Source: Firmicutes bacterium M10-2 (GTDB lineage Bacteria; Bacillota_I; Bacilli_A; Erysipelotrichales; Erysipelotrichaceae). From it: a stretch of DNA of 55,528 bases. Shown in pieces: positions 1-55,528 of the stretch (positions are counted from its first letter, which is position 1; every line of letters begins with the position of its first letter). Position numbers and translations under genes: made by a program. Where the stretch lies: positions 230,583-286,110 of the forward strand of contig KE159681.1 of NCBI GenBank assembly GCA_000403415.2, written 5' to 3'. The notes under the pieces are model-generated. The model was not told the origin of the DNA. It made no database searches and was given only the letters and a program-made list of their open reading frames with translations.

Positions 1-183
1 ATTGAATTGAGGATCGCTGACAGGTGGTATCCATCATCGAAAATGTGCCACTGCTGCGGAAGTATCAAGAAAGATTTAAAACTTTCAGATCGAGTGTTCC
101 GCTGTCAATGTGGTTATGTTGAAAACAGAGATCTCAATGCAAGTCTTAATTTAAGAGATGCAACAACCTACAGCATTGCGTAA
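1..183 (+). CDS. tnpB: TnpB-like RNA-guided nuclease, C-terminal part (cut by window edge)
   Basis: The reading frame is open from base 1 to a TAA at 181-183, giving the last 60 residues of a protein that starts outside the window. It shows the zinc-ribbon cysteines of the IS200/IS605 OrfB/TnpB family (MCHCCG, then CQCGY) followed by NRDLNAS, which holds the third RuvC-type catalytic Asp and the conserved Asn. TnpB proteins are RNA-guided DNA nucleases encoded by these elements. Whether the rest of the gene is intact, or a tnpA accompanies it, cannot be seen here. Confidence 0.85.
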   Translation: MELRIADRWYPSSKMCHCCGSIKKDLKLSDRVFRCQCGYVENRDLNASLNLRDATTYSIA

Positions 184-329
184 CGAACAAGCAAATGTAG
201 GTATGTACCGAAGGCTGATTCGGGAATTTACGACTGTGAAGTGTACAAGAACTTGTGAGTAGTGTTGCCGCTTACGGAACACAAAAGCATACACGAAGAA
301 GCAGTAAGAAATATCCGTGAGGATTTCAA
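184..329 (+). mobile_element. Right end of IS200/IS605-like element, probable omega-RNA region
   Basis: The non-coding stretch after tnpB ends in an imperfect hairpin (ATATCC, loop GTGA, GGATTT at about 313-326) followed by TTCAA at 325-329. A subterminal imperfect hairpin followed by TCAA is the usual right-end architecture of IS605-type elements. In this family the tnpB 3' end plus the right end is transcribed as the guide (omega/reRNA), with the guide read from the flanking DNA. The exact boundary at 329 is inferred from the TCAA tetranucleotide only. Confidence 0.5.
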
Positions 330-388
330 TTCTCGATGTGTTTGAGTATGTTTAGACACATTTTGAGTAGCAGCTGTAAATAGTAAAT

Positions 389-1093
389 ATGAATAAACAC
401 AAAATTATGATTGTCGATGACGAACCGGATATTTTAAATTTACTCGAAAAAGCATTGAATATTGAGGGTTTTTTCAATATCACAAAAGCAGAGAATGGAT
501 CCACCGCTGTGGAGACATGTAAACAAATTCTCCCCGATATTATTATTCTCGATGTAATGCTTCCGGACATTGACGGCTATGAAGTATGTCGGCAAATTCG
601 GCAATTTTCCCATTGTCCCATCCTGTTTCTTTCATCTAAAAATGATGAAGTAGATAAAATTTTGGGATTAGCCGTTGGAGGAGATGATTATGTAACAAAA
701 CCATTCAGTCCAAAAGAAGTTGCTTTTCGGGTGAAAGCACAACTGCGCCGAACCGAATATCGGCAAAGCCCATCACCATCTTATACAATTTCTGTCGGAA
801 AGTTACGCATTGATCCAAACGGTTGCTGCGCTTCAAAGGATGGCAAAAATATAGAACTAACTGCCAAGGAGTTTGAAATTCTACATTATCTAGCCTTAAA
901 TTTAGGACGTGTTGTAAGCCGCGAGCGTCTGTATGAAGCGATTTGGGGCGAAGATAGCTATGGATGCGACAACACAGTTATGGTGCATATCCGGCACTTG
1001 CGTGAAAAATTGGAGGACAATCCAACAAACCCTCAATATATTGTCACAATGAAAAGTTTAGGTTATAAGCTGGTGAACCCTAATGAAAAATAG
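389..1093 (+). CDS. OmpR-family response regulator (VanR-like)
   Basis: A 234-residue regulator with an N-terminal receiver domain (acidic pocket DDE at 10-12, phosphoacceptor Asp in ILDVMLPDIDG near residue 55, Lys in TKPFSP) and a C-terminal winged-helix DNA-binding domain (ELTAKEFEILHYLALNLGRVVSRERLYEAIWG). Its stop overlaps the start of the downstream kinase gene by 11 bases, so they form one translational unit. There is no clear Shine-Dalgarno sequence before the ATG at 389, and the right end of a transposon lies only about 60 bases upstream. A direct repeat at 2486-2504 is a plausible target. The partner kinase and ABC ATPase are both interrupted by stop codons, so this regulator may be an orphan. 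Confidence 0.93.
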   Translation: MNKHKIMIVDDEPDILNLLEKALNIEGFFNITKAENGSTAVETCKQILPDIIILDVMLPDIDGYEVCRQIRQFSHCPILFLSSKNDEVDKILGLAVGGDDYVTKPFSPKEVAFRVKAQLRRTEYRQSPSPSYTISVGKLRIDPNGCCASKDGKNIELTAKEFEILHYLALNLGRVVSRERLYEAIWGEDSYGCDNTVMVHIRHLREKLEDNPTNPQYIVTMKSLGYKLVNPNEK

Positions 1094-2492
1094 ATGGAAA
1101 AGGAATCCTCTTGCAAAAATCGTTGTTTTACTTATGGTATTGATATTGATTGGAACTATGTTGGGAATCGGGTTATTTTATTATGCTTTTTCTATTCCCG
1201 AACCGGAAGGACTCAGTCTAGCTAGCTGGCCTAATCGTTTTACCGAAAACTTCTCGGTATGGATGGAAAGCAAAGATGGCGCTATCGCAATAAATGAGAT
1301 CGGATTAAAAAAGCTGGATGAATACGGACTTTGGCTTCAAGTCGTCAATGAATCCGGGCAAGAAGTTTTTTCCCATAACAAACCTACAGATTATCCTACC
1401 GACTACTCTTCCTCTGAATTGACAGAATTGGCAGGAAGCGAATATGAAAACGGAAATACAGTTTTTGTAAGCCATTATGAAGATTGCGGCAGGACATGGA
1501 GTTACATTGTCGGTTTCCCCTATTCGATCGGGAAATATATGCTCTATTATAACGGTGAAACAGTAAGTCGTCTTTCTCCGATATTTCAGATCGTATTTTT
1601 TTTCGTAATCTTTGTAGGTATTTCATTGTTTCTCATTTATGGTTTTTGACTCACAAAACAAATGGGAAAAATAACAAGAGGAATCAACGATGTTTCGCTT
1701 CGTACTTATCAAAAACTCCCGGAAAAAGGAATATTTAACGGTATCTATATGGCACTCAATAAAATAGATTCAGAAATTCGTTTTGGCGATCAGCTCAAGG
1801 CTGAAACAGAATATGCACGTCAGGAATGGATTGCCAATATCACTCATGACTTAAAGACTCCGCTTTCTCCTATAAAAGGCTATGCGGAACTCCTTGCGGG
1901 AGGAAGCGCAAGCGACAACCAGACAGCACAGAAATATGGCTCGATTATTTTAAAAAATGTAGATTATGTTGAAAAACTAATAAATGATCTAAAGCTGACT
2001 TACCAACTGGAATTAGGTGCTTTCCCTTTTCATCCCAAAAAGGTTCGGTTCGTACGTTATCTAAAAGAATTAGTCATCGATATAGTAAACGATCCAGCAT
2101 TTTCATATCAAAATATAGAGTTTAACTGTGACCTTCCGGAGATGACAGTTCTTATTGACCCTGATTTGTTTCATCGAGCAATGTGCAATCTTATCATTAA
2201 TGCCCTTATTCACAATCCCCCAAATACAACGGTAAAAGTATCTATTTCGAAAAATAACGAAAAGAACATCTGTCTTTCCATCCATGATAACGGAATAGGA
2301 ATAAGCAAAGAGGAACAAGCAAAACTATTCACCAGATATTATCGAGGAACCAATACAAAAGAAATGCCAGAAAGCACCGGCTTAGGCCTTGCTATCGCAA
2401 AGCAAATTGTTGTTCTCCATGGTGGTGAGATCGTGATCAAGAGCGAGCTAGGAAAAGGGACTGAGTTTTTAATCCTGCTCCCTGTAAATTAA
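1083..2492 (+). pseudogene. Sensor histidine kinase interrupted by an in-frame TGA
   Basis: One frame of 470 codons encodes a membrane histidine kinase but contains TGA at 1647-1649. Upstream lie TM1 (about residues 10-36), an extracellular domain, and TM2 ending in LFLIYGF. Downstream, in the same frame, are LTKQMGK, the linker, the H-box ANITHDLKTPLSP, the N-box NALIHNPP, DNGIGIS and GLGLAIAKQ. A single TGG-to-TGA change would restore Trp in the sequence GFWLT right after TM2, a position where related kinases have aromatic residues. The kinase half could restart at ATG 1662 as a soluble 276-residue protein, but no ribosome binding site is evident there. Sequencing error cannot be excluded. 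Confidence 0.85.
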
Positions 2493-2504
2493 GGTTAAAT
2501 TAAG
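2486..2504 (+). promoter_or_regulatory. 11-bp-period direct repeat, candidate OmpR-type operator
   Basis: AAATTAAG-GTT-AAATTAAG is a perfect 8-bp direct repeat with 11-bp spacing, one helical turn, the normal arrangement for OmpR/PhoB-family dimers. It overlaps the kinase stop codon and precedes the ABC transporter. A possible -10 (TAAGAT, 2523-2528) lies 18 bases downstream. The regulator at 389 is the natural candidate; this is inference. Confidence 0.5.
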
Positions 2505-2526
2505 ATACATAAAAGCCATACCTAAG

Positions 2527-2566
2527 ATAGGTGATCTATGCTAATTCCATAGATCACCTATTTTTG
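2527..2566 (+). terminator. Intrinsic terminator between kinase and ABC genes
   Basis: A perfect 14-bp inverted repeat (ATAGGTGATCTATG, loop CTAATTC, CATAGATCACCTAT) is followed by TTTTT. It separates the two-component genes from the ABC transporter, whose Shine-Dalgarno follows at 2585. Confidence 0.85.
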
Positions 2567-2598
2567 ATCTAAATTCAAAATAAACAGGAGGCTTTTGT

Positions 2599-3501
2599 AT
2601 GAAACTTCAATTACAGCATTTACGCAAGCAGTATGGATCGAAGTGCGCTGTCGACGATGTGAGTATCCATTTAAAACCCGGCGTATATGGCTTGCTTGGC
2701 GCAAACGGAGCAGGAAAAACCACTTTAATGCGGATGATCTGTGGTGTATTAAAACCTACATCCGGCAGCATTCGCTTGGACGGAAAAACAATACAGGAAC
2801 TTGGGGAACGTTACTACACTCGTTTAGGATATATGCCGCAAGACTTCGGATTCTATTCCGATTTTACAGCACGCGAATTTATGCTTTACATGGCAGCCGT
2901 AAAAGGCTTAGACAAAAAACAGGCCAAAGAGCAAACAGAGCATCTGCTGAAATCGGTAAATTTGCATAATACAGCAGACAAAAAAATCAAATCATATTCC
3001 GGTGGAATGAAATAACGTTTGGGAATCGCACAGGCAGAACTGAACAATCCCGACATTCTGATTTTAGATGAACCGACCGCCGGGCTTGATCCAAAAGAAC
3101 GTGTTCGTTTCCGCAACATCATTTCCGGTTTCGCCAAAGATAAAATCGTGATTCTCTCCACCCATATTGTTTCGGATGTGTCATATATTGCAGACCACAT
3201 TCTAATCATGAAGCAAGGAAAAATATTACTTCAAGGCTCCACGGAAAACGTCACAAACAGTATTCAAGGAAAAGTATGGGAAATTATAGTCGATGAGCGC
3301 AAAGCAGATCAATACTGTCAAAATCTGCGTGTTGTCAATCTGCGCCATGAAGGCAATTTGGTTCGCTTGCGCATTGTAGAGGATACGCCACCTGTGCCTG
3401 AGGCCAGCATAGCAGAACCTAGTTTGGAAGATCTGTTCCTATATCATTTCAGTGAAGATGGACACAATAAAAGGAGTGAGGATAATGAAAACATTGATTA
3501 A
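2599..3501 (+). pseudogene. ABC transporter ATPase interrupted by an in-frame TAA
   Basis: A 301-codon frame with a good Shine-Dalgarno (AGGAGG at 2587-2592) encodes a typical ABC ATPase: Walker A GANGAGKTTL, Q-loop YMPQDFG, signature SYSGGMK, then TAA at 3013-3015, then RLGIAQAELNNPDILILDEPTAGLD (Walker B) and the H-loop STHIVSD. The stop falls exactly where the family has Gln in SGGMKQRLGIAQ, so one CAA-to-TAA transition explains it. The truncated product lacks Walker B and cannot hydrolyse ATP. The downstream part has only a TTG/no-RBS restart. The permease gene overlaps its 3' end by 17 bases. Confidence 0.87.
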
Positions 3502-4717
3502 GTATGAATTTCTGAAAATATTAAGAAAAAAAACTACCTTGATGGCCATGGCAACAAGTCTGCTTATAACGGCTATTTTCTTTTGCCTGCCAATCACTCA
3601 GTTTCAGATTTACAGCCAGAACGGTGTCTTTCAAAGATCAAAAGGGATCGCATACGAAAAAGAGCAATATGCAAACCTCACTGTTCCTTTAACGAATGAA
3701 TATGTTACCGAAACAATCCGTGAAGTGCAGACGCTCTTTAAAAACCCCAATAATGTAGGTTACGATGGGGATGAACAATTTTTAATTGAGGACGCATATT
3801 GGAACGGAATTTCGCCACGGGAAAATCTATTGGATTTGATTGCAAGAAACTATGCGGCTCCCAATGTAAGTGTTGGCTATCAAGCACTCACAAACTTAGA
3901 TGTTTCAGATGGAGCAGACTTCTATCAAGCACGACAAAATAAAATCGAAACGATACTGAACGACCCTTCAAACGGGCTATCAGAAGCAGAGAAAGACTAT
4001 TGGCGAAATATGAACAATGAAGTGAAAGAGCCCTTCCAATATGGCTATTTCAAAGGATGGGAAGTCATTCTTTCTTCCTTTGAAGTATTAATATTTGCGA
4101 TTTTGGCTATTTGTATCGTAATTGCTCCTGTTTTTGCTGGTGAATATCAAGCTGGCACAGATGCAGTCATTTTGTGCGGAAAGTATGGAAAGACAAAGTT
4201 GCCCATCGCAAAAATCGCTGCTGCGCTGCTTTTTGGATTATCGGCATTTACGCTTCATGTTCTCGTTGCATTTAGTATCCCGCTTGCGATGTTCGGAATC
4301 GATGGATGGAACCTTCCATTACAAATCAACGGAACGAGTGTTCCTTATCCACTCACATTTCTTGAAGGTACACTGATCAATTTAGGTATAATTTATTTGG
4401 TTCTAATCGCTATGATCAGCTTAACTCTTTTCTTATCGTCCAAAATGAAAAATCCCTATTTTGTACTTGTGGTTGTTATTCCGATCCTTTTTATCCCTAT
4501 ATTCTTTTCTCCAAACGGGACATCCGGAATCTACAATTTGTCAGTGTTTTTAACTCCGTATCAAGCGCTGATTCCCCATTTCAGTTCGTACCTTTCCTAT
4601 CGATTCGGTTCCGTTGTTTTAGACGCTTTTGCTATGAGAGGAATTATTTATGGGATCCTGACCGTTGTTTTTCTGCCTCTTGCGATAACCGGATTCAAAA
4701 CACATCAGGTTGCATAA
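3485..4717 (+). CDS. ABC transporter permease (ABC-2 type)
   Basis: A 410-residue integral membrane protein beginning MKTLIKYEFLKILRKKTT, a typical ABC-2 permease start. It has one N-terminal membrane segment, a long extracytoplasmic region (about residues 40-195), and five or more hydrophobic segments in the C-terminal half. The start at 3485 is chosen because AAGGAG lies at 3471-3476; an upstream in-frame ATG (3452) has no such site. It is the partner of the broken ATPase at 2599, so although intact it is probably non-functional unless another ATPase serves it. The substrate cannot be read from the sequence; paired regulator/kinase/ABC sets often handle antimicrobial peptides. Confidence 0.8.
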   Translation: MKTLIKYEFLKILRKKTTLMAMATSLLITAIFFCLPITQFQIYSQNGVFQRSKGIAYEKEQYANLTVPLTNEYVTETIREVQTLFKNPNNVGYDGDEQFLIEDAYWNGISPRENLLDLIARNYAAPNVSVGYQALTNLDVSDGADFYQARQNKIETILNDPSNGLSEAEKDYWRNMNNEVKEPFQYGYFKGWEVILSSFEVLIFAILAICIVIAPVFAGEYQAGTDAVILCGKYGKTKLPIAKIAAALLFGLSAFTLHVLVAFSIPLAMFGIDGWNLPLQINGTSVPYPLTFLEGTLINLGIIYLVLIAMISLTLFLSSKMKNPYFVLVVVIPILFIPIFFSPNGTSGIYNLSVFLTPYQALIPHFSSYLSYRFGSVVLDAFAMRGIIYGILTVVFLPLAITGFKTHQVA

Positions 4718-4735
4718 GAAAGTGCTGATTTAAAC

Positions 4736-4790
4736 AAAAAAATCTACTGTACGACAACAAAAGAAAAAGCTGTCTTACAGTAGATTTTTT
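4736..4790. terminator. Long hairpin, bidirectional terminator
   Basis: AAAAATCTACTGTA (from 4737) pairs with TACAGTAGATTTTT (to 4790), about 15 bp. The pairing extends inward through GACA/TGTC after one mismatch. The A-run on the left and T-run on the right suit termination of the permease gene on plus and of leftward transcription from the gene at 4870. Confidence 0.75.
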
Positions 4791-4869
4791 AGCATATATC
4801 CTAACACCCAAAAATGAAAACATGGGAATTCAGCGTATTCGTTGACTCCGGATTGCAATCACAAACCGA

Positions 4870-5187
4870 TCATAACCATTTTTTCAAAATTGTTTCAATC
4901 AACATAAGAACAAGCGTGACAATCAAAATAAGCAGAGAATGAACGATCATACCATATCCGATCGTCAGCAGTCCGAATCCTAAAAGGATCCACAGTTTTT
5001 TCGTTTGCGCTTCCTCGGCTTTCAACGACGATACATACATCCAGCCAATTACGAACCAGCCTAAGAAAAAGAGTACATACAGTTGTCCTAAGATGATCGG
5101 GGTCTTGGCCGTTTCGATAATGGGAGCTATACAAAATGCGAGCAATTCGATAAAAAAGAAAAGATGTTTTTTTGTTTTATTGTTCAT
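4870..5187 (-). CDS. Small polytopic membrane protein of unknown function
   Basis: A 105-residue hydrophobic protein with a short basic N-terminus (MNNKTKKH) and three to four predicted membrane segments (about residues 9-27, 31-52, 66-80, 82-100). A Shine-Dalgarno AAAGGAAA lies just upstream of the ATG. It follows spx on the same strand but is separated from it by a terminator. No family is recognised and no function is proposed. Confidence 0.6.
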   Translation of the reverse strand: MNNKTKKHLFFFIELLAFCIAPIIETAKTPIILGQLYVLFFLGWFVIGWMYVSSLKAEEAQTKKLWILLGFGLLTIGYGMIVHSLLILIVTLVLMLIETILKKWL

Positions 5188-5207
5188 GAGTTTTTTCCTT
5201 TCGCAAT

Positions 5208-5242
5208 AAAAAATCTCCCAACTTGGGGAAGTCGAGAGATTT
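5208..5242 (-). terminator. Terminator of spx
   Basis: On the minus strand AAATCTC pairs with GAGATTT, with an inner CCC/GGG pairing, followed by TTTTTT. It begins at the spx stop codon. Confidence 0.8.
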
Positions 5243-5703
5243 TAAATTGAACTAAGATGAATCACACCTGGTTCATCGCTTAACGGTAAACCTGTGCTGA
5301 TTTCGCCTTTTTCCATTCCTGGTGTGCGGACGTGAGCTGTCTGGCTGCGTACAGCATTTGGTGTAAATGTTGTAATCTCATCATCATCATAACCAATTAC
5401 CATACTGTTTTCCGATAGCAAAATAGGCCGTTTTAAGATCGACGGATTCTTTTGAATCAGAGTAATCAATTCCTTTGTCGAGAAGTCATCAATCCCTTTC
5501 TCTAAAGAATGAAACACCTTTGAACGTACGGAAATGATATCTTCGGTACCATTTTCGCACCTTGACAATAAGTACTTAATCTCACTTTCTTTTAACACAC
5601 TTGAAAAAATATTTTTTTCGACAAAATCGATATGATTATCTTTGAGCCACTGTTTTGCCTTACGACAACTAGCGCACCCAGGAGAAGTATAAAGAATTAC
5701 CAT
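5242..5703 (-). CDS. spx: Spx-family transcriptional regulator (ArsC-like fold)
   Basis: A 153-residue protein with the Spx/ArsC thioredoxin-like fold. The redox CxxC is present at C10-A-S-C13 (SPGCASCRKA), and the RPI motif is seen in ILKRPILLSENS. Spx binds the RNA polymerase alpha C-terminal domain and redirects transcription under thiol or oxidative stress. The family is usually about 131 residues, so this one has a C-terminal extension of some 20 residues that I do not recognise. The start is supported by AGGAGG upstream. An 11-bp-period direct repeat lies 70-90 bases upstream (5773-5792). The neighbouring flavodiiron protein fits an oxidative-stress context. Confidence 0.87.
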   Translation of the reverse strand: MVILYTSPGCASCRKAKQWLKDNHIDFVEKNIFSSVLKESEIKYLLSRCENGTEDIISVRSKVFHSLEKGIDDFSTKELITLIQKNPSILKRPILLSENSMVIGYDDDEITTFTPNAVRSQTAHVRTPGMEKGEISTGLPLSDEPGVIHLSSI

Positions 5704-5772
5704 AATATACTATCCTCCTACTAGAATTATACTTTTTTCATAGGAAATAGAAAGGTTTTTTTTGCTATTCGT

Positions 5773-5792
5773 TTAAGTAATCCTTAAGTAAT
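5773..5792 (-). promoter_or_regulatory. 11-bp-period direct repeat upstream of spx
   Basis: On the plus strand TTAAGTAAT-CC-TTAAGTAAT is a perfect 9-bp direct repeat with an 11-bp period, located between the flavodiiron gene and spx. Its spacing and TTAAG/CTTAA core resemble the sites at 2486 and 15015. An OmpR-type regulator is the likely kind of binder; which one is unknown. Confidence 0.45.
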
Positions 5793-5821
5793 TAAAACTT
5801 CTCTTGTTTGCTCGAATATGC

Positions 5822-6970
5822 TTATAACTGTTTGGCGATTTCGTTCATTTGATCGATATTGGATTGATTTGCACGTGCCTTTAAAGTGATGATCGGCTCG
5901 ATCAAAGTCATATCTTTCATTTGGCCAATATAGCCTTTGATGACTCTTGCGGCACTTGGGCCCCAGGAACCGTTTTCCATAATCGCAACTTTTCGATTTT
6001 GGAAATTTTTATGCAACAATTCGATCAGGAACAATTCCATACTCGGAAATACTCCCCCATCATAACTTGCCGAAGCAAGAACCAAAGAGCTGTATTTAAA
6101 GGCCAATCCGATTGCTTCCGACACATGAGTACGGTTCAGATCGATGATCTCGACCTTTTTCCCTTGGCTTTCCAAGATCTTTTCGAATTGTTCGCATGCC
6201 TGTTTGGTATGTCCGTAAATTGAAGAATAAGCAATCAGTACACCCTCTTCTTCCGGCGTGTATGTACTCCACAATTGATAAAGGGAAATGTATTTTCCAA
6301 GATCCTCCGTAAGAATCGGACCATGGAGCGGACAAATTGTTTCCACTTCGATAGCCGGAAGTTTTTTTAATACATTTTGAACTTGAACTCCATATTTCCC
6401 GACAATATTCGTGTAATAACGGCGAGCTTCATCCACCCAGTTGTCTTCATGATCAAGCACTCCGAATTTTCCGAAAGCATCGGCCGAGAACAACACTTTT
6501 TCCTCCGGAATGTATGTGAGCATCACTTCAGGCCAGTGTACCATCGGTGCCATGAAAAACTGTAAAGAGTTCTTTCCAATCGAAAGAAGCTCCCCTTCTT
6601 TCACAACAATTTTGCGTTCCTGTAAACCTTCGATATCAAAGTAATTAGGAAGCATATTGAACGTTTGCGCATTTCCGATCAGCTTCATATGCGGATACTT
6701 TTGACAAAGAGTTTGAATATTGGCCGCATGATCCGGCTCAAGATGGGAAATCACCAAATAATCAATATCGCGCCCATCCAGCACGTCAGCCAATTGATCA
6801 AGCCATTCCCGGCTCATTCGCTCATCGATCGTATCCATAACAACGATTTTCTCATCAAGTATGACATATGAATTATAAGAAACACCGTTTTTTAAAGGAT
6901 ACTGGCTTTCGAACAAATCAAGATCACGATCGTTCGCGCCAACATATTGAATATATGTGTTATTGAACAT
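5822..6970 (-). CDS. Flavodiiron protein (oxygen/NO reductase, FprA type)
   Basis: A 382-residue protein of the A-type flavoprotein family: an N-terminal metallo-beta-lactamase-like diiron domain with HLEPDHAAN (the H-x-E-x-D-H ligands, about residues 80-86), a further ligand near MVHWPE and LHGP, then a C-terminal flavodoxin domain (VLIAYSSIYGHTKQA from about residue 254, with the later SYDGGVFP and NGSWGPSA loops). These proteins reduce O2 to water or NO to N2O in anaerobes, with electrons from rubredoxin or a similar donor. No rubredoxin gene is adjacent. Length is close to the usual 390-400. It stands alone upstream of spx on the same strand. Confidence 0.9.
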   Translation of the reverse strand: MFNNTYIQYVGANDRDLDLFESQYPLKNGVSYNSYVILDEKIVVMDTIDERMSREWLDQLADVLDGRDIDYLVISHLEPDHAANIQTLCQKYPHMKLIGNAQTFNMLPNYFDIEGLQERKIVVKEGELLSIGKNSLQFFMAPMVHWPEVMLTYIPEEKVLFSADAFGKFGVLDHEDNWVDEARRYYTNIVGKYGVQVQNVLKKLPAIEVETICPLHGPILTEDLGKYISLYQLWSTYTPEEEGVLIAYSSIYGHTKQACEQFEKILESQGKKVEIIDLNRTHVSEAIGLAFKYSSLVLASASYDGGVFPSMELFLIELLHKNFQNRKVAIMENGSWGPSAARVIKGYIGQMKDMTLIEPIITLKARANQSNIDQMNEIAKQL

Positions 6971-7042
6971 TTTCTATTCCTCCAAATACATTGTATATTT
7001 TAGCACGAAATGCAACTATGCAAACCCGCAAAGAAAAAATAC

Positions 7043-7756
7043 TTATTGTTTTTCAATGAGATCCACTTTCTGCATTCGATACCCTACACCAATATGGGTT
7101 TGAATATAAGTAGAAATCGGGTCAAGCCGCTCGATTTTCTTGCGCAATCCTGCCATATACACTCTCAATCCTGCTACATCGCTTTCTTCGCTATGACCCC
7201 ATATATGCGATGTAATCTGCGTATGCGTAAGTACCTTATCGATATTTTTCATAAGAAGCGTCAGAATCTTGTATTCAATCGGCGTCAAATGCAGCTCTTG
7301 TCGGTTCACACGAACGATACCCGCTGCCAAATCCATTTCAATGTGCCCGTTTTTGACCATGGAGGAAGTCCGATCTTCGTATTTTTCACGTTGCAGACGT
7401 CGTTCGACAACTCTTAAACGAGCCAATAATTCATCGACCGAAAACGGCTTTGTCAAATAATCGTCTGCTCCAAGATCAAGTGCATCGATTTTATCGTGGT
7501 CTTCGCTGCGTGCACTGACTACAACGATCGGAACTTGCGACCAAGAGCGAATCGTCGCGATCACTTCCTTTCCGTCGATATCGGGAAGCCCCAAATCAAG
7601 CAGCACGATATCCGGCCGCGAAGAAAGCGTTTGGGTCAAAGCCTCCTTGCCGCAACTTGCCGTTTCGTATTTATAATCGTGAAGTTTGAGTGTCGTTGTC
7701 ATCAAATTGCGTACCCGCACATCGTCTTCCACGACAAGGATCACACTTTTATTCAT
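7043..7756 (-). CDS. kdpE: KdpE response regulator of the potassium transporter
   Basis: A 237-residue OmpR-family regulator: receiver domain (VVEDDVRVRN, phosphoacceptor in VLLDLGLPDIDGKE, LTKPFSVDEL) and winged helix (HLTPIEYKILTLLMKN, GVGYRMQKV). The frame is open further upstream, but the ATG at 7756 is chosen because it starts three residues before the first receiver strand and overlaps the kdpD stop by eight bases, a coupling arrangement. It is the partner of KdpD and activates kdpFABC at low potassium or turgor. A direct repeat at 15015-15033 in front of kdpF is the obvious candidate site. Confidence 0.92.
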   Translation of the reverse strand: MNKSVILVVEDDVRVRNLMTTTLKLHDYKYETASCGKEALTQTLSSRPDIVLLDLGLPDIDGKEVIATIRSWSQVPIVVVSARSEDHDKIDALDLGADDYLTKPFSVDELLARLRVVERRLQREKYEDRTSSMVKNGHIEMDLAAGIVRVNRQELHLTPIEYKILTLLMKNIDKVLTHTQITSHIWGHSEESDVAGLRVYMAGLRKKIERLDPISTYIQTHIGVGYRMQKVDLIEKQ

Positions 7757-10331
7757 TGCACCATTCCACCTTTCGATACGGCAGCGTAAACGTAAATATG
7801 CTGCCTTTGGGAACATTGTCCCTGACTTGAATTTCACCACCATGCGCATGAACGATCGTCTGACAAAGCGAAAGTCCCAGTCCAATTGATCGCCGACTAT
7901 CCACAATTTCAGGATCGCCGCAATAAAACCGTTCGAACACTTTCTCTTTTTCTTTGATCCCTTCCCCTTCGTCTTTGACATCGATCCGCACCCATTTTCC
8001 TTCCTGTGCCCATGAAATAGAGATCTTTGTCAATGGCGGTGTATATTTGATCGCATTATCAACCAAATTAACGATCACCTGAATTGCCAGGCTGGCATCT
8101 GTTTCAACAAACAAATACGGATCGCCGTTTATCGAAATTTCATGTGTATCTTTATGACATACATGGCTAAGTGCCTGTGTAACCAATTCTTCGACAAGTT
8201 CTAAAGTAGGATGAAGCACAACCTGTCCTTGGTCCAACCGTGTAATAGCCAGCAAATTTTCCACCAAACCGATCAGCCAGTTCGACTCTTCGTAAATATC
8301 GCTGATTGTTTGCCGCCGAAGCACTTCATCCATACTTGCTTCTTCCTCAAGCAAATTCGCGGCATTTCCCGAAATAGAAGTCAGCGGCGTACGCAGATCA
8401 TGCGAAATGGCCCGAAGCAAATTGGCTCGGGTCTGTTCGTTTTTCGCCATGATCCGTGCTTGTTCCTTTTCTGCACGATTTTGCAAACCTTCCAGTGCCA
8501 AAGCACATTCGCCAAGGAGCGCGAGCACAATACTTTGTTCCAAAGGATCAAGCTTTTCATTTTGAGCCATTTCTATACCGGCCACTCCATACACATGATC
8601 ATTGAGCCGCAACGCTAAATACAAACAGCGCGCACTGGACAGCGTATCGGTACTTGCTCCGGCATGTTTGTTGTTTCGTGCACACCATGTTGCAACCGCC
8701 AACTCGTTCGTATTGTGCAAATCAGGATCATCCTGACCATACACATGCATAAGTTTGAGTGTCGAATCATTGTAAGCGTACAAAATGATCGTTCTTCCAA
8801 GCAGCTGTCCAAGTTGGGCAGCACCAATCCCAAACACGTCGACTTCCTCTTCGACATTTTGAAGCTGCTGATTCGTTTCAAACAGCACTTTCGTACGAAA
8901 AGCAGATCGTGCCGCATGATCCGCATTGGAACGTACTTTCCGGGCCATGCGGCTTGCAAGCAGTGCAGAAGCAAATATGATGAGCAACGTAAACAAGTCA
9001 TCGAGTCGAAGCATATGAAACGACCAACGCGGAGGCGTAAACGTAAAATTGAATACGAGCACAGCTAACACTGATGTAATCAAAGCGTTGATCGAACTTG
9101 CAGAAAGAACAGAAACAAGAAGGACACCGAGCACATACGTTGTGATAATAGCCGTTTGGGACATACCCAAGTTATCCAGCCCAATTCCTGCAAGCGTTAC
9201 AGCAAACAAAATTCCTACGCTTTCCGCAAGTGAACGAGTCGGTTTCATAATCTTGATCAGTTTCTTTTTCTGTTCCCGATATCCTCCTCGATCAGGGATA
9301 ATATATAAATCAAGATCAGGCGCTTGAGCAATCAGTCGTTCGGTCAAAGTCGGACCGGCAAAAAAATGTCCGTGATAGGTTGCGCTGCGCCCCAATACGA
9401 TCTTCGAAACTTTCGAAAGGCGCGAAAACAAAGCAATCTGTTCTGCAATATCTTCTCCTTGAATCGTTTCGATACGCGCGCCCAGCTGCTCTGCCAATCG
9501 TTTATTTTCGGCAAGTCGACGTTCGTTTTCTTCTCCATCCCACTGATCATCGTCATTTTGTACATACAATGCCGTGAACTGCGCTTCGAAAGCGGTAGCC
9601 ATTCGAGCGGCTGTACGAATGATCTGCGCATTGCTTGGGGAAGAGGACAAACATACAAGAATATGCTCTTCGTGACAGGACTTGCTTTGAAGTCGATTGA
9701 CCCGCAAAGCACATCTTCGCAAAGCAATCGACCGCAGCGAACGCAAATTTTCCAAAGTAAAAAAATGATCCATGGCCTTTTTTGCCTGCTCCGGCTTATA
9801 GATTTTCCCGGCTTTCATACGTTCAAGAAGCTCTTCCGGTTCAATATCAACCATTTCCACTTGATCGGCCTGATCAAAGCTTGAATCAAGTATGCGTTCA
9901 CGCACACGGATCCCGGTAACCGATTCGATGGTATCGTTTAGGCTTTCAAGATGCTGAACGTTGACTGTCGTATATACATCGATTCCGGCCGCAAGAAGCT
10001 CTTCGATGTCTTGATACCTCTTGTGATGGCGACACCCGGATGCATTGGTATGCGCCATTTCATCGACAATAATCAGATCCGGATTTTTTGCCAAAGCGTA
10101 ATCTAGATTAAATTCTTCCAATGCCAGTCCATTTTGGTGACAGGTCTGTGTCGGCAGGACTTCCATCCCATCAAGCAAGGCAATCGTTTCAGGGCGATCG
10201 TGACGTTCCACATATCCAATCAACACATCGCGGCCTTCGCTTTTTGCAGTCCGTGCTGCAGTCAGCATACTGTATGTTTTCCCTGTTCCGGCCGCATATC
10301 CGAAAAAGATCTTCAAATGACCTTTGCTCAA
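7749..10331 (-). CDS. kdpD: KdpD sensor histidine kinase
   Basis: An 860-residue kinase in the KdpD order: N-terminal KdpD domain with Walker A-like GYAAGTGKTYS and VDEMAHTN, a universal-stress-protein domain (HILVCLSSSPSNA onward), four closely spaced membrane segments (about residues 390-490), a GAF-like domain, HisKA with AISHDLRTPLTSISG, and an ATPase domain (NAIKYTP, DEGEGI, GLGLSLCQ). I choose the TTG at 10331 because a full AAAGGAG (10340-10346) lies eight bases upstream; in-frame ATGs further up lack one. A terminator separates it from kdpC, so expression is either by read-through or from its own promoter. Confidence 0.93.
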   Translation of the reverse strand: MSKGHLKIFFGYAAGTGKTYSMLTAARTAKSEGRDVLIGYVERHDRPETIALLDGMEVLPTQTCHQNGLALEEFNLDYALAKNPDLIIVDEMAHTNASGCRHHKRYQDIEELLAAGIDVYTTVNVQHLESLNDTIESVTGIRVRERILDSSFDQADQVEMVDIEPEELLERMKAGKIYKPEQAKKAMDHFFTLENLRSLRSIALRRCALRVNRLQSKSCHEEHILVCLSSSPSNAQIIRTAARMATAFEAQFTALYVQNDDDQWDGEENERRLAENKRLAEQLGARIETIQGEDIAEQIALFSRLSKVSKIVLGRSATYHGHFFAGPTLTERLIAQAPDLDLYIIPDRGGYREQKKKLIKIMKPTRSLAESVGILFAVTLAGIGLDNLGMSQTAIITTYVLGVLLVSVLSASSINALITSVLAVLVFNFTFTPPRWSFHMLRLDDLFTLLIIFASALLASRMARKVRSNADHAARSAFRTKVLFETNQQLQNVEEEVDVFGIGAAQLGQLLGRTIILYAYNDSTLKLMHVYGQDDPDLHNTNELAVATWCARNNKHAGASTDTLSSARCLYLALRLNDHVYGVAGIEMAQNEKLDPLEQSIVLALLGECALALEGLQNRAEKEQARIMAKNEQTRANLLRAISHDLRTPLTSISGNAANLLEEEASMDEVLRRQTISDIYEESNWLIGLVENLLAITRLDQGQVVLHPTLELVEELVTQALSHVCHKDTHEISINGDPYLFVETDASLAIQVIVNLVDNAIKYTPPLTKISISWAQEGKWVRIDVKDEGEGIKEKEKVFERFYCGDPEIVDSRRSIGLGLSLCQTIVHAHGGEIQVRDNVPKGSIFTFTLPYRKVEWCNE

Positions 10332-10397
10332 ATTTACCACTCCTTTAGCCTTCATCTTACAAGATGAAACGAGCAAATCTCAAATCAAATAACTTAC

Positions 10398-10424
10398 AAA
10401 AAGGCCGAAGCAGTTGCTTCAGCC
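10398..10424 (-). terminator. Terminator between kdpC and kdpD
   Basis: On the minus strand GGCTGAAGCA pairs with TGCTTCGGCC (nine of ten pairs counting a wobble), followed by TTTTT. It ends the kdpFABC transcript ahead of kdpDE. Confidence 0.85.
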
Positions 10425-10428
10425 GATT

Positions 10429-11022
10429 TTATTTTATATTATCAAGTTTTAAATTCACTTCCAATACATTGACCCGTTCCTGTCCGAAAAGATTGAATCC
10501 TTTCCCTTTTGTACAAGAATCAATAATTCGATTGACTTCCGGTACACTGATTCCTTTTGCATCAGCAATCCGTTTTGCCTGAGCCTTAGCGGCCTCGACC
10601 GAAATTTCCGGATCAAGTCCGCTGGCACTGTACGTAACTAATTCATCAGGCACTTGTTCCTTTGTAAGATCGAGTGCTTTCGCAAGCTCTGCCCTGCGGC
10701 TTTCTTCATCTTTTTGGTAGCTTGGATCATTTACAGCGTTATTTGCGCCGTACGCATAAAGCAAGATCGTTCCATCTTCGTCGACAAATGTTTTTGTATC
10801 GAGCCGGCTTGGTCTGCCCCACAAATGATCATCCTCTGTAAAGGGCTGCCCAATCAAAGTCGAGCCAACTACGACTCCGTCCTTTTCGACTAGGCTGCCG
10901 TTGGCTTGATCCGGAAAGATGAGCTGAGATAAGATTGTGACACTTCCCGTGTACACGATACCGCATATAAGCGTAAATCCGATAAAAAAGCGGATACACG
11001 GTTTCCATAATGTTGAAAACAT
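10429..11022 (-). CDS. kdpC: Potassium-transporting ATPase subunit C
   Basis: A 197-residue protein with one N-terminal membrane anchor (about residues 10-33, FFIGFTLICGIVYTGSV) followed by the conserved KdpC sequence (GSLVEKDGVVVGSTLIGQPF, LWGRPS, SGLDPEISVEAA, RIADAKGI). KdpC stabilises the KdpFABC complex and raises affinity for potassium. The start has TAAGGAGG upstream. It follows kdpB by 12 bases and is the last gene before the terminator. Confidence 0.95.
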   Translation of the reverse strand: MFSTLWKPCIRFFIGFTLICGIVYTGSVTILSQLIFPDQANGSLVEKDGVVVGSTLIGQPFTEDDHLWGRPSRLDTKTFVDEDGTILLYAYGANNAVNDPSYQKDEESRRAELAKALDLTKEQVPDELVTYSASGLDPEISVEAAKAQAKRIADAKGISVPEVNRIIDSCTKGKGFNLFGQERVNVLEVNLKLDNIK

Positions 11023-11034
11023 GATGATTCCTCC

Positions 11035-13092
11035 TTAGATGAGATTGATGAGCAGATCGATCACTTTGATGCATGCAAAGGGAGCAGCAAGTCCGCCAAG
11101 TCCATAAATAAGCAAATTCCGCGAAAGAAGTTTTGAAGCAGGAAGTTCTTTATAAGCTACACCTTTAAGCGCAAGCGGGATAAGCGCAACAATGATCAGT
11201 GCATTGTAAAGAACCGCAGACAAGATCGCACTTTGCGGACTTCCCAAATGCATGATATTGAGCACTTCCAGCTGCGGATACAACCCGATAAACAAAGCCG
11301 GAATAATCGCAAAATATTTTGCGATATCGTTGGCAATCGAGAAGGTAGTCAGACTTCCCCGAGTCATGAGCAGCTGCTTGCCAATCTGTACGATTTCGAT
11401 TAGTTTTGTTGGCGAAGAATCAAGATCGACCATGTTTCCTGCTTCTTTGGCCGCTTGCGTTCCTGTGTTCATCGCAACAGCTACATCCGCCTGAGCAAGA
11501 GCGGGCGCATCATTCGTCCCATCTCCTGTCATAGCCACTAAATGGCCTTCCTGCTGAAAATGACGAATTTTTTCAAGTTTCCCTTCCGGCGTAGCTTCTG
11601 CCAGAAAATCATCCACTCCGGCTTGTGCGGCAATTGCGGCAGCAGTCATTGGATTATCTCCGGTGATCATGATTGTTTTAATACCCATCTTGCGCAGGTC
11701 ACTGAATTTTTCCCGAATACCATCTTTGATGATATCTCTTAACGCAATCACTCCCAAGATTTTGATATTTTTTACGACCACTAAAGGTGTCGCTCCTTGA
11801 GAAGCAATCTTATTTACGATTTCGCGGGTTTCTTCGCTTACGATCCCGCCTGATTTCTCGATGTATTTAATCATGGTATCGGCTGCGCCTTTGCGCACTT
11901 GTGTATCGCCGAAATCAACTCCGCTCATTCGGGTGGCCGCAGAAAACGGCACAAAAGTCATCCCTTCCAGCTTTTGTTCGCGCAAGTTGTATTTTTCCTT
12001 TGCGAGAATCACAACGCTGCGTCCTTCCGGTGTTTCATCTGCCAAGGAAGAAAGCTGTGCCGCTTTTGCAAGTTCCTCTTCCGAAACACCGTCCACAGGA
12101 ATGAATTCGCTTGCTTGCCGATTGCCAAGAGTAATGGTTCCTGTCTTATCAAGCATGAGAATATCCACATCGCCGGCCGCTTCAATGGCTCTTCCGCTCA
12201 TGGCAAGCACATTGGCTTGGTTCAACCTGGACATACCCGCGATTCCGATTGCGGACAACAACGCGCCAATAGTTGTCGGCGCCAGACATACGAGCAAAGC
12301 AACACATGTCGTGATTGATACAGGGTTTTCCACATTTTCCATCGTAGATGAAAAACTTGAGAAAGCATACAAAGCAACAGTAACCAAAATAAAGATAATC
12401 GAAAGGGCAATCAAAAAAATCTGTAAAGCGATCTCATTCGGTGTTTTTTTACGATTGGCTCCTTCGACCATAGAAATCATTTGATCGAGGAAGCTGTTTC
12501 CCGCCTCATTCACGACTTGGAGCACGATCCAATCCGAAAGTACACATGTTCCTCCGGTAACGGCGCTGCGATCGCCTCCCGCTTCGCGAATGACCGGTGC
12601 GGATTCGCCGGTAATGGCGCTTTCATCCACACTGGCTGCCCCAAGCACCACGTCACCGTCAGCCGGAATGGTTTGTCCGGCACGCACGAGGACAAAATCT
12701 CCTTTTTTTAAATCGGTCGAGCAGACAATTTCGGGATGATCAAGATCATCAAGCGAAGAAATACGCATTGCCTCGACATCTTTCTTGGATGCACGCAATG
12801 CATCCGCTTGCGCTTTTCCTCTTCCTTCGGCAATCGCTTGGGCAAAGTTTGCGAACAGCACCGTCAGCCACAAGATCACCATAATCGCAAATATATAAGG
12901 TACACTCGTATCCCGGATACCACCCAATGCAAATACGAAAAATACAGTTGTCAGCCATGCACTGACATAAACGAGAAACATGACAGGGTTTTCAAGTTGA
13001 GTTTTCGGGCTCATTTTTTTAAAGCTGTCGATCAGTGCTGTTTTGAATGTAGCCCAATCGACAAACGAATTTTTTTTATGATTCTGGTTCAT
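11035..13092 (-). CDS. kdpB: Potassium-transporting P-type ATPase subunit B
   Basis: A 685-residue P-type ATPase: actuator TGES (in [10 protein letters not shown]), phosphorylation motif DKTGT ([13 protein letters not shown]), hinge [17 protein letters not shown], and about seven membrane segments. KdpB powers potassium uptake by the KdpFABC complex. The ATG at 13092 is chosen (GAGG about nine bases upstream); an in-frame upstream start would run into kdpA. It lies ten bases after the kdpA stop. Confidence 0.96.
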
Positions 13093-13102
13093 ATTCAATA
13101 CC

Positions 13103-14860
13103 TCAATGGATCGTCTGAATGAGTTCGGCAATCGGTCCTAAAGCCAAAGCCGGGAAAAAGCTTAGCGCTCCAATCACGACGACGATCAAAACAAGCAGGA
13201 GCACAAACAGCGTGTTGTTCGTACAAAGTGTCCCGGCTGTAGGAGCAACACATGATTTCCGGCTCAGATGCTGAGCCATAAGAATGGCTGCGGCCATTGG
13301 CACAAAGCGTGCAAACAGCATGATCAGTCCAAGCAAAAGATCCAGCCATGCGGTATGGGCCATAAAGCCTGACATGGCACTTCCGTTGTTGGCACCGGCC
13401 GATGTAAAAGCGTAAAGCATTTGAGTAAATGCATGAGGTCCGCTTGAAGAAATGCTTTCAAGTGTTGCGCTATTCAAGCAAGCAAGCGTGCTTCCGATCA
13501 GGATCGCAAATGGAGCGGCAAGCACCATCACGACAGCCCATTTCATTTCATACGGTTCGATTTTCTTTCCGGCAAATTCCGGCGTTCGTCCTACCATTAA
13601 TCCAGCGATAAAAACAGTCAAGATCAAAAACGCAAGCATACCGTATAATCCGCATCCGGCGCCCCCGAAAATGACTTCTCCAAGCTGCATGGCAATTAAC
13701 ATGGTCATGGCGCTTAACGGCGAAGAACTTTCAAGAGCGGAGTTGACCGAGCCACTGGATGCAGCTGTAGTAAAACTTGTCCAAATATTTGTTCCCGCGA
13801 CTCCGAAACGAGTTTCTTTTCCTTCCATCACAAGAGATGGATCAAGACCGATATGAGAGCCTAAAGCAATCACTGAAATCGAGAGTACCAGCCCGATCAT
13901 CATAGCCCAAAAAACCGCTCGTCCTTGTTTTTGATCATGAAGAGCACGACCGAACGTAAAACAAAGAGCCATTGGGATCAGCAAGATCGAAATCACTTCA
14001 AGGAAGTTGGAAATCGGGGTCGGATTTTCGTACGGATGGGCGGAATTAGTCTGAAAATATCCTCCTCCGTTTGTTCCGGATTGTTTAATGGCAATCTGAC
14101 TTGCGGCAAGGCCGGATGGCAGTGCCTGCTTTGTAACAATGCGGGCATCGGGAACGATCGTTCCGTTTACGGTCACCGTTTGATTTTGCTCGTCGATCAC
14201 AGCATTTTCGATTCGATCCCCTTCGGCGTTGACTGCGATTGGTTCAAGCAGTTTCGCACTTTGCAAAGTGTTCGTATTTTGAATTACACCTTGAGATACA
14301 AGCAGTAAAGAAAGAACAAGGTTGACCGGTATCAAAATATAAAGCAAGATCCGCGTCATATCTTTCCAAAAGTTTCCGATTGTTCTTGTTTTGGTTTGAA
14401 TAAGTCCTCGAATGAGTGCGAACAAGACAGCCATACCGGCAGCGGGCGCAAAGAAATTCTGCACGCCAAGACCTAAAGCTTGAACGATTGGTGTCATTTG
14501 ATTTTCAGGCACATAGGATTGCCAGTTTGTATTTGTCACAAAAGAAGCTGCTGTATTAAAAGCTTGCGCGACATCCATTCCTGCGCTTGTATAATTTGCC
14601 TGAATCAGAAGCATGATAAACAGGACAAGAAATCCTAGTAAAGAAAACAGCATCAACGATGCCAGATAACTTTTCCCGCTCATCGCCTTTTCCGGATCGA
14701 TTCCCAAAACTTTATATGTAGCGGATTCGATCGGCCCCACAATACGGGAAAGCGGATTTCTTTTTTCAAACATCACTTTATATATGTAAAATCCTAGCGG
14801 TACGGCTAAAGCAACAGTCAAAAGCACGTAGAGCGCATATAAGACGGCTTGTGGTATCAT
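13103..14860 (-). CDS. kdpA: Potassium-transporting ATPase subunit A (channel subunit)
   Basis: A 585-residue, about ten-helix protein of the KtrB/TrkH/KdpA superfamily that forms the potassium-selective path of KdpFABC. Conserved segments include [11 protein letters not shown] (first selectivity loop), [19 protein letters not shown] (second), and later GAGCGLYG and [12 protein letters not shown]. Length matches the family (about 560-590). AAGGGGG precedes the ATG. A kdpF-like ORF overlaps its 5' end. Confidence 0.96.
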
Positions 14861-14945
14861 TGCACGTCCCCCTTAATAAAATCACGATATACCATATCAA
14901 TAGTCCGATGGCGCATAGCGTCGATAATGCGATCAAGATTGACAT
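14778..14945 (-). CDS. kdpF: Candidate KdpF small membrane subunit
   Basis: A 55-codon ORF directly upstream of kdpA, preceded by a strong Shine-Dalgarno (TAGGAGG). Its first 25 residues form one membrane helix (starting MSILIALSTLCAIGLLIWY), the position and topology expected of KdpF (about 30 residues). The frame then runs 83 bases into kdpA with a Cys/Arg-rich tail that does not look like KdpF. Either this KdpF has an unusual C-terminus, or only the ribosome entry and helix matter. The assignment rests on position and topology, not sequence identity. Confidence 0.55.
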   Translation of the reverse strand: MSILIALSTLCAIGLLIWYIVILLRGTCNDTTSRLICALRAFDCCFSRTARILHI

Positions 14946-15014
14946 TTCAAAACCTCCTAGTGGACATTATGATAATCTTTTTGGTCTAAAATCGGTGTTA
15001 AAGAATAAGTTGAA

Positions 15015-15033
15015 GTATTAAGGTTGTATTAAG
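15015..15033 (-). promoter_or_regulatory. 11-bp-period direct repeat upstream of kdpF, candidate KdpE site
   Basis: The plus strand reads GTATTAAG-GTT-GTATTAAG, a perfect 8-bp direct repeat with an 11-bp period, 70-88 bases before the kdpF start. A weak -10 (CATAAT/TATCAT around 14960) follows without a good -35, as at activator-dependent promoters. It matches the site at 2486 at 15 of 19 positions. Confidence 0.55.
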
Positions 15034-15047
15034 ATTCCGAATCCACA

Positions 15048-15073
15048 TAAAAAAAGATGCCTTTCGACATCTT
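15048..15073 (-). terminator. Terminator of the Bce-type operon
   Basis: On the minus strand AAGATG, loop TCGAAAGG, CATCTT, followed by a run of seven T. It lies 22 bases beyond the permease stop. Confidence 0.85.
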
Positions 15074-15095
15074 CAAACAGTAGATTTTATTGTGT

Positions 15096-16916
15096 TTATT
15101 TTCCCAAAAGGACCTTCTGTACAGAACGAATGCATAAGAAATCGCAAATTGCAATCAAAATCAAAACGATCAAATTGCTGATGAGGAATACAGTTCCCAG
15201 AGGATCGCCTGCAATTTTGGATAAAGCCATCAACGAAAAGAATGAGGATACGCTCATTACGACAAAATCAAGTCCGAACTGGAATGAGCATTCTTTCATA
15301 ATCGAACGTTCGAGAACCGAACGGTCCACACCGATTTTTCGCATCAAATCATACGCTTCAATATCCTCGAATGAATCGTTGTACTGCTTGATGAAAAGAA
15401 TCGAGCAGGCAGCAATTAAAAATACAAGGAACAAGAATACGCAAAATGTAAAGATCGTATTCAGCCAAAGATAAGACTGATCTTCTTCGCTCATTCTAAA
15501 GACTCCGGCGACCAGCGGATCATTTGTCGAAATAGCGTCAGCTTCTTTTTTATCGGTCAATTTATAATTGTATAAATACAAACGATCCTCTGTCGGAAAT
15601 GTTTGATCAAACAATTCGTCACTGATGACATAAAGAGGAACTTCCATCTTATCCTGCATGAACCCGACCACTGCTGTTCGGATATCGCCAATACATTCCA
15701 ACGGTTTTCCGTTCAGATCCGTTGAATAATATTCCGGCGAAGTATAAAGAGAGAAGATTATTCCTTTGCTTAGATTCACACATTGCCCGTTATCAGGCTT
15801 AGGAATGTCAAATCCGGCAACACTCGAATACGGAATAAACAGTTCTTTGTTTGCTTGTGCAACCGGCACAATTGTCCGCATTTGATAGGAAGAAAACAAT
15901 GAATCGAAATGCTCCTCTCCCTCAGGATCCAGACTGAGTATTTGCACATCATACTGCATGGAATACTCCTGCATCGCCGAAATGCGGTGATTCAGTGTAA
16001 AACCACATCCAAGAGCCGTAATCGCACAAATCAGCAAAATACACACCATCGCATAAGAACGATAATTTTGCCTCATGCGAAAGGAAAGCGCATCGACCCA
16101 CAGCAAACGACGATGTCCGTACAAAAACTTCTTGTTTTTTTGCATACGTCCGAGCACAAATGGCAAAAAGCCTCCAAACAGTAAATACGTTCCGATAATT
16201 ACGCACACTGTTGCGATCATCGCATTGGACAGTACATCCATTCCTCCATCCTTGATCGCAAAAAAGTACCCGGTTCCAAGCACCAGACAGCCTACGATCG
16301 TTCTGAATACAAGAAAGCGATCAGATTCTTCCACTTGCTCCTTTTGCCGATAAGCCGACATGAGATCACGGACACTGCTTTTTTGGATCGAGCGCAAACC
16401 CATCAGCGTTATGATCGTATAAATAAAGAGAAACAAAGCGCACGTTTCAAGCACAGCTTTTCCCGATAACGAGAATTGTGCCGTAACATCCAAGGAAGAT
16501 ACTTGCACAAACACCATGGAAAACAAATAAGAAAACAAAGCGCCTGTCGCAACGCCAATCAGGATCGATACAATCCCGACCATCAAGTTTTCAATCACAT
16601 AGAGCATACCGATCCTTGAATTTGTCAATCCTAAAAATACATAGATCCCGATTTCTTTTTTCTGACTTTTCAAGAATACATGCGAAGCATATGCAATCAT
16701 GGAAATCATGAAACATACAAGTACGACTTTCACGACATCAATCAAAGAATGGATTTTTTGCAGATTCTCGGCACTCAAATTCACAAGCGAGCCCGAATAC
16801 TCTAAATTTCCGAAATTAAAGAATACGAATACTGTAAAAGAAAGCGAAAAGATCAAAGCCCCGTAACGTCTTGTATGCTGCAGGAAATTCTGCCATGCTA
16901 GTCGAAACAAACTCAT
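15096..16916 (-). CDS. BceB-type ABC transporter permease (FtsX-like)
   Basis: A 606-residue permease with the BceB layout: an N-terminal helix (SLFRLAWQNFLQHTRRYGAL), FtsX-type helices (about 60-170 and 200-290), a large extracellular domain (about residues 305-480, no hydrophobic stretch) and three C-terminal helices. Bce-type permeases bind or release bacitracin and lantibiotic-like peptides and signal flux to their kinase. Its start overlaps the ATPase stop by four bases (ATGA). Regulator, kinase and ATPase lie directly upstream, so the set is self-contained; the inducing peptide is unknown. Confidence 0.9.
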   Translation of the reverse strand: MSLFRLAWQNFLQHTRRYGALIFSLSFTVFVFFNFGNLEYSGSLVNLSAENLQKIHSLIDVVKVVLVCFMISMIAYASHVFLKSQKKEIGIYVFLGLTNSRIGMLYVIENLMVGIVSILIGVATGALFSYLFSMVFVQVSSLDVTAQFSLSGKAVLETCALFLFIYTIITLMGLRSIQKSSVRDLMSAYRQKEQVEESDRFLVFRTIVGCLVLGTGYFFAIKDGGMDVLSNAMIATVCVIIGTYLLFGGFLPFVLGRMQKNKKFLYGHRRLLWVDALSFRMRQNYRSYAMVCILLICAITALGCGFTLNHRISAMQEYSMQYDVQILSLDPEGEEHFDSLFSSYQMRTIVPVAQANKELFIPYSSVAGFDIPKPDNGQCVNLSKGIIFSLYTSPEYYSTDLNGKPLECIGDIRTAVVGFMQDKMEVPLYVISDELFDQTFPTEDRLYLYNYKLTDKKEADAISTNDPLVAGVFRMSEEDQSYLWLNTIFTFCVFLFLVFLIAACSILFIKQYNDSFEDIEAYDLMRKIGVDRSVLERSIMKECSFQFGLDFVVMSVSSFFSLMALSKIAGDPLGTVFLISNLIVLILIAICDFLCIRSVQKVLLGK

Positions 16917-17671
16917 TGCAGTTCCCTACCCATTGTTGCCTGAACATCGAGGATCCGATCGAAAAACTCTTTTTGACTTTCCCCCTTATGAATATGAAGC
17001 TCGATCTTTCCGTCTTTGAGAATATATACTTCCTTGGCGTAAGATGCCGCAAAAGCATCGTGAGTCACCATCACAATTGTTGTATCGTTTTCGTTATTGA
17101 TCTGCGCAAAACATTCTAGAAGATCTCTGGATGCTTTCGAATCGAGTGCGCCGGTCGGCTCGTCCGCAAACACGATTGTCGGATCCATGATTAAAGCTCT
17201 GCATGTTGCTCCACGCTGTTTCTGGCCTCCCGAAAGCTGATATGGATACTTATTCAAATGGGTCGAAAGGCCGAATTGATCGGCGAGTTTTTTTCCCTTT
17301 TTCATGGCTGTGGCTGCTTTTGCGCCATTAAGCGAAAGCGGCAAAACAATGTTGTCAAGAAGTGTCATCGCATCAAGCAAAGAATAATCCTGAAATACGA
17401 AGCCGATTGCTTCCTTGCGCAATTTCGAGAGTGCTTTGGCACTCAACCGAGTAATGTCCTTCCCATCCAGCCAGATCGTTCCGCGAGTCGGGCGATCAAT
17501 CGTGGAAATCATATTGAGCAAGGTCGTTTTTCCCGAACCGCTTGGTCCCATGATGGCTACAAAATCTCCTTGACGGATCGTAAAACTGATATCATTGAGC
17601 ACAGCAAGCGAATAGCCTTTGCTTCCATAGCTTTTTTGCAGATGCTCTACTTTTAATATTTCTTTTTTCAT
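16913..17671 (-). CDS. BceA-type ABC transporter ATPase
   Basis: A 252-residue MacB/BceA-class ATPase: Walker A GPSGSGKTTL, Q-loop FVFQDYSLLD, signature LSGGQKQRGA, Walker B IVFADEPTGALD, H-loop VMVTHDA. All motifs are intact, unlike the ATPase at 2599. The ATG at 17671 is preceded by GGAGG; the frame is open upstream only by chance. It drives the permease that overlaps its 3' end. Confidence 0.93.
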   Translation of the reverse strand: MKKEILKVEHLQKSYGSKGYSLAVLNDISFTIRQGDFVAIMGPSGSGKTTLLNMISTIDRPTRGTIWLDGKDITRLSAKALSKLRKEAIGFVFQDYSLLDAMTLLDNIVLPLSLNGAKAATAMKKGKKLADQFGLSTHLNKYPYQLSGGQKQRGATCRALIMDPTIVFADEPTGALDSKASRDLLECFAQINNENDTTIVMVTHDAFAASYAKEVYILKDGKIELHIHKGESQKEFFDRILDVQATMGRELQ

Positions 17672-17729
17672 GAATGTACCTCCGATTATCAGTGTAAAGA
17701 AAAGCGGCCATCGATTCCTTACATCCGGA

Positions 17730-18680
17730 TTACAAATATGAACGAATTCGTTTCCATTCCATCTTTTCGTTTCCGAAAAGGTGCAAAGTAAATGTGGTGA
17801 AGTTGCCAGGTACCGATTCAACCTCTATGGTACCGGAAAGTTTTTCAAGCACTGTGCGCACAAAGTAAAGACCCATTCCCGTAGAGCGATAGGTTCCCGA
17901 ACGAACATTGCTTCCTGTTGTTCCTTTTTCGAATATCAAAGAAAGATCTTGCGGTTCAATTCCGATTCCATGATCTGTAAAAGACAGAATCGTTTCTTCC
18001 CCGTTTTTTCGCGCTGTTATTTCGATATGCGGATCCCGCTTGTATTTAACTGCGTTGATCAAAAGCTGATCGAACACATAAATAAGCCACTCCGGATCTG
18101 TATAAACGGAAATAGGCGGACAATCGATTTGAATCGAAAAACGGGAATGAATAAGAAAATATTTATTGTTTTTGACAGATGTGTTGATCAAAGAACGCAG
18201 ATCGGCTTTTTGAAACTGCAAATCCATCACGTTGGTTTCGACTCTGGCAAGCAAAAGCAAACTGCTAAGTTGGCGATTGATCATTTCAAATGTCACTTGA
18301 GCCATTTCCTGATCTTTGCAAAGAGCCAACGCGCCAAGACGCGCTTTCAATTCGTGAACAACTCGATCGATATCATCTTTCAGCCAATCATTGGTTCTTC
18401 GTTCCGAAGAAAGCTCTTCTTCCAGAAGAGCAATGTCATGACAATAGATTTTTTCGTCAATGTAAGGCAGAAAAAATTCAGCGATGAGCTGTTTGTCTTG
18501 CATCCTTTGAAAAACTTGTTTTTTTCTTCTTTTCTTCTTTATCCAATAGCTCAAAAAACAAACCAACCAAATACTCAAAACAAGGACGTTAAAATACATC
18601 AGATCGAAAAACTGAATCTGAGGAAGCAGGAGCACACAATAAAGATTAAACGCAGCCACGATAAAAAGAGAGAGGATCAT
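17730..18680 (-). CDS. BceS-type intramembrane-sensing histidine kinase
   Basis: A 316-residue kinase with two membrane helices in the first 60 residues and almost no extracellular loop, the hallmark of intramembrane-sensing kinases that read their ABC transporter rather than a ligand. The H-box is DRVVHELKARLGAL, a variant of the usual VHEIKTP. The ATPase domain has NAVKYKRDP, DHGIGIEPQD and TGMGLYFVRTV. The start at 18680 overlaps the regulator stop by four bases (ATGA). Upstream in-frame codons lie inside the regulator gene and are not used. Confidence 0.9.
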   Translation of the reverse strand: MILSLFIVAAFNLYCVLLLPQIQFFDLMYFNVLVLSIWLVCFLSYWIKKKRRKKQVFQRMQDKQLIAEFFLPYIDEKIYCHDIALLEEELSSERRTNDWLKDDIDRVVHELKARLGALALCKDQEMAQVTFEMINRQLSSLLLLARVETNVMDLQFQKADLRSLINTSVKNNKYFLIHSRFSIQIDCPPISVYTDPEWLIYVFDQLLINAVKYKRDPHIEITARKNGEETILSFTDHGIGIEPQDLSLIFEKGTTGSNVRSGTYRSTGMGLYFVRTVLEKLSGTIEVESVPGNFTTFTLHLFGNEKMEWKRIRSYL

Positions 18681-19372
18681 ACGATATAATATCCTTTCCC
18701 TTTTGCGGTTTCGATCACGGAAGATCCGCTGATTGTTTTCAGTTTTTGGCGTAGCCGGCTTACCAAAGTCGATAAAGTTCCATCCTCGATAAATTGATCG
18801 GTTTCCCATAAAGAAAGCATAAGGTCAGTCCGAGAAACAAGACATCCTTTTTTTCGGATGAGTTCGTAAAACAATTTTCGTTCTGTCGGTGTAAGATCGA
18901 CTTCTTCTTGTTTATAACGTAAACTTTGCAGCTGCATATGATAAGAAAGATCTGATCCGAGCTCAATGATCTTCGGCTTCTGATATTCTTCATTGCGGCG
19001 AAGCGCCGCTTCGATCTTGGCTTCCAGCAATTCATGACGAAACGGTTTGATAAGATAATCATCTCCGCCTAATCGGATTGCTTTGATCGTATCCCCCATT
19101 TCGTTTCGAGAAGTAATGAAAAGAATCGGCACATTGGTCAGTTCACGCAAACGTTCGCACCAATAAAACCCGTTATGTCCCGGCAAATTAATATCCAGCA
19201 AGACTAGATCTGGGGCATATGTCAGCACATAAGATACAATATTTTCAAAATCAGGCACTGCGGCAACCTCATAATGTGGCTGTAAGATATATTGAATTTG
19301 CTGACAGAGGAGAAAATCGTCCTCAATAATCATAATTTTCCATTTCATACTTTTATCATAGCAAAAAGTCAA
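18677..19372 (-). CDS. BceR-type OmpR-family response regulator
   Basis: Receiver domain (IMIIEDDFLLC, LLDINLPGHNGF, LIKPFRHELLEA) plus winged helix (DLTPTERKLFYELIRKKG, GKGYYIV). Two starts are possible. TTG at 19372 has GAGG just upstream; ATG at 19348 gives the usual distance to the first receiver strand but has no nearby Shine-Dalgarno. I give the longer form with that doubt. It lies 11 bases after an isochorismatase-like gene on the same strand, so they may be cotranscribed. Confidence 0.9.
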   Translation of the reverse strand: MTFCYDKSMKWKIMIIEDDFLLCQQIQYILQPHYEVAAVPDFENIVSYVLTYAPDLVLLDINLPGHNGFYWCERLRELTNVPILFITSRNEMGDTIKAIRLGGDDYLIKPFRHELLEAKIEAALRRNEEYQKPKIIELGSDLSYHMQLQSLRYKQEEVDLTPTERKLFYELIRKKGCLVSRTDLMLSLWETDQFIEDGTLSTLVSRLRQKLKTISGSSVIETAKGKGYYIV

Positions 19373-19383
19373 GATCCTCGCCC

Positions 19384-19935
19384 TTACAAAACTGGTAGGT
19401 TCGGATCGCTTATTCCTGTCATCAATTCAAGAGCTTTCTCAAACGAAATACATCGTGCGTATCTTTTATTCCACATGAACTCATTGTAATATCTATAAGA
19501 TGTTTCCGCTGTCATATACGGATTATCAAACGTACTGTTGGTATTTTCCGGAATCATCATTTTAAATCCATGCTCAAAACCGCATTTTATGGTTGCATCG
19601 ATGCAATAATCTGTTTGTAATCCTACAATCATAATTGTATCTTCATCTTTTTCACGCAGGTACTCCAACAACCCTGTATCTCGAAAAGCACTGTTTACCT
19701 TTTTGTCAAAAACACGCTCATTTGGCATTGGTTGAAATTCTTCGTATATTTCATACCCTAATGTTCCTTTCGTTAATTCCTGTCCAACCCCATCATCATG
19801 TCTAACATAAATCACTTCTATACTATTATTTCGCGCCTCTTTGATCAGTGTTTTAATACGATATGTAAGAGTTTCAAATTCATATAAGTCCTTATTCATG
19901 ATCAAATTTTGAGTATCAACAACGAGCAATACCAT
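19384..19935 (-). CDS. Isochorismatase-family cysteine hydrolase (nicotinamidase-related)
   Basis: A 183-residue protein with the three catalytic residues of the family: Asp in LLVVDTQN, Lys in FDKKVNSAF, and the nucleophile Cys in GLQTDYCIDATI with the preceding cis-peptide region. Members hydrolyse amides or isochorismate; the substrate here cannot be told. It lies immediately upstream of the Bce-type regulator. A Shine-Dalgarno AGGAGG precedes the ATG. Confidence 0.85.
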   Translation of the reverse strand: MVLLVVDTQNLIMNKDLYEFETLTYRIKTLIKEARNNSIEVIYVRHDDGVGQELTKGTLGYEIYEEFQPMPNERVFDKKVNSAFRDTGLLEYLREKDEDTIMIVGLQTDYCIDATIKCGFEHGFKMMIPENTNSTFDNPYMTAETSYRYYNEFMWNKRYARCISFEKALELMTGISDPNLPVL

Positions 19936-20023
19936 TTTATTCCCTCCTAAATTCCTATTTTCAGAATATCATGATGAAACCCGTTTTTCTATGCCGCTTT
20001 TATTCCTGATTTGTTTTCCACGT

Positions 20024-20050
20024 AAAAAGCCCCCTGCTTCGCAAAGGGCT
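20024..20050 (-). terminator. Terminator after the SPFH gene
   Basis: On the minus strand AGCCCTTTGC, loop GAA, GCAGGGGGCT (10 bp with two G-U wobbles), followed by TTTT. It ends the NfeD/SPFH transcript. Confidence 0.85.
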
Positions 20051-20064
20051 GAATTTATTATATA

Positions 20065-20976
20065 TTATTGTTTTTCTTTTGGATCCACAAACTCTTTCGA
20101 TGCGGTCAGGATCGATGCTAAATTCTGCAGTTCGTTTGGCACCACAATCTTTGTAGCTGTTCCGTTCGCAAGATCCGAATACGTTTTCAAACCTTGCAAT
20201 GTCAAGTATTCTTTGGTCGGCTGAGCATCTTTGATCAATTGAATACCACGAGCTTGCGCTTCATAGATGGCTTCCATGGCTCTTGCCTTTCCTTCCGCTT
20301 CGGCGATCATCGCTTCTTTTTTTGCTGTCGCATTCAAGATTGTCGCCTCTTTCTTTCCTTCCGCAGTCAGAATCGCACTTCTCTTTTCACCTTCTGCTTT
20401 CAGGATCGATTCGCGGCGTTCGCGTTCGGCACGCATTTGCTTTTCCATTGCTTCTTGAATATCCTTTGGCGGAATGATGTTTTTGACTTCCACACGGCCG
20501 ACTTTGATTCCCCAAGGATCTGTTGCTTCATCCAAAATCGAGCGCATCTTTGTATTGATGATATCGCGTGATGTCAAAGTTTCATCCAGTTCAAGGTCAC
20601 CGATAATATTTCTCAAGGTCGTCGCAGTTAAATTTTCGATTGCTGTAATCGGGCCAACAACGCCATAAGTATACAATTTCGGATCTGTGATCTGAAAATA
20701 GACGACTGTATCGATCATCATCGTAACATTGTCTTTTGTGATCACAGGTTGTGGTGCGAAATCTTTGACCACTTCCTTTAAAGTGACTTTGTTTGCAACG
20801 CGATCGATGAACGGAATCTTAAAGTGAATTCCTGTATGCCATGTCGCATAGTAAGCACCCAAACGTTCGATTACATATGCGTTTGCCTGCGACACGATAC
20901 AAATCATACTCACTAAGATTCCGAGAATCAAAACGATCGCAAAAACAATTAACACAATTTTAACAATAGCTTCCAT
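20065..20976 (-). CDS. SPFH/stomatin-like membrane protein (QmcA-type)
   Basis: A 303-residue protein with one N-terminal membrane helix (about residues 5-30), the SPFH/band-7 domain (VIERLGAYYATWHTGIHFKIPFID to about 190), then a long Ala/Glu/Lys-rich coiled coil (AEGEKRSAILTAEGKKEATILNA). Such proteins form oligomeric scaffolds in membrane microdomains. Pairing with an NfeD protein, two bases upstream here, is a standard arrangement in bacteria. Confidence 0.92.
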   Translation of the reverse strand: MEAIVKIVLIVFAIVLILGILVSMICIVSQANAYVIERLGAYYATWHTGIHFKIPFIDRVANKVTLKEVVKDFAPQPVITKDNVTMMIDTVVYFQITDPKLYTYGVVGPITAIENLTATTLRNIIGDLELDETLTSRDIINTKMRSILDEATDPWGIKVGRVEVKNIIPPKDIQEAMEKQMRAERERRESILKAEGEKRSAILTAEGKKEATILNATAKKEAMIAEAEGKARAMEAIYEAQARGIQLIKDAQPTKEYLTLQGLKTYSDLANGTATKIVVPNELQNLASILTASKEFVDPKEKQ

Positions 20977-20978
20977 GA

Positions 20979-21413
20979 TTATTCTTCCTTTCCGAGAGGC
21001 TCGACAATTAACTTAGCCCCTTCAATATTCAAAACTTTCACTTTTTTTCCTTTTTCGATTGTGGTGTGTCCAAAGGAAACTGCCGACCAGTACGTAGATA
21101 ATACATACACTTCGCCCCACTGATCTTCACGGATTTCTTTCGTCACCCGAGCAATTTGTCCGATCATTCGATCTGCATTTGTAGGAACTACATTTCCTCT
21201 TAAATACCTTGTGGCAATCGGACGAACAACAAGCATCGCAACGATTGATACAAACACAAACACAATACATTGAATCGCCACATTCATATGCAGCCAAACC
21301 ATCAATGCCGCTACCAAGGCGCCAAGAGCAAACCATATACTGATCAAAGCTGTTGGAGTTAACAATTCGATCAATACTGCTCCCAGCGCAATCCCTAACC
21401 ACACGAGCATCAT
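20979..21413 (-). CDS. NfeD-family membrane protein
   Basis: A 144-residue protein with three or four N-terminal membrane helices (residues 2-75) and a C-terminal OB-fold-like domain (MIGQIARVTKEIREDQWGEVYV ... KVKVLNIEGAKLIVEPL), the short NfeD type. It is the expected partner of the downstream SPFH protein. A second ATG three bases later is an alternative start. Confidence 0.9.
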   Translation of the reverse strand: MMLVWLGIALGAVLIELLTPTALISIWFALGALVAALMVWLHMNVAIQCIVFVFVSIVAMLVVRPIATRYLRGNVVPTNADRMIGQIARVTKEIREDQWGEVYVLSTYWSAVSFGHTTIEKGKKVKVLNIEGAKLIVEPLGKEE

Positions 21414-21428
21414 ACATTATCCCTCTTT

Positions 21429-21794
21429 TCAAACCTCATGCGAACAATCAATTTCTAAATAATTGTTTTCTTTATCAAAGCTAGCCGAATATTTATGTCC
21501 GTCCACATCCGTATGCATAACTGTGTAGATCTGGTGCATGACAACTTTATTGCTTATACGGCCATATCCCTTTCCTAAAGAAAGTTTTTGGAGCTGTTCT
21601 TTCGGAATCAAACCAAGATCGATCATTTGTTTGGAAATCGGCTCGATTGCCACTTTTTTATGTTCTATATCGAGCCCTACTCGTACATAGCGAATATTTT
21701 CAAAATACGCGCAACAAGCAGAATTTAAAGTAATATTCGTCGGATAAAAGGTGACTTGGCATAAATAAGAATTTCCATTGATCCATTGATACAT
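21429..21794 (-). CDS. Hypothetical protein, 121 residues
   Basis: A soluble protein with no signal peptide or membrane segment. Features seen: aromatic-rich start (MYQWINGNSYLCQVTFYP), mixed beta-like pattern, three Cys in the middle and end, and the segment DLGLIPKEQLQKLSLGKGYGRIS. It lies 15 bases upstream of the NfeD gene, so it is probably cotranscribed. I do not recognise the family. Confidence 0.7.
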   Translation of the reverse strand: MYQWINGNSYLCQVTFYPTNITLNSACCAYFENIRYVRVGLDIEHKKVAIEPISKQMIDLGLIPKEQLQKLSLGKGYGRISNKVVMHQIYTVMHTDVDGHKYSASFDKENNYLEIDCSHEV

Positions 21795-21896
21795 GTTCTC
21801 ACTTCTTTCTTATCTGCATTTTATTATTTTTCTTATTTATTTGCAAGTGAATTTATTCACAAAAGTTCCCAAAAAAAAGTTTGGTCTTTAGCCAAA

Positions 21897-22634
21897 CTAC
21901 GCTTGCGAATTCAATTCCACAGAAAACGAATACGCATCCCCGCGATAATAAGCAATCGTATATTCGATCATTTCGTTTTCCTTGTTGTATCCATAGCGGG
22001 TCCGGACAAGGAGAGCATCGTTTTCTTTGATCTCCAATCGGTCGGCAATTTCTTTCGACGCATTGATTGCTTTGAAATTTTCCACAGCCCGACACGGTTG
22101 ATTGATGCCTTGTTTGTTAAGCCATTGATACAACGATTCGCCATATACATCCAGATCCAAAGGAACATTCAAGTTTTTAGAAAAAAATGTTTTAAAATAT
22201 ACGATTGGTTGATCGTTTCCGGTACGCACACGACATACACATACCAGTTTTTCCCCTTCTTTGATTCCAAAAGCTCTCGCTCCGTCTTCGGGAACGGTTT
22301 CATACTGAATACTCGTATAGCTCGTTCCCGGCTTTAAATTGACTGCACGCATCTCATCGGTAAATGATCGTATCTTCGAAAATCGCTCTTCAATCGTATG
22401 ATTGTAGATAACATGGGTTCCTTTTCCTCGAGAACGGACCACATACCCTTCTTTTTCGAGATCGGAAATTGCCCGTCGAACCGTGATCCTTGATACATCA
22501 TACTTTTTCTCATATTCCATTTCCGAAGGTATTTGATCTCCATACGAATATTTCCCATCCAAAATTTCATTTTTAATGATTGTCTTTAACTGCACGTAAA
22601 GCGGTAACGCTTCTTTGCTGAAATCCAAATTCAT
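21897..22634 (-). CDS. GntR-family transcriptional regulator, HutC/UTRA subfamily
   Basis: A 245-residue regulator. The N-terminal winged helix (PLYVQLKTIIKNEILDGKYSYGDQIPSEMEYEKKYDVS, split here by me from RITVRRAISDLEKEGYV) is followed by the GKGTHV turn and a UTRA effector domain (about residues 95-240, ending YTIAYYRGDAYSFSVEL). The UTRA fold usually binds sugar phosphates or small organic acids. No sugar-uptake gene is adjacent, so the target is unknown. Confidence 0.92.
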   Translation of the reverse strand: MNLDFSKEALPLYVQLKTIIKNEILDGKYSYGDQIPSEMEYEKKYDVSRITVRRAISDLEKEGYVVRSRGKGTHVIYNHTIEERFSKIRSFTDEMRAVNLKPGTSYTSIQYETVPEDGARAFGIKEGEKLVCVCRVRTGNDQPIVYFKTFFSKNLNVPLDLDVYGESLYQWLNKQGINQPCRAVENFKAINASKEIADRLEIKENDALLVRTRYGYNKENEMIEYTIAYYRGDAYSFSVELNSQA

Positions 22635-22720
22635 ATATTCATCCCTCGTCTAACTGCTAAAATGCAGAAATGATTTTTCCTTTCGAAATACGCTTTTATA
22701 ACATTATATCAAACAAATCA

Positions 22721-22763
22721 AAAAAATAAAGAAGCAGGTGGGAAGTCTGCTTCTTTATTTTTT
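22721..22763. terminator. Perfect 17-bp hairpin, terminator-like
   Basis: The A/G-rich arm 22721-22737 (ending AAAGAAGCAG) pairs perfectly with 22747-22763 (CTGCTTCTTT onward), loop of nine bases, with A-run on one side and T-run on the other. No plus-strand gene ends here; leftward transcription from the gene-free stretch would also be stopped before the GntR gene. Confidence 0.7.
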
Positions 22764-23385
22764 AGGATTGATTATTTTACAATTAAGTGAATTTTAGAGG
22801 AATATTTACTATAAACTATTTTTAATCAATTATGTATCATCTAAATAATGGGAACTCTATTCGATCACTCATAATACGTGCTGCTAGGGAATATTATATG
22901 ATGTATCGTTTATGATGTATATCGTATAGATTAGATGATATTCCAAGCCCTGATCCTCGTATCTGGGAAATACAAACAATATATCGTATCTGATCAAGAT
23001 TTGGTTTCATAGAAGTTTTTTCCGATCGAATTATTCATTTCAGCAAATTTTTGGAATTTATATTATATGGGGATCGGCATGACTTTTGGAGGTTACGCTC
23101 CATAGTAAACGCTGATATTATTTCTAAAATTTGGCTAGGTCCTCCACTTTCTAGTATGAAAGTTCGCCTCTGTATCAATGCTGGTGTAAGCGATTTCTTT
23201 CTACGCCTATATCATAGCATATTCCTACAAAAAAGCTAGTATTAAAATTAATAAATTTTAATTTTCTTCATATATAATCATATTTACTTGAGTAAACTTC
23301 TTGATAAATCTTATTTTATTTAAATTATCACGATTTAATTTAAATTAAGTTTGCACTTCATTCTATTTTTTTGACGAAAAAACCA
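22764..23385. other. Gene-free AT-rich stretch
   Basis: About 620 bases with no supported gene. Short open frames exist on both strands (for example 23051-23239 plus), but none has a Shine-Dalgarno or recognisable product. Several TATCGTAT/ATGATGTAT-like words recur around 22905-23000. Composition is more AT-rich than its neighbours. A decayed mobile element or gene is possible; I see no diagnostic trace. Confidence 0.5.
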
Positions 23386-24714
23386 TTACTCAAGTAAGAA
23401 ATACAAATTTTCCTCCTTGATCCACTTTTTACTTTGCAAGCGGTAAATAAACAGCAATCCACGAGCTGTCAGCTCAAATGCCATCGCAAACCACACTCCG
23501 GGTAATCCGAAATGCGGAGCAAGAACAATCGAAAGCACAATACGGATTCCCCACATCGTCAGCAAATTGTACAAGCTTGGAACCAATGTGTCCTTTGCTC
23601 CGCGAAGAGCTCCTGCAATAACAATCGAAGCTGCGAAAAACGGTTCTGCAAACGCCTCGATACGCAACACCTGCGCACCAAGGTTTTGTACTTCCAAATC
23701 GTTGGTCATCGTTTCAAAAATCAACGGTGCGAACAAGTACATAAAAAATGCCAGAACAGACATGATCCCTACACCAAGAAGAGTTGATAAGAGTGCGTAG
23801 TCCTTAACTGCCTGATGGTCTTTTGCTCCTACGCTCTGCCCGACCAAGGTTGTCGCAGCACTTCCAATCCCATAACCCGGCATATAGCACAAACTTTCTG
23901 CCGTCACCGCAAGCGAATTGGCTGCAACCGCAACCGTGCCAAGAGGAGCCACAATCTTCACAATCACAATTTGAGCCACATTCAACACAGAATGTTCCAG
24001 CGCAATCGGTGCCCCGATCCCAAAAGCCGAACACATTGTTTCTTTGCGTAAGCGCCAAGATCCTGCATGCTTCAAAGATAAAACAGGAGATTCCCACCCC
24101 ATCTTATACAACATCAAGATGGATATCATCACTTCGGATACGGCAGTTCCCAAAGCTGCCCCCAGCACACCAAGGCGCAATCCGAAAATAAACAGGCTAT
24201 TGAATACGACATCAAGAAGGCAAAGGCAAATATTCAGAAAGCTTGGCGTTTTCATGTTTCCGCTACATTGAAGCATACTTGACGAAAGCATGCGCATAAG
24301 AACAAAAAACAGCGAACAGCCGTACACAAAAAAATATTGAACCGAAAGAGCGCACACTTTGTCGTTTCCTCCAAGCCAGTAAGGGATTTTCGAGCTCAAA
24401 AAAAGTGTGATTCCCGTTAAAAGGCATGCAATCACTCCGCAGACAATCAAAGACTGCCTTAATATATTTCTTGCCATCTCTTCGTTTTTCGCCCCGACAT
24501 ATTGCGCAACCTGCACCGCAAAACCAGATGCTGCCGCCATCCCGATCCCATTGATCAGCCACATGCTACTCGAAACCAATCCAATCGCTGCCGAAGAATC
24601 GGCGCCTAATGAGCCGACCATGCTCGCATCGATATACTGCATGATAATTGAAGAAATCTCTGCCAATATAGCGGGTACGCTTAATTGAAGCACCCGCAGT
24701 AATTTTTCTTTCAT
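23386..24714 (-). CDS. MATE-family multidrug/sodium antiporter
   Basis: A 442-residue protein with about twelve hydrophobic segments in two similar halves. MATE signatures are seen (QLSVPAILAEISSIIMQYIDASMVGSLG, MAAASGFAVQVAQYVGA, GYGIGSAATTLVGQSVGA). It exports cationic drugs or metabolites using a proton or sodium gradient; the substrate is unknown. The ATG at 24714 follows GAAAGGGA. An in-frame extension of 16 codons upstream has no ribosome site. Confidence 0.92.
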   Translation of the reverse strand: MKEKLLRVLQLSVPAILAEISSIIMQYIDASMVGSLGADSSAAIGLVSSSMWLINGIGMAAASGFAVQVAQYVGAKNEEMARNILRQSLIVCGVIACLLTGITLFLSSKIPYWLGGNDKVCALSVQYFFVYGCSLFFVLMRMLSSSMLQCSGNMKTPSFLNICLCLLDVVFNSLFIFGLRLGVLGAALGTAVSEVMISILMLYKMGWESPVLSLKHAGSWRLRKETMCSAFGIGAPIALEHSVLNVAQIVIVKIVAPLGTVAVAANSLAVTAESLCYMPGYGIGSAATTLVGQSVGAKDHQAVKDYALLSTLLGVGIMSVLAFFMYLFAPLIFETMTNDLEVQNLGAQVLRIEAFAEPFFAASIVIAGALRGAKDTLVPSLYNLLTMWGIRIVLSIVLAPHFGLPGVWFAMAFELTARGLLFIYRLQSKKWIKEENLYFLLE

Positions 24715-24789
24715 AACTATTCCCTTTCTTTTAGTTCCATCTTTTTGCTGATTACGATACAATGAGCAAAGAAAAACGGAGTGAACTTT

Positions 24790-24948
24790 ATGAATTATAT
24801 GAGTATGATCTTTTACTTTCTTGCTTCTGCCTTGCTGATCGCTTTTGCAGCGACAAACAACAACGTCTTTTTGATTGCCGGAATCATTTGTTTGGCCATT
24901 GCGGTTATCTTAGGCCAAATCTCGAAAAAAAGGAGGCAGAGTCGTTAA
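24790..24948 (+). CDS. Small two-helix membrane protein, 52 residues
   Basis: A short ORF not covered by longer frames: GGAG at 24778-24781 lies eight bases before the ATG, and a hairpin follows the stop. The product has two hydrophobic helices (about residues 4-20 and 26-42, around a short Asn-rich turn TNNN) and a basic tail (KKRRQSR). It is divergent from the MATE gene. Function unknown. Confidence 0.7.
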   Translation: MNYMSMIFYFLASALLIAFAATNNNVFLIAGIICLAIAVILGQISKKRRQSR

Positions 24949-24960
24949 CTTTGCCTTCTT
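24930..24960. terminator. Bidirectional terminator between convergent small genes
   Basis: AAGGAGGCAGA pairs with TTTGCCTTCTT (two G-U wobbles), loop of nine bases. It overlaps the stop of the plus-strand small protein and lies beside the stop of the minus-strand gene at 24962. Confidence 0.6.
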
Positions 24961-24961
24961 A

Positions 24962-25177
24962 TTATTTGTGTTCGCTGACTTCCACTTTCACTTTGTGATT
25001 CATAGGATCAAGATCATAAGTGATCTTTGAAAAATTATCTTGATAATTTGCGACAATATCTCGTACCGCGTCAAACACTTCGTCTTCTTTTTCTGCCTTT
25101 TTACAGTCATATTCGATCGAAGTGACGACCGACTTCTTTACAGGAACGCTATTTAATTCATCTACCATAGATTTCAT
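24962..25177 (-). CDS. Hypothetical small acidic/basic protein, 71 residues
   Basis: A charged soluble protein (starts MKSMVDELNSVPVKKS; ends DPMNHKVKVEVSEHK) with no membrane segment. GAGGTAATG precedes the ATG, and an extended -10 (TGATATACT on the minus strand) lies about 60 bases upstream, supporting expression. Family not recognised. Confidence 0.65.
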   Translation of the reverse strand: MKSMVDELNSVPVKKSVVTSIEYDCKKAEKEDEVFDAVRDIVANYQDNFSKITYDLDPMNHKVKVEVSEHK

Positions 25178-25253
25178 ATGACATTACCTCGTGATCTTCA
25201 GGCTTATCGCCTATGAAAACAGTATATCACAACTTTTTTCTTTGGGAAACCTT

Positions 25254-26003
25254 CTATACTTCATAGAATTCCAACAAATCAGCCGGCTTAAGATTTGCTT
25301 TTTCTTCTTCGGAAAAATCTTTGACGATCTTGCCGTCATTAAAAATCAGCAAGCGGTTTCCATACTTCAAAGCATCTGTCATATTGTGAGTAATCATCAA
25401 CGCAGTCATATGCTCGTCATGAACAAGCTGATTCGTAATTTCCAGAATCGTTTTCGCGCTCTTAGGATCCAAAGCTGCGGTGTGCTCATCAAGCAGCAAC
25501 AGTTTCGGAGGATTCAAAACCGCCATCATTAAGGCAACCGCCTGTCTTTGTCCTCCGGACAGCAGACCGATCGGCGTTTTCAGTCGTTCTTCCAATCCCA
25601 TATTCAGCACCTTCAATTTTTCCCGGAACAATTCGACATCTTTTTTCTTGACTGCAATCGAGAACAACCCGCTTCCGCTATGACACGTCAAAGCCAGATT
25701 TTCTTCCACCGTCAATCCGGCAGCCGTTCCTTGAGAAGGATTTTGAAACAAACGTCCGATCTGTTTAGAACGAATATGCTCTTTTTCATCGGTAATATCC
25801 TTTCCGTCTAAAAAGATCGTTCCGCCACTGACAGGTGCCGAACCCGTAACAACATTAAAAAACGTACTTTTTCCGGCCCCGTTGCTTCCTAATATAGTTA
25901 CAAATTCTCCCTTGTTAATGTGAAGCGTAACATGATCTAAGGCAACTTTTTCCAATTTCGTGCCCTCGTTGAAAATCACACTGACATCTTTAAGATCAAG
26001 CAT
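25254..26003 (-). CDS. trpZ: ABC transporter ATPase, TrpZ-like
   Basis: A 249-residue ATPase: Walker A GSNGAGKSTF, Q-loop RLFQNPSQGT, signature LLSGGQRQAVAL, Walker B LLLLDEHTAALD, H-loop MITHNM. The unusual DEHTAALDP form is typical of the family paired with PF04392-type binding proteins. The ATG at 26003 has AAGGAGG upstream and overlaps the permease stop by eight bases. The Trp substrate is inferred from the T-box and from known trpXYZ operons. Confidence 0.85.
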   Translation of the reverse strand: MLDLKDVSVIFNEGTKLEKVALDHVTLHINKGEFVTILGSNGAGKSTFFNVVTGSAPVSGGTIFLDGKDITDEKEHIRSKQIGRLFQNPSQGTAAGLTVEENLALTCHSGSGLFSIAVKKKDVELFREKLKVLNMGLEERLKTPIGLLSGGQRQAVALMMAVLNPPKLLLLDEHTAALDPKSAKTILEITNQLVHDEHMTALMITHNMTDALKYGNRLLIFNDGKIVKDFSEEEKANLKPADLLEFYEV

Positions 26004-26868
26004 GCCCTTTTTTCCTCCTTTTCGATCGTAGATACGGTATGGAAATCGTAATTGCCACAAGAACTGCCGAAACCAAATTCATATCTGTCGCCGCAAAACC
26101 AAGTTTCAATGCGAATGTATACAGCAAACGATATGCGATCGCTCCAAATACAGAAGCGAGCAATCCGGAAGCCACAGTATGTTTTCTGAATACTGCTTCC
26201 CCGACAATGATTCCCGCAAGCCCGAGCACCAGCATACCGGTACCGCTTGTAACATCCGCAAAGTTCTGATATTGAACAAGGAGAGCTCCTGAAACCGCAA
26301 CGATTCCGTTCGACAACCCAAGACCCAAAAATTTCATCAGATCCACATTGATGCTTGAAGCCTTGATCATTTCTTCATTATCGCCGGTTGCCCGCAACAT
26401 CAACCCTAAATTCGTTTTGAAAAACCAGTAAAGAAGTGCACCGATCGCAGCCACAAAGAAAATCAAAACGATCAGCTGAGTCTTTGAATCGGAAAGCAAT
26501 GTCCACACCGGCTTTAGGCTGTTGGAAAACAATGAAACGTTTGGCGCTCCATCCATGATCCGAATATTGATCGAATACAATCCGCTCATTGTCAAAATTC
26601 CCGCAAGAAGAGGCTGGATCTTCATTTTTGTTTGTAAAAAGGCTGTTGCGCAACCGCAAAGACAGCCGGCAAGAAAACCGGCTGCAATGCCTAAGATCGG
26701 ATGCCCTGCAAGCGTGCACATCGCACATACGCATCCGCCAGTCGCATAAGATCCGTCAACTGTAAGATCGGGGGTATCCATGATTCGAAAGGAAATGTAT
26801 TCTCCCAGCGAAAGAATTGCGAAAATCAGGCCGAGCTCACACGCTTTTATCAAGATAGCCATTGACAT
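25996..26868 (-). CDS. trpY: ABC transporter permease, TrpY-like
   Basis: A 290-residue permease with about eight to nine hydrophobic segments (for example DLTVDGSYATGGCVCAMCTLAG, GLGLSNGIVAVSGALLVQYQNFADV), of the branched-chain/basic-substrate permease superfamily found with PF04392 binding proteins. AGGAG lies eight bases before the ATG. It starts two bases after the binding-protein stop. Tryptophan is the probable substrate, by context. Confidence 0.85.
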   Translation of the reverse strand: MSMAILIKACELGLIFAILSLGEYISFRIMDTPDLTVDGSYATGGCVCAMCTLAGHPILGIAAGFLAGCLCGCATAFLQTKMKIQPLLAGILTMSGLYSINIRIMDGAPNVSLFSNSLKPVWTLLSDSKTQLIVLIFFVAAIGALLYWFFKTNLGLMLRATGDNEEMIKASSINVDLMKFLGLGLSNGIVAVSGALLVQYQNFADVTSGTGMLVLGLAGIIVGEAVFRKHTVASGLLASVFGAIAYRLLYTFALKLGFAATDMNLVSAVLVAITISIPYLRSKRRKKGHA

Positions 26869-26870
26869 AA

Positions 26871-27857
26871 TTATTCTCCTATCATGATCAAATTATCATC
26901 GTCTTTTATTTCATCCGGAAGAGTGATATTCAACTGATCCATATATGCTTTATTCACATAAATATTCAGACCATCCTTGAACACTTTGACCGGGATATCT
27001 CCGGCTTTTTCACCTTTGAGAATTTCATCGACCATATTTGCGGTTTCCCGTCCGAGTTCTTCGTAATTAATCCCGACTGTCGCAAAGCCTCCATCCTGCA
27101 CCATCGAATCCGCACCGACATAATACGGAATCTTTGCATCCAGGGCAATTTTGGAAAGAGCTGCCATTCCCGAAGCAACCGTGTTATCGTTTGGCGAGAA
27201 CATCGCATCTACTTTTTCCGCAAGTACAGAAGCCGATGACTGAAGTTCGGTCATATCTTTTCCTGTTCCTTCGATCAGCTCAATGCCGTTCGCACTGCAA
27301 TATTCTTTTGCTTTCTTTAGATTCGATACCGAATTCGCTTCTCCCGCATTGTATAAAAATCCTAACGTTTTCAGATCCGGATTCACTTGTTTTGCCAAAG
27401 CGATAATTTGATCGATCTGGACCTCATCGCTTGTTCCGGTAATGTTTCCGCCAGGTTTATCCAGACTTTGAACAAGCCCGGCCCCTACAGGATCGGATAC
27501 AGCCGAGAATACCACAGGAATTTCTTCTGCATAATTGGCGGCCGCCTGCGCTGTAGGTGTGGCAATTGCAACAATCGCATCGCTTTCCTCATCCGCAAAC
27601 TGGGACATGATCGCATTCAAATTGGATGGCTGCCCTGCCGCATCCGCAAAATCGTATTCAACCGTTTCCCCGTCTTTGTATCCAAGTTCTTCCATCTGGG
27701 AAACGAAAGAATCGCGGATCGTATTGAGCGAAGTATGAGAAACAATTTGGGCAACCCCGATTTTCAAAGGTTTGGTTTCCTCATTGGATGAACATCCTGC
27801 CAATACAGTTGCAGACAAACAAAGTGCGCTTAAAACGTTTAAAGATTTTTTTTTCAT
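26871..27857 (-). CDS. trpX: ABC transporter substrate-binding lipoprotein, TrpX-like
   Basis: A 328-residue lipoprotein. The signal peptide MKKKSLNVLSALCLSATVLAG ends in lipobox LAGC (Cys about 22), followed by the periplasmic-binding fold typical of the PF04392 family (LKIGVAQIVSHTSLN, EVQIDQIIALAKQVNPDLKTLG, PYYVGADSMVQDGGFATVGI). The ATG at 27857 has GAGGAGAG upstream. Longer in-frame openings run through the T-box leader and are not coding. First gene of the operon. Confidence 0.88.
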   Translation of the reverse strand: MKKKSLNVLSALCLSATVLAGCSSNEETKPLKIGVAQIVSHTSLNTIRDSFVSQMEELGYKDGETVEYDFADAAGQPSNLNAIMSQFADEESDAIVAIATPTAQAAANYAEEIPVVFSAVSDPVGAGLVQSLDKPGGNITGTSDEVQIDQIIALAKQVNPDLKTLGFLYNAGEANSVSNLKKAKEYCSANGIELIEGTGKDMTELQSSASVLAEKVDAMFSPNDNTVASGMAALSKIALDAKIPYYVGADSMVQDGGFATVGINYEELGRETANMVDEILKGEKAGDIPVKVFKDGLNIYVNKAYMDQLNITLPDEIKDDDNLIMIGE

Positions 27858-27906
27858 ATACTCTCTCCTCTTTTTCTCTGCGCTTTCATAAAAACGGGTA
27901 TTGAAC

Positions 27907-28166
27907 AAAAAAGTCCTGCATCTATTGCTAGACACAGGACAGAATTTCAACTTCTGCGGTACCACCTGAATTGGTATGCGATATACCCACTTTACGAATG
28001 CAAACACATTCTTCTTTCTGTAACGGGAAAGTCCCGGCTCGGATACTACCATTCACCTCGCCCTTCCGAAGTCCATTTGCAGAATCGTTGCGACCGGGCT
28101 TCCACCCTCCCCGGCTCGCTGTGCGTACGTCTTTCTGTTTGATCTCTTCATCAACGGTTTATTTAT
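27907..28166 (-). promoter_or_regulatory. T-box leader, specifier probably UGG (Trp)
   Basis: On the minus strand the T-box core AGGTGGTACCGCAG lies at 27967-27954. It is followed by a terminator (GTCCTG...CAGGAC, 27940-27913, then TTTTTT). Stem I has CAGAA/TTCTG as its middle helix and an apical AGCGAGCC...GGTGGAAGCCC. Below it, the 3' side of the specifier loop reads CAAATGGA before CTTC. Taking the codon followed by one purine before the lower helix gives TGG. Uncharged tRNA-Trp would then stabilise the antiterminator and turn on the transporter. Confidence 0.85.
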
Positions 28167-28172
28167 GGTTGT

Positions 28173-28200
28173 ATCATACGCTCATATATTTTGTTTGTAA
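28173..28200 (-). promoter_or_regulatory. Promoter of the T-box leader and trpXYZ
   Basis: On the minus strand TTACAA (28200-28195) and TATGAT (28178-28173) are 16 bases apart, placing the start near 28166, just before stem I. Confidence 0.6.
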
Positions 28201-28258
28201 AGTAAAAATCTTTATTTTTTGAAAGAAAATACAATTTCTTTCATTCCTTTCATTTTTT

Positions 28259-28630
28259 TCAGTGTTTCAATTGTTTCCATACGTGTGCGCCGATTCGTCG
28301 GCGAAATTCTGCTTGATCCCTCATATTGAGCGTTTCCACATTGCTGATCCATTCACCGTCGTTTTTTTGAAAACAGTAGGCAATTACTTTCTGATCTTTC
28401 AAGAACACGTAAAATAACACATGTTTGATCATGCTTTCAAAGTTAAAATAATTTTCCATCATTTTTCCCGGATCTTCAAATTGCTGTTGAATGATTTTTA
28501 CCATTTCCCCATAAGAATCGATTCTCTTTTGCGAAGAGCCCATACACAACGTACAAAACGCAAACACAGAAGTTTGGTCTTTTTGACTCCTTTTCAAATC
28601 TGACCATTCTGTCATTTCATAATTCATCAT
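28259..28630 (-). CDS. Hypothetical protein, 123 residues
   Basis: A soluble protein with no signal peptide (start MMNYEMTEWSDLKR; GGAG six bases before the first ATG). The middle contains YFNFESMIKHVLFYVFLKDQKVIAYCF, resembling the beta-strand pattern of small sensor or acetyltransferase-like folds, but no catalytic motif is seen. It stands alone. I do not recognise the family. Confidence 0.65.
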   Translation of the reverse strand: MMNYEMTEWSDLKRSQKDQTSVFAFCTLCMGSSQKRIDSYGEMVKIIQQQFEDPGKMMENYFNFESMIKHVLFYVFLKDQKVIAYCFQKNDGEWISNVETLNMRDQAEFRRRIGAHVWKQLKH

Positions 28631-28729
28631 AATGATCTCCTTTAAAATCTTTCATTTTTGTTGCGTCAGTTATTTAATGTTATGATAATCCAATATCAAT
28701 GAAAGCGCAATCAAAAAATCAAAAAAAAG

Positions 28730-28738
28730 TGATATAAT
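28730..28738 (+). promoter_or_regulatory. Extended -10 promoter giving a nearly leaderless mRNA
   Basis: TGATATAAT (TGn followed by a perfect TATAAT at 28733-28738) sits only seven bases before the ATG at 28746, so transcription should start at or one base before the start codon. No Shine-Dalgarno is present. Confidence 0.6.
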
Positions 28739-28745
28739 GTTACAT

Positions 28746-29315
28746 ATGAAAACAAACACATCAATTTTTGCCTTTATCGGTGATTCCATTACCGAAGGAT
28801 GGGGACTTGCCGATTATTTGCACGAACGTTATACAACATGGCTTCAGGATCGTTTCCCCCAATACGAATTTTTAAATTTCGGATCAAGCGGCGCCACACT
28901 TCAAAGCCAATTCGATATGGGATACCAACATACTCTCGCATTTTCCGCAAGTCAAAAAGCTGACATCGACAAAGTTTTTCTTTTCTTGGGAGCCAACGAT
29001 GTATGGTATTGGACAAGCGAGAAAACATTCAAAGAAGAATATGAGCATTTGATCAATCAATATAAAAAAAGCGATGTGATCCTAATCACACCGCTTCAAA
29101 TGAATGTTGGAAGCTACGCAGAACGCAAACTTGCACAAATTCGCAAGCTGATCCTTGAAATTGGCGCCGAACACGGTTTTGCCGTAATTGATCTTTACAC
29201 GCTTTCGAAAAAAGACTGGCTCAGTTTTGACGGCATCCATCCTACCGCAGCAGGACAAAAGCATATTGCCGATGCAATCGGCAATTGGATCAATCAGCAT
29301 CCAGAATTTTTCTAG
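28746..29315 (+). CDS. SGNH/GDSL-family hydrolase
   Basis: A 189-residue protein with all four SGNH blocks: GDSITEG (nucleophile Ser), the Gly in NFGSSGAT, GANDVW (Asn), and DGIHPTAAG (Asp/His). No signal peptide, so it acts in the cytoplasm; likely an esterase or deacylase, substrate unknown. The ATG at 28746 is preferred because the in-frame ATG at 28737 lies inside the -10 box. Its 3' end overlaps the convergent metF-type gene by 26 bases with no terminator between. Confidence 0.88.
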   Translation: MKTNTSIFAFIGDSITEGWGLADYLHERYTTWLQDRFPQYEFLNFGSSGATLQSQFDMGYQHTLAFSASQKADIDKVFLFLGANDVWYWTSEKTFKEEYEHLINQYKKSDVILITPLQMNVGSYAERKLAQIRKLILEIGAEHGFAVIDLYTLSKKDWLSFDGIHPTAAGQKHIADAIGNWINQHPEFF

Positions 29316-30960
29316 CCTCTTCAATCAGCTGTTTCATTAAAGATATACGCTGGAAGGGCGTCATCAAATAAAAGCCATCGCACCAAGAAACACACTCTTT
29401 CATGATGTGCACACAAACGTTTTTCGACAATTGCTCGCATTGCTGCCGATCCAAACCTTCATAGCGTTCGATTAAGGTGGAATCAATATGCATACCATGA
29501 ATCTCGTTTTCCAAAAATAAGGCATTCTTATGGGAAACGATCGGATAAATTCCCGCAAATAAGAAACCTTGAAGCTGCTCTCTAGCCTTTTTCAAGTTAT
29601 TGAAAGCACGCTTCGAAAGAATCGGCTGCGTAAGAAATCCAATCGCGCCGTTTTTCTCTTTTTCTTTGGCAAGGATCAACTGCCGGTCGAAGTTGACTGC
29701 ATTAATATCCAGTGCCCCGAACATAGCCATTTCTTGCGAAAGTTCTTCCATCCCGCTGACCATTCGCATAAGTTTTCTTGAATTGAAATTGTATACTGCT
29801 TTGACTTCCTCCTTTGCGTCTTGAGGAAGCGGATCGCCCGTCACGAACAGTACTTGATGGATTCCTTCACTTGATAGTCCCATCAGCAATGCTTTGATTG
29901 CGTTCAAGTTTCGATCACGACATGTAATATGAGGCAAAGGCATCATTCCTGTTTGCGAAAAGATCCGGCAAGCCAACAAAGAGGAATCGGCTCTCGGACG
30001 TCCTATCGGAGAATCTGCAATTGTGACCACATCCGCTCCGGCTTGCTGATACGCCCGCACGCCACGGATAAACGAATCGACTTGATCGTTTTTCGGAGGA
30101 TCGAGTTCGACAAACACCTTTTTTTTCCAATCCAGACGAACCGGATTTTTCTCCTTTTTTTCTTTTGTTTCGCACACAGGATCGATATGATCCGGTAAGT
30201 GATCCAGCACATACCGAACCTTACGTATGTGTTCCGGGGTCGTTCCGCAGCATCCACCCAAAATTTCGCATCCCATTTTTCGAATTTCTTCCATAGCGGA
30301 AGCAAAATAAGATGGTGTTCCCTCATAGTGCACCCGCCAACCTAAAACTGTCGGATAACCGGCATTCGGTGCAATGAACAACGGTTTGTTTCCCCGTTTC
30401 AATTTTTTTATATGCCCTACCATATGCCTTGGTCCCGAACGGCAATTCAACCCAATCGCATCCGCCATCGAATCCTTCATGGAATCATATAAAATTTGCA
30501 TTCCGTCCCCTGTGCTTTCGATCGCAAAGCTGACAATCACAAAGCTATCCGGACACTTTTGTTTGATATAAGCACAAGCTTCTTTCAGTCCTTCTTCATC
30601 ACTCATAGTTTCGAAAATAAAATTTTTAACTCCCTTTTCCAAAAAAAGATCGATCTGATTTTGGAAAACAGGAAAAGGAGCTGCGCCTTGAAAGGCGGGC
30701 CCGATATCGCCAAACAAGAACACATTTTCTCTTAATACAGATTGGGCCGCATTTACTTCTTCACACAAACGCTGTCTGGCCAACGATTCATTTTGAGAAA
30801 ACAACCGGGAAACTTGAAATGTAGCTGTCTTGATTGCGTTGACACCTGCATCCATATATTGTTCAAGAACCTCTGCACTTGACTTTTCGTCTTTAAATGT
30901 TGTCATTGCTCCATCAAAAAGAAGAGGATGAAAACGAAGAAATTCTTTTACCTCATTCAT
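29290..30960 (-). CDS. Homocysteine S-methyltransferase / methylenetetrahydrofolate reductase fusion
   Basis: A 556-residue fusion. The N-terminal half (about 1-270) is a homocysteine methyltransferase domain (LLFDGAMTTF, GLNCRSGP, and the zinc ligands in EILGGCCGTTPEHI). The C-terminal half (from about 290) is a MetF-type flavin reductase (KKVFVELDPPK, QAGADVVTIADSPIGRPRADS, LFVTGDPL, NGAIGFLTQPI). It makes 5-methyl-THF, the donor for MetH, and may carry methyl or homocysteine chemistry itself. The ATG at 30960 follows AAAGAGG and overlaps the metH stop by eight bases. Confidence 0.92.
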   Translation of the reverse strand: MNEVKEFLRFHPLLFDGAMTTFKDEKSSAEVLEQYMDAGVNAIKTATFQVSRLFSQNESLARQRLCEEVNAAQSVLRENVFLFGDIGPAFQGAAPFPVFQNQIDLFLEKGVKNFIFETMSDEEGLKEACAYIKQKCPDSFVIVSFAIESTGDGMQILYDSMKDSMADAIGLNCRSGPRHMVGHIKKLKRGNKPLFIAPNAGYPTVLGWRVHYEGTPSYFASAMEEIRKMGCEILGGCCGTTPEHIRKVRYVLDHLPDHIDPVCETKEKKEKNPVRLDWKKKVFVELDPPKNDQVDSFIRGVRAYQQAGADVVTIADSPIGRPRADSSLLACRIFSQTGMMPLPHITCRDRNLNAIKALLMGLSSEGIHQVLFVTGDPLPQDAKEEVKAVYNFNSRKLMRMVSGMEELSQEMAMFGALDINAVNFDRQLILAKEKEKNGAIGFLTQPILSKRAFNNLKKAREQLQGFLFAGIYPIVSHKNALFLENEIHGMHIDSTLIERYEGLDRQQCEQLSKNVCVHIMKECVSWCDGFYLMTPFQRISLMKQLIEEARKILDAD

Positions 30961-33277
30961 TGCCGAACACCTCTTTAGCAATGCGTACACCGTCTTGGGC
31001 ATCTTTCGAATAATAATCTGCCGCCATTTCTTTGGCATATTGTTCGGTCAATACAGCGCCGCCAACCATAATTTTCGGCGGATCAGGCAACGTATGAAGC
31101 AGCCGGATCGTTTCTTCCATTGACTTCAAAGTCGTTGTCATAAGGGCTGAAAGTCCGACCAAACGGACATTTTTTTCTTTCACAGTGTCAAAGATCAATT
31201 GAGCAGGCGTATCTTTTCCAAGATCGATCACTTCATATCCATAGTTTTCCAATACTGTTTTTACGATGTTTTTCCCGATATCATGAATATCTCCTTGCAC
31301 TGTTGCCATAACGATCGTTCCTTTGTTTACGCTTTTTTGATTGGTTCTTGCCAAATGATCTTTGATGACTTCGAAAACGGCTTGGGCACTTTGCGCTGAA
31401 GATAAAAGCTGCGGTAAAAACAAACTTCCTTGCTCATATGCCTTGCCCACTTTATCAAGAGATGGGATCAGCTCTTGTTCGACGATATCCAAAGGCGCCA
31501 TATTTTCGAGTTTTTGTCTGGCAATTTCCTTTGCTTCCTGATCAAGTCCTTTATAAATCGCATTCGACAAAGATATTGTCTGCGACACATTTTGATTCGT
31601 TTTCAGCGTTACACGATCGGCAAATCGCGAAATGTAATTTTTCGCGTTCGGATCCTGATTGCCAATCAGCTGTGCGGACACGATCACATCCATATATGCT
31701 TCAATATTTACATTGAGGATCGGCAAGGTCAATCCTGCAAACAGAGCTTGTGCTAAAAAAACTTTCGTGACTGCCTGACGATCCGGCAGTCCGAAGGAAA
31801 TATTCGATACGCCCAAAACCGTTTGATAACCTTTCGCTTTCAGCTCTTGGATCGTTTCTAAAGTTTCCGTTGCCTGTTCCGGTTGGGCAGACAGTGTCAT
31901 GGTCAGCGGATCAAACCAAAGATTGCTCGGATCAATTAGGTATTTTTTTGCTTCTTTGACAATCTTATCAACAATTTCCAATCTTGCTTCTTTGTTTTTC
32001 GGAATTCCTTTTTCATCCAAAGTCAAAGCGACAACGGCAGCTCCGTATTTGGCAACGATCGGAAAGATCGCATCCATTTTTTCCTGTTCTCCGTTGATTG
32101 AATTCAAAGCCGGTTTCCCGTTGTATACTCTTGCCCCTGCTTCCAAAGCCTGAATATTGGATGAATCAAGCAACAGAGGCAAATCAACAACGCTTTGCAG
32201 CTTTTTGACCACTTTTTTCATCATTTCAACTTCGTCAATGCCCGGAAAACCGACATTCACATCCAAAATCTGGGCGCCTGCTTCTTTTTGTTCGATGGCG
32301 ATCGAAACAATATAGTCGAGATCTTCTTCCAAAAGTACCTGCTGAAATCTTTTTTTACCGGTTGGATTGATCCGTTCTCCGATTGGGTGAATCTTGTGAA
32401 GGTCAAGTGCCAAAAGCGAGGTGCAAATCTTGCTCGAAGGTGCGTTTTGAGTCCGGATCACACTTTGCGTTTTTAAAAATGCTATAGACTCAATAAACCG
32501 GGGATCGGTTCCGCAGCAGCCTCCGATCATGCTTGCGCCAGCCTCGTGCAGCTGCTTCATATATTTTGCAAACTCTTCCGGTTTCATGTCGTACTGGCTT
32601 GTAGCAGGATCTGGCAGTCCGGCATTCGGTTTTGCGATGATCGGCAAATTCGTGCATTGCGAAAGACGCTTGACAAGATCGATCATGCCATCAGGGCCAA
32701 CAGAGCAGTTAAAGCCTAAGGCATCCACTCCAAGTCCTTCCAAAGTCATAGCCATACTTTCCAAAGTGCATCCCGTAAACGTCCGTCCGTTTTCTTCAAA
32801 CGACATCGTCACATAAACGGGAAGGTTGCTGTTTTCCTTGGCGGCCAGAACTGCTGCTTTTGTTTCCAAAAGATCGCTCATCGTTTCGATGACGATTAAG
32901 TCCGCGTCTTTTCCGGCTTTGACGATTTGCGAAAATTGTTCATAAGCTTCTTCAAACGTAAACGTTCCCATCGGTTCCATAAGCTGTCCTAAAGGACCGA
33001 TATCCAGGGCAATCTTACAAGTCCCTGCACCAAGGCGGGCGTTTTCGATTCCGGCCTTAATGACTTCTTCAAGCCGGTCTTCGAGCTTGAGCCTGTTCGC
33101 ACCAAATGTATTTGCGTAAACGACTTGCGATCCGGCCTGCTCATATTGGCGATGAATATCTTGAAGAAGTTTGGGCTCCGTCAAATTTAAAAGTTCGGGA
33201 ATGGCGGGAATGGAAGCACCGGATCTTTGCAGCATGGTTCCCATCGCGCCATCGAAAAGAATCGTTTTATATTCCAC
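30953..33277 (-). CDS. metH: Cobalamin-dependent methionine synthase without reactivation domain
   Basis: A 774-residue MetH: homocysteine domain (LFDGAMGTML, zinc ligands in MIGGCCGTDPRF), pterin domain (HPIGERINPTGKKRFQ, LDVNVGFPGIDE), cobalamin cap (about 585-660) and B12-binding domain with the cobalt-binding GDIHDIGKNIV. It stops after the B12 domain, about 400 residues short of the classical enzyme: the AdoMet-binding reactivation domain is absent. That domain is encoded by the gene just upstream, overlapping by 11 bases. Confidence 0.95.
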   Translation of the reverse strand: MEYKTILFDGAMGTMLQRSGASIPAIPELLNLTEPKLLQDIHRQYEQAGSQVVYANTFGANRLKLEDRLEEVIKAGIENARLGAGTCKIALDIGPLGQLMEPMGTFTFEEAYEQFSQIVKAGKDADLIVIETMSDLLETKAAVLAAKENSNLPVYVTMSFEENGRTFTGCTLESMAMTLEGLGVDALGFNCSVGPDGMIDLVKRLSQCTNLPIIAKPNAGLPDPATSQYDMKPEEFAKYMKQLHEAGASMIGGCCGTDPRFIESIAFLKTQSVIRTQNAPSSKICTSLLALDLHKIHPIGERINPTGKKRFQQVLLEEDLDYIVSIAIEQKEAGAQILDVNVGFPGIDEVEMMKKVVKKLQSVVDLPLLLDSSNIQALEAGARVYNGKPALNSINGEQEKMDAIFPIVAKYGAAVVALTLDEKGIPKNKEARLEIVDKIVKEAKKYLIDPSNLWFDPLTMTLSAQPEQATETLETIQELKAKGYQTVLGVSNISFGLPDRQAVTKVFLAQALFAGLTLPILNVNIEAYMDVIVSAQLIGNQDPNAKNYISRFADRVTLKTNQNVSQTISLSNAIYKGLDQEAKEIARQKLENMAPLDIVEQELIPSLDKVGKAYEQGSLFLPQLLSSAQSAQAVFEVIKDHLARTNQKSVNKGTIVMATVQGDIHDIGKNIVKTVLENYGYEVIDLGKDTPAQLIFDTVKEKNVRLVGLSALMTTTLKSMEETIRLLHTLPDPPKIMVGGAVLTEQYAKEMAADYYSKDAQDGVRIAKEVFGNE

Positions 33278-33893
33278 AGTTTTTCTCCTTTTTTTTATAC
33301 GGGCAATGTTTATTCATTGTGCAATACGCGCATCCTTTGATTCTTGCCGGCTGTTTCTGAGAACTAATACCAAGAAATGCGCTGACACTTTTGGTCGGAT
33401 ACATCATATGGCTTGGAAGCACATGAATTCCGATGTTAGGTAAAGAGCTTACAATTTGATTTTGCAGCGATAAAGGCAAATCGCCGTATCCGCACGAAAA
33501 ACGGTCCGTCAAATAAGAAACAGAAAGCTCTTTTTCGAATTGATCAAGCTGATTTTCAATCCATATGCTTCCGCATGCGTCCCAAATAAGGGAAAGTGCG
33601 ACATCTTTTTGTGCATAGTAAGCAAGTTTTTGTTCAAAAGGATAGCCTAGCGTGCACACAAGCACAACAATCTGATCACATGTTCGAAGCATCGTATCGG
33701 CTAAATTACCTTCAAGAAGCAGCTGGCTGCGTTGACAAAGAAATCCCCGATTGCTTTTTTTGATCGGCTCTATACGATATTGAATGCGAAAAGGGCAAGA
33801 GTTTTCTATGTCTTTTAGCATCTCTTTAATCGTTTCTTTCAGTTTTTGATCTTGTGGATCCCCTTGAATCAAACGAATGACTTGTTCGATCAT
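33267..33893 (-). CDS. Stand-alone MetH reactivation-domain protein
   Basis: A 208-residue protein whose C-terminal half matches the MetH activation domain (DRFSCGYGDLPLSLQ, then MMYPTKSVSAFLGIS), the fold that binds S-adenosylmethionine to re-methylate inactive cob(II)alamin. The N-terminal part is unlike classical MetH. A C-terminal cysteine cluster (CAYCTMNKHCPYKKKEKNC) could bind a metal or iron-sulfur centre; this is inference. It is the first gene of the metH operon, a split arrangement known from other anaerobes such as Thermotoga. Confidence 0.85.
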   Translation of the reverse strand: MIEQVIRLIQGDPQDQKLKETIKEMLKDIENSCPFRIQYRIEPIKKSNRGFLCQRSQLLLEGNLADTMLRTCDQIVVLVCTLGYPFEQKLAYYAQKDVALSLIWDACGSIWIENQLDQFEKELSVSYLTDRFSCGYGDLPLSLQNQIVSSLPNIGIHVLPSHMMYPTKSVSAFLGISSQKQPARIKGCAYCTMNKHCPYKKKEKNCGI

Positions 33894-33907
33894 ATTTCAC
33901 CTCTTAG

Positions 33908-33932
33908 ATAAAAAAGACCGCAAAGGGTCTTT
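33908..33932 (-). terminator. Terminator of ilvE
   Basis: On the minus strand AAAGACC, loop CTTTGC, GGTCTTT followed by TTTT. The metH operon begins right after it, so met expression needs read-through or a promoter inside ilvE. Confidence 0.8.
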
Positions 33933-33936
33933 CTTC

Positions 33937-35004
33937 TTATTTCTCGATTTCAACGATCCAGCCAAACGGATCTTCAACAGTTCCCCATTGAATTCCGGTC
34001 AGCGTATCGTAAAGTTTTTGAGTGAGCTCTCCTGTTTTGAAATCGTTGATCACAGCTTTTTCGCCTTTATAGCACAATTCTCCAATCGGCGAAATTACTG
34101 CTGCCGTTCCGGTGCCGAACGCTTCGGTCAGCTTTCCGTTTTTTGCGCCTTCCATCAGTTCGTCAATTGACATATGGCGTTCTCCCACGTTATAGCCCCA
34201 GTCTTTCAATAAGTGAATGATCGAATCTCGAGTCACGCCTGGAAGCACGGTTCCGTCGATCGGTGCAGTCACTACGGTGTTGCCGAACACGAACATCGCA
34301 TTCATCGAGCCGACTTCTTCGACATATTTTTTATGTACCCCATCGAGCCATAACACTTGCGTATACCCTTGTTTTTCGGCTTTTTCCTGCGCTTTCAAAG
34401 AGCCGGCATAATTGCCTCCGCACTTTGTAAAGCCCGTTCCTCCCGGTGTTGCACGAACATATTCGTCTTCGACCCAGATTTTGACCGGATTGACACCTTC
34501 CGGATAATACGCTCCCGAAGGGGAACAGATGATGATAAATTTATAGGAAGTTGCAGGATGCACTCCGACACACGCTTCGGTTGCGAACATATAAGGGCGA
34601 ATATAAAGCGACTCCCCTTCTTTATTGGGCACCCAGTCTCTTTCCACATCAACTAAGGCTTTGATTGCTCCGATAAACATTTCTTCCGGAACGATTGGCA
34701 TGCTTAATCGATCGTTTGAACGCATGAAACGTCTGGCATTCATTTCCGGACGAAACAATTGGATCTTTCCGTCTTTTGTACGATACGCCTTCAATCCTTC
34801 AAATGTTTCCTGTGCATAATGAAGCACCATGCTGGCCGGAGACAATTCGATCGGTCCAAACGGAACGATTCGCAAATCGTGCCATCCTCCCTGATCTTTG
34901 TCATAATCAGCAACGAACATATAGTCTGTATATATTTTTCCAAAACCTAATTCTCCTGTCGGTTTGTCTTTTAATGTTTTGGATTGTTCAAATTTAATAT
35001 CCAT
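33937..35004 (-). CDS. ilvE: Branched-chain amino acid aminotransferase
   Basis: A 355-residue class IV PLP aminotransferase of the long (BCAT-II) type. Conserved segments: LHYAQETFEGLKAYR, FRPEMNARRFMRS, the lysine-bearing region KCGGNYAGSLKAQ, DGVHKKYVEEVGSMNAMFVF, and TEAFGTGTAAVISPIGEL. It interconverts Leu/Ile/Val with their keto acids using glutamate. GGAGATGAG precedes the ATG. It is transcribed divergently from the gene at 35169. Confidence 0.95.
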   Translation of the reverse strand: MDIKFEQSKTLKDKPTGELGFGKIYTDYMFVADYDKDQGGWHDLRIVPFGPIELSPASMVLHYAQETFEGLKAYRTKDGKIQLFRPEMNARRFMRSNDRLSMPIVPEEMFIGAIKALVDVERDWVPNKEGESLYIRPYMFATEACVGVHPATSYKFIIICSPSGAYYPEGVNPVKIWVEDEYVRATPGGTGFTKCGGNYAGSLKAQEKAEKQGYTQVLWLDGVHKKYVEEVGSMNAMFVFGNTVVTAPIDGTVLPGVTRDSIIHLLKDWGYNVGERHMSIDELMEGAKNGKLTEAFGTGTAAVISPIGELCYKGEKAVINDFKTGELTQKLYDTLTGIQWGTVEDPFGWIVEIEK

Positions 35005-35042
35005 GATCTCATCTCCATTTCTGATACTGTTAAAGTTACCAC

Positions 35043-35059
35043 GAAATGAAAATCATTTC
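35043..35059. promoter_or_regulatory. 17-bp palindrome between ilvE and the gene at 35169
   Basis: GAAATGA-AAA-TCATTTC is a perfect 7-3-7 palindrome. Its core AATGAAAATCATT differs from the Fur-box core AATGATAATCATT at one base. A Fur-family (Fur/Zur/PerR) operator is a possibility; no such regulator is in the window. Confidence 0.4.
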
Positions 35060-35168
35060 AATGAATTATGAAAAACTTTCAAAAGTATTTCTAAAGGCAT
35101 CTCACAAGAGTTTACGGGCCAATACACGTACAATACACATATAAAGCAAACATAAGGAGGAATATAAA

Positions 35169-35864
35169 ATGGCTAATAACAAAAACTCAAAAAAATTAAA
35201 CGAAACATTCGGACAATACGATGCATCTGACAACGTAAATATGACAATGTCCCAAAATAGCGAAGACGATAAACCGCAGCCAAAACATATCGATTTAAGC
35301 TTGTCAAATGACGGAATCGGAAACAACGATTCTCCGATCCAAATGCCTGACGATCAGACAACAGCGAAGCAAAATGCCTTTTCCGATCATGTTGTCAATT
35401 CTATGAATCATCACAAAGAAGCTCCGAATATCGATACGACCTATTCGATTTCTCCGGATAGCGAAGACGACAAGCCGCAGCCAAAACATATCGATTTAAG
35501 TTTGTCAAATGACGGAATCGGAAACAACGATTCTCCGGTTCAAAATGCGAACGATATCGTCACTCCTGAACAGCAACGTATTTCCGATGAAATTTTAGCC
35601 GAGGAGAAAAAAATCAATATCATGAACGAACAAGTAAAAGAAAATTTGGATACAATGCAGAAAAATGTCGAAAGCTACATTGACGAAGCAAAAAAGCAAT
35701 ATGAAGAAGAAGGCGGACTGAAAGGAATGGCTCAGGAAAAGATTGCCGATCTTAAAAAATCAATGGACACCGATCCGAAAGGTACTCTTTGCGATCTGGG
35801 TAAAAACGCTTTGATCGTTATCGGTGCTCTAACCGTAATTAAAAAATTATTGTTCAGAAAATAG
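35169..35864 (+). CDS. Hypothetical acidic protein with an internal repeat and C-terminal anchor
   Basis: A 231-residue protein. An Asn/Asp-rich N-terminal half carries two near-identical copies of a 26-residue block (starting SEDDKPQPKHIDLSLSNDG, about residues 31-56 and 98-123). A coiled-coil region follows (about 145-200), then one hydrophobic segment (NALIVIGALTVIKKLL) at the extreme C-terminus, as in tail-anchored proteins. No signal peptide. AAGGAGG precedes the ATG. The family is not recognised. A strong hairpin terminator follows at once. Confidence 0.75.
   Translation: MANNKNSKKLNETFGQYDASDNVNMTMSQNSEDDKPQPKHIDLSLSNDGIGNNDSPIQMPDDQTTAKQNAFSDHVVNSMNHHKEAPNIDTTYSISPDSEDDKPQPKHIDLSLSNDGIGNNDSPVQNANDIVTPEQQRISDEILAEEKKINIMNEQVKENLDTMQKNVESYIDEAKKQYEEEGGLKGMAQEKIADLKKSMDTDPKGTLCDLGKNALIVIGALTVIKKLLFRK
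35257..35336 (+). repeat. 80-bp direct repeat, copy 1
   Basis: Identical to 35458-35537 except for three bases, all synonymous in the encoded protein. Start-to-start spacing is 201 bases, a whole number of codons. Confidence 0.9.
35458..35537 (+). repeat. 80-bp direct repeat, copy 2
   Basis: Second copy of the 80-bp block at 35257-35336. The three synonymous differences show selection on the protein or a recent duplication. Confidence 0.9.
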
Positions 35865-35865
35865 T

Positions 35866-35900
35866 GAAAAGCAGGATCCATCATGGTCCTGCTTTTCTTC
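35866..35900. terminator. Bidirectional terminator
   Basis: GAAAAGCAGGA pairs with TCCTGCTTTTC (loop of ten bases), with T-runs in both directions. It ends the gene at 35169 on plus and the small minus-strand transcript starting near 35948. Confidence 0.85.
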
Positions 35901-35948
35901 TTAAATCAAGATTCAAACGGCTTCCCCACAAAACTGTTTTCATCTTCC
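35866..35948 (-). ncRNA. Predicted ~85-nt transcript with a 20-codon ORF
   Basis: A promoter (motif 35988-36019, TG-TAAAAT at 35962-35955) points leftward into a strong terminator 85 bases away, defining a short RNA. It holds an ORF at 35943-35881 (MKTVLWGSRLNLDLRRKAGP) that starts about five bases after the predicted transcript start and ends inside the terminator. It could be a small regulatory RNA, a short basic peptide made from a leaderless message, or both. Nothing shows translation directly. Known agr or com peptides do not match. Confidence 0.4.
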
Positions 35949-35954
35949 GATTTT

Positions 35955-36019
35955 ATTTTACAGGTTCTTGTTTCATTTATCTTCTTTCTGTCCTAAGATG
36001 CATGCTTGTTGACCCAAAA
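35955..36019 (-). promoter_or_regulatory. LytTR-type 21-bp-period element and promoter, copy 1
   Basis: On the minus strand a 32-bp element (36019-35988) contains TTTTGGGTCA and TCTTAGGACA offset by 21 bp (two helical turns), as for LytTR direct-repeat sites. After exactly 27 bases comes an extended -10 (TG then TAAAAT, 35960-35955). The element is 26/32 identical to 51853-51822, which has the same 27-base gap. The LytTR regulator gene lies beside it. Confidence 0.6.
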
Positions 36020-36120
36020 TGCAAAAAAACAAAAGGATTTCGCCTGTTTTTATATAAGTAAAAATTTATACCTTTCACACTTTTTTGATTTTTCTCTTTT
36101 CTTCTTCCTTGGCCATGAAT

Positions 36121-36126
36121 TATAAT
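36121..36126 (+). promoter_or_regulatory. -10 box for the LytTR operon
   Basis: A perfect TATAAT 32 bases before the ATG of the LytTR regulator, whose Shine-Dalgarno is GTAGGAG. No consensus -35 is seen at the right distance, suggesting activation. Confidence 0.45.
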
Positions 36127-36157
36127 TTGTGCGATTAGTAAGAAAGTAGGAGCAAAA

Positions 36158-36871
36158 ATGGATTATGAAATCAATCTTTGCGAAGACGATCCGATTCAAA
36201 ATGAAAAGCTCGTCCAATGGATCGGTCACCGTTTTCCGCAAGCAAACGTACACGGATTCGTTGACGAAAAAGATTTACTTGCGCACATGCAAATCAAAAA
36301 GATTCCTTGCATTATCATCATGGATATCATGCTCAAAAACGATGTGAACGGCATCGAAACAGCCAAAGCCATCAAGGCGATTGATCCGTCGTCAATCCTT
36401 ATCTTTTTAAGTTCTTATTTGGAAAAAGCGTGCGATGTGTATGAAGTCGATCATTGCTATTTTGTTTACAAACCGCAAAAGGAATCTCGACTTGAGATTG
36501 CGATCCATAAAGCACTTTCAATGCTCAAAAATCGTCCGAAAGAAATTGTTGCGCATACCGGCACAACGACTGTTCGCATCGATCCGAATACTGTGCTTTA
36601 TTTAGAGCGAATCAAACGTTATACCCTCATTCATTGTCGTACGGAAATTATCAAGGTCAAGGAAGATCTCGATACGCTTTCGTCCTTTCTTCCCGACTCT
36701 TTTCATCGTTGCCACCGCTCGTTTTTCGTGAATTTTCGTTTCATTCGTTCATACATGGTTCACGATTTGAAAATGGAAGATGGTGCGCTGCTTTCCGTTT
36801 CCAGAAGGTATGTTCAATCCATCAAAACCTCCTTTCACAACTATCTTATCGATCCAAAGGAGGGAATTTGA
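36158..36871 (+). CDS. LytTR-family response regulator
   Basis: A 237-residue regulator of the AgrA/ComE class: receiver domain (acidic E9-D10-D11, phosphoacceptor D56 in IIIMDIMLKND, Lys in FVYKPQK) and a C-terminal LytTR DNA-binding domain (VLYLERIKRYTLIHCR, SFLPDSFHRCHRSFFVNFRFIRSY, SVSRRYVQSIK). LytTR proteins bind direct repeats about 21 bp apart, matching the elements at 35988 and 51822. The stop overlaps the kinase ATG by one base. Regulator-first order with a kinase and two sensor-like genes after it is unusual. Confidence 0.92.
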   Translation: MDYEINLCEDDPIQNEKLVQWIGHRFPQANVHGFVDEKDLLAHMQIKKIPCIIIMDIMLKNDVNGIETAKAIKAIDPSSILIFLSSYLEKACDVYEVDHCYFVYKPQKESRLEIAIHKALSMLKNRPKEIVAHTGTTTVRIDPNTVLYLERIKRYTLIHCRTEIIKVKEDLDTLSSFLPDSFHRCHRSFFVNFRFIRSYMVHDLKMEDGALLSVSRRYVQSIKTSFHNYLIDPKEGI

Positions 36872-37707
36872 TGAAAAAACGTTTTTCTTCGCCACGCGCC
36901 AACGTGGCGATGTATTTATTGTCGGAAGCCGCTTTGACCGTCTTGATCCCACTTGCGAACCAGACGATTCGAAACACCTTTGCTCCCGGTTGGGTATTGT
37001 GTGTGCTCGTTCTCTTTTGTGCTTCGGGCTTTTTTGCGATTCGTCTCATTCGCACTTTGCTTGACAAAATGCAGGAAGATGCCCGAAAAGAAGTGCTTCG
37101 CGCGCAAGCTGCCATTCAAAAAGAACATGTATTGGCAACGATGAAAGCGGAACAAGATATGGTGCGGCTGCAAAAAAAGCTGAAAGAGATGATGAAAGAT
37201 GCCCCGCAAGACGAGGCGTCCCGGCGGACAAAAATCGATGAACTGCTTCACGAAGAAGCGGACTCGTTGTTTGTGAATTATTGTCCGCATAAAATCGTAG
37301 ATGCTTTGCTTTATCATAAATCGCTCATCATGAAATCAAACAATATCGACTATTCGATTGTGGCGGCTGTACCGGCCAATCTCGATTTAGACGGATATGC
37401 AATCTTAAGTGTTTTGTCCAACTTGATTGATAATGCAATCGAAGCGGTTCTTGCCCACGATGGCGAGCGGATCATCGACATTCACTTGCATACGCGTGCA
37501 AACGTGCTTGTGTGTCAAGTAGAAAATACCGTTCCCCCACATACCTCGCTGATCAAAGGGCGTTCTACAAAAAAAGATAGCCAACAACATGGTCTTGGCC
37601 TTGCAATCATCGAACATACGTGCAAGATGCACCACGGTATGTTTTCTCATGAAATGCAAGGCAATCGCTGCCGTTGTACGGCTATGTTGTGCGAAAACAG
37701 CGCGTAA
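36871..37707 (+). CDS. GHKL-type kinase catalytic subunit with a degenerate H-box
   Basis: A 278-residue protein: two N-terminal membrane helices (about 12-30 and 41-62), a coiled coil (65-108), and an agr/com-type ATPase domain with YCPHKIVDALL (137-147), N-box SNLIDNAIEA (183-192) and G-box HGLGLAII (240-247). In this family the H-box (LRHDxxNHL) lies about 45-50 residues before the DALL segment. Here that place reads LQKKLKEMM (100-108), with Lys at the position of the phosphoacceptor His. It also has only two helices rather than six or seven. Both missing parts are found in the next two genes. The longer frame from 36634 is inside the regulator gene. Confidence 0.85.
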   Translation: MKKRFSSPRANVAMYLLSEAALTVLIPLANQTIRNTFAPGWVLCVLVLFCASGFFAIRLIRTLLDKMQEDARKEVLRAQAAIQKEHVLATMKAEQDMVRLQKKLKEMMKDAPQDEASRRTKIDELLHEEADSLFVNYCPHKIVDALLYHKSLIMKSNNIDYSIVAAVPANLDLDGYAILSVLSNLIDNAIEAVLAHDGERIIDIHLHTRANVLVCQVENTVPPHTSLIKGRSTKKDSQQHGLGLAIIEHTCKMHHGMFSHEMQGNRCRCTAMLCENSA

Positions 37708-37718
37708 AGGAGAAAAAA

Positions 37719-38507
37719 ATGGAACTTGGATTCTTGATTATTTTAGTGTATCAAAGTATCGTGCAGTCAGCTTTTTTTTCATTCTATTATCCCCTTGAGC
37801 ACAAAGTACGCAACTTCTTGTTTTATATGGGTTTGTTCATTTTGATGATTTATCCTCTTGATACACTCTTTCCGGTGACATGGGTACTGCAAAAAAACAT
37901 TTTCAACGTCGTGTTTCTTGGGGTAATGACGCGGATCGTATTTCGTTCTTTGAAAACGCCGACAATCATCATGGGGACCGTGCTATACGAAATCGGTCTT
38001 GTGCTTTCGGAAATCACCACACTCTTTATTTTGTATGTCGTTTTCAAAGATAGTCCCGATCCGGGTAGATTCAATGCCGACCACACCCATATGTACATCT
38101 TTGGTTCGCTGATGCTTACTATCGTATATTCGATTCTTCTTCAAGTCTTTCCTAGCCGGATCGCATTGAAGAAAAAGGAGTTCGTTTATTTGATCAGCTT
38201 ATTATTGAATATTGGCTTCACGGCGCTTTGCGGCGCATTTATCGTCGTACCGAAAGAGCACGTATTTTTTTCTCGTTCGTATGGTATCGCAATCACTATT
38301 CTTATAGGATTCAACATTTTGACGTTGCTTTCACTTCAACAATTCATTCGTCATGAAAGAGCGAGGCGTTCGTTTGAAGCACTGGAAGCGACATATCAAA
38401 ACGAGCTTGCCAATTACACGGTATCGCACCAAGATGACTTGGCGTGGCGTCGTTTGCGTCATGACTTGCTCAACTTTTGGGAAGCAACAAAGGAGGAGGA
38501 ATCATAA
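37719..38507 (+). CDS. Polytopic sensor with C-terminal H-box, copy 1
   Basis: A 262-residue protein with six or seven membrane helices (to about residue 208), a short coiled coil (FIRHERARRSFEALEATYQNEL), and at the very end WRRLRHDLLNFWEA, the agr/com-type H-box with the putative phosphoacceptor His248, only 14 residues from the stop. There is no second dimerisation helix and no ATPase domain. The layout is that of an AgrC/ComD sensor cut right after the H-box. AAAGGAG at 37706 sets the start at 37719; the kinase stop is 11 bases upstream. Confidence 0.85.
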   Translation: MELGFLIILVYQSIVQSAFFSFYYPLEHKVRNFLFYMGLFILMIYPLDTLFPVTWVLQKNIFNVVFLGVMTRIVFRSLKTPTIIMGTVLYEIGLVLSEITTLFILYVVFKDSPDPGRFNADHTHMYIFGSLMLTIVYSILLQVFPSRIALKKKEFVYLISLLLNIGFTALCGAFIVVPKEHVFFSRSYGIAITILIGFNILTLLSLQQFIRHERARRSFEALEATYQNELANYTVSHQDDLAWRRLRHDLLNFWEATKEEES

Positions 38508-39286
38508 TGCCTATTTGGTATATCGTAGCGCTGTTTTATCAATCGGCGATCCAATCGACTTTGTTTGTATTGTATTTGCGTTCGAAACGACCTTGGCCGC
38601 GTTTTTTTCTCTTGTGGTTCTTGTTCGTTTTTGTGATCTTTCCGTTTGACAATTTCATTGGCGATTACCACCTGTTTTTGAAAAACGTATTTAACTGCGT
38701 CTTTCTTGGCTTTGTTTGTCGGGGATTGTTTCCGGAAGAAACGAAAAGACGGATCGTATTGGCGGTGCTTTTATATGAAACATCGCTCGTGCTTTGCGAA
38801 ATTTTCGGTATTCCGTTGATGTATTTATTGACCCAAAAGAAGATCAATTGGCATGATTTTGATTCATTCCAAATGATAATGACTGGTGTTGCAAGCGGTT
38901 TGATGACGGTTTTCGTGTTTGGATTGCTTCGAGTTTTTTCGAGAACAATGACGGGAAATATGAAAATGTTGTCGTATTTAGGTTGTTTGCTCGTCAACAA
39001 TATTGTGCTTGTGCTATGCGTGTGTCAAATACTTGGATTTTATGAACCTTTCTTTTTCTCCCTTTCTTATCAACTTGTCGTATTAATTTTGTTTGGTTTG
39101 AATGGAGCAATGCTTTTTTCTTTGGCTCGTTTTGTCAAGCAGGAGCGGCAGCGTCAAAGTCTTGCGCTGTTAGAAGAAACGTATCACCAACAATTGCTTT
39201 TATATTTACAAAACGGACAACAGGAAGAAGGCTGGCGGCGGATTCGTCACGACTTGATCAACTTTCTTGATGAGCAATCCTTTTAA
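38507..39286 (+). CDS. Polytopic sensor with C-terminal H-box, copy 2
   Basis: A 259-residue paralogue of the preceding protein (shared YQS-[AI]-[VI]-QS start, L-KN-[VI]-FN-VFLG, and the C-terminal coiled coil). Again six or seven helices, then GWRRIRHDLINFLDEQSF, with His248 at exactly the same residue number and the stop 11 residues later. Its ATG overlaps the stop of copy 1 by one base (TAATG), with GGAGGAGG upstream. Divergence between the copies in the helices suggests different ligands; the conserved end suggests a shared kinase partner. Confidence 0.85.
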   Translation: MPIWYIVALFYQSAIQSTLFVLYLRSKRPWPRFFLLWFLFVFVIFPFDNFIGDYHLFLKNVFNCVFLGFVCRGLFPEETKRRIVLAVLLYETSLVLCEIFGIPLMYLLTQKKINWHDFDSFQMIMTGVASGLMTVFVFGLLRVFSRTMTGNMKMLSYLGCLLVNNIVLVLCVCQILGFYEPFFFSLSYQLVVLILFGLNGAMLFSLARFVKQERQRQSLALLEETYHQQLLLYLQNGQQEEGWRRIRHDLINFLDEQSF

Positions 39287-39390
39287 AAGAAGGCGTCGGC
39301 GCACAGGGTATAGAAAAGCCTTGGATGCGGATCCGAAGTTTTCGACATGACTTGTTTAATTTTTCAATAAGCAATGCGTTCCGTCAATGA
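39287..39390 (+). pseudogene. Remnant of a third sensor C-terminus
   Basis: In a frame different from copy 2, bases 39322-39390 read W-MRIRSFRHDLFNFSISNAFRQ-stop, matching WRRIRHDLINF of copy 2 with a two-residue insertion. No start codon or membrane part remains, so this is the tail of a deleted third copy, or the original end of a sensor overwritten by recombination. Confidence 0.5.
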
Positions 39391-39394
39391 ACTG

Positions 39395-39431
39395 AAAAAA
39401 ACGGAAGAGTTTGTCTGCTCTTCCGTTTTTT
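39395..39431. terminator. Bidirectional terminator
   Basis: AAAAAACGGAAGAG pairs perfectly with CTCTTCCGTTTTTT, loop TTTGTCTG. It closes the LytTR operon on plus and the lipoprotein gene on minus. Confidence 0.9.
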
Positions 39432-39436
39432 GTTTC

Positions 39437-40459
39437 TTATTGCTCTAATAAATAAGACGAATCAAACAAGATGTCTTTCTCGCCATTGCGCGCTCCTTCG
39501 ATTCGCAGTGTGGAATATCCGATTTCCGCGCTTGGATCCAGATCCTTGCCTTTTCCAACCCAAACATGAATTGGCGTGTCGTTATACCGTTCCCCGTTGA
39601 TTATCAGATTTTTGAATTGGATCGTGTTTTCATCCAAAATAACATATTGCCCTTTGCTTTCGGTTCCCGGCTTTGTATATCCCATTTTCAAATCGACGCT
39701 CATATCCGGATTGAAATGGATCGAGACGACGCGGTCGTCTTCTATCATATCCGAGGGCCATATTGTGTCGGTCGACCATGTTCCTGTCCCGGACGTCAAA
39801 TCGCTTTGAAGTGTGGAATCCATGCCGATCGGTTCAAATGTTTCCATCGGCACATCGTATTCGATAAAAGCCATGCTTCCTCTTTCTTCTTTCTCATTGT
39901 AAAGAAACGGACCTTCCAGTGTCGTTGCATTGACAAGAGGTACGATGGATTGGACCCAGCTCTTTTGCACATCCGACAATTCCGCCAAAGGATAGCCTTT
40001 CAAATAAACTGTGATGCGATCCCCTTCATGAAACATCGGGCTCTCTTCCCCTTCCGCCACTGACATACCGGGAAACATCGAGTCTGTATTGACTTCCTCC
40101 CGCTTCAGATTTTTGACTGTGGCTGAGTATTTCAAATCGCCTTCTTGTTTTAAATCGGTCAAGTCGCCCGAATATCCATAGACCACGACTTCATCAACAT
40201 CAGAGTCGTGGAACACACCTTGAAAATGACCGTTTTCATCCATTTCCATTTCATCGCTCCAGCCGCCGGCCCCTGACGAATGCACATATTTTCCGGAAAT
40301 GTCCAAATCAAATTCCGGTTCCGGTACGATTGTTTCTTCCGGTTCCTCTGCCAGATCCATGGTTTCCGCTGGCTTTTCACTTTTTGGTTCGGGCTTCATG
40401 CCACACCCGCTCACGAAAAGCAAACCCGTCAGCGCGATAAGAATTTTCTTGTTTTTCAC
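39437..40459 (-). CDS. Secreted lipoprotein of unknown function, 340 residues
   Basis: The signal peptide MKNKKILIALTGLLFVSGC ends in a lipobox (VSGC, Cys19), followed by a Glu/Pro-rich linker (about 20-50) and a domain of mixed beta-like character (DISGKYVHSSGAGGWSDEMEMDENGHF ... DLKMGYTKPGTESKG, quoted in parts). It lies outside the membrane, attached by lipid. Rich in acidic residues. It is the last minus-strand gene of the surface-protein cluster. Family not recognised. Confidence 0.8.
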   Translation of the reverse strand: MKNKKILIALTGLLFVSGCGMKPEPKSEKPAETMDLAEEPEETIVPEPEFDLDISGKYVHSSGAGGWSDEMEMDENGHFQGVFHDSDVDEVVVYGYSGDLTDLKQEGDLKYSATVKNLKREEVNTDSMFPGMSVAEGEESPMFHEGDRITVYLKGYPLAELSDVQKSWVQSIVPLVNATTLEGPFLYNEKEERGSMAFIEYDVPMETFEPIGMDSTLQSDLTSGTGTWSTDTIWPSDMIEDDRVVSIHFNPDMSVDLKMGYTKPGTESKGQYVILDENTIQFKNLIINGERYNDTPIHVWVGKGKDLDPSAEIGYSTLRIEGARNGEKDILFDSSYLLEQ

Positions 40460-40578
40460 GTTTCCCCTCTTTTCTCTTTTTGATCATTGCTACCATCAAA
40501 GTAAAGCTATAACTCCTCTAAATCTTTTCTTCTTTATTTTTCCATCCTCTGTTTCTTATGTTACCCAAATAAAATCTC

Positions 40579-41511
40579 TTACGGCTTTACAATTTGTCCA
40601 TATTCAAACGGCACATCGATCTGGCCATGCTGTCCGGTTTCGGGGACTTGCGCAACCACCTCGTCAATGACTTTTGAATTGACTTCTGTTACATTTTCTT
40701 TATAGAAAGTAGAAATGACCGTATAGTTCGATTCGGAATCCTCCGTTTGTTTTTCAATCATATCCAGTTGATAAGACTGCAAATATCCGTCTTGATCAAT
40801 GGTATATACCATTTCATATTTTGAATATAAACAGCTGTCGATTTCACTTCCATCCGGAAGTTTCTGCTTCGAATCATATCCTAATTTATTAACTAAATAA
40901 TCCTGAAATTTTTGCCCATCCTTCAATGTAAATTTAATAATCGTATTGTCCCCATCCTGCGATTGCTCTGCGTCAAAAATTTCCGAATCTCCAAAATAGT
41001 CTCCCTCCAGAGAATATGGAGCTGATTGCGCTTCGTATTTCTCTTTCGAGAATTTATTTCTTACAAACACGTCACCTACCAATTCGCTTCCATCTCCTTG
41101 ATGTGCTATGACTTTTACACATTCTTCTTCTGTATCCTTTTCAATGTGATAATAACTATAATTCGTTTTCTCATAGATAGCTTCCTTTATTTGATAAAAA
41201 GCATTTTTCGTTTTTAAGTTGTTTGTGTAGGTTATATTCTTTCCTTCCACCGGATTGCCATTATTAATTTGTTCAAAATCCGGTCTATGATAAGAAGTTG
41301 TTATAGAAATACTCCACGATTCCCAGTCCTGATCTTTCTTTATCGAGTCCTGCAACACATCGTAAGGCGTTTTCTCTTTTTCCTTTTCCTCAATAGTCTT
41401 TTCCTCGGTTTTTGCTGTTTCTTTTTTCGGTTCGGAAGTGCCCGCATTCGAGCATCCGGTCATACACAACAACAATCCCACGCCTACCGCAAACCATGTT
41501 TTTTTATTCAT
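40579..41511 (-). CDS. Secreted lipoprotein of unknown function, 310 residues
   Basis: The signal peptide starting MNKKTWFAVGVGLLLC ends in lipobox MTGC (Cys20). A Lys/Glu-rich linker (about 25-50) leads to a domain that resembles the LolA/LppX-like beta folds in pattern (YKEN and KYEMVYTIDQDGYLQSYQLDM), but I cannot assign it. The ATG at 41511 has GAGAGGAA upstream; an in-frame extension has no ribosome site. Confidence 0.78.
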   Translation of the reverse strand: MNKKTWFAVGVGLLLCMTGCSNAGTSEPKKETAKTEEKTIEEKEKEKTPYDVLQDSIKKDQDWESWSISITTSYHRPDFEQINNGNPVEGKNITYTNNLKTKNAFYQIKEAIYEKTNYSYYHIEKDTEEECVKVIAHQGDGSELVGDVFVRNKFSKEKYEAQSAPYSLEGDYFGDSEIFDAEQSQDGDNTIIKFTLKDGQKFQDYLVNKLGYDSKQKLPDGSEIDSCLYSKYEMVYTIDQDGYLQSYQLDMIEKQTEDSESNYTVISTFYKENVTEVNSKVIDEVVAQVPETGQHGQIDVPFEYGQIVKP

Positions 41512-41601
41512 GCTATTTTCCTCTCTTCGCTTTCTAAAACAAATCGGAAACCAGGAAAGCGAATAACGAACAGCACATCGTTTCCCGGTTTCCTTTTTCA
41601 A

Positions 41602-44600
41602 TTATCTTTTCTCTTTCCGTTTCTTGCTGACAATCCAGCCAAGTCCTACTACAGTCATCAATCCCGCGAAAAGCGAGTTCGACTTTTTCATTGCAAATCC
41701 CGTTTCTGGTGAACGCGTTGTAGAAACAGAATCCACTTTGACTACTTTTCTGTTTGCCAAATTGACAGTTTCCCCTTTAAATGAACTATCATCTTTAACG
41801 GATGGAGTAACAACCGGTTTATTCGCTTCATCTACTGGTGTCATTGGTTTGTTTTCCGAAGGTTTGTTTCCTGGATCCTCTGGCTTTGTAGATGGTTTCC
41901 CGGTTGGCTTGTCCGGCTTTTCACCCGGTTTATTATTGTCAACCGGCTTGTCAGGTTTTTCCGATGGATTGCTTGGCTTATCCGGTTGTTCATTTGGATT
42001 ATCTACTGGAGATACTGGTTTTATTGGTTGATCTGGTTCTATATATTTTGGAAGCTCTTCTTCATCTACAACCGAGAGTTTCCTAACCGATTCCAAATAC
42101 TCTTCTAAAGTCATTCCAAAACCACCTACAGCACTATTTAATATCTTGATTTGATTCCAATCATTCGTGGATGGAGGAATGATTTTTATGTTTTCTGATG
42201 TATAGATATTGCCTTTAATTGGACTATCACTAATGATTCCGTCTCTATTCCAATCAATATTTCTATCATTTTCATCCCAGAGCCAAATTATTGATCTATC
42301 TTTATCGTATTTTAAATTTAAAGTCATTTTTAATTTTTTCGGAACCATACCAAAATATATATTCTGCGCATCCTTTTCATAAAGTGAATCCTTATTCATT
42401 TCTGGAAGTTCATATTCTGAATAATTCAAATAATCTTTAAATGATACCTCTCCCGCAGCGTTTTTAGTCCTAAGCTGCCAATAAGCTTGATACGCATAAT
42501 TCATAACGCTTAAGTAATTCGGTTTATAATTCACATCATCTGTTCCCCCATGTCTTAGCCCAAGCGTATGACCTAATTCGTGCATTATCGTTCCAGCTAG
42601 CCACCGTACACAATCATCATTGCTCAAATCACCTAGCGCGTGCATCGCTACACTGAAAATTGCACCATTCAAATGTGCAAGTCCTGTTGTCCCTTTATCA
42701 TCTTTAAACTGGTCCAATAAGACACATTGACGAAATATTGGCATACGAATTTTATTTTCTTCATCCTCATAGATATCTTTTAAAATATCCGCCAAAGCCT
42801 CATTCTTTAATGGAAAACTTTCTGGTTTATAATCTAGCTCTTTCGCTAAAGAACCGTATTCTGACCATAATTTCCCGGTTACAAAATCTTTTGATTCAGG
42901 TCCTGCATCAATATGAAGATTAAATCCATGCTCTTTGAATACCTTTGCCACCATATCGCAAGCATCATACAATATTTTTTTTGTAATCGTCGTCTGCGTT
43001 GCCGTATCGCCTATTACCCCTTTTACCCAGTTTATTTGCACAAAAATATCAGGTGTTTTCGGATCGGTTTTAATTAGTTTTCCATTATTTGATACTTTGA
43101 TTCCGTTTATTTCTGTCGCTGTTGGCAATCCATCTCCATCATCAATAGAAGAAACAGAATTTAAAAATATTCTTACTTGTTTCTTCTGCGCAGCAGTTTT
43201 GATGGTAAGTACCATGTCCATTTGTGCGGAGTATGACAAAGTATTTGGATCTAAAGTAAGCGGAACAACAACAGTTACTCTATTTTTCTCGTCAACTTTA
43301 AAAGTGGCTTTTCCAATAGTCGGAAATACATGGTCGGAAGTAGATGCTAAATGATGTCTTTCCATCGTCAAGTCCATACTTTTTACAAACTCTCGCAATT
43401 CATCATTCGAAAAACTTCCCCCATCAAACGACATCACACAATTCACTGCCAGTTGTTTTGCGGAAGGGTCCAAGTTCATTGGAAAAAATAAGTGATCATT
43501 ATATTCATCTGCCCACATTACATTTCGAGATTCTGATCCTGAAAATGAAATAGATGGCTCGACAGTAACTTGAAAATCTACCTTTTGTCCATCGTCGGCA
43601 ATTCCATGAATCATCGTGATGCCCGGCTTATTTCCCTCAATAAATAATGAAAAATCAACTGATGATTCTTTCTTATTTACTGTTCCTAACATGATGTTCT
43701 TAATTTTAGCAATCTCCTCATTATCAGAAATCCATTTAATATTTTTTGCAATTTCTAATACATCCTTTCCTTGATTGTTTCTATAACAGCCAGAAAGAAT
43801 TTCCATTTTCCCTGCTTCAATTTCTCTTCCTGTTTTTGAAACATCTAGACTCGAAATTGGACCTTCTGCTTCCCCAGGGAAACTTTCAATAGGACGCCCC
43901 AGCTCTTCTAATGTCGGCATTCCGTTCTCCAATAAAATCTTGTTTACCCTGGCATAAATATCATAGAGAGGAAGATCGACACCATCACAACGATATTTTT
44001 CCCCATACTTGCTTTTTTTAAATCTTTTAACATTTTCCAAACTATATAAATTTTGCATGTAATTTGGATAAGGGATTTCATCAGTATAATTGTCTGAACC
44101 ACTACTAGCTAAAACTCTGCCCGAACCATAACCTGGGAAATAGATTGCTTTTTTTCCTTCAGGAAATTGGACATCTCCTAAATTATAGAGATCACTGATG
44201 TAAGGGGTACGATTCACACTATAATATGTGGTAGGCCCTCCTAAAACGCCAGCAATAGAAATTTCTTCGAATCTAAGGTCGCTAATTTTGGGAAGAATTA
44301 TATTTATATTTCCAATGTTTATTAGATTTACTAATTTGTCTGAATCATCTCCTCCAAAGAGCGCAATTACACCTGCAGCTTCTATCTCACCCCATTTAAA
44401 AGCATCGGAGGAGAATTGACGAGAGTCAGCAATTGTTATATCACCAGCATTAATACAGTTTTCTGCACTACGTACATAACCAACAATACCACCTACTGAT
44501 GGCCATCCTCTCCACCCAGGATTTTGTGTTTTTGCGGTTTGAATATACAATAAACCTACATTTGTACATTTTTCTACTATTTCAGCTCGAGCGACTATAC

Positions 44601-45957
44601 CGCCAACACTCGGATTTTCATCAATAAATTTAGCTTCAACATTTCCGTAATTAATTGAATTATTCGTACCATATAACCATCCAGCTAGTCCACCAATATA
44701 AACATCTCTGAAATGATCATGGATAGTTCTGTCATGGTCTCCATAAACAGAAATATTAGCGCTATTTACGGAATTTTCGATAGTAGTATCCAGACCATAA
44801 CCAATTATCCCACCGATAAAATGATTTCTATAATTTATTATTGCTTCGTCTATATCAGAATATAGTTTTTCCTCTGAAAAGGATAAATTTATATTTCCTT
44901 TCACATCTACACAGTTAACAGCATGTCCTGTTTCATAATTAGCACTATAAATATACCCTACCAATCCACCAATGCATATATCTATCACAGATTTAGATAA
45001 ATTATTCTCGTACTTATATTTAGTCGGTTTATCTAAATCTAGATTTATCGAAACATGTAACTTTAGATTTTCAAATTTAGAAGTGCGTCCACCTGATGCA
45101 AATAAACCATAATAAGGTTTGTTAGGGTTATATTCAGTAATGGATAGCCCTGTAATTGAATGATTATTTCCATTAAAAGTACCATAAAAAGATACATCAT
45201 CTTCTTCATCAGCTTTCCATCCAATCGGAATGAAACTATCAATATGAGATAAATCAATGTCATTAACCAAAATATAATGACTGCTCATGTTTTCTCTGAT
45301 GAAATCCAAATCATCTGCTATTGCAATTTGATATGGATCTTCTACTGTTCCTGATCCTTTAACATTCCATTCTTTTACAACTTTTGAACTTATGACAGCA
45401 CTGGAAATCTGATATGGATTTTCCTCACTACCGTCCCCAAATTGAAAGAGGCTATTATTCTGTGGTTTCACTTCTTCTACCACTTTCATTTCCTTTGGTT
45501 GCGTCTCTTTGTTTTCTTCTGAAGCGAATGCTTTCATTTCTGAATTTTCTTTTGGAAAAGTAGTGACTTCACTATTTAAAATTTCTTTCTTTGGCTCAAC
45601 TTCTGTTTCTGAATCTGGTGCTTTGAAATCATTATTTAGGTTTTCTTTTTCCTGGTTTTCAATATTATAATCTACCGATTCACCCGCAAATAAGTCTTCT
45701 TCATCCGATATTTTTTCAGATTCGTTGAATTGATTTACATTGGGATCTTCTTCACCAACGCTTTCCTCTTCATAAAATGTAGTATCGGTTATCCCAGCAA
45801 ATTCTGTATTTTCCGTTTGCTGGACCACATCTTGTTCTACTGAATTTTGCTCCACTTCTTCGGCAAGAATTGCCATACCCGGCAATGTTACGGCTGTTGC
45901 CAATGCAACTGCTGCCAAATGTTGGGGTTTCACACTTTTATTCTCATTCGATTTCAT
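41602..45957 (-). CDS. Wall-anchored GLUG-repeat protein with a metzincin-type metalloprotease site
   Basis: A 1451-residue secreted protein. In order: signal peptide (to about 33), acidic Ser/Glu-rich region (35-170), GSGTVEDPYQIA-type block and GLUG-like repeats (about 190-650, e.g. FIGGIIGYGLDTTIENSVNSA), a bacterial beta region, then HELGHTLGLRH (1126-1136), a full HExxHxxGxxH zinc site with a Met-turn SVMNY (Met1152), a Pro/Lys-rich wall-spanning region, and the sorting signal SPETG plus hydrophobic helix and KKRKEKR tail. It is probably a surface protease; the substrate is unknown. ATG 45957 follows GGAAAGGA. Confidence 0.88.
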   Translation of the reverse strand: MKSNENKSVKPQHLAAVALATAVTLPGMAILAEEVEQNSVEQDVVQQTENTEFAGITDTTFYEEESVGEEDPNVNQFNESEKISDEEDLFAGESVDYNIENQEKENLNNDFKAPDSETEVEPKKEILNSEVTTFPKENSEMKAFASEENKETQPKEMKVVEEVKPQNNSLFQFGDGSEENPYQISSAVISSKVVKEWNVKGSGTVEDPYQIAIADDLDFIRENMSSHYILVNDIDLSHIDSFIPIGWKADEEDDVSFYGTFNGNNHSITGLSITEYNPNKPYYGLFASGGRTSKFENLKLHVSINLDLDKPTKYKYENNLSKSVIDICIGGLVGYIYSANYETGHAVNCVDVKGNINLSFSEEKLYSDIDEAIINYRNHFIGGIIGYGLDTTIENSVNSANISVYGDHDRTIHDHFRDVYIGGLAGWLYGTNNSINYGNVEAKFIDENPSVGGIVARAEIVEKCTNVGLLYIQTAKTQNPGWRGWPSVGGIVGYVRSAENCINAGDITIADSRQFSSDAFKWGEIEAAGVIALFGGDDSDKLVNLINIGNINIILPKISDLRFEEISIAGVLGGPTTYYSVNRTPYISDLYNLGDVQFPEGKKAIYFPGYGSGRVLASSGSDNYTDEIPYPNYMQNLYSLENVKRFKKSKYGEKYRCDGVDLPLYDIYARVNKILLENGMPTLEELGRPIESFPGEAEGPISSLDVSKTGREIEAGKMEILSGCYRNNQGKDVLEIAKNIKWISDNEEIAKIKNIMLGTVNKKESSVDFSLFIEGNKPGITMIHGIADDGQKVDFQVTVEPSISFSGSESRNVMWADEYNDHLFFPMNLDPSAKQLAVNCVMSFDGGSFSNDELREFVKSMDLTMERHHLASTSDHVFPTIGKATFKVDEKNRVTVVVPLTLDPNTLSYSAQMDMVLTIKTAAQKKQVRIFLNSVSSIDDGDGLPTATEINGIKVSNNGKLIKTDPKTPDIFVQINWVKGVIGDTATQTTITKKILYDACDMVAKVFKEHGFNLHIDAGPESKDFVTGKLWSEYGSLAKELDYKPESFPLKNEALADILKDIYEDEENKIRMPIFRQCVLLDQFKDDKGTTGLAHLNGAIFSVAMHALGDLSNDDCVRWLAGTIMHELGHTLGLRHGGTDDVNYKPNYLSVMNYAYQAYWQLRTKNAAGEVSFKDYLNYSEYELPEMNKDSLYEKDAQNIYFGMVPKKLKMTLNLKYDKDRSIIWLWDENDRNIDWNRDGIISDSPIKGNIYTSENIKIIPPSTNDWNQIKILNSAVGGFGMTLEEYLESVRKLSVVDEEELPKYIEPDQPIKPVSPVDNPNEQPDKPSNPSEKPDKPVDNNKPGEKPDKPTGKPSTKPEDPGNKPSENKPMTPVDEANKPVVTPSVKDDSSFKGETVNLANRKVVKVDSVSTTRSPETGFAMKKSNSLFAGLMTVVGLGWIVSKKRKEKR

Positions 45958-45985
45958 ACTCAATCCTTTCCATTCTTCTTAAAAC

Positions 45986-46022
45986 GAAAAAAGCGGAGAA
46001 AAGGTACTTCCCTCCTCCGCTT
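45986..46022 (-). terminator. Terminator of the 46051 gene
   Basis: On the minus strand AAGCGGAG pairs with CTCCGCTT, followed by TTTTTT. It lies between two surface-protein genes. Confidence 0.8.
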
Positions 46023-46050
46023 CCTATACTTTCATCAAATTTTATTCTTT

Positions 46051-48516
46051 CTAAAACTTCCGCTTCTTTCTTGCAAGGAATCCAAGCCCGATTATACTCA
46101 TGAAACCTGTAAACATGGAACTTGTCTTATGAACCGCGATGCCTGTATTTGGGGAATGCTCCGCATTGGATTCCTCTTTTACCGAACGCAATGTTTCCAC
46201 TTTGACTGGAATGACTTTGGTTCCGTTTCCTTCGTTGACAGTTGGCTTAACAATTGGTTTATTCGCTTCATCAGCCGGGGTCATTGGTTTATTTTGATCC
46301 GTCGGTTTTTCATTCGGCTTGTTATCGGTTGGTTTATTCGTATCCGATGGATTGTTCGGTTGATCCGGTTTCTCGTTTGGATTCTCTGGATCTTGGCTTA
46401 TATTTTGACTTGCTACGATAAACCAAGAGAATGAAGTTGTTTCAAATTCGTAGTATTTGCCATCAATGATCTTGAATTGAAGCTCTACCGCATCCGAATC
46501 TTTTTGTTCCTTATGGAACAGTCGAACTTCTTTACCGATAAATTCTGTTGGAATCGGAATTCGAACAGTAAATTTACCGGTTCTTGATACTTCTATTCCT
46601 TCATCATTTTCAAAATGAATATCATAACCAATCGTTTGATAGTCAGAAGATAGACCAAAATTATTGTCTGCTTCTACTTCGTCGATTACGATTTCCAATC
46701 CTGTTAGATCTTCGTTGGATTCTGCTTTTACTTGATATCCATTTTGAGAGAATGTCGCTTCTGTTTTGATCAGAGTTTCAATCTCGATATTTGGGAATTG
46801 ACTTTCAACTAGTTTTTCCAATTCTTTTCGGCTTATACTCGCTCCATTTTCAAGATCCGATCCTATTTGAGTTGTATACAATACCCCATTCAATTTAAGA
46901 TCATCTACTGCATAACAATTTGTAATTTTCACAACATCCCATAAACTCGGATCGACTGGTGTTATTTGCATCTCACGGTTCATACTCGTGATTCGGTAAA
47001 CCGGATACTTTTCAGTATCTACATTGACAATTTTTCCATCTTTTTGAAGTCTACGAATATTGATCCATTCTGCTAAATTATAGCCATTTTTAATTTCATT
47101 TTTATCTATTGCCATATTTCCAATCAATCCATTGACTTGAAATAAATTATTCTTCAATCCAGATTCTGCTGAAGAAGGAAAAACAATATCCATATTTCCA
47201 AAATTAACAATATTTTTCGCTACGGATGGATAGTAAATTGTAGTGTTTCCATTCTCAAGTGCACCATTAAATTGACCTATGATGCTACCAATCGCAATAT
47301 TAGAACTGTACTTTACATCATAGTTGTTTGTTAATTGGATAAATCCATAATTGATTAAATTCTCACAATTTCCTGTTAAGTAACCAGTAATCCCTCCGGA
47401 ATAACTATACGAAGTTAAATTTTCCAAAGTGATATTTCCTTTATTTATACAATTTTTAAGTGGGATCGCTAATCCTCCATCTTCAACATTTTTTCCAAAG
47501 TATCCAACAATTCCTCCAGTATATGTTGTAATAACCCCGTTATACTTATCTTGTCTAACTTTTATATTGGCTAAATTTTGGCAATTTGCGACAAAATCTT
47601 TTGGAGTCGAGAGTCCAACGATTCCTCCAATATATCCATGATATGGATGCCCGTTACCGGATAAGTCAACCTCAATATTTCCACTGACTTGACAATGATC
47701 TATGGTACCGCCCATATCCACGCCTGTAAGCGCACCGACATATACCGTTTTACTCACATATCTATCCGATTCATATAGACAATCGTGGGTATCCGCTTTT
47801 ATATTCACATTTTCAAGAATAATATTTTTTAAAATCCCTTGATTGTGCGCAAATAATCCATACCATTGATTTTGATTCCGTTCCTTATCGGCCACAATAT
47901 GCAAGCCGCTGATTTTAAAGTTTCCGCCATCGAATACACCTTTAAAAGCATAAGCATCCCATGTTTCATTATTCGTTGGTGCTCCAATCGGTGTCCAAAC
48001 CCGGTCACTTAAATCAATATTGCCAGTCTGCACATAATGCGCATTCAAATCATAACGAATCGAATCCAATTCCGTTGCGCTGGAAATTTGGTATGGATCT
48101 TCCTCCGTTCCAGTTCCAAATTGAAACAATGGCGTTTCCTTGGCATTAATTTCTACGAAAGTTTCACCCGATTGATTCTGATTTTCTTCCGTAATGACAA
48201 GATTTAAATTAGGAATATCTGTGGGACTTTCCTTCGGTGCAATAACTTCCGGTGTCATTCCATCCAATGTTCCAAGATCCGTTGCTCCTTCATCTGATTG
48301 CCTTTCGCCTTCGATCGCGATTGCTTCGGCTTCACTACCGATTCCTGCATCCAATTTTTCAGGAGCCAATACCACACTATCTGAAAATTCTTCCACTCCT
48401 TGATTTTCTTCTGTCGTTTCCGGCAATGAATCATTTTCTTCTGCGAAAACAGTTGCGGTAACTGGTGCTAACAACATTGTTGCTGCCACTGCACCGTAAA
48501 GATGTGTTTTTTTCAT
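46051..48516 (-). CDS. Wall-anchored GLUG-repeat surface protein, 821 residues
   Basis: Signal peptide (MKKTHLYGAVAATMLLAPV, cleaved near residue 26), acidic region, a block starting LFQFGTGTEEDPYQISSATE, then GLUG-like repeats (about 190-400: GYIGGIVGLSTPKDF, GGIVGYFGKN, GGITGYLTGN). It ends in a 120-residue domain (SNEDLTGLEIVIDEVEADNN onward) nearly identical to one in the next protein, a Pro/Asn/Lys-rich stalk, and the sorting signal SPNTG with membrane helix and KKRKF. The ATG at 48516 follows AGAGGATT. No enzymatic motif is visible; adhesion is a guess. Confidence 0.88.
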   Translation of the reverse strand: MKKTHLYGAVAATMLLAPVTATVFAEENDSLPETTEENQGVEEFSDSVVLAPEKLDAGIGSEAEAIAIEGERQSDEGATDLGTLDGMTPEVIAPKESPTDIPNLNLVITEENQNQSGETFVEINAKETPLFQFGTGTEEDPYQISSATELDSIRYDLNAHYVQTGNIDLSDRVWTPIGAPTNNETWDAYAFKGVFDGGNFKISGLHIVADKERNQNQWYGLFAHNQGILKNIILENVNIKADTHDCLYESDRYVSKTVYVGALTGVDMGGTIDHCQVSGNIEVDLSGNGHPYHGYIGGIVGLSTPKDFVANCQNLANIKVRQDKYNGVITTYTGGIVGYFGKNVEDGGLAIPLKNCINKGNITLENLTSYSYSGGITGYLTGNCENLINYGFIQLTNNYDVKYSSNIAIGSIIGQFNGALENGNTTIYYPSVAKNIVNFGNMDIVFPSSAESGLKNNLFQVNGLIGNMAIDKNEIKNGYNLAEWINIRRLQKDGKIVNVDTEKYPVYRITSMNREMQITPVDPSLWDVVKITNCYAVDDLKLNGVLYTTQIGSDLENGASISRKELEKLVESQFPNIEIETLIKTEATFSQNGYQVKAESNEDLTGLEIVIDEVEADNNFGLSSDYQTIGYDIHFENDEGIEVSRTGKFTVRIPIPTEFIGKEVRLFHKEQKDSDAVELQFKIIDGKYYEFETTSFSWFIVASQNISQDPENPNEKPDQPNNPSDTNKPTDNKPNEKPTDQNKPMTPADEANKPIVKPTVNEGNGTKVIPVKVETLRSVKEESNAEHSPNTGIAVHKTSSMFTGFMSIIGLGFLARKKRKF
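46407..46779 (-). repeat. 373-bp dispersed repeat, copy 1 (surface-protein domain)
   Basis: Nearly identical at DNA level to 48989-49361, far above the similarity of the flanking coding sequence. This points to recent duplication or gene conversion. Confidence 0.9.
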
Positions 48517-48538
48517 ACCCAATCCTCTTTCCTTTCTT

Positions 48539-48575
48539 AAATAAAGAAACGGAGCAGATCTCTCCCCTCCGTTTC
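48539..48575 (-). terminator. Terminator of the 48600 gene
   Basis: On the minus strand GAAACGGAG pairs with CTCCGTTTC, followed by TTTATTT. It lies in the 80-base gap before the next surface-protein gene. Confidence 0.75.
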
Positions 48576-48599
48576 ATGTTTTGTAAAATTTACTTCTTT

Positions 48600-51569
48600 C
48601 TAAAACTTTCGTTTCTTTCCTACTAGGAATCCAAGACCAATCAAGCTCATCATGCCTGCAAACATCGAACTTGTCTTACGAGCTGCAATACCTGTATTCG
48701 GGGAACGCTTAGTATCCGCTTCTTTTTGAGTCTCTTTTGTAGATTCCATTTTTACCGGAATGACTCTTGTTTCACTTTCTTTATTAACACTTGGTTTGGA
48801 AGCCGGTTTATTCTCTTCATCAACCGGTGTTGTTGGTGTTTCTGTCGGCTTGTTGTCGTCCGTCGGATCATCCGGTGTTTCCGTTGGCTTGTTGTCATCC
48901 GTTGGATCATCCGGTGTTTCCGTTGGTTTATTGTCATCCGTTGGATCATCCGGTGTTTCCGTTGGCTTGTTGTCATCCGTTGTTGATTGACTTGCTACGA
49001 TAAACCAAGAGAATGAATTTGTTTCAAACTCATAGTATTTACCGTCAATAATATTGAATTGAAGCTCTACCGCATCCGAATCTTTTTGTTCCTTATGGAA
49101 CAGCCGAACTTCTTTACCGATAAATTCCGTTGGAATCGGAATTCGAACAGTAAATTTACCGGTTCTTGATACTTCTATTCCTTCACCATTTTCAAAATGA
49201 ATATCGTAACCAATCGTTTGATAATCAGAAGATAGACCAAAATTATTGTCTGCTTCTACTTCGTCGATTACGATTTCCAATCCTGTTAGATCTTCGTTGG
49301 ATTCTGCTTTTACTTGATATCCATCTTGAGAGAATGTCGCTTCTGTTTTGATCGGAGTTTCTGGTTTTGGATTTTTCTTCTTCAATTCCGCTGCTACGAA
49401 GATAATATCTAAATTTTCTTCTTCAATCATAATTCCTTCTAATCGATACCAACCCATATTTTCTTCCCAAACAACTTCATTGGTTGCGGCATTGATAATT
49501 TTTCCATGTAGAACCCGCATATTGAATTCTTCCGGAAAAGCAAACTCGCCATAGTAATCTCCCGGCCTTTGCACTTTGTTTCCATCTTTGTCGGCAAGAT
49601 AAAGATGATAGCCATATGTATCGTATTGATCGGAATATCCAAAATTATCATCAGATTCTACTTCTTCTAAAACGGCATGAATATCACGGAAACCGGCTGG
49701 AGATTGGGCAAAAACATAGTAGTTTTCACCCTCAAATACTTTTTTCAATTCTTCTTTATTTGTTGGCTGTTCAATCGTTTCCCCTGATTCTAAGATCTTG
49801 ATATCCGGAAATTGAGTTTGAACCAAAGAACTGAGTTCTTCTCTTTTTACATTCGCACCGTTTTCTAGATTAGAGTCAATGAATTTATCAACAATCTTTT
49901 CATTGATTTTAAAATCATTTACACTATAGCAATTTTTAATCGATACATTCCGATCCTTAATTGACGGATCATTATAAGAATAGCTGGTGGTTGCATTTGT
50001 GATCCGATAAATCGGATATTTCTCTAAATCCAAATTCGTATAATTTCCATTACTATCAATCCATTTAAAATTAAGTGTATCGCCTAAATTGTAGCCATTT
50101 TCAATACCGCTATATTCTCCGTTAATTTCAAGTCCGCCGATCATTCCGATCAAACCATTAACGTATATAAGATAATGCGGATCAGAGGTATAAGATGAAG
50201 AGACAACATCAATTTTTCCAAAATTAACAACATTGGATGTTTTTGAAGGAAAAGAAATCCCATCATTATAGTCGCTCGTTTCTGAATAAAAAGTAGTATG
50301 TTGAAGTTGTCCTAATATGCTACCAATTGCTAAAAATGAATATACATCTTCTAATTCCGAATTATTTAACCGAATGTTTCCATAATTAACGAGATTTTCA
50401 GAATTCCCCCAAATAAAACCCGCAAGTCCGCCGATCTCGCAATGATTCGAATTCTCTACAGTAATATCTCCATAATTGGTACAATCTTTTAAAACCATAT
50501 TGGCATGATCTTTATTAGCGAATTTTCCAATATGTCCCACAATACCTCCAACAGTAGTATTTGTTCCCGCCTTGTCATCATAGCTTACTCTAATATTTGC
50601 ATAATTTTTACAATTTTTTATTAAAGTTTTAGGAATAGAATAACCTGCAATGCCCCCTGTATATCCTACGTAGTACGTCCTAGCCGATACTTTCGTTAAC
50701 TGATTTACAATATTTCCGCTAACTGTGCAATTCTCTATCGTTCCTTGATCCCAGCCTGTTAAACCAGATGCAAATACTCCGCCATAAATAGGGCCAGCCG
50801 GCCGTCTAGGAGTTGGTGAAGTCAATTTTTGAATGTTATGGGCATCGATTGCTACATCCACATCCAATAATTGAATGTTCTTTAAAATCCCTTCATTTTT
50901 CGCAAACAATCCATAGAATTGTTCATAAATCGGTTCTGTCTTTTCTCTGATCATTAAATTGGAAATCGCAAAATTTGCTCCATCAAAGACACCTTTGAAA
51001 GATTGGGTATTGGAAGTTTCTGTTTCCATTCCAATCGGGGTCCAATTAATCCCTTTCAAATCAATATGTGCGGTTTGAATATAATAAGCATTCAAATCAT
51101 ATCGAATAGAATCCAATTCTGTTGCACTCGATACTTGATAGGGATCTTCTTCCGTTCCATTTCCATATTGGAATAAAGTGGTTCCTTGTTTTGAATTCGA
51201 CTCAACCAAAGTAATCCCTTCATTATTCTCATTTTCTTCACTTACTGTTGAATCCTCGACTTCATTCGATTCCTCGGAAATTATTTCAAATTCAGATTGT
51301 TTAAATTCCACAGTACTACTCAAAGGTTGATCATTCTTTTGTGTAATGTTTTCTTCTTTATTGTCTATCTCATCAACAGCAGATAAATTCACTTCCTCAG
51401 TTTCCGTTTGTTCAGGCAATACGGGCTGTTCAGACAATTCACTCGAATTCTGTGTTTCTAAGGACGTTTCCGAAGGAACTTCACCCTCTTCTGCTGCTAA
51501 AACGTTTGCTGTGACCGGTGCCAACAACATCGTTGCCGCCACTGCACCGTAAAGATGTGTTTTTTTCAT
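48600..51569 (-). CDS. Wall-anchored GLUG-repeat surface protein, 989 residues
   Basis: Same plan and almost the same signal peptide (MKKTHLYGAVAATMLLAPV) as the 46051 protein: acidic region, LFQYGNGTEEDPYQVSSATE block, GLUG-like repeats (GYTGGIAGYSIPKTL, GGIVGHIGKFANK, GGLAGFIWGN), two tandem copies of a 110-120-residue domain (a diverged one with VESDDNFGYSDQYDTYGY, then the conserved one with VEADNNFGLSSDYQTIGY), a TDDNKPTETPDDP repeat stalk, and SPNTG plus helix and KKRKF. The ATG at 51569 has AAGGAG upstream. Its promoter carries the LytTR-type element. Confidence 0.88.
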   Translation of the reverse strand: MKKTHLYGAVAATMLLAPVTANVLAAEEGEVPSETSLETQNSSELSEQPVLPEQTETEEVNLSAVDEIDNKEENITQKNDQPLSSTVEFKQSEFEIISEESNEVEDSTVSEENENNEGITLVESNSKQGTTLFQYGNGTEEDPYQVSSATELDSIRYDLNAYYIQTAHIDLKGINWTPIGMETETSNTQSFKGVFDGANFAISNLMIREKTEPIYEQFYGLFAKNEGILKNIQLLDVDVAIDAHNIQKLTSPTPRRPAGPIYGGVFASGLTGWDQGTIENCTVSGNIVNQLTKVSARTYYVGYTGGIAGYSIPKTLIKNCKNYANIRVSYDDKAGTNTTVGGIVGHIGKFANKDHANMVLKDCTNYGDITVENSNHCEIGGLAGFIWGNSENLVNYGNIRLNNSELEDVYSFLAIGSILGQLQHTTFYSETSDYNDGISFPSKTSNVVNFGKIDVVSSSYTSDPHYLIYVNGLIGMIGGLEINGEYSGIENGYNLGDTLNFKWIDSNGNYTNLDLEKYPIYRITNATTSYSYNDPSIKDRNVSIKNCYSVNDFKINEKIVDKFIDSNLENGANVKREELSSLVQTQFPDIKILESGETIEQPTNKEELKKVFEGENYYVFAQSPAGFRDIHAVLEEVESDDNFGYSDQYDTYGYHLYLADKDGNKVQRPGDYYGEFAFPEEFNMRVLHGKIINAATNEVVWEENMGWYRLEGIMIEEENLDIIFVAAELKKKNPKPETPIKTEATFSQDGYQVKAESNEDLTGLEIVIDEVEADNNFGLSSDYQTIGYDIHFENGEGIEVSRTGKFTVRIPIPTEFIGKEVRLFHKEQKDSDAVELQFNIIDGKYYEFETNSFSWFIVASQSTTDDNKPTETPDDPTDDNKPTETPDDPTDDNKPTETPDDPTDDNKPTETPTTPVDEENKPASKPSVNKESETRVIPVKMESTKETQKEADTKRSPNTGIAARKTSSMFAGMMSLIGLGFLVGKKRKF
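48838..48982 (-). repeat. 39-bp tandem repeat, about 3.7 units
   Basis: Units of 39 bases encode TDDNKPTETPDDP. Copies 2, 3 and 4 differ by one or two bases; the first differs by about five. It forms the wall-spanning stalk, and copy number could vary by slippage. Confidence 0.9.
48989..49361 (-). repeat. 373-bp dispersed repeat, copy 2 (surface-protein domain)
   Basis: Partner of 46407-46779. Confidence 0.9.
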
Positions 51570-51788
51570 ACTCAATTCTCCTTGATTTCCTTTCACGACA
51601 AGCGATTTTTCATGATTAAAAGTTGCTTTCGTATTCTTTCTTTCATCCCGATCCTGTTTTTTTCCTTCTGAGTTCGTTGCTAAAAATGGAAAACCACTTG
51701 CCAAATACACCTTGAACACGATTCCTATTCCCAATCCATATTTTTTTATTTTTATTATCGTGCGTGATGTATTTATATTATGTTTTTT

Positions 51789-51853
51789 ATTATATTCATA
51801 TCATTTTCAAATACATCCCTCCTGTCCCGAGATGCACGATTCTCGACCCAAAA
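51789..51853 (-). promoter_or_regulatory. LytTR-type 21-bp-period element and promoter, copy 2
   Basis: On the minus strand TTTTGGGTCG and TCTCGGGACA are offset by 21 bp in a 32-bp element (51853-51822). It is followed after 27 bases by a perfect TATAAT (51794-51789). The same spacing is found at 35955-36019. The transcript would start near 51782 and have a leader of about 210 bases before the surface-protein ATG at 51569. Confidence 0.6.
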
Positions 51854-51883
51854 AACACAAAATGTAATAATTTTCAGTTCAAA

Positions 51884-51914
51884 GAAAAAACCGGAAATCA
51901 TTTCCCGGTTTTCT
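51884..51914 (-). terminator. Second hairpin downstream of glgP
   Basis: On the minus strand AAAACCGGGAAAT pairs with ATTTCCGGTTTT (one bulge) and is followed by TTTTTTC. It lies just upstream of the LytTR-type element and would shield it from glgP read-through. Confidence 0.7.
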
Positions 51915-51948
51915 ATATTGTTTGGATTCGTCGCCTTAAAAGAAGCAC

Positions 51949-51972
51949 AAAAAAAGTGATGCACGCACCACT
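51949..51972 (-). terminator. Terminator of glgP
   Basis: On the minus strand AGTGGTGC pairs with GCATCACT (one wobble), followed by TTTTTT, ten bases after the glgP stop. Confidence 0.8.
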
Positions 51973-51982
51973 TTTCTTTATG

Positions 51983-54250
51983 TTATTTTAAATGCCAAAT
52001 CTCTTCGTTGTATTGAGCAATCGTGCGATCACTTGAGAAATAACCAGCCTGCGCAATATTAACAAGCATCTTCTTTGCCCACGCCATGCGATCTTCGTAA
52101 GCAGCGAAAATCTTTTGTTTTTCATCCACATACGCTTCGAAATCAAGCAAAGTCATAAACCAGTCTTTGTTGATAAGATCATCATGTACGGCTTGCAGCA
52201 AAGATGGATTTCCCAGTTTCATCATTTCCTCGCTTGTAATGAAATCAACGACTTTACGGATCCTTTCGTCATTTTCATAGTATTCGCGGGAATGATAGCT
52301 TTGATGTTTGTAATGATCAATGACCTCATCAGCTTTCGCACCGAAAATATAAATGTTGTCATTGCCAACCAATTCGTGGATTTCTACATTCGCTCCGTCA
52401 TCTGTTCCTAAAGTCACAGCACCGTTGAGCATGAATTTCATATTGCTTGTTCCGCTCGCTTCTTTTGAAGCCAAAGAAATTTGTTCAGACACATCAGCTG
52501 CCGGAATCAGTTTTTCGGCTTTTGTGACATTATAGTTTTCCACCATCACAACACGCAGATGTTTACGGACAAGCGGATCCGATTCGATCAATTGCTGCAG
52601 AGTAAGAATCACATGGATGATATCTTTTGCCAAAATATATGCAGGTGCTGCTTTTGCTCCGAAAATACATGTAATCGGTCTTTCTGGAACGATTCCTTCT
52701 TTGATTTTCAAATATTGGTCAATGATATACAAAGCGTTCATCTGCTGACGCTTATATTCATGAAGACGCTTAATCTGGATATCGTAAATCGAATGTTCGT
52801 CAATTTCGATATTTTGCGTTTCTTTCAAATATTTCGCCAATTGTCTTTTCTTGATTGCTTTGATATCCAGCAATTGTTTCAAAGTCTTTTCATCCTCTTT
52901 ATATTGCAGCAAAGCCTGCAAATCCAAAGCATCTTTTTTGTAATCTGTACCGATTTTCTCATCCAAGAATGCGGTTAGTTCCGGATTGGCCTCGAACAGC
53001 CAGCGACGGAACGTGATTCCATTCGTTTTATTATTAAATTTTTCCGGATACAATTCATAGAAGCTGTGAAGTTCTTCGTTTTTCAAAATATCCGTATGAA
53101 TTGCTGCCACTCCGTTCGTTGACTGCGAGAAATGGATATCCATACTTGCCATATGTACGCGATTCTCTTTATCAATAATAAATGTCGCTTCCTCTTTGCT
53201 TCTTGTTTTCGCAAGCGCATCCAATTGTTTGATGATCGGTACAAGCTGAGGAACAATTTCTTCCAAATACGACATTGGCCAAGTTTCCAATGCTTCTGCC
53301 AAAATCGTATGATTGGTATAAGCTGTCGTTTTTTCGACTTCAGCAGCCGCTTCATTGAAATCAAGCCCTTCTTGACAAAGCAAACGAATCAATTCCGGAA
53401 TAACCATAGATGGATGCGTATCGTTGATTTGAATAACAACATACTTATGCAGATCATGAAGATCGATATTTTTCGCTTTAAGATCGGCAAGAATCATTTG
53501 AGCTGCACTGGAAACGAGGAAATACTGCTGATAAATGCGAAGCTTTCTTCCGTCATCATCGCTATCATCCGGATACAAAAACAAGGTCAGATTTTTCTTG
53601 ATATCCTTTTTGTCAAAACCGATTCCCGATTCCACAATCGTTTCGTCTACTGAATCGAGATCGAACAATTTGAGAGTATTGACTTTTCCGTTGTACCCCG
53701 AAACCGCAATTTCATAAAGACGGCTTGGCAATGTGATGTCTTTAAACGGAACTTCAAAAGTCACATCAGTCTTATTAAGCCAGCTGTTTTCGCTCATCCA
53801 AGGATTCGGATATTCTTTTTGTTCGTTGTTCTCGAATTTTTGCAAGAACAACCCTAAATGATAATTGAGTCCGACACCATCAGCCGGCAAATCCAAAGTT
53901 GTGATGGAATCCATGAAACAAGCGGCCAAACGTCCGAGTCCTCCGTTTCCAAGAGAAGGTTCCAGCTCGATTTCTTCAATGGCACTGAGTGATTTTCCGT
54001 TCTTCTCTAAAATCTCCTTGACATCATGATAAATTTTCAAGTTAATCAAATTGTTCGACAGCAGCTTTCCAATCAAAAACTCTGCTGAAATATAATAAAG
54101 TTTTTTCTTCCCTTCTACATGTGGTGCTTGGTCAAGCTGCTTCTTCACATAATTAAGAAGCATCACATAGCATTCCCGATCATCCAGTTGGGCAATCGAT
54201 TTATCAAACATCGCAAGAGAATATTCTTCAAGCACATTTTCTAGTTTCAT
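51983..54250 (-). CDS. glgP: Glycogen phosphorylase
   Basis: A 755-residue phosphorylase releasing glucose-1-phosphate from glycogen or maltodextrin. Family segments: [39 protein letters not shown], and the PLP lysine in [15 protein letters not shown] with [10 protein letters not shown]. It is slightly shorter than the roughly 800-residue average, mainly at the N-terminal regulatory region and in the loop after residue 140. AATTGGAGG precedes the ATG. No other glycogen genes are in the window. Confidence 0.95.
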
Positions 54251-54271
54251 AAAAAACCTCCAATTGCACTT

Positions 54272-54301
54272 ATGATACCCTTTTCATAAGACATTCACCA
54301 A
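54272..54301 (-). promoter_or_regulatory. Promoter of glgP
   Basis: On the minus strand TTGGTG (54301-54296) and TATCAT (54277-54272) are separated by 18 bases, 22 bases before the start codon. Confidence 0.5.
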
Positions 54302-54330
54302 TGGATTTGCCCGTTCACTTCCGCACTTTT

Positions 54331-54359
54331 TTGTAAAATATGTGAAATCATGGTACAAT
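54331..54359 (+). promoter_or_regulatory. Promoter of asnA
   Basis: TTGTAA (54331-54336), 17-base spacer, TACAAT (54354-54359), 29 bases before the asnA ATG. Confidence 0.6.
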
Positions 54360-54388
54360 CTCCCATATAAAAATCAGGAGAAAAAAAT

Positions 54389-55396
54389 ATGAAATTAACG
54401 ATCCCAAAAGATTATGATCCCGTCTTAAGCATGCGGGATACACAGGAAGCCATCAAATATATTCGTGATACGTTCCAGAAAGAACTCGGAAAAGAACTCA
54501 ATTTATCTCGGATTTCGGCTCCTTTGTTCGTAGAAAAAAATTCCGGTCTGAATGATGATTTGAACGGAAGCGAACAAGCCGTAAGCTTCACCATGAAAGA
54601 AATGGGTGACGAAACGATTGAAGTCGTTCACTCTTTGGCAAAATGGAAACGCATGGCTTTGAAAAAATACGGATTTAAGATGCATGAAGGTCTTTATACG
54701 AACATGAACGCAATTCGAAAAGACGAAGAATTGGACAATTTGCATTCGGCGTATGTTGATCAATGGGACTGGGAAAAAGTAATCGACGAAAGCGAACGCA
54801 ATGTGGAAACACTGAAGTTCCATGTTGAGCAAATTTTCAAGGTAATCAAACATATGGAACACGAAGTCTGGTATAAATATCCGGAAGCAGTCAACCACTT
54901 GCCGGAAAAAATTCATTTTGTAACGAGCCAGCAACTGCTTGATATTTATCCGAACCTCGACCCTCGCGAACGTGAAAATGCCATCACGAAAGAGCTTGGC
55001 TGTGTATTCGTCATGAAAATCGGAGCAAAATTAAGCGATGGAAATAAACACGATGGACGAGCTCCGGATTATGATGACTGGCAGCTCAATGGCGATATCC
55101 TCTTTTGGTACGAGCCGCTCCAGCAAGCTCTGGAAATTTCAAGCATGGGTATTCGTGTCGATGAAGAAGCACTCCATCAGCAGCTGGAATCGGAAGAATG
55201 CTTAGACCGAGAACAACTTCCATTCCATCAGGCAATCCTAAACAGAGAGCTTCCTTATACGATTGGCGGAGGAATCGGACAGTCCCGGCTTTGTATGCTT
55301 CTGTTAAAAAAAGCACATATCGGCGAAGTCCAAGCCAGTCTTTGGCCTCAGAAAATGATTGACATTTGCACACAGAACAATATTTTGCTCTTATAA
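54389..55396 (+). CDS. asnA: Aspartate-ammonia ligase (asparagine synthetase A)
   Basis: A 335-residue AsnA with class II aminoacyl-tRNA-synthetase-like fold. Conserved segments: [58 protein letters not shown]-like sequence ([11 protein letters not shown] here), APDYDDW, and the C-terminal [14 protein letters not shown]. It makes asparagine from aspartate, ammonia and ATP. CAGGAG precedes the ATG. It is a single-gene transcript between its own promoter and a terminator. Confidence 0.96.
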
Positions 55397-55401
55397 GAAA
55401 G

Positions 55402-55433
55402 AAAGATCGAAGCGATATCTGCTTCGATCTTTT
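55402..55433 (+). terminator. Terminator of asnA
   Basis: AAAGATCGAAGC pairs perfectly with GCTTCGATCTTT (seven-base loop), followed by TTTT. Confidence 0.85.
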
Positions 55434-55445
55434 CAGACTGTTGAC

Positions 55446-55486
55446 AAACGGGCGGTATTCTTGAAGTAAGAATGCTGCCCGTTTTT
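55446..55486. terminator. Second strong hairpin, probably for a gene beyond the window
   Basis: A 17-bp stem (AAACGGGCGGTATTCTT with AAGAATGCTGCCCGTTT, two wobbles), loop GAAGT, followed by a T-run on plus. It backs up the asnA terminator or ends a gene outside the window. Confidence 0.75.
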
Positions 55487-55528
55487 ATTTTTCTATTTTC
55501 ACGACTCCAATTCATACTTTTTCTTATT

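Follow-up and report, generated by a model that had tools for sequence, protein, structure and literature searches.

An operon of Firmicutes bacterium M10-2, a gut bacterium, appears to encode an obligately split AgrC-type histidine kinase, in which a catalytic subunit devoid of the phosphoacceptor histidine would phosphorylate alternative membrane sensors in trans; I put the probability of this reading at roughly 0.77, the phosphorylation itself being inferred. The operon lies at 36158-39286 of the window (the whole stretch of DNA that was analysed, 55,528 nucleotides) and, judging from its translations, comprises a LytTR response regulator, a GHKL catalytic protein and two membrane sensors (Table 1). 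Each of the four genes has a GGAG-type ribosome site ahead of it, and successive genes are joined by TGATG, 11 bases and TAATG, exactly as given in a preliminary description of this DNA, whose claim that the four genes form one unit is borne out. This arrangement occurs in 18 genomes, which is more than chance would give. That description had overlooked the relic of a third, decayed H-box tail (RHDLFNF; ...WMRIRSFRHDLFNF...) between sensor 2 and the terminator-like hairpin, for which the shuffle figure in Table 1 is nominal, as the pattern was picked after the family had been seen. Just 5' of the operon, a gene at 35169-35864 (+) encodes a 231-aa protein that contains the internal repeat SEDDKPQPKHIDLSLSNDGIGNNDSP twice and has no Pfam match.

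Table 1. Features of the split-kinase operon and its putative target, in window coordinates.
Feature	Position	Strand	Evidence and remarks
LytTR response regulator, 237 aa	36158..36871	+	Receiver D10/D11/D56, LytTR DNA-binding domain; Pfam Response_reg 8e-10, LytTR 1.6e-15
Catalytic subunit, 278 aa	36871..37707	+	2 TM helices, coiled coil, DHp-like hairpin with Lys102 for the phospho-His, intact GHKL ATPase; Pfam HATPase_c_5 (PF14501) E=9e-17, model pLDDT 82
Sensor subunit 1, 262 aa	37719..38507	+	7-helix membrane domain, C-terminal WRRLRHDLLNF, His248; translation, alignment, model pLDDT 85
Sensor subunit 2, 259 aa	38507..39286	+	Membrane domain, C-terminal WRRIRHDLINF, His248; translation, alignment
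Remnant of a third sensor tail (...KPWMRIRSFRHDLFNFSISNAFRQ-stop), not preceded by an intact gene	~39318..39391 (approximate)	+	Pattern in 2/200,000 shuffles of the intergenic stretch
Terminator-like hairpin closing the operon	39396..39431	+	Consensus match only
Two direct half-sites, period 21 (CTGTCCTAAGATGCA-N6-TTGACCCAAAATGCA), putative LytTR regulator site for autoregulation	35988..36023	+	
Second copy, putative regulator site	51822..51857	+	Lies before the surface-protein gene on the minus strand and runs in the opposite direction to it
Surface protein, putative target	48600..51734	-	Likely start near 51569; C-terminal LPXTG-like NTG anchor

The catalytic protein had been described as having an intact ATPase domain, a lysine in place of the H-box histidine and only two membrane helices, and all three points held. 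The ATPase domain is recognised by Pfam (Table 1), and a profile alignment with solved AgrC (6e52) set RHDYVN on Q101-K102-K103-L104-K105-E106, so that the H, D and N of the AgrC H-box correspond to Lys102, Lys103 and Glu106 and all three are lost. AlphaFold2 gave two N-terminal membrane-spanning helices: in the model, a helix at 8-35 is followed by a long helix at 39-110, which takes in the second transmembrane segment, the coiled coil and the false H-box, and then by a second DHp-like helix at 115-133 and the ATPase fold. Whether ranked by sequence or by predicted fold, the closest solved counterparts of the catalytic protein include the ATPase domain of Staphylococcus aureus AgrC and the AgrC kinase module, and comparing the model with solved structures returned 4bxi with Z 17.0 over 135 residues and the kinase module (6e52) with Z 16.6 over 228 residues at an rmsd of 6.5. 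Neither an RHDxxN H-box nor a polytopic sensor occurs in the same chain as the ATPase, the 7-helix sensor being encoded by a separate gene.

Both sensors carry their phosphoacceptor-type histidine at residue 248, as had been stated, and the chains do end 14 (sensor 1) and 11 (sensor 2) residues later, although these residues are to be counted from the histidine and not, as the preliminary description had it, from the end of the motif. The six to seven helices expected there became seven in the AlphaFold2 model of sensor 1, where the last of them extends into the cytoplasm and, after a break, is followed by a separate H-box helix at 240-261. The sensor thus carries the first DHp helix only, the second being missing. 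Sensors 1 and 2 are 33% identical to each other. An alignment of 30 sensors, whose identity to sensor 1 is 13-33%, shows conservation of the H-box and one glutamate alone: no sequence varies at H248 or D249, and at least 90% agree at R247, N252 and E98. Because these residues persist amid such low identity, selection across genera is taken to preserve the phosphoacceptor motif, with the receptor part diverging. The 28 sensor reading frames that were examined stop 9 to 39 residues past the histidine. No Pfam match above cut-off was found in the sensors, in NCBIfam their resemblance to AgrC was weak and stayed below the cut-off (E=2e-4), and comparison of the sensor fold with solved structures gave no convincing match, so the link between the sensor and known receptors rests on sequence profiles.

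Profile searches across the order (about 311-316 genomes) found both halves co-occurring in the same 18 genomes, which belong to 11 genera and two families, at E<=1e-43 for both the H-less catalytic subunit and the short sensor. Split sensors were set apart by a wide gap in match strength, reaching E<=1e-43 in frames of at most 325 aa, against E>=1e-17 for full-length kinases of 402-506 aa; the exceptions among sensors at weaker E were two contig-end pieces and one short fragment. A single catalytic gene is accompanied by one to four sensors, 33 in total over the 18 genomes if the two contig-end pieces in G082 are treated as one gene, and the gene orders include RR-K-S, RR-K-S-S, RR-K-S-S-S, RR-K-S-S-S-S, RR-S-K-S-S and RR-S-K. 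The relatives include Erysipelotrichaceae bacterium RD49 (L108, the contig of G003) and Longicatena caecimuris (L109, the contig of G043), which are of the same family as the window genome. In one genome of the window's own genus (G089), a sensor gene (L044:16695-17573) lies ~10.5 kb from the regulator-kinase pair and adjoins a gene for a 2316-aa likely surface protein. Sister sensors mostly cluster within their own lineage, from which it follows that sensor sets expanded repeatedly, with the catalytic gene remaining single while sensors multiplied within lineages. Regulators, kinases and sensors showed dN/dS values of 0.05-0.26 in the cases where two near relatives allow the estimate, which points to purifying selection on both partners where it could be measured; in G051, a stop codon interrupts the catalytic gene. 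The arrangement was thus recovered in related genomes, as the preliminary description had proposed to search for, and a recent deletion from a full-length kinase, which would have undone its reading, is excluded by the retention of the split in 18 genomes of 11 genera at these dN/dS values.

The tails of sensors sharing a kinase were also compared, and there was no general excess of tail likeness within operons over the similarity of the membrane domains. Matched co-evolution of sensor tails with the shared kinase was consequently not shown, except in G001 and in one pair in G051. In G001 (L050:4339-5890, -), a sharply bounded tail of 120 nucleotides is identical at 116 positions in a pair of sensors from the same operon whose membrane parts differ, which suggests gene conversion of the H-box tail.

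Phosphorylation of some other histidine in the catalytic protein would overturn the split reading, and candidates are available: the window's protein has 13 histidines, among them His86 in the predicted coiled coil, which is histidine in 12 of 23 catalytic subunits. However, the remaining 11 have Y, R, Q, N or L at this position, the acidic residue that usually follows a phosphohistidine is absent, and no histidine in the DHp-like part is conserved across the 23 aligned subunits, the sole invariant one being His240 of the ATPase HGLG motif (22 of the 22 with letters there). A catalytic subunit that autophosphorylates on its own histidine, with short sensors that merely modulate it, would moreover leave the conservation of the sensor H-box unexplained, and I consider it very unlikely. 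It is also conceivable that the sensor H-box is only a phosphatase or regulator-docking motif and that another kinase of the cell phosphorylates the regulator, since HDxxN also acts in dephosphorylation (PMC3591291) and at least one full-length relative is present in this genome (C1:607695). This proposal remains unlikely, as it fails to account for the His-less but intact GHKL partner that accompanies the sensors in 18 of 18 genomes.

A relic tail does exist after sensor 2, and the short sensors might be decaying or decoy remnants of tandemly duplicated kinases, but such an origin is hard to reconcile with 33 sensors in 18 genomes without a full-length sister seen in the operon, with purifying selection in the tested sensor pairs, and with an H-box that is their most conserved region; I regard it as barely tenable. 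The split kinase hence remains the preferred reading. The proposal of the preliminary description is supported, as both conditions that it had named as refuting turned out in its favour. The anatomy of an H-less catalytic subunit and H-box sensors, its conservation, the co-occurrence of the halves in 18 genomes and their descent from full-length kinases are shown, whereas the chemistry remains inferred.

As to origin, the profiles speak for common descent with intact kinases: full-length kinases of the family and class match the sensor profile at about residues 5-260 and the catalytic profile at about 150-424, and outside the order, a class-level search found sensor relatives only inside full-length kinases. 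The two halves overlap by ~100 residues, which comprise the last two transmembrane helices, the coiled coil and the first DHp helix, and therefore a single cut is ruled out while duplication and reciprocal loss fits. By this comparison, the probable origin of the split system is a full-length AgrC-type kinase that was duplicated and whose copies then lost reciprocal parts; I take this ancestor to have looked like the full-length kinases matching both halves. One catalytic subunit (L091) retains IKHDVIE, with KHD exactly at the position of the lost H-box, and this is read as a vestige of the ancestral H-box. A Clostridium metagenome-assembled genome (L122:3409-6640) encodes a 439-aa H-less kinase that has kept its own sensor and is flanked by two 292-aa H-box sensors; it reads LKQYYFSQ where its sisters have MKHDFANH, and shares 24% identity with the flanking sensors in its sensor part. 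From its sequence this is interpreted as an independent split showing an evolutionary intermediate, of which there is a single instance, as the arrangement was not found in 149 relatives. Other split designs occur in the second family of the order (L088:11089-12686, L092, L094, L096, L097 and L099), with an H-box of the N/R/K-H-D type and sensors that end ~30-40 residues past it and stand up to four in tandem. I lean, without great firmness, towards the wider view that this is a naturally evolved obligate heteromeric membrane kinase, in which duplication and reciprocal loss turned a homodimer into an H-less catalytic subunit with a growing set of interchangeable sensors.

Among known systems, AgrC/HPK10-type GHKL kinases are the closest, since they provide the nearest solved fold and sequence relatives of the catalytic part (4bxi, 6e52) and share the RHDxxN H-box, the polytopic sensor and the LytTR regulator; in AgrC, however, sensor, phosphohistidine and ATPase reside in one chain, whereas the break here falls within the DHp domain and several sensors go with one ATPase subunit. 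An agr quorum-sensing locus was considered and rejected, as AgrB (Pfam PF04647) had no match over cut-off in the whole genome (best 16.4 bits against 23). Phosphoacceptor and ATPase are known to reside on different proteins in CheA3/CheA4 of Rhodobacter sphaeroides, neither of which autophosphorylates alone (PMC3591291), and in Hik36/Hik43 (PMC7656254), and the window operon meets the same description of a histidine and an ATPase on separate proteins. Split CheA differs in its Hpt-like P1 domain, its chemotaxis cluster and the lack of a family of alternative membrane sensors; the CheA domains (Hpt-like P1, P5) are absent here, with Pfam above cut-off giving only HATPase domains in the catalytic protein. 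Spo0B combines an H-box and a degenerate GHKL domain in one soluble chain, while the window's sensors are membrane proteins without GHKL. RetS/GacS (7n0e) resemble the present case in that different sensor kinases associate via their DHp domains, but those partners are separate interacting histidine kinases and here each chain is without one catalytic essential. The laboratory test of cis against trans phosphorylation pairs a His mutant with an ATP-site mutant in a heterodimer that is active only if phosphorylation occurs in trans (PMC12148442). Such heterodimers are engineered mutants of one gene, whereas the window operon consists of natural, conserved and divergent genes, and by analogy the locus looks like the cis/trans experiment fixed by evolution. 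A SMART survey had predicted HisKA proteins without ATPase domains. Split kinases as such are already known; an AgrC-type split with several sensors per kinase was not found in a literature search that mostly did not cover subscription papers. I know of no such plug-in receptor design for two-component systems.

The window's regulator gene has two 15-bp half-sites upstream of it, spaced with a period of 21 as is expected of LytTR regulators, and L044, L045, L048 and L053 carry this element ahead of their regulator as well. A first, stricter site pattern had zero matches in the window. A refined pattern, drawn from known sites including the window's own, matched the 2.4-Mb genome twice and no more, its reversed control not at all, and a profile from which the window's own sites had been left out scored 30.8 at the regulator gene and 28.1 at the second copy, the next best in the window being 16.2. 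The two genome copies connect the operon with a cluster of surface-protein genes 16 kb away, where the second copy precedes the gene for the putative target (Table 1), and in L049 a similar site lies ahead of a lipoprotein-like gene. The tandem element probably serves the LytTR regulator, and autoregulation together with surface-protein control is inferred, the site being known from sequence only. No explanation was found for the opposite orientation of the element at the surface-protein gene, and this counts against reading it as a regulator site. The putative target is adjoined by a similar anchored protein (41602-45963, -), a 1453-aa surface protein with an LPXTG-like anchor, the motif HELGHTLGLRH and a weak, below-cut-off Reprolysin_3 match.

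The catalytic subunit retains two membrane helices, the H-less DHp-like hairpin and the ATPase, and each sensor retains the receptor in the membrane and DHp helix 1, which bears the phosphoacceptor histidine. In the mechanism proposed here, the two may associate via their membrane-proximal helices and coiled coils like the halves of an AgrC dimer. Stoichiometry is likewise a matter of inference, and it and the bundle geometry of the pairing are unresolved because the sensor is without DHp helix 2. Upon a signal, the ATPase would phosphorylate His248 of the sensor in trans, and the phosphoryl group would pass to the LytTR regulator, which may then act on its own operon and on the nearby surface-protein gene. 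With several sensors per catalytic subunit, one regulator could read several inputs. That the two sensors read different signals is inferred as well; their 33% identity and the separate sensor expansions fit this idea without proving it.

Family libraries miss these sensors, for which there is no Pfam match above cut-off, and kinases of this kind would appear incomplete. The split parts could serve as modular biosensor components. The symmetry of histidine kinase homodimers, phosphorylation in cis or in trans and the crossing of signals between chains are long-standing questions that have mostly been probed with engineered heterodimers. Here, nature supplies the separated parts of a kinase, conserved in 11 genera and divided inside the DHp domain, and the split system offers both a clean test of trans-phosphorylation and a model of how receptors can grow in number without multiplying kinases.
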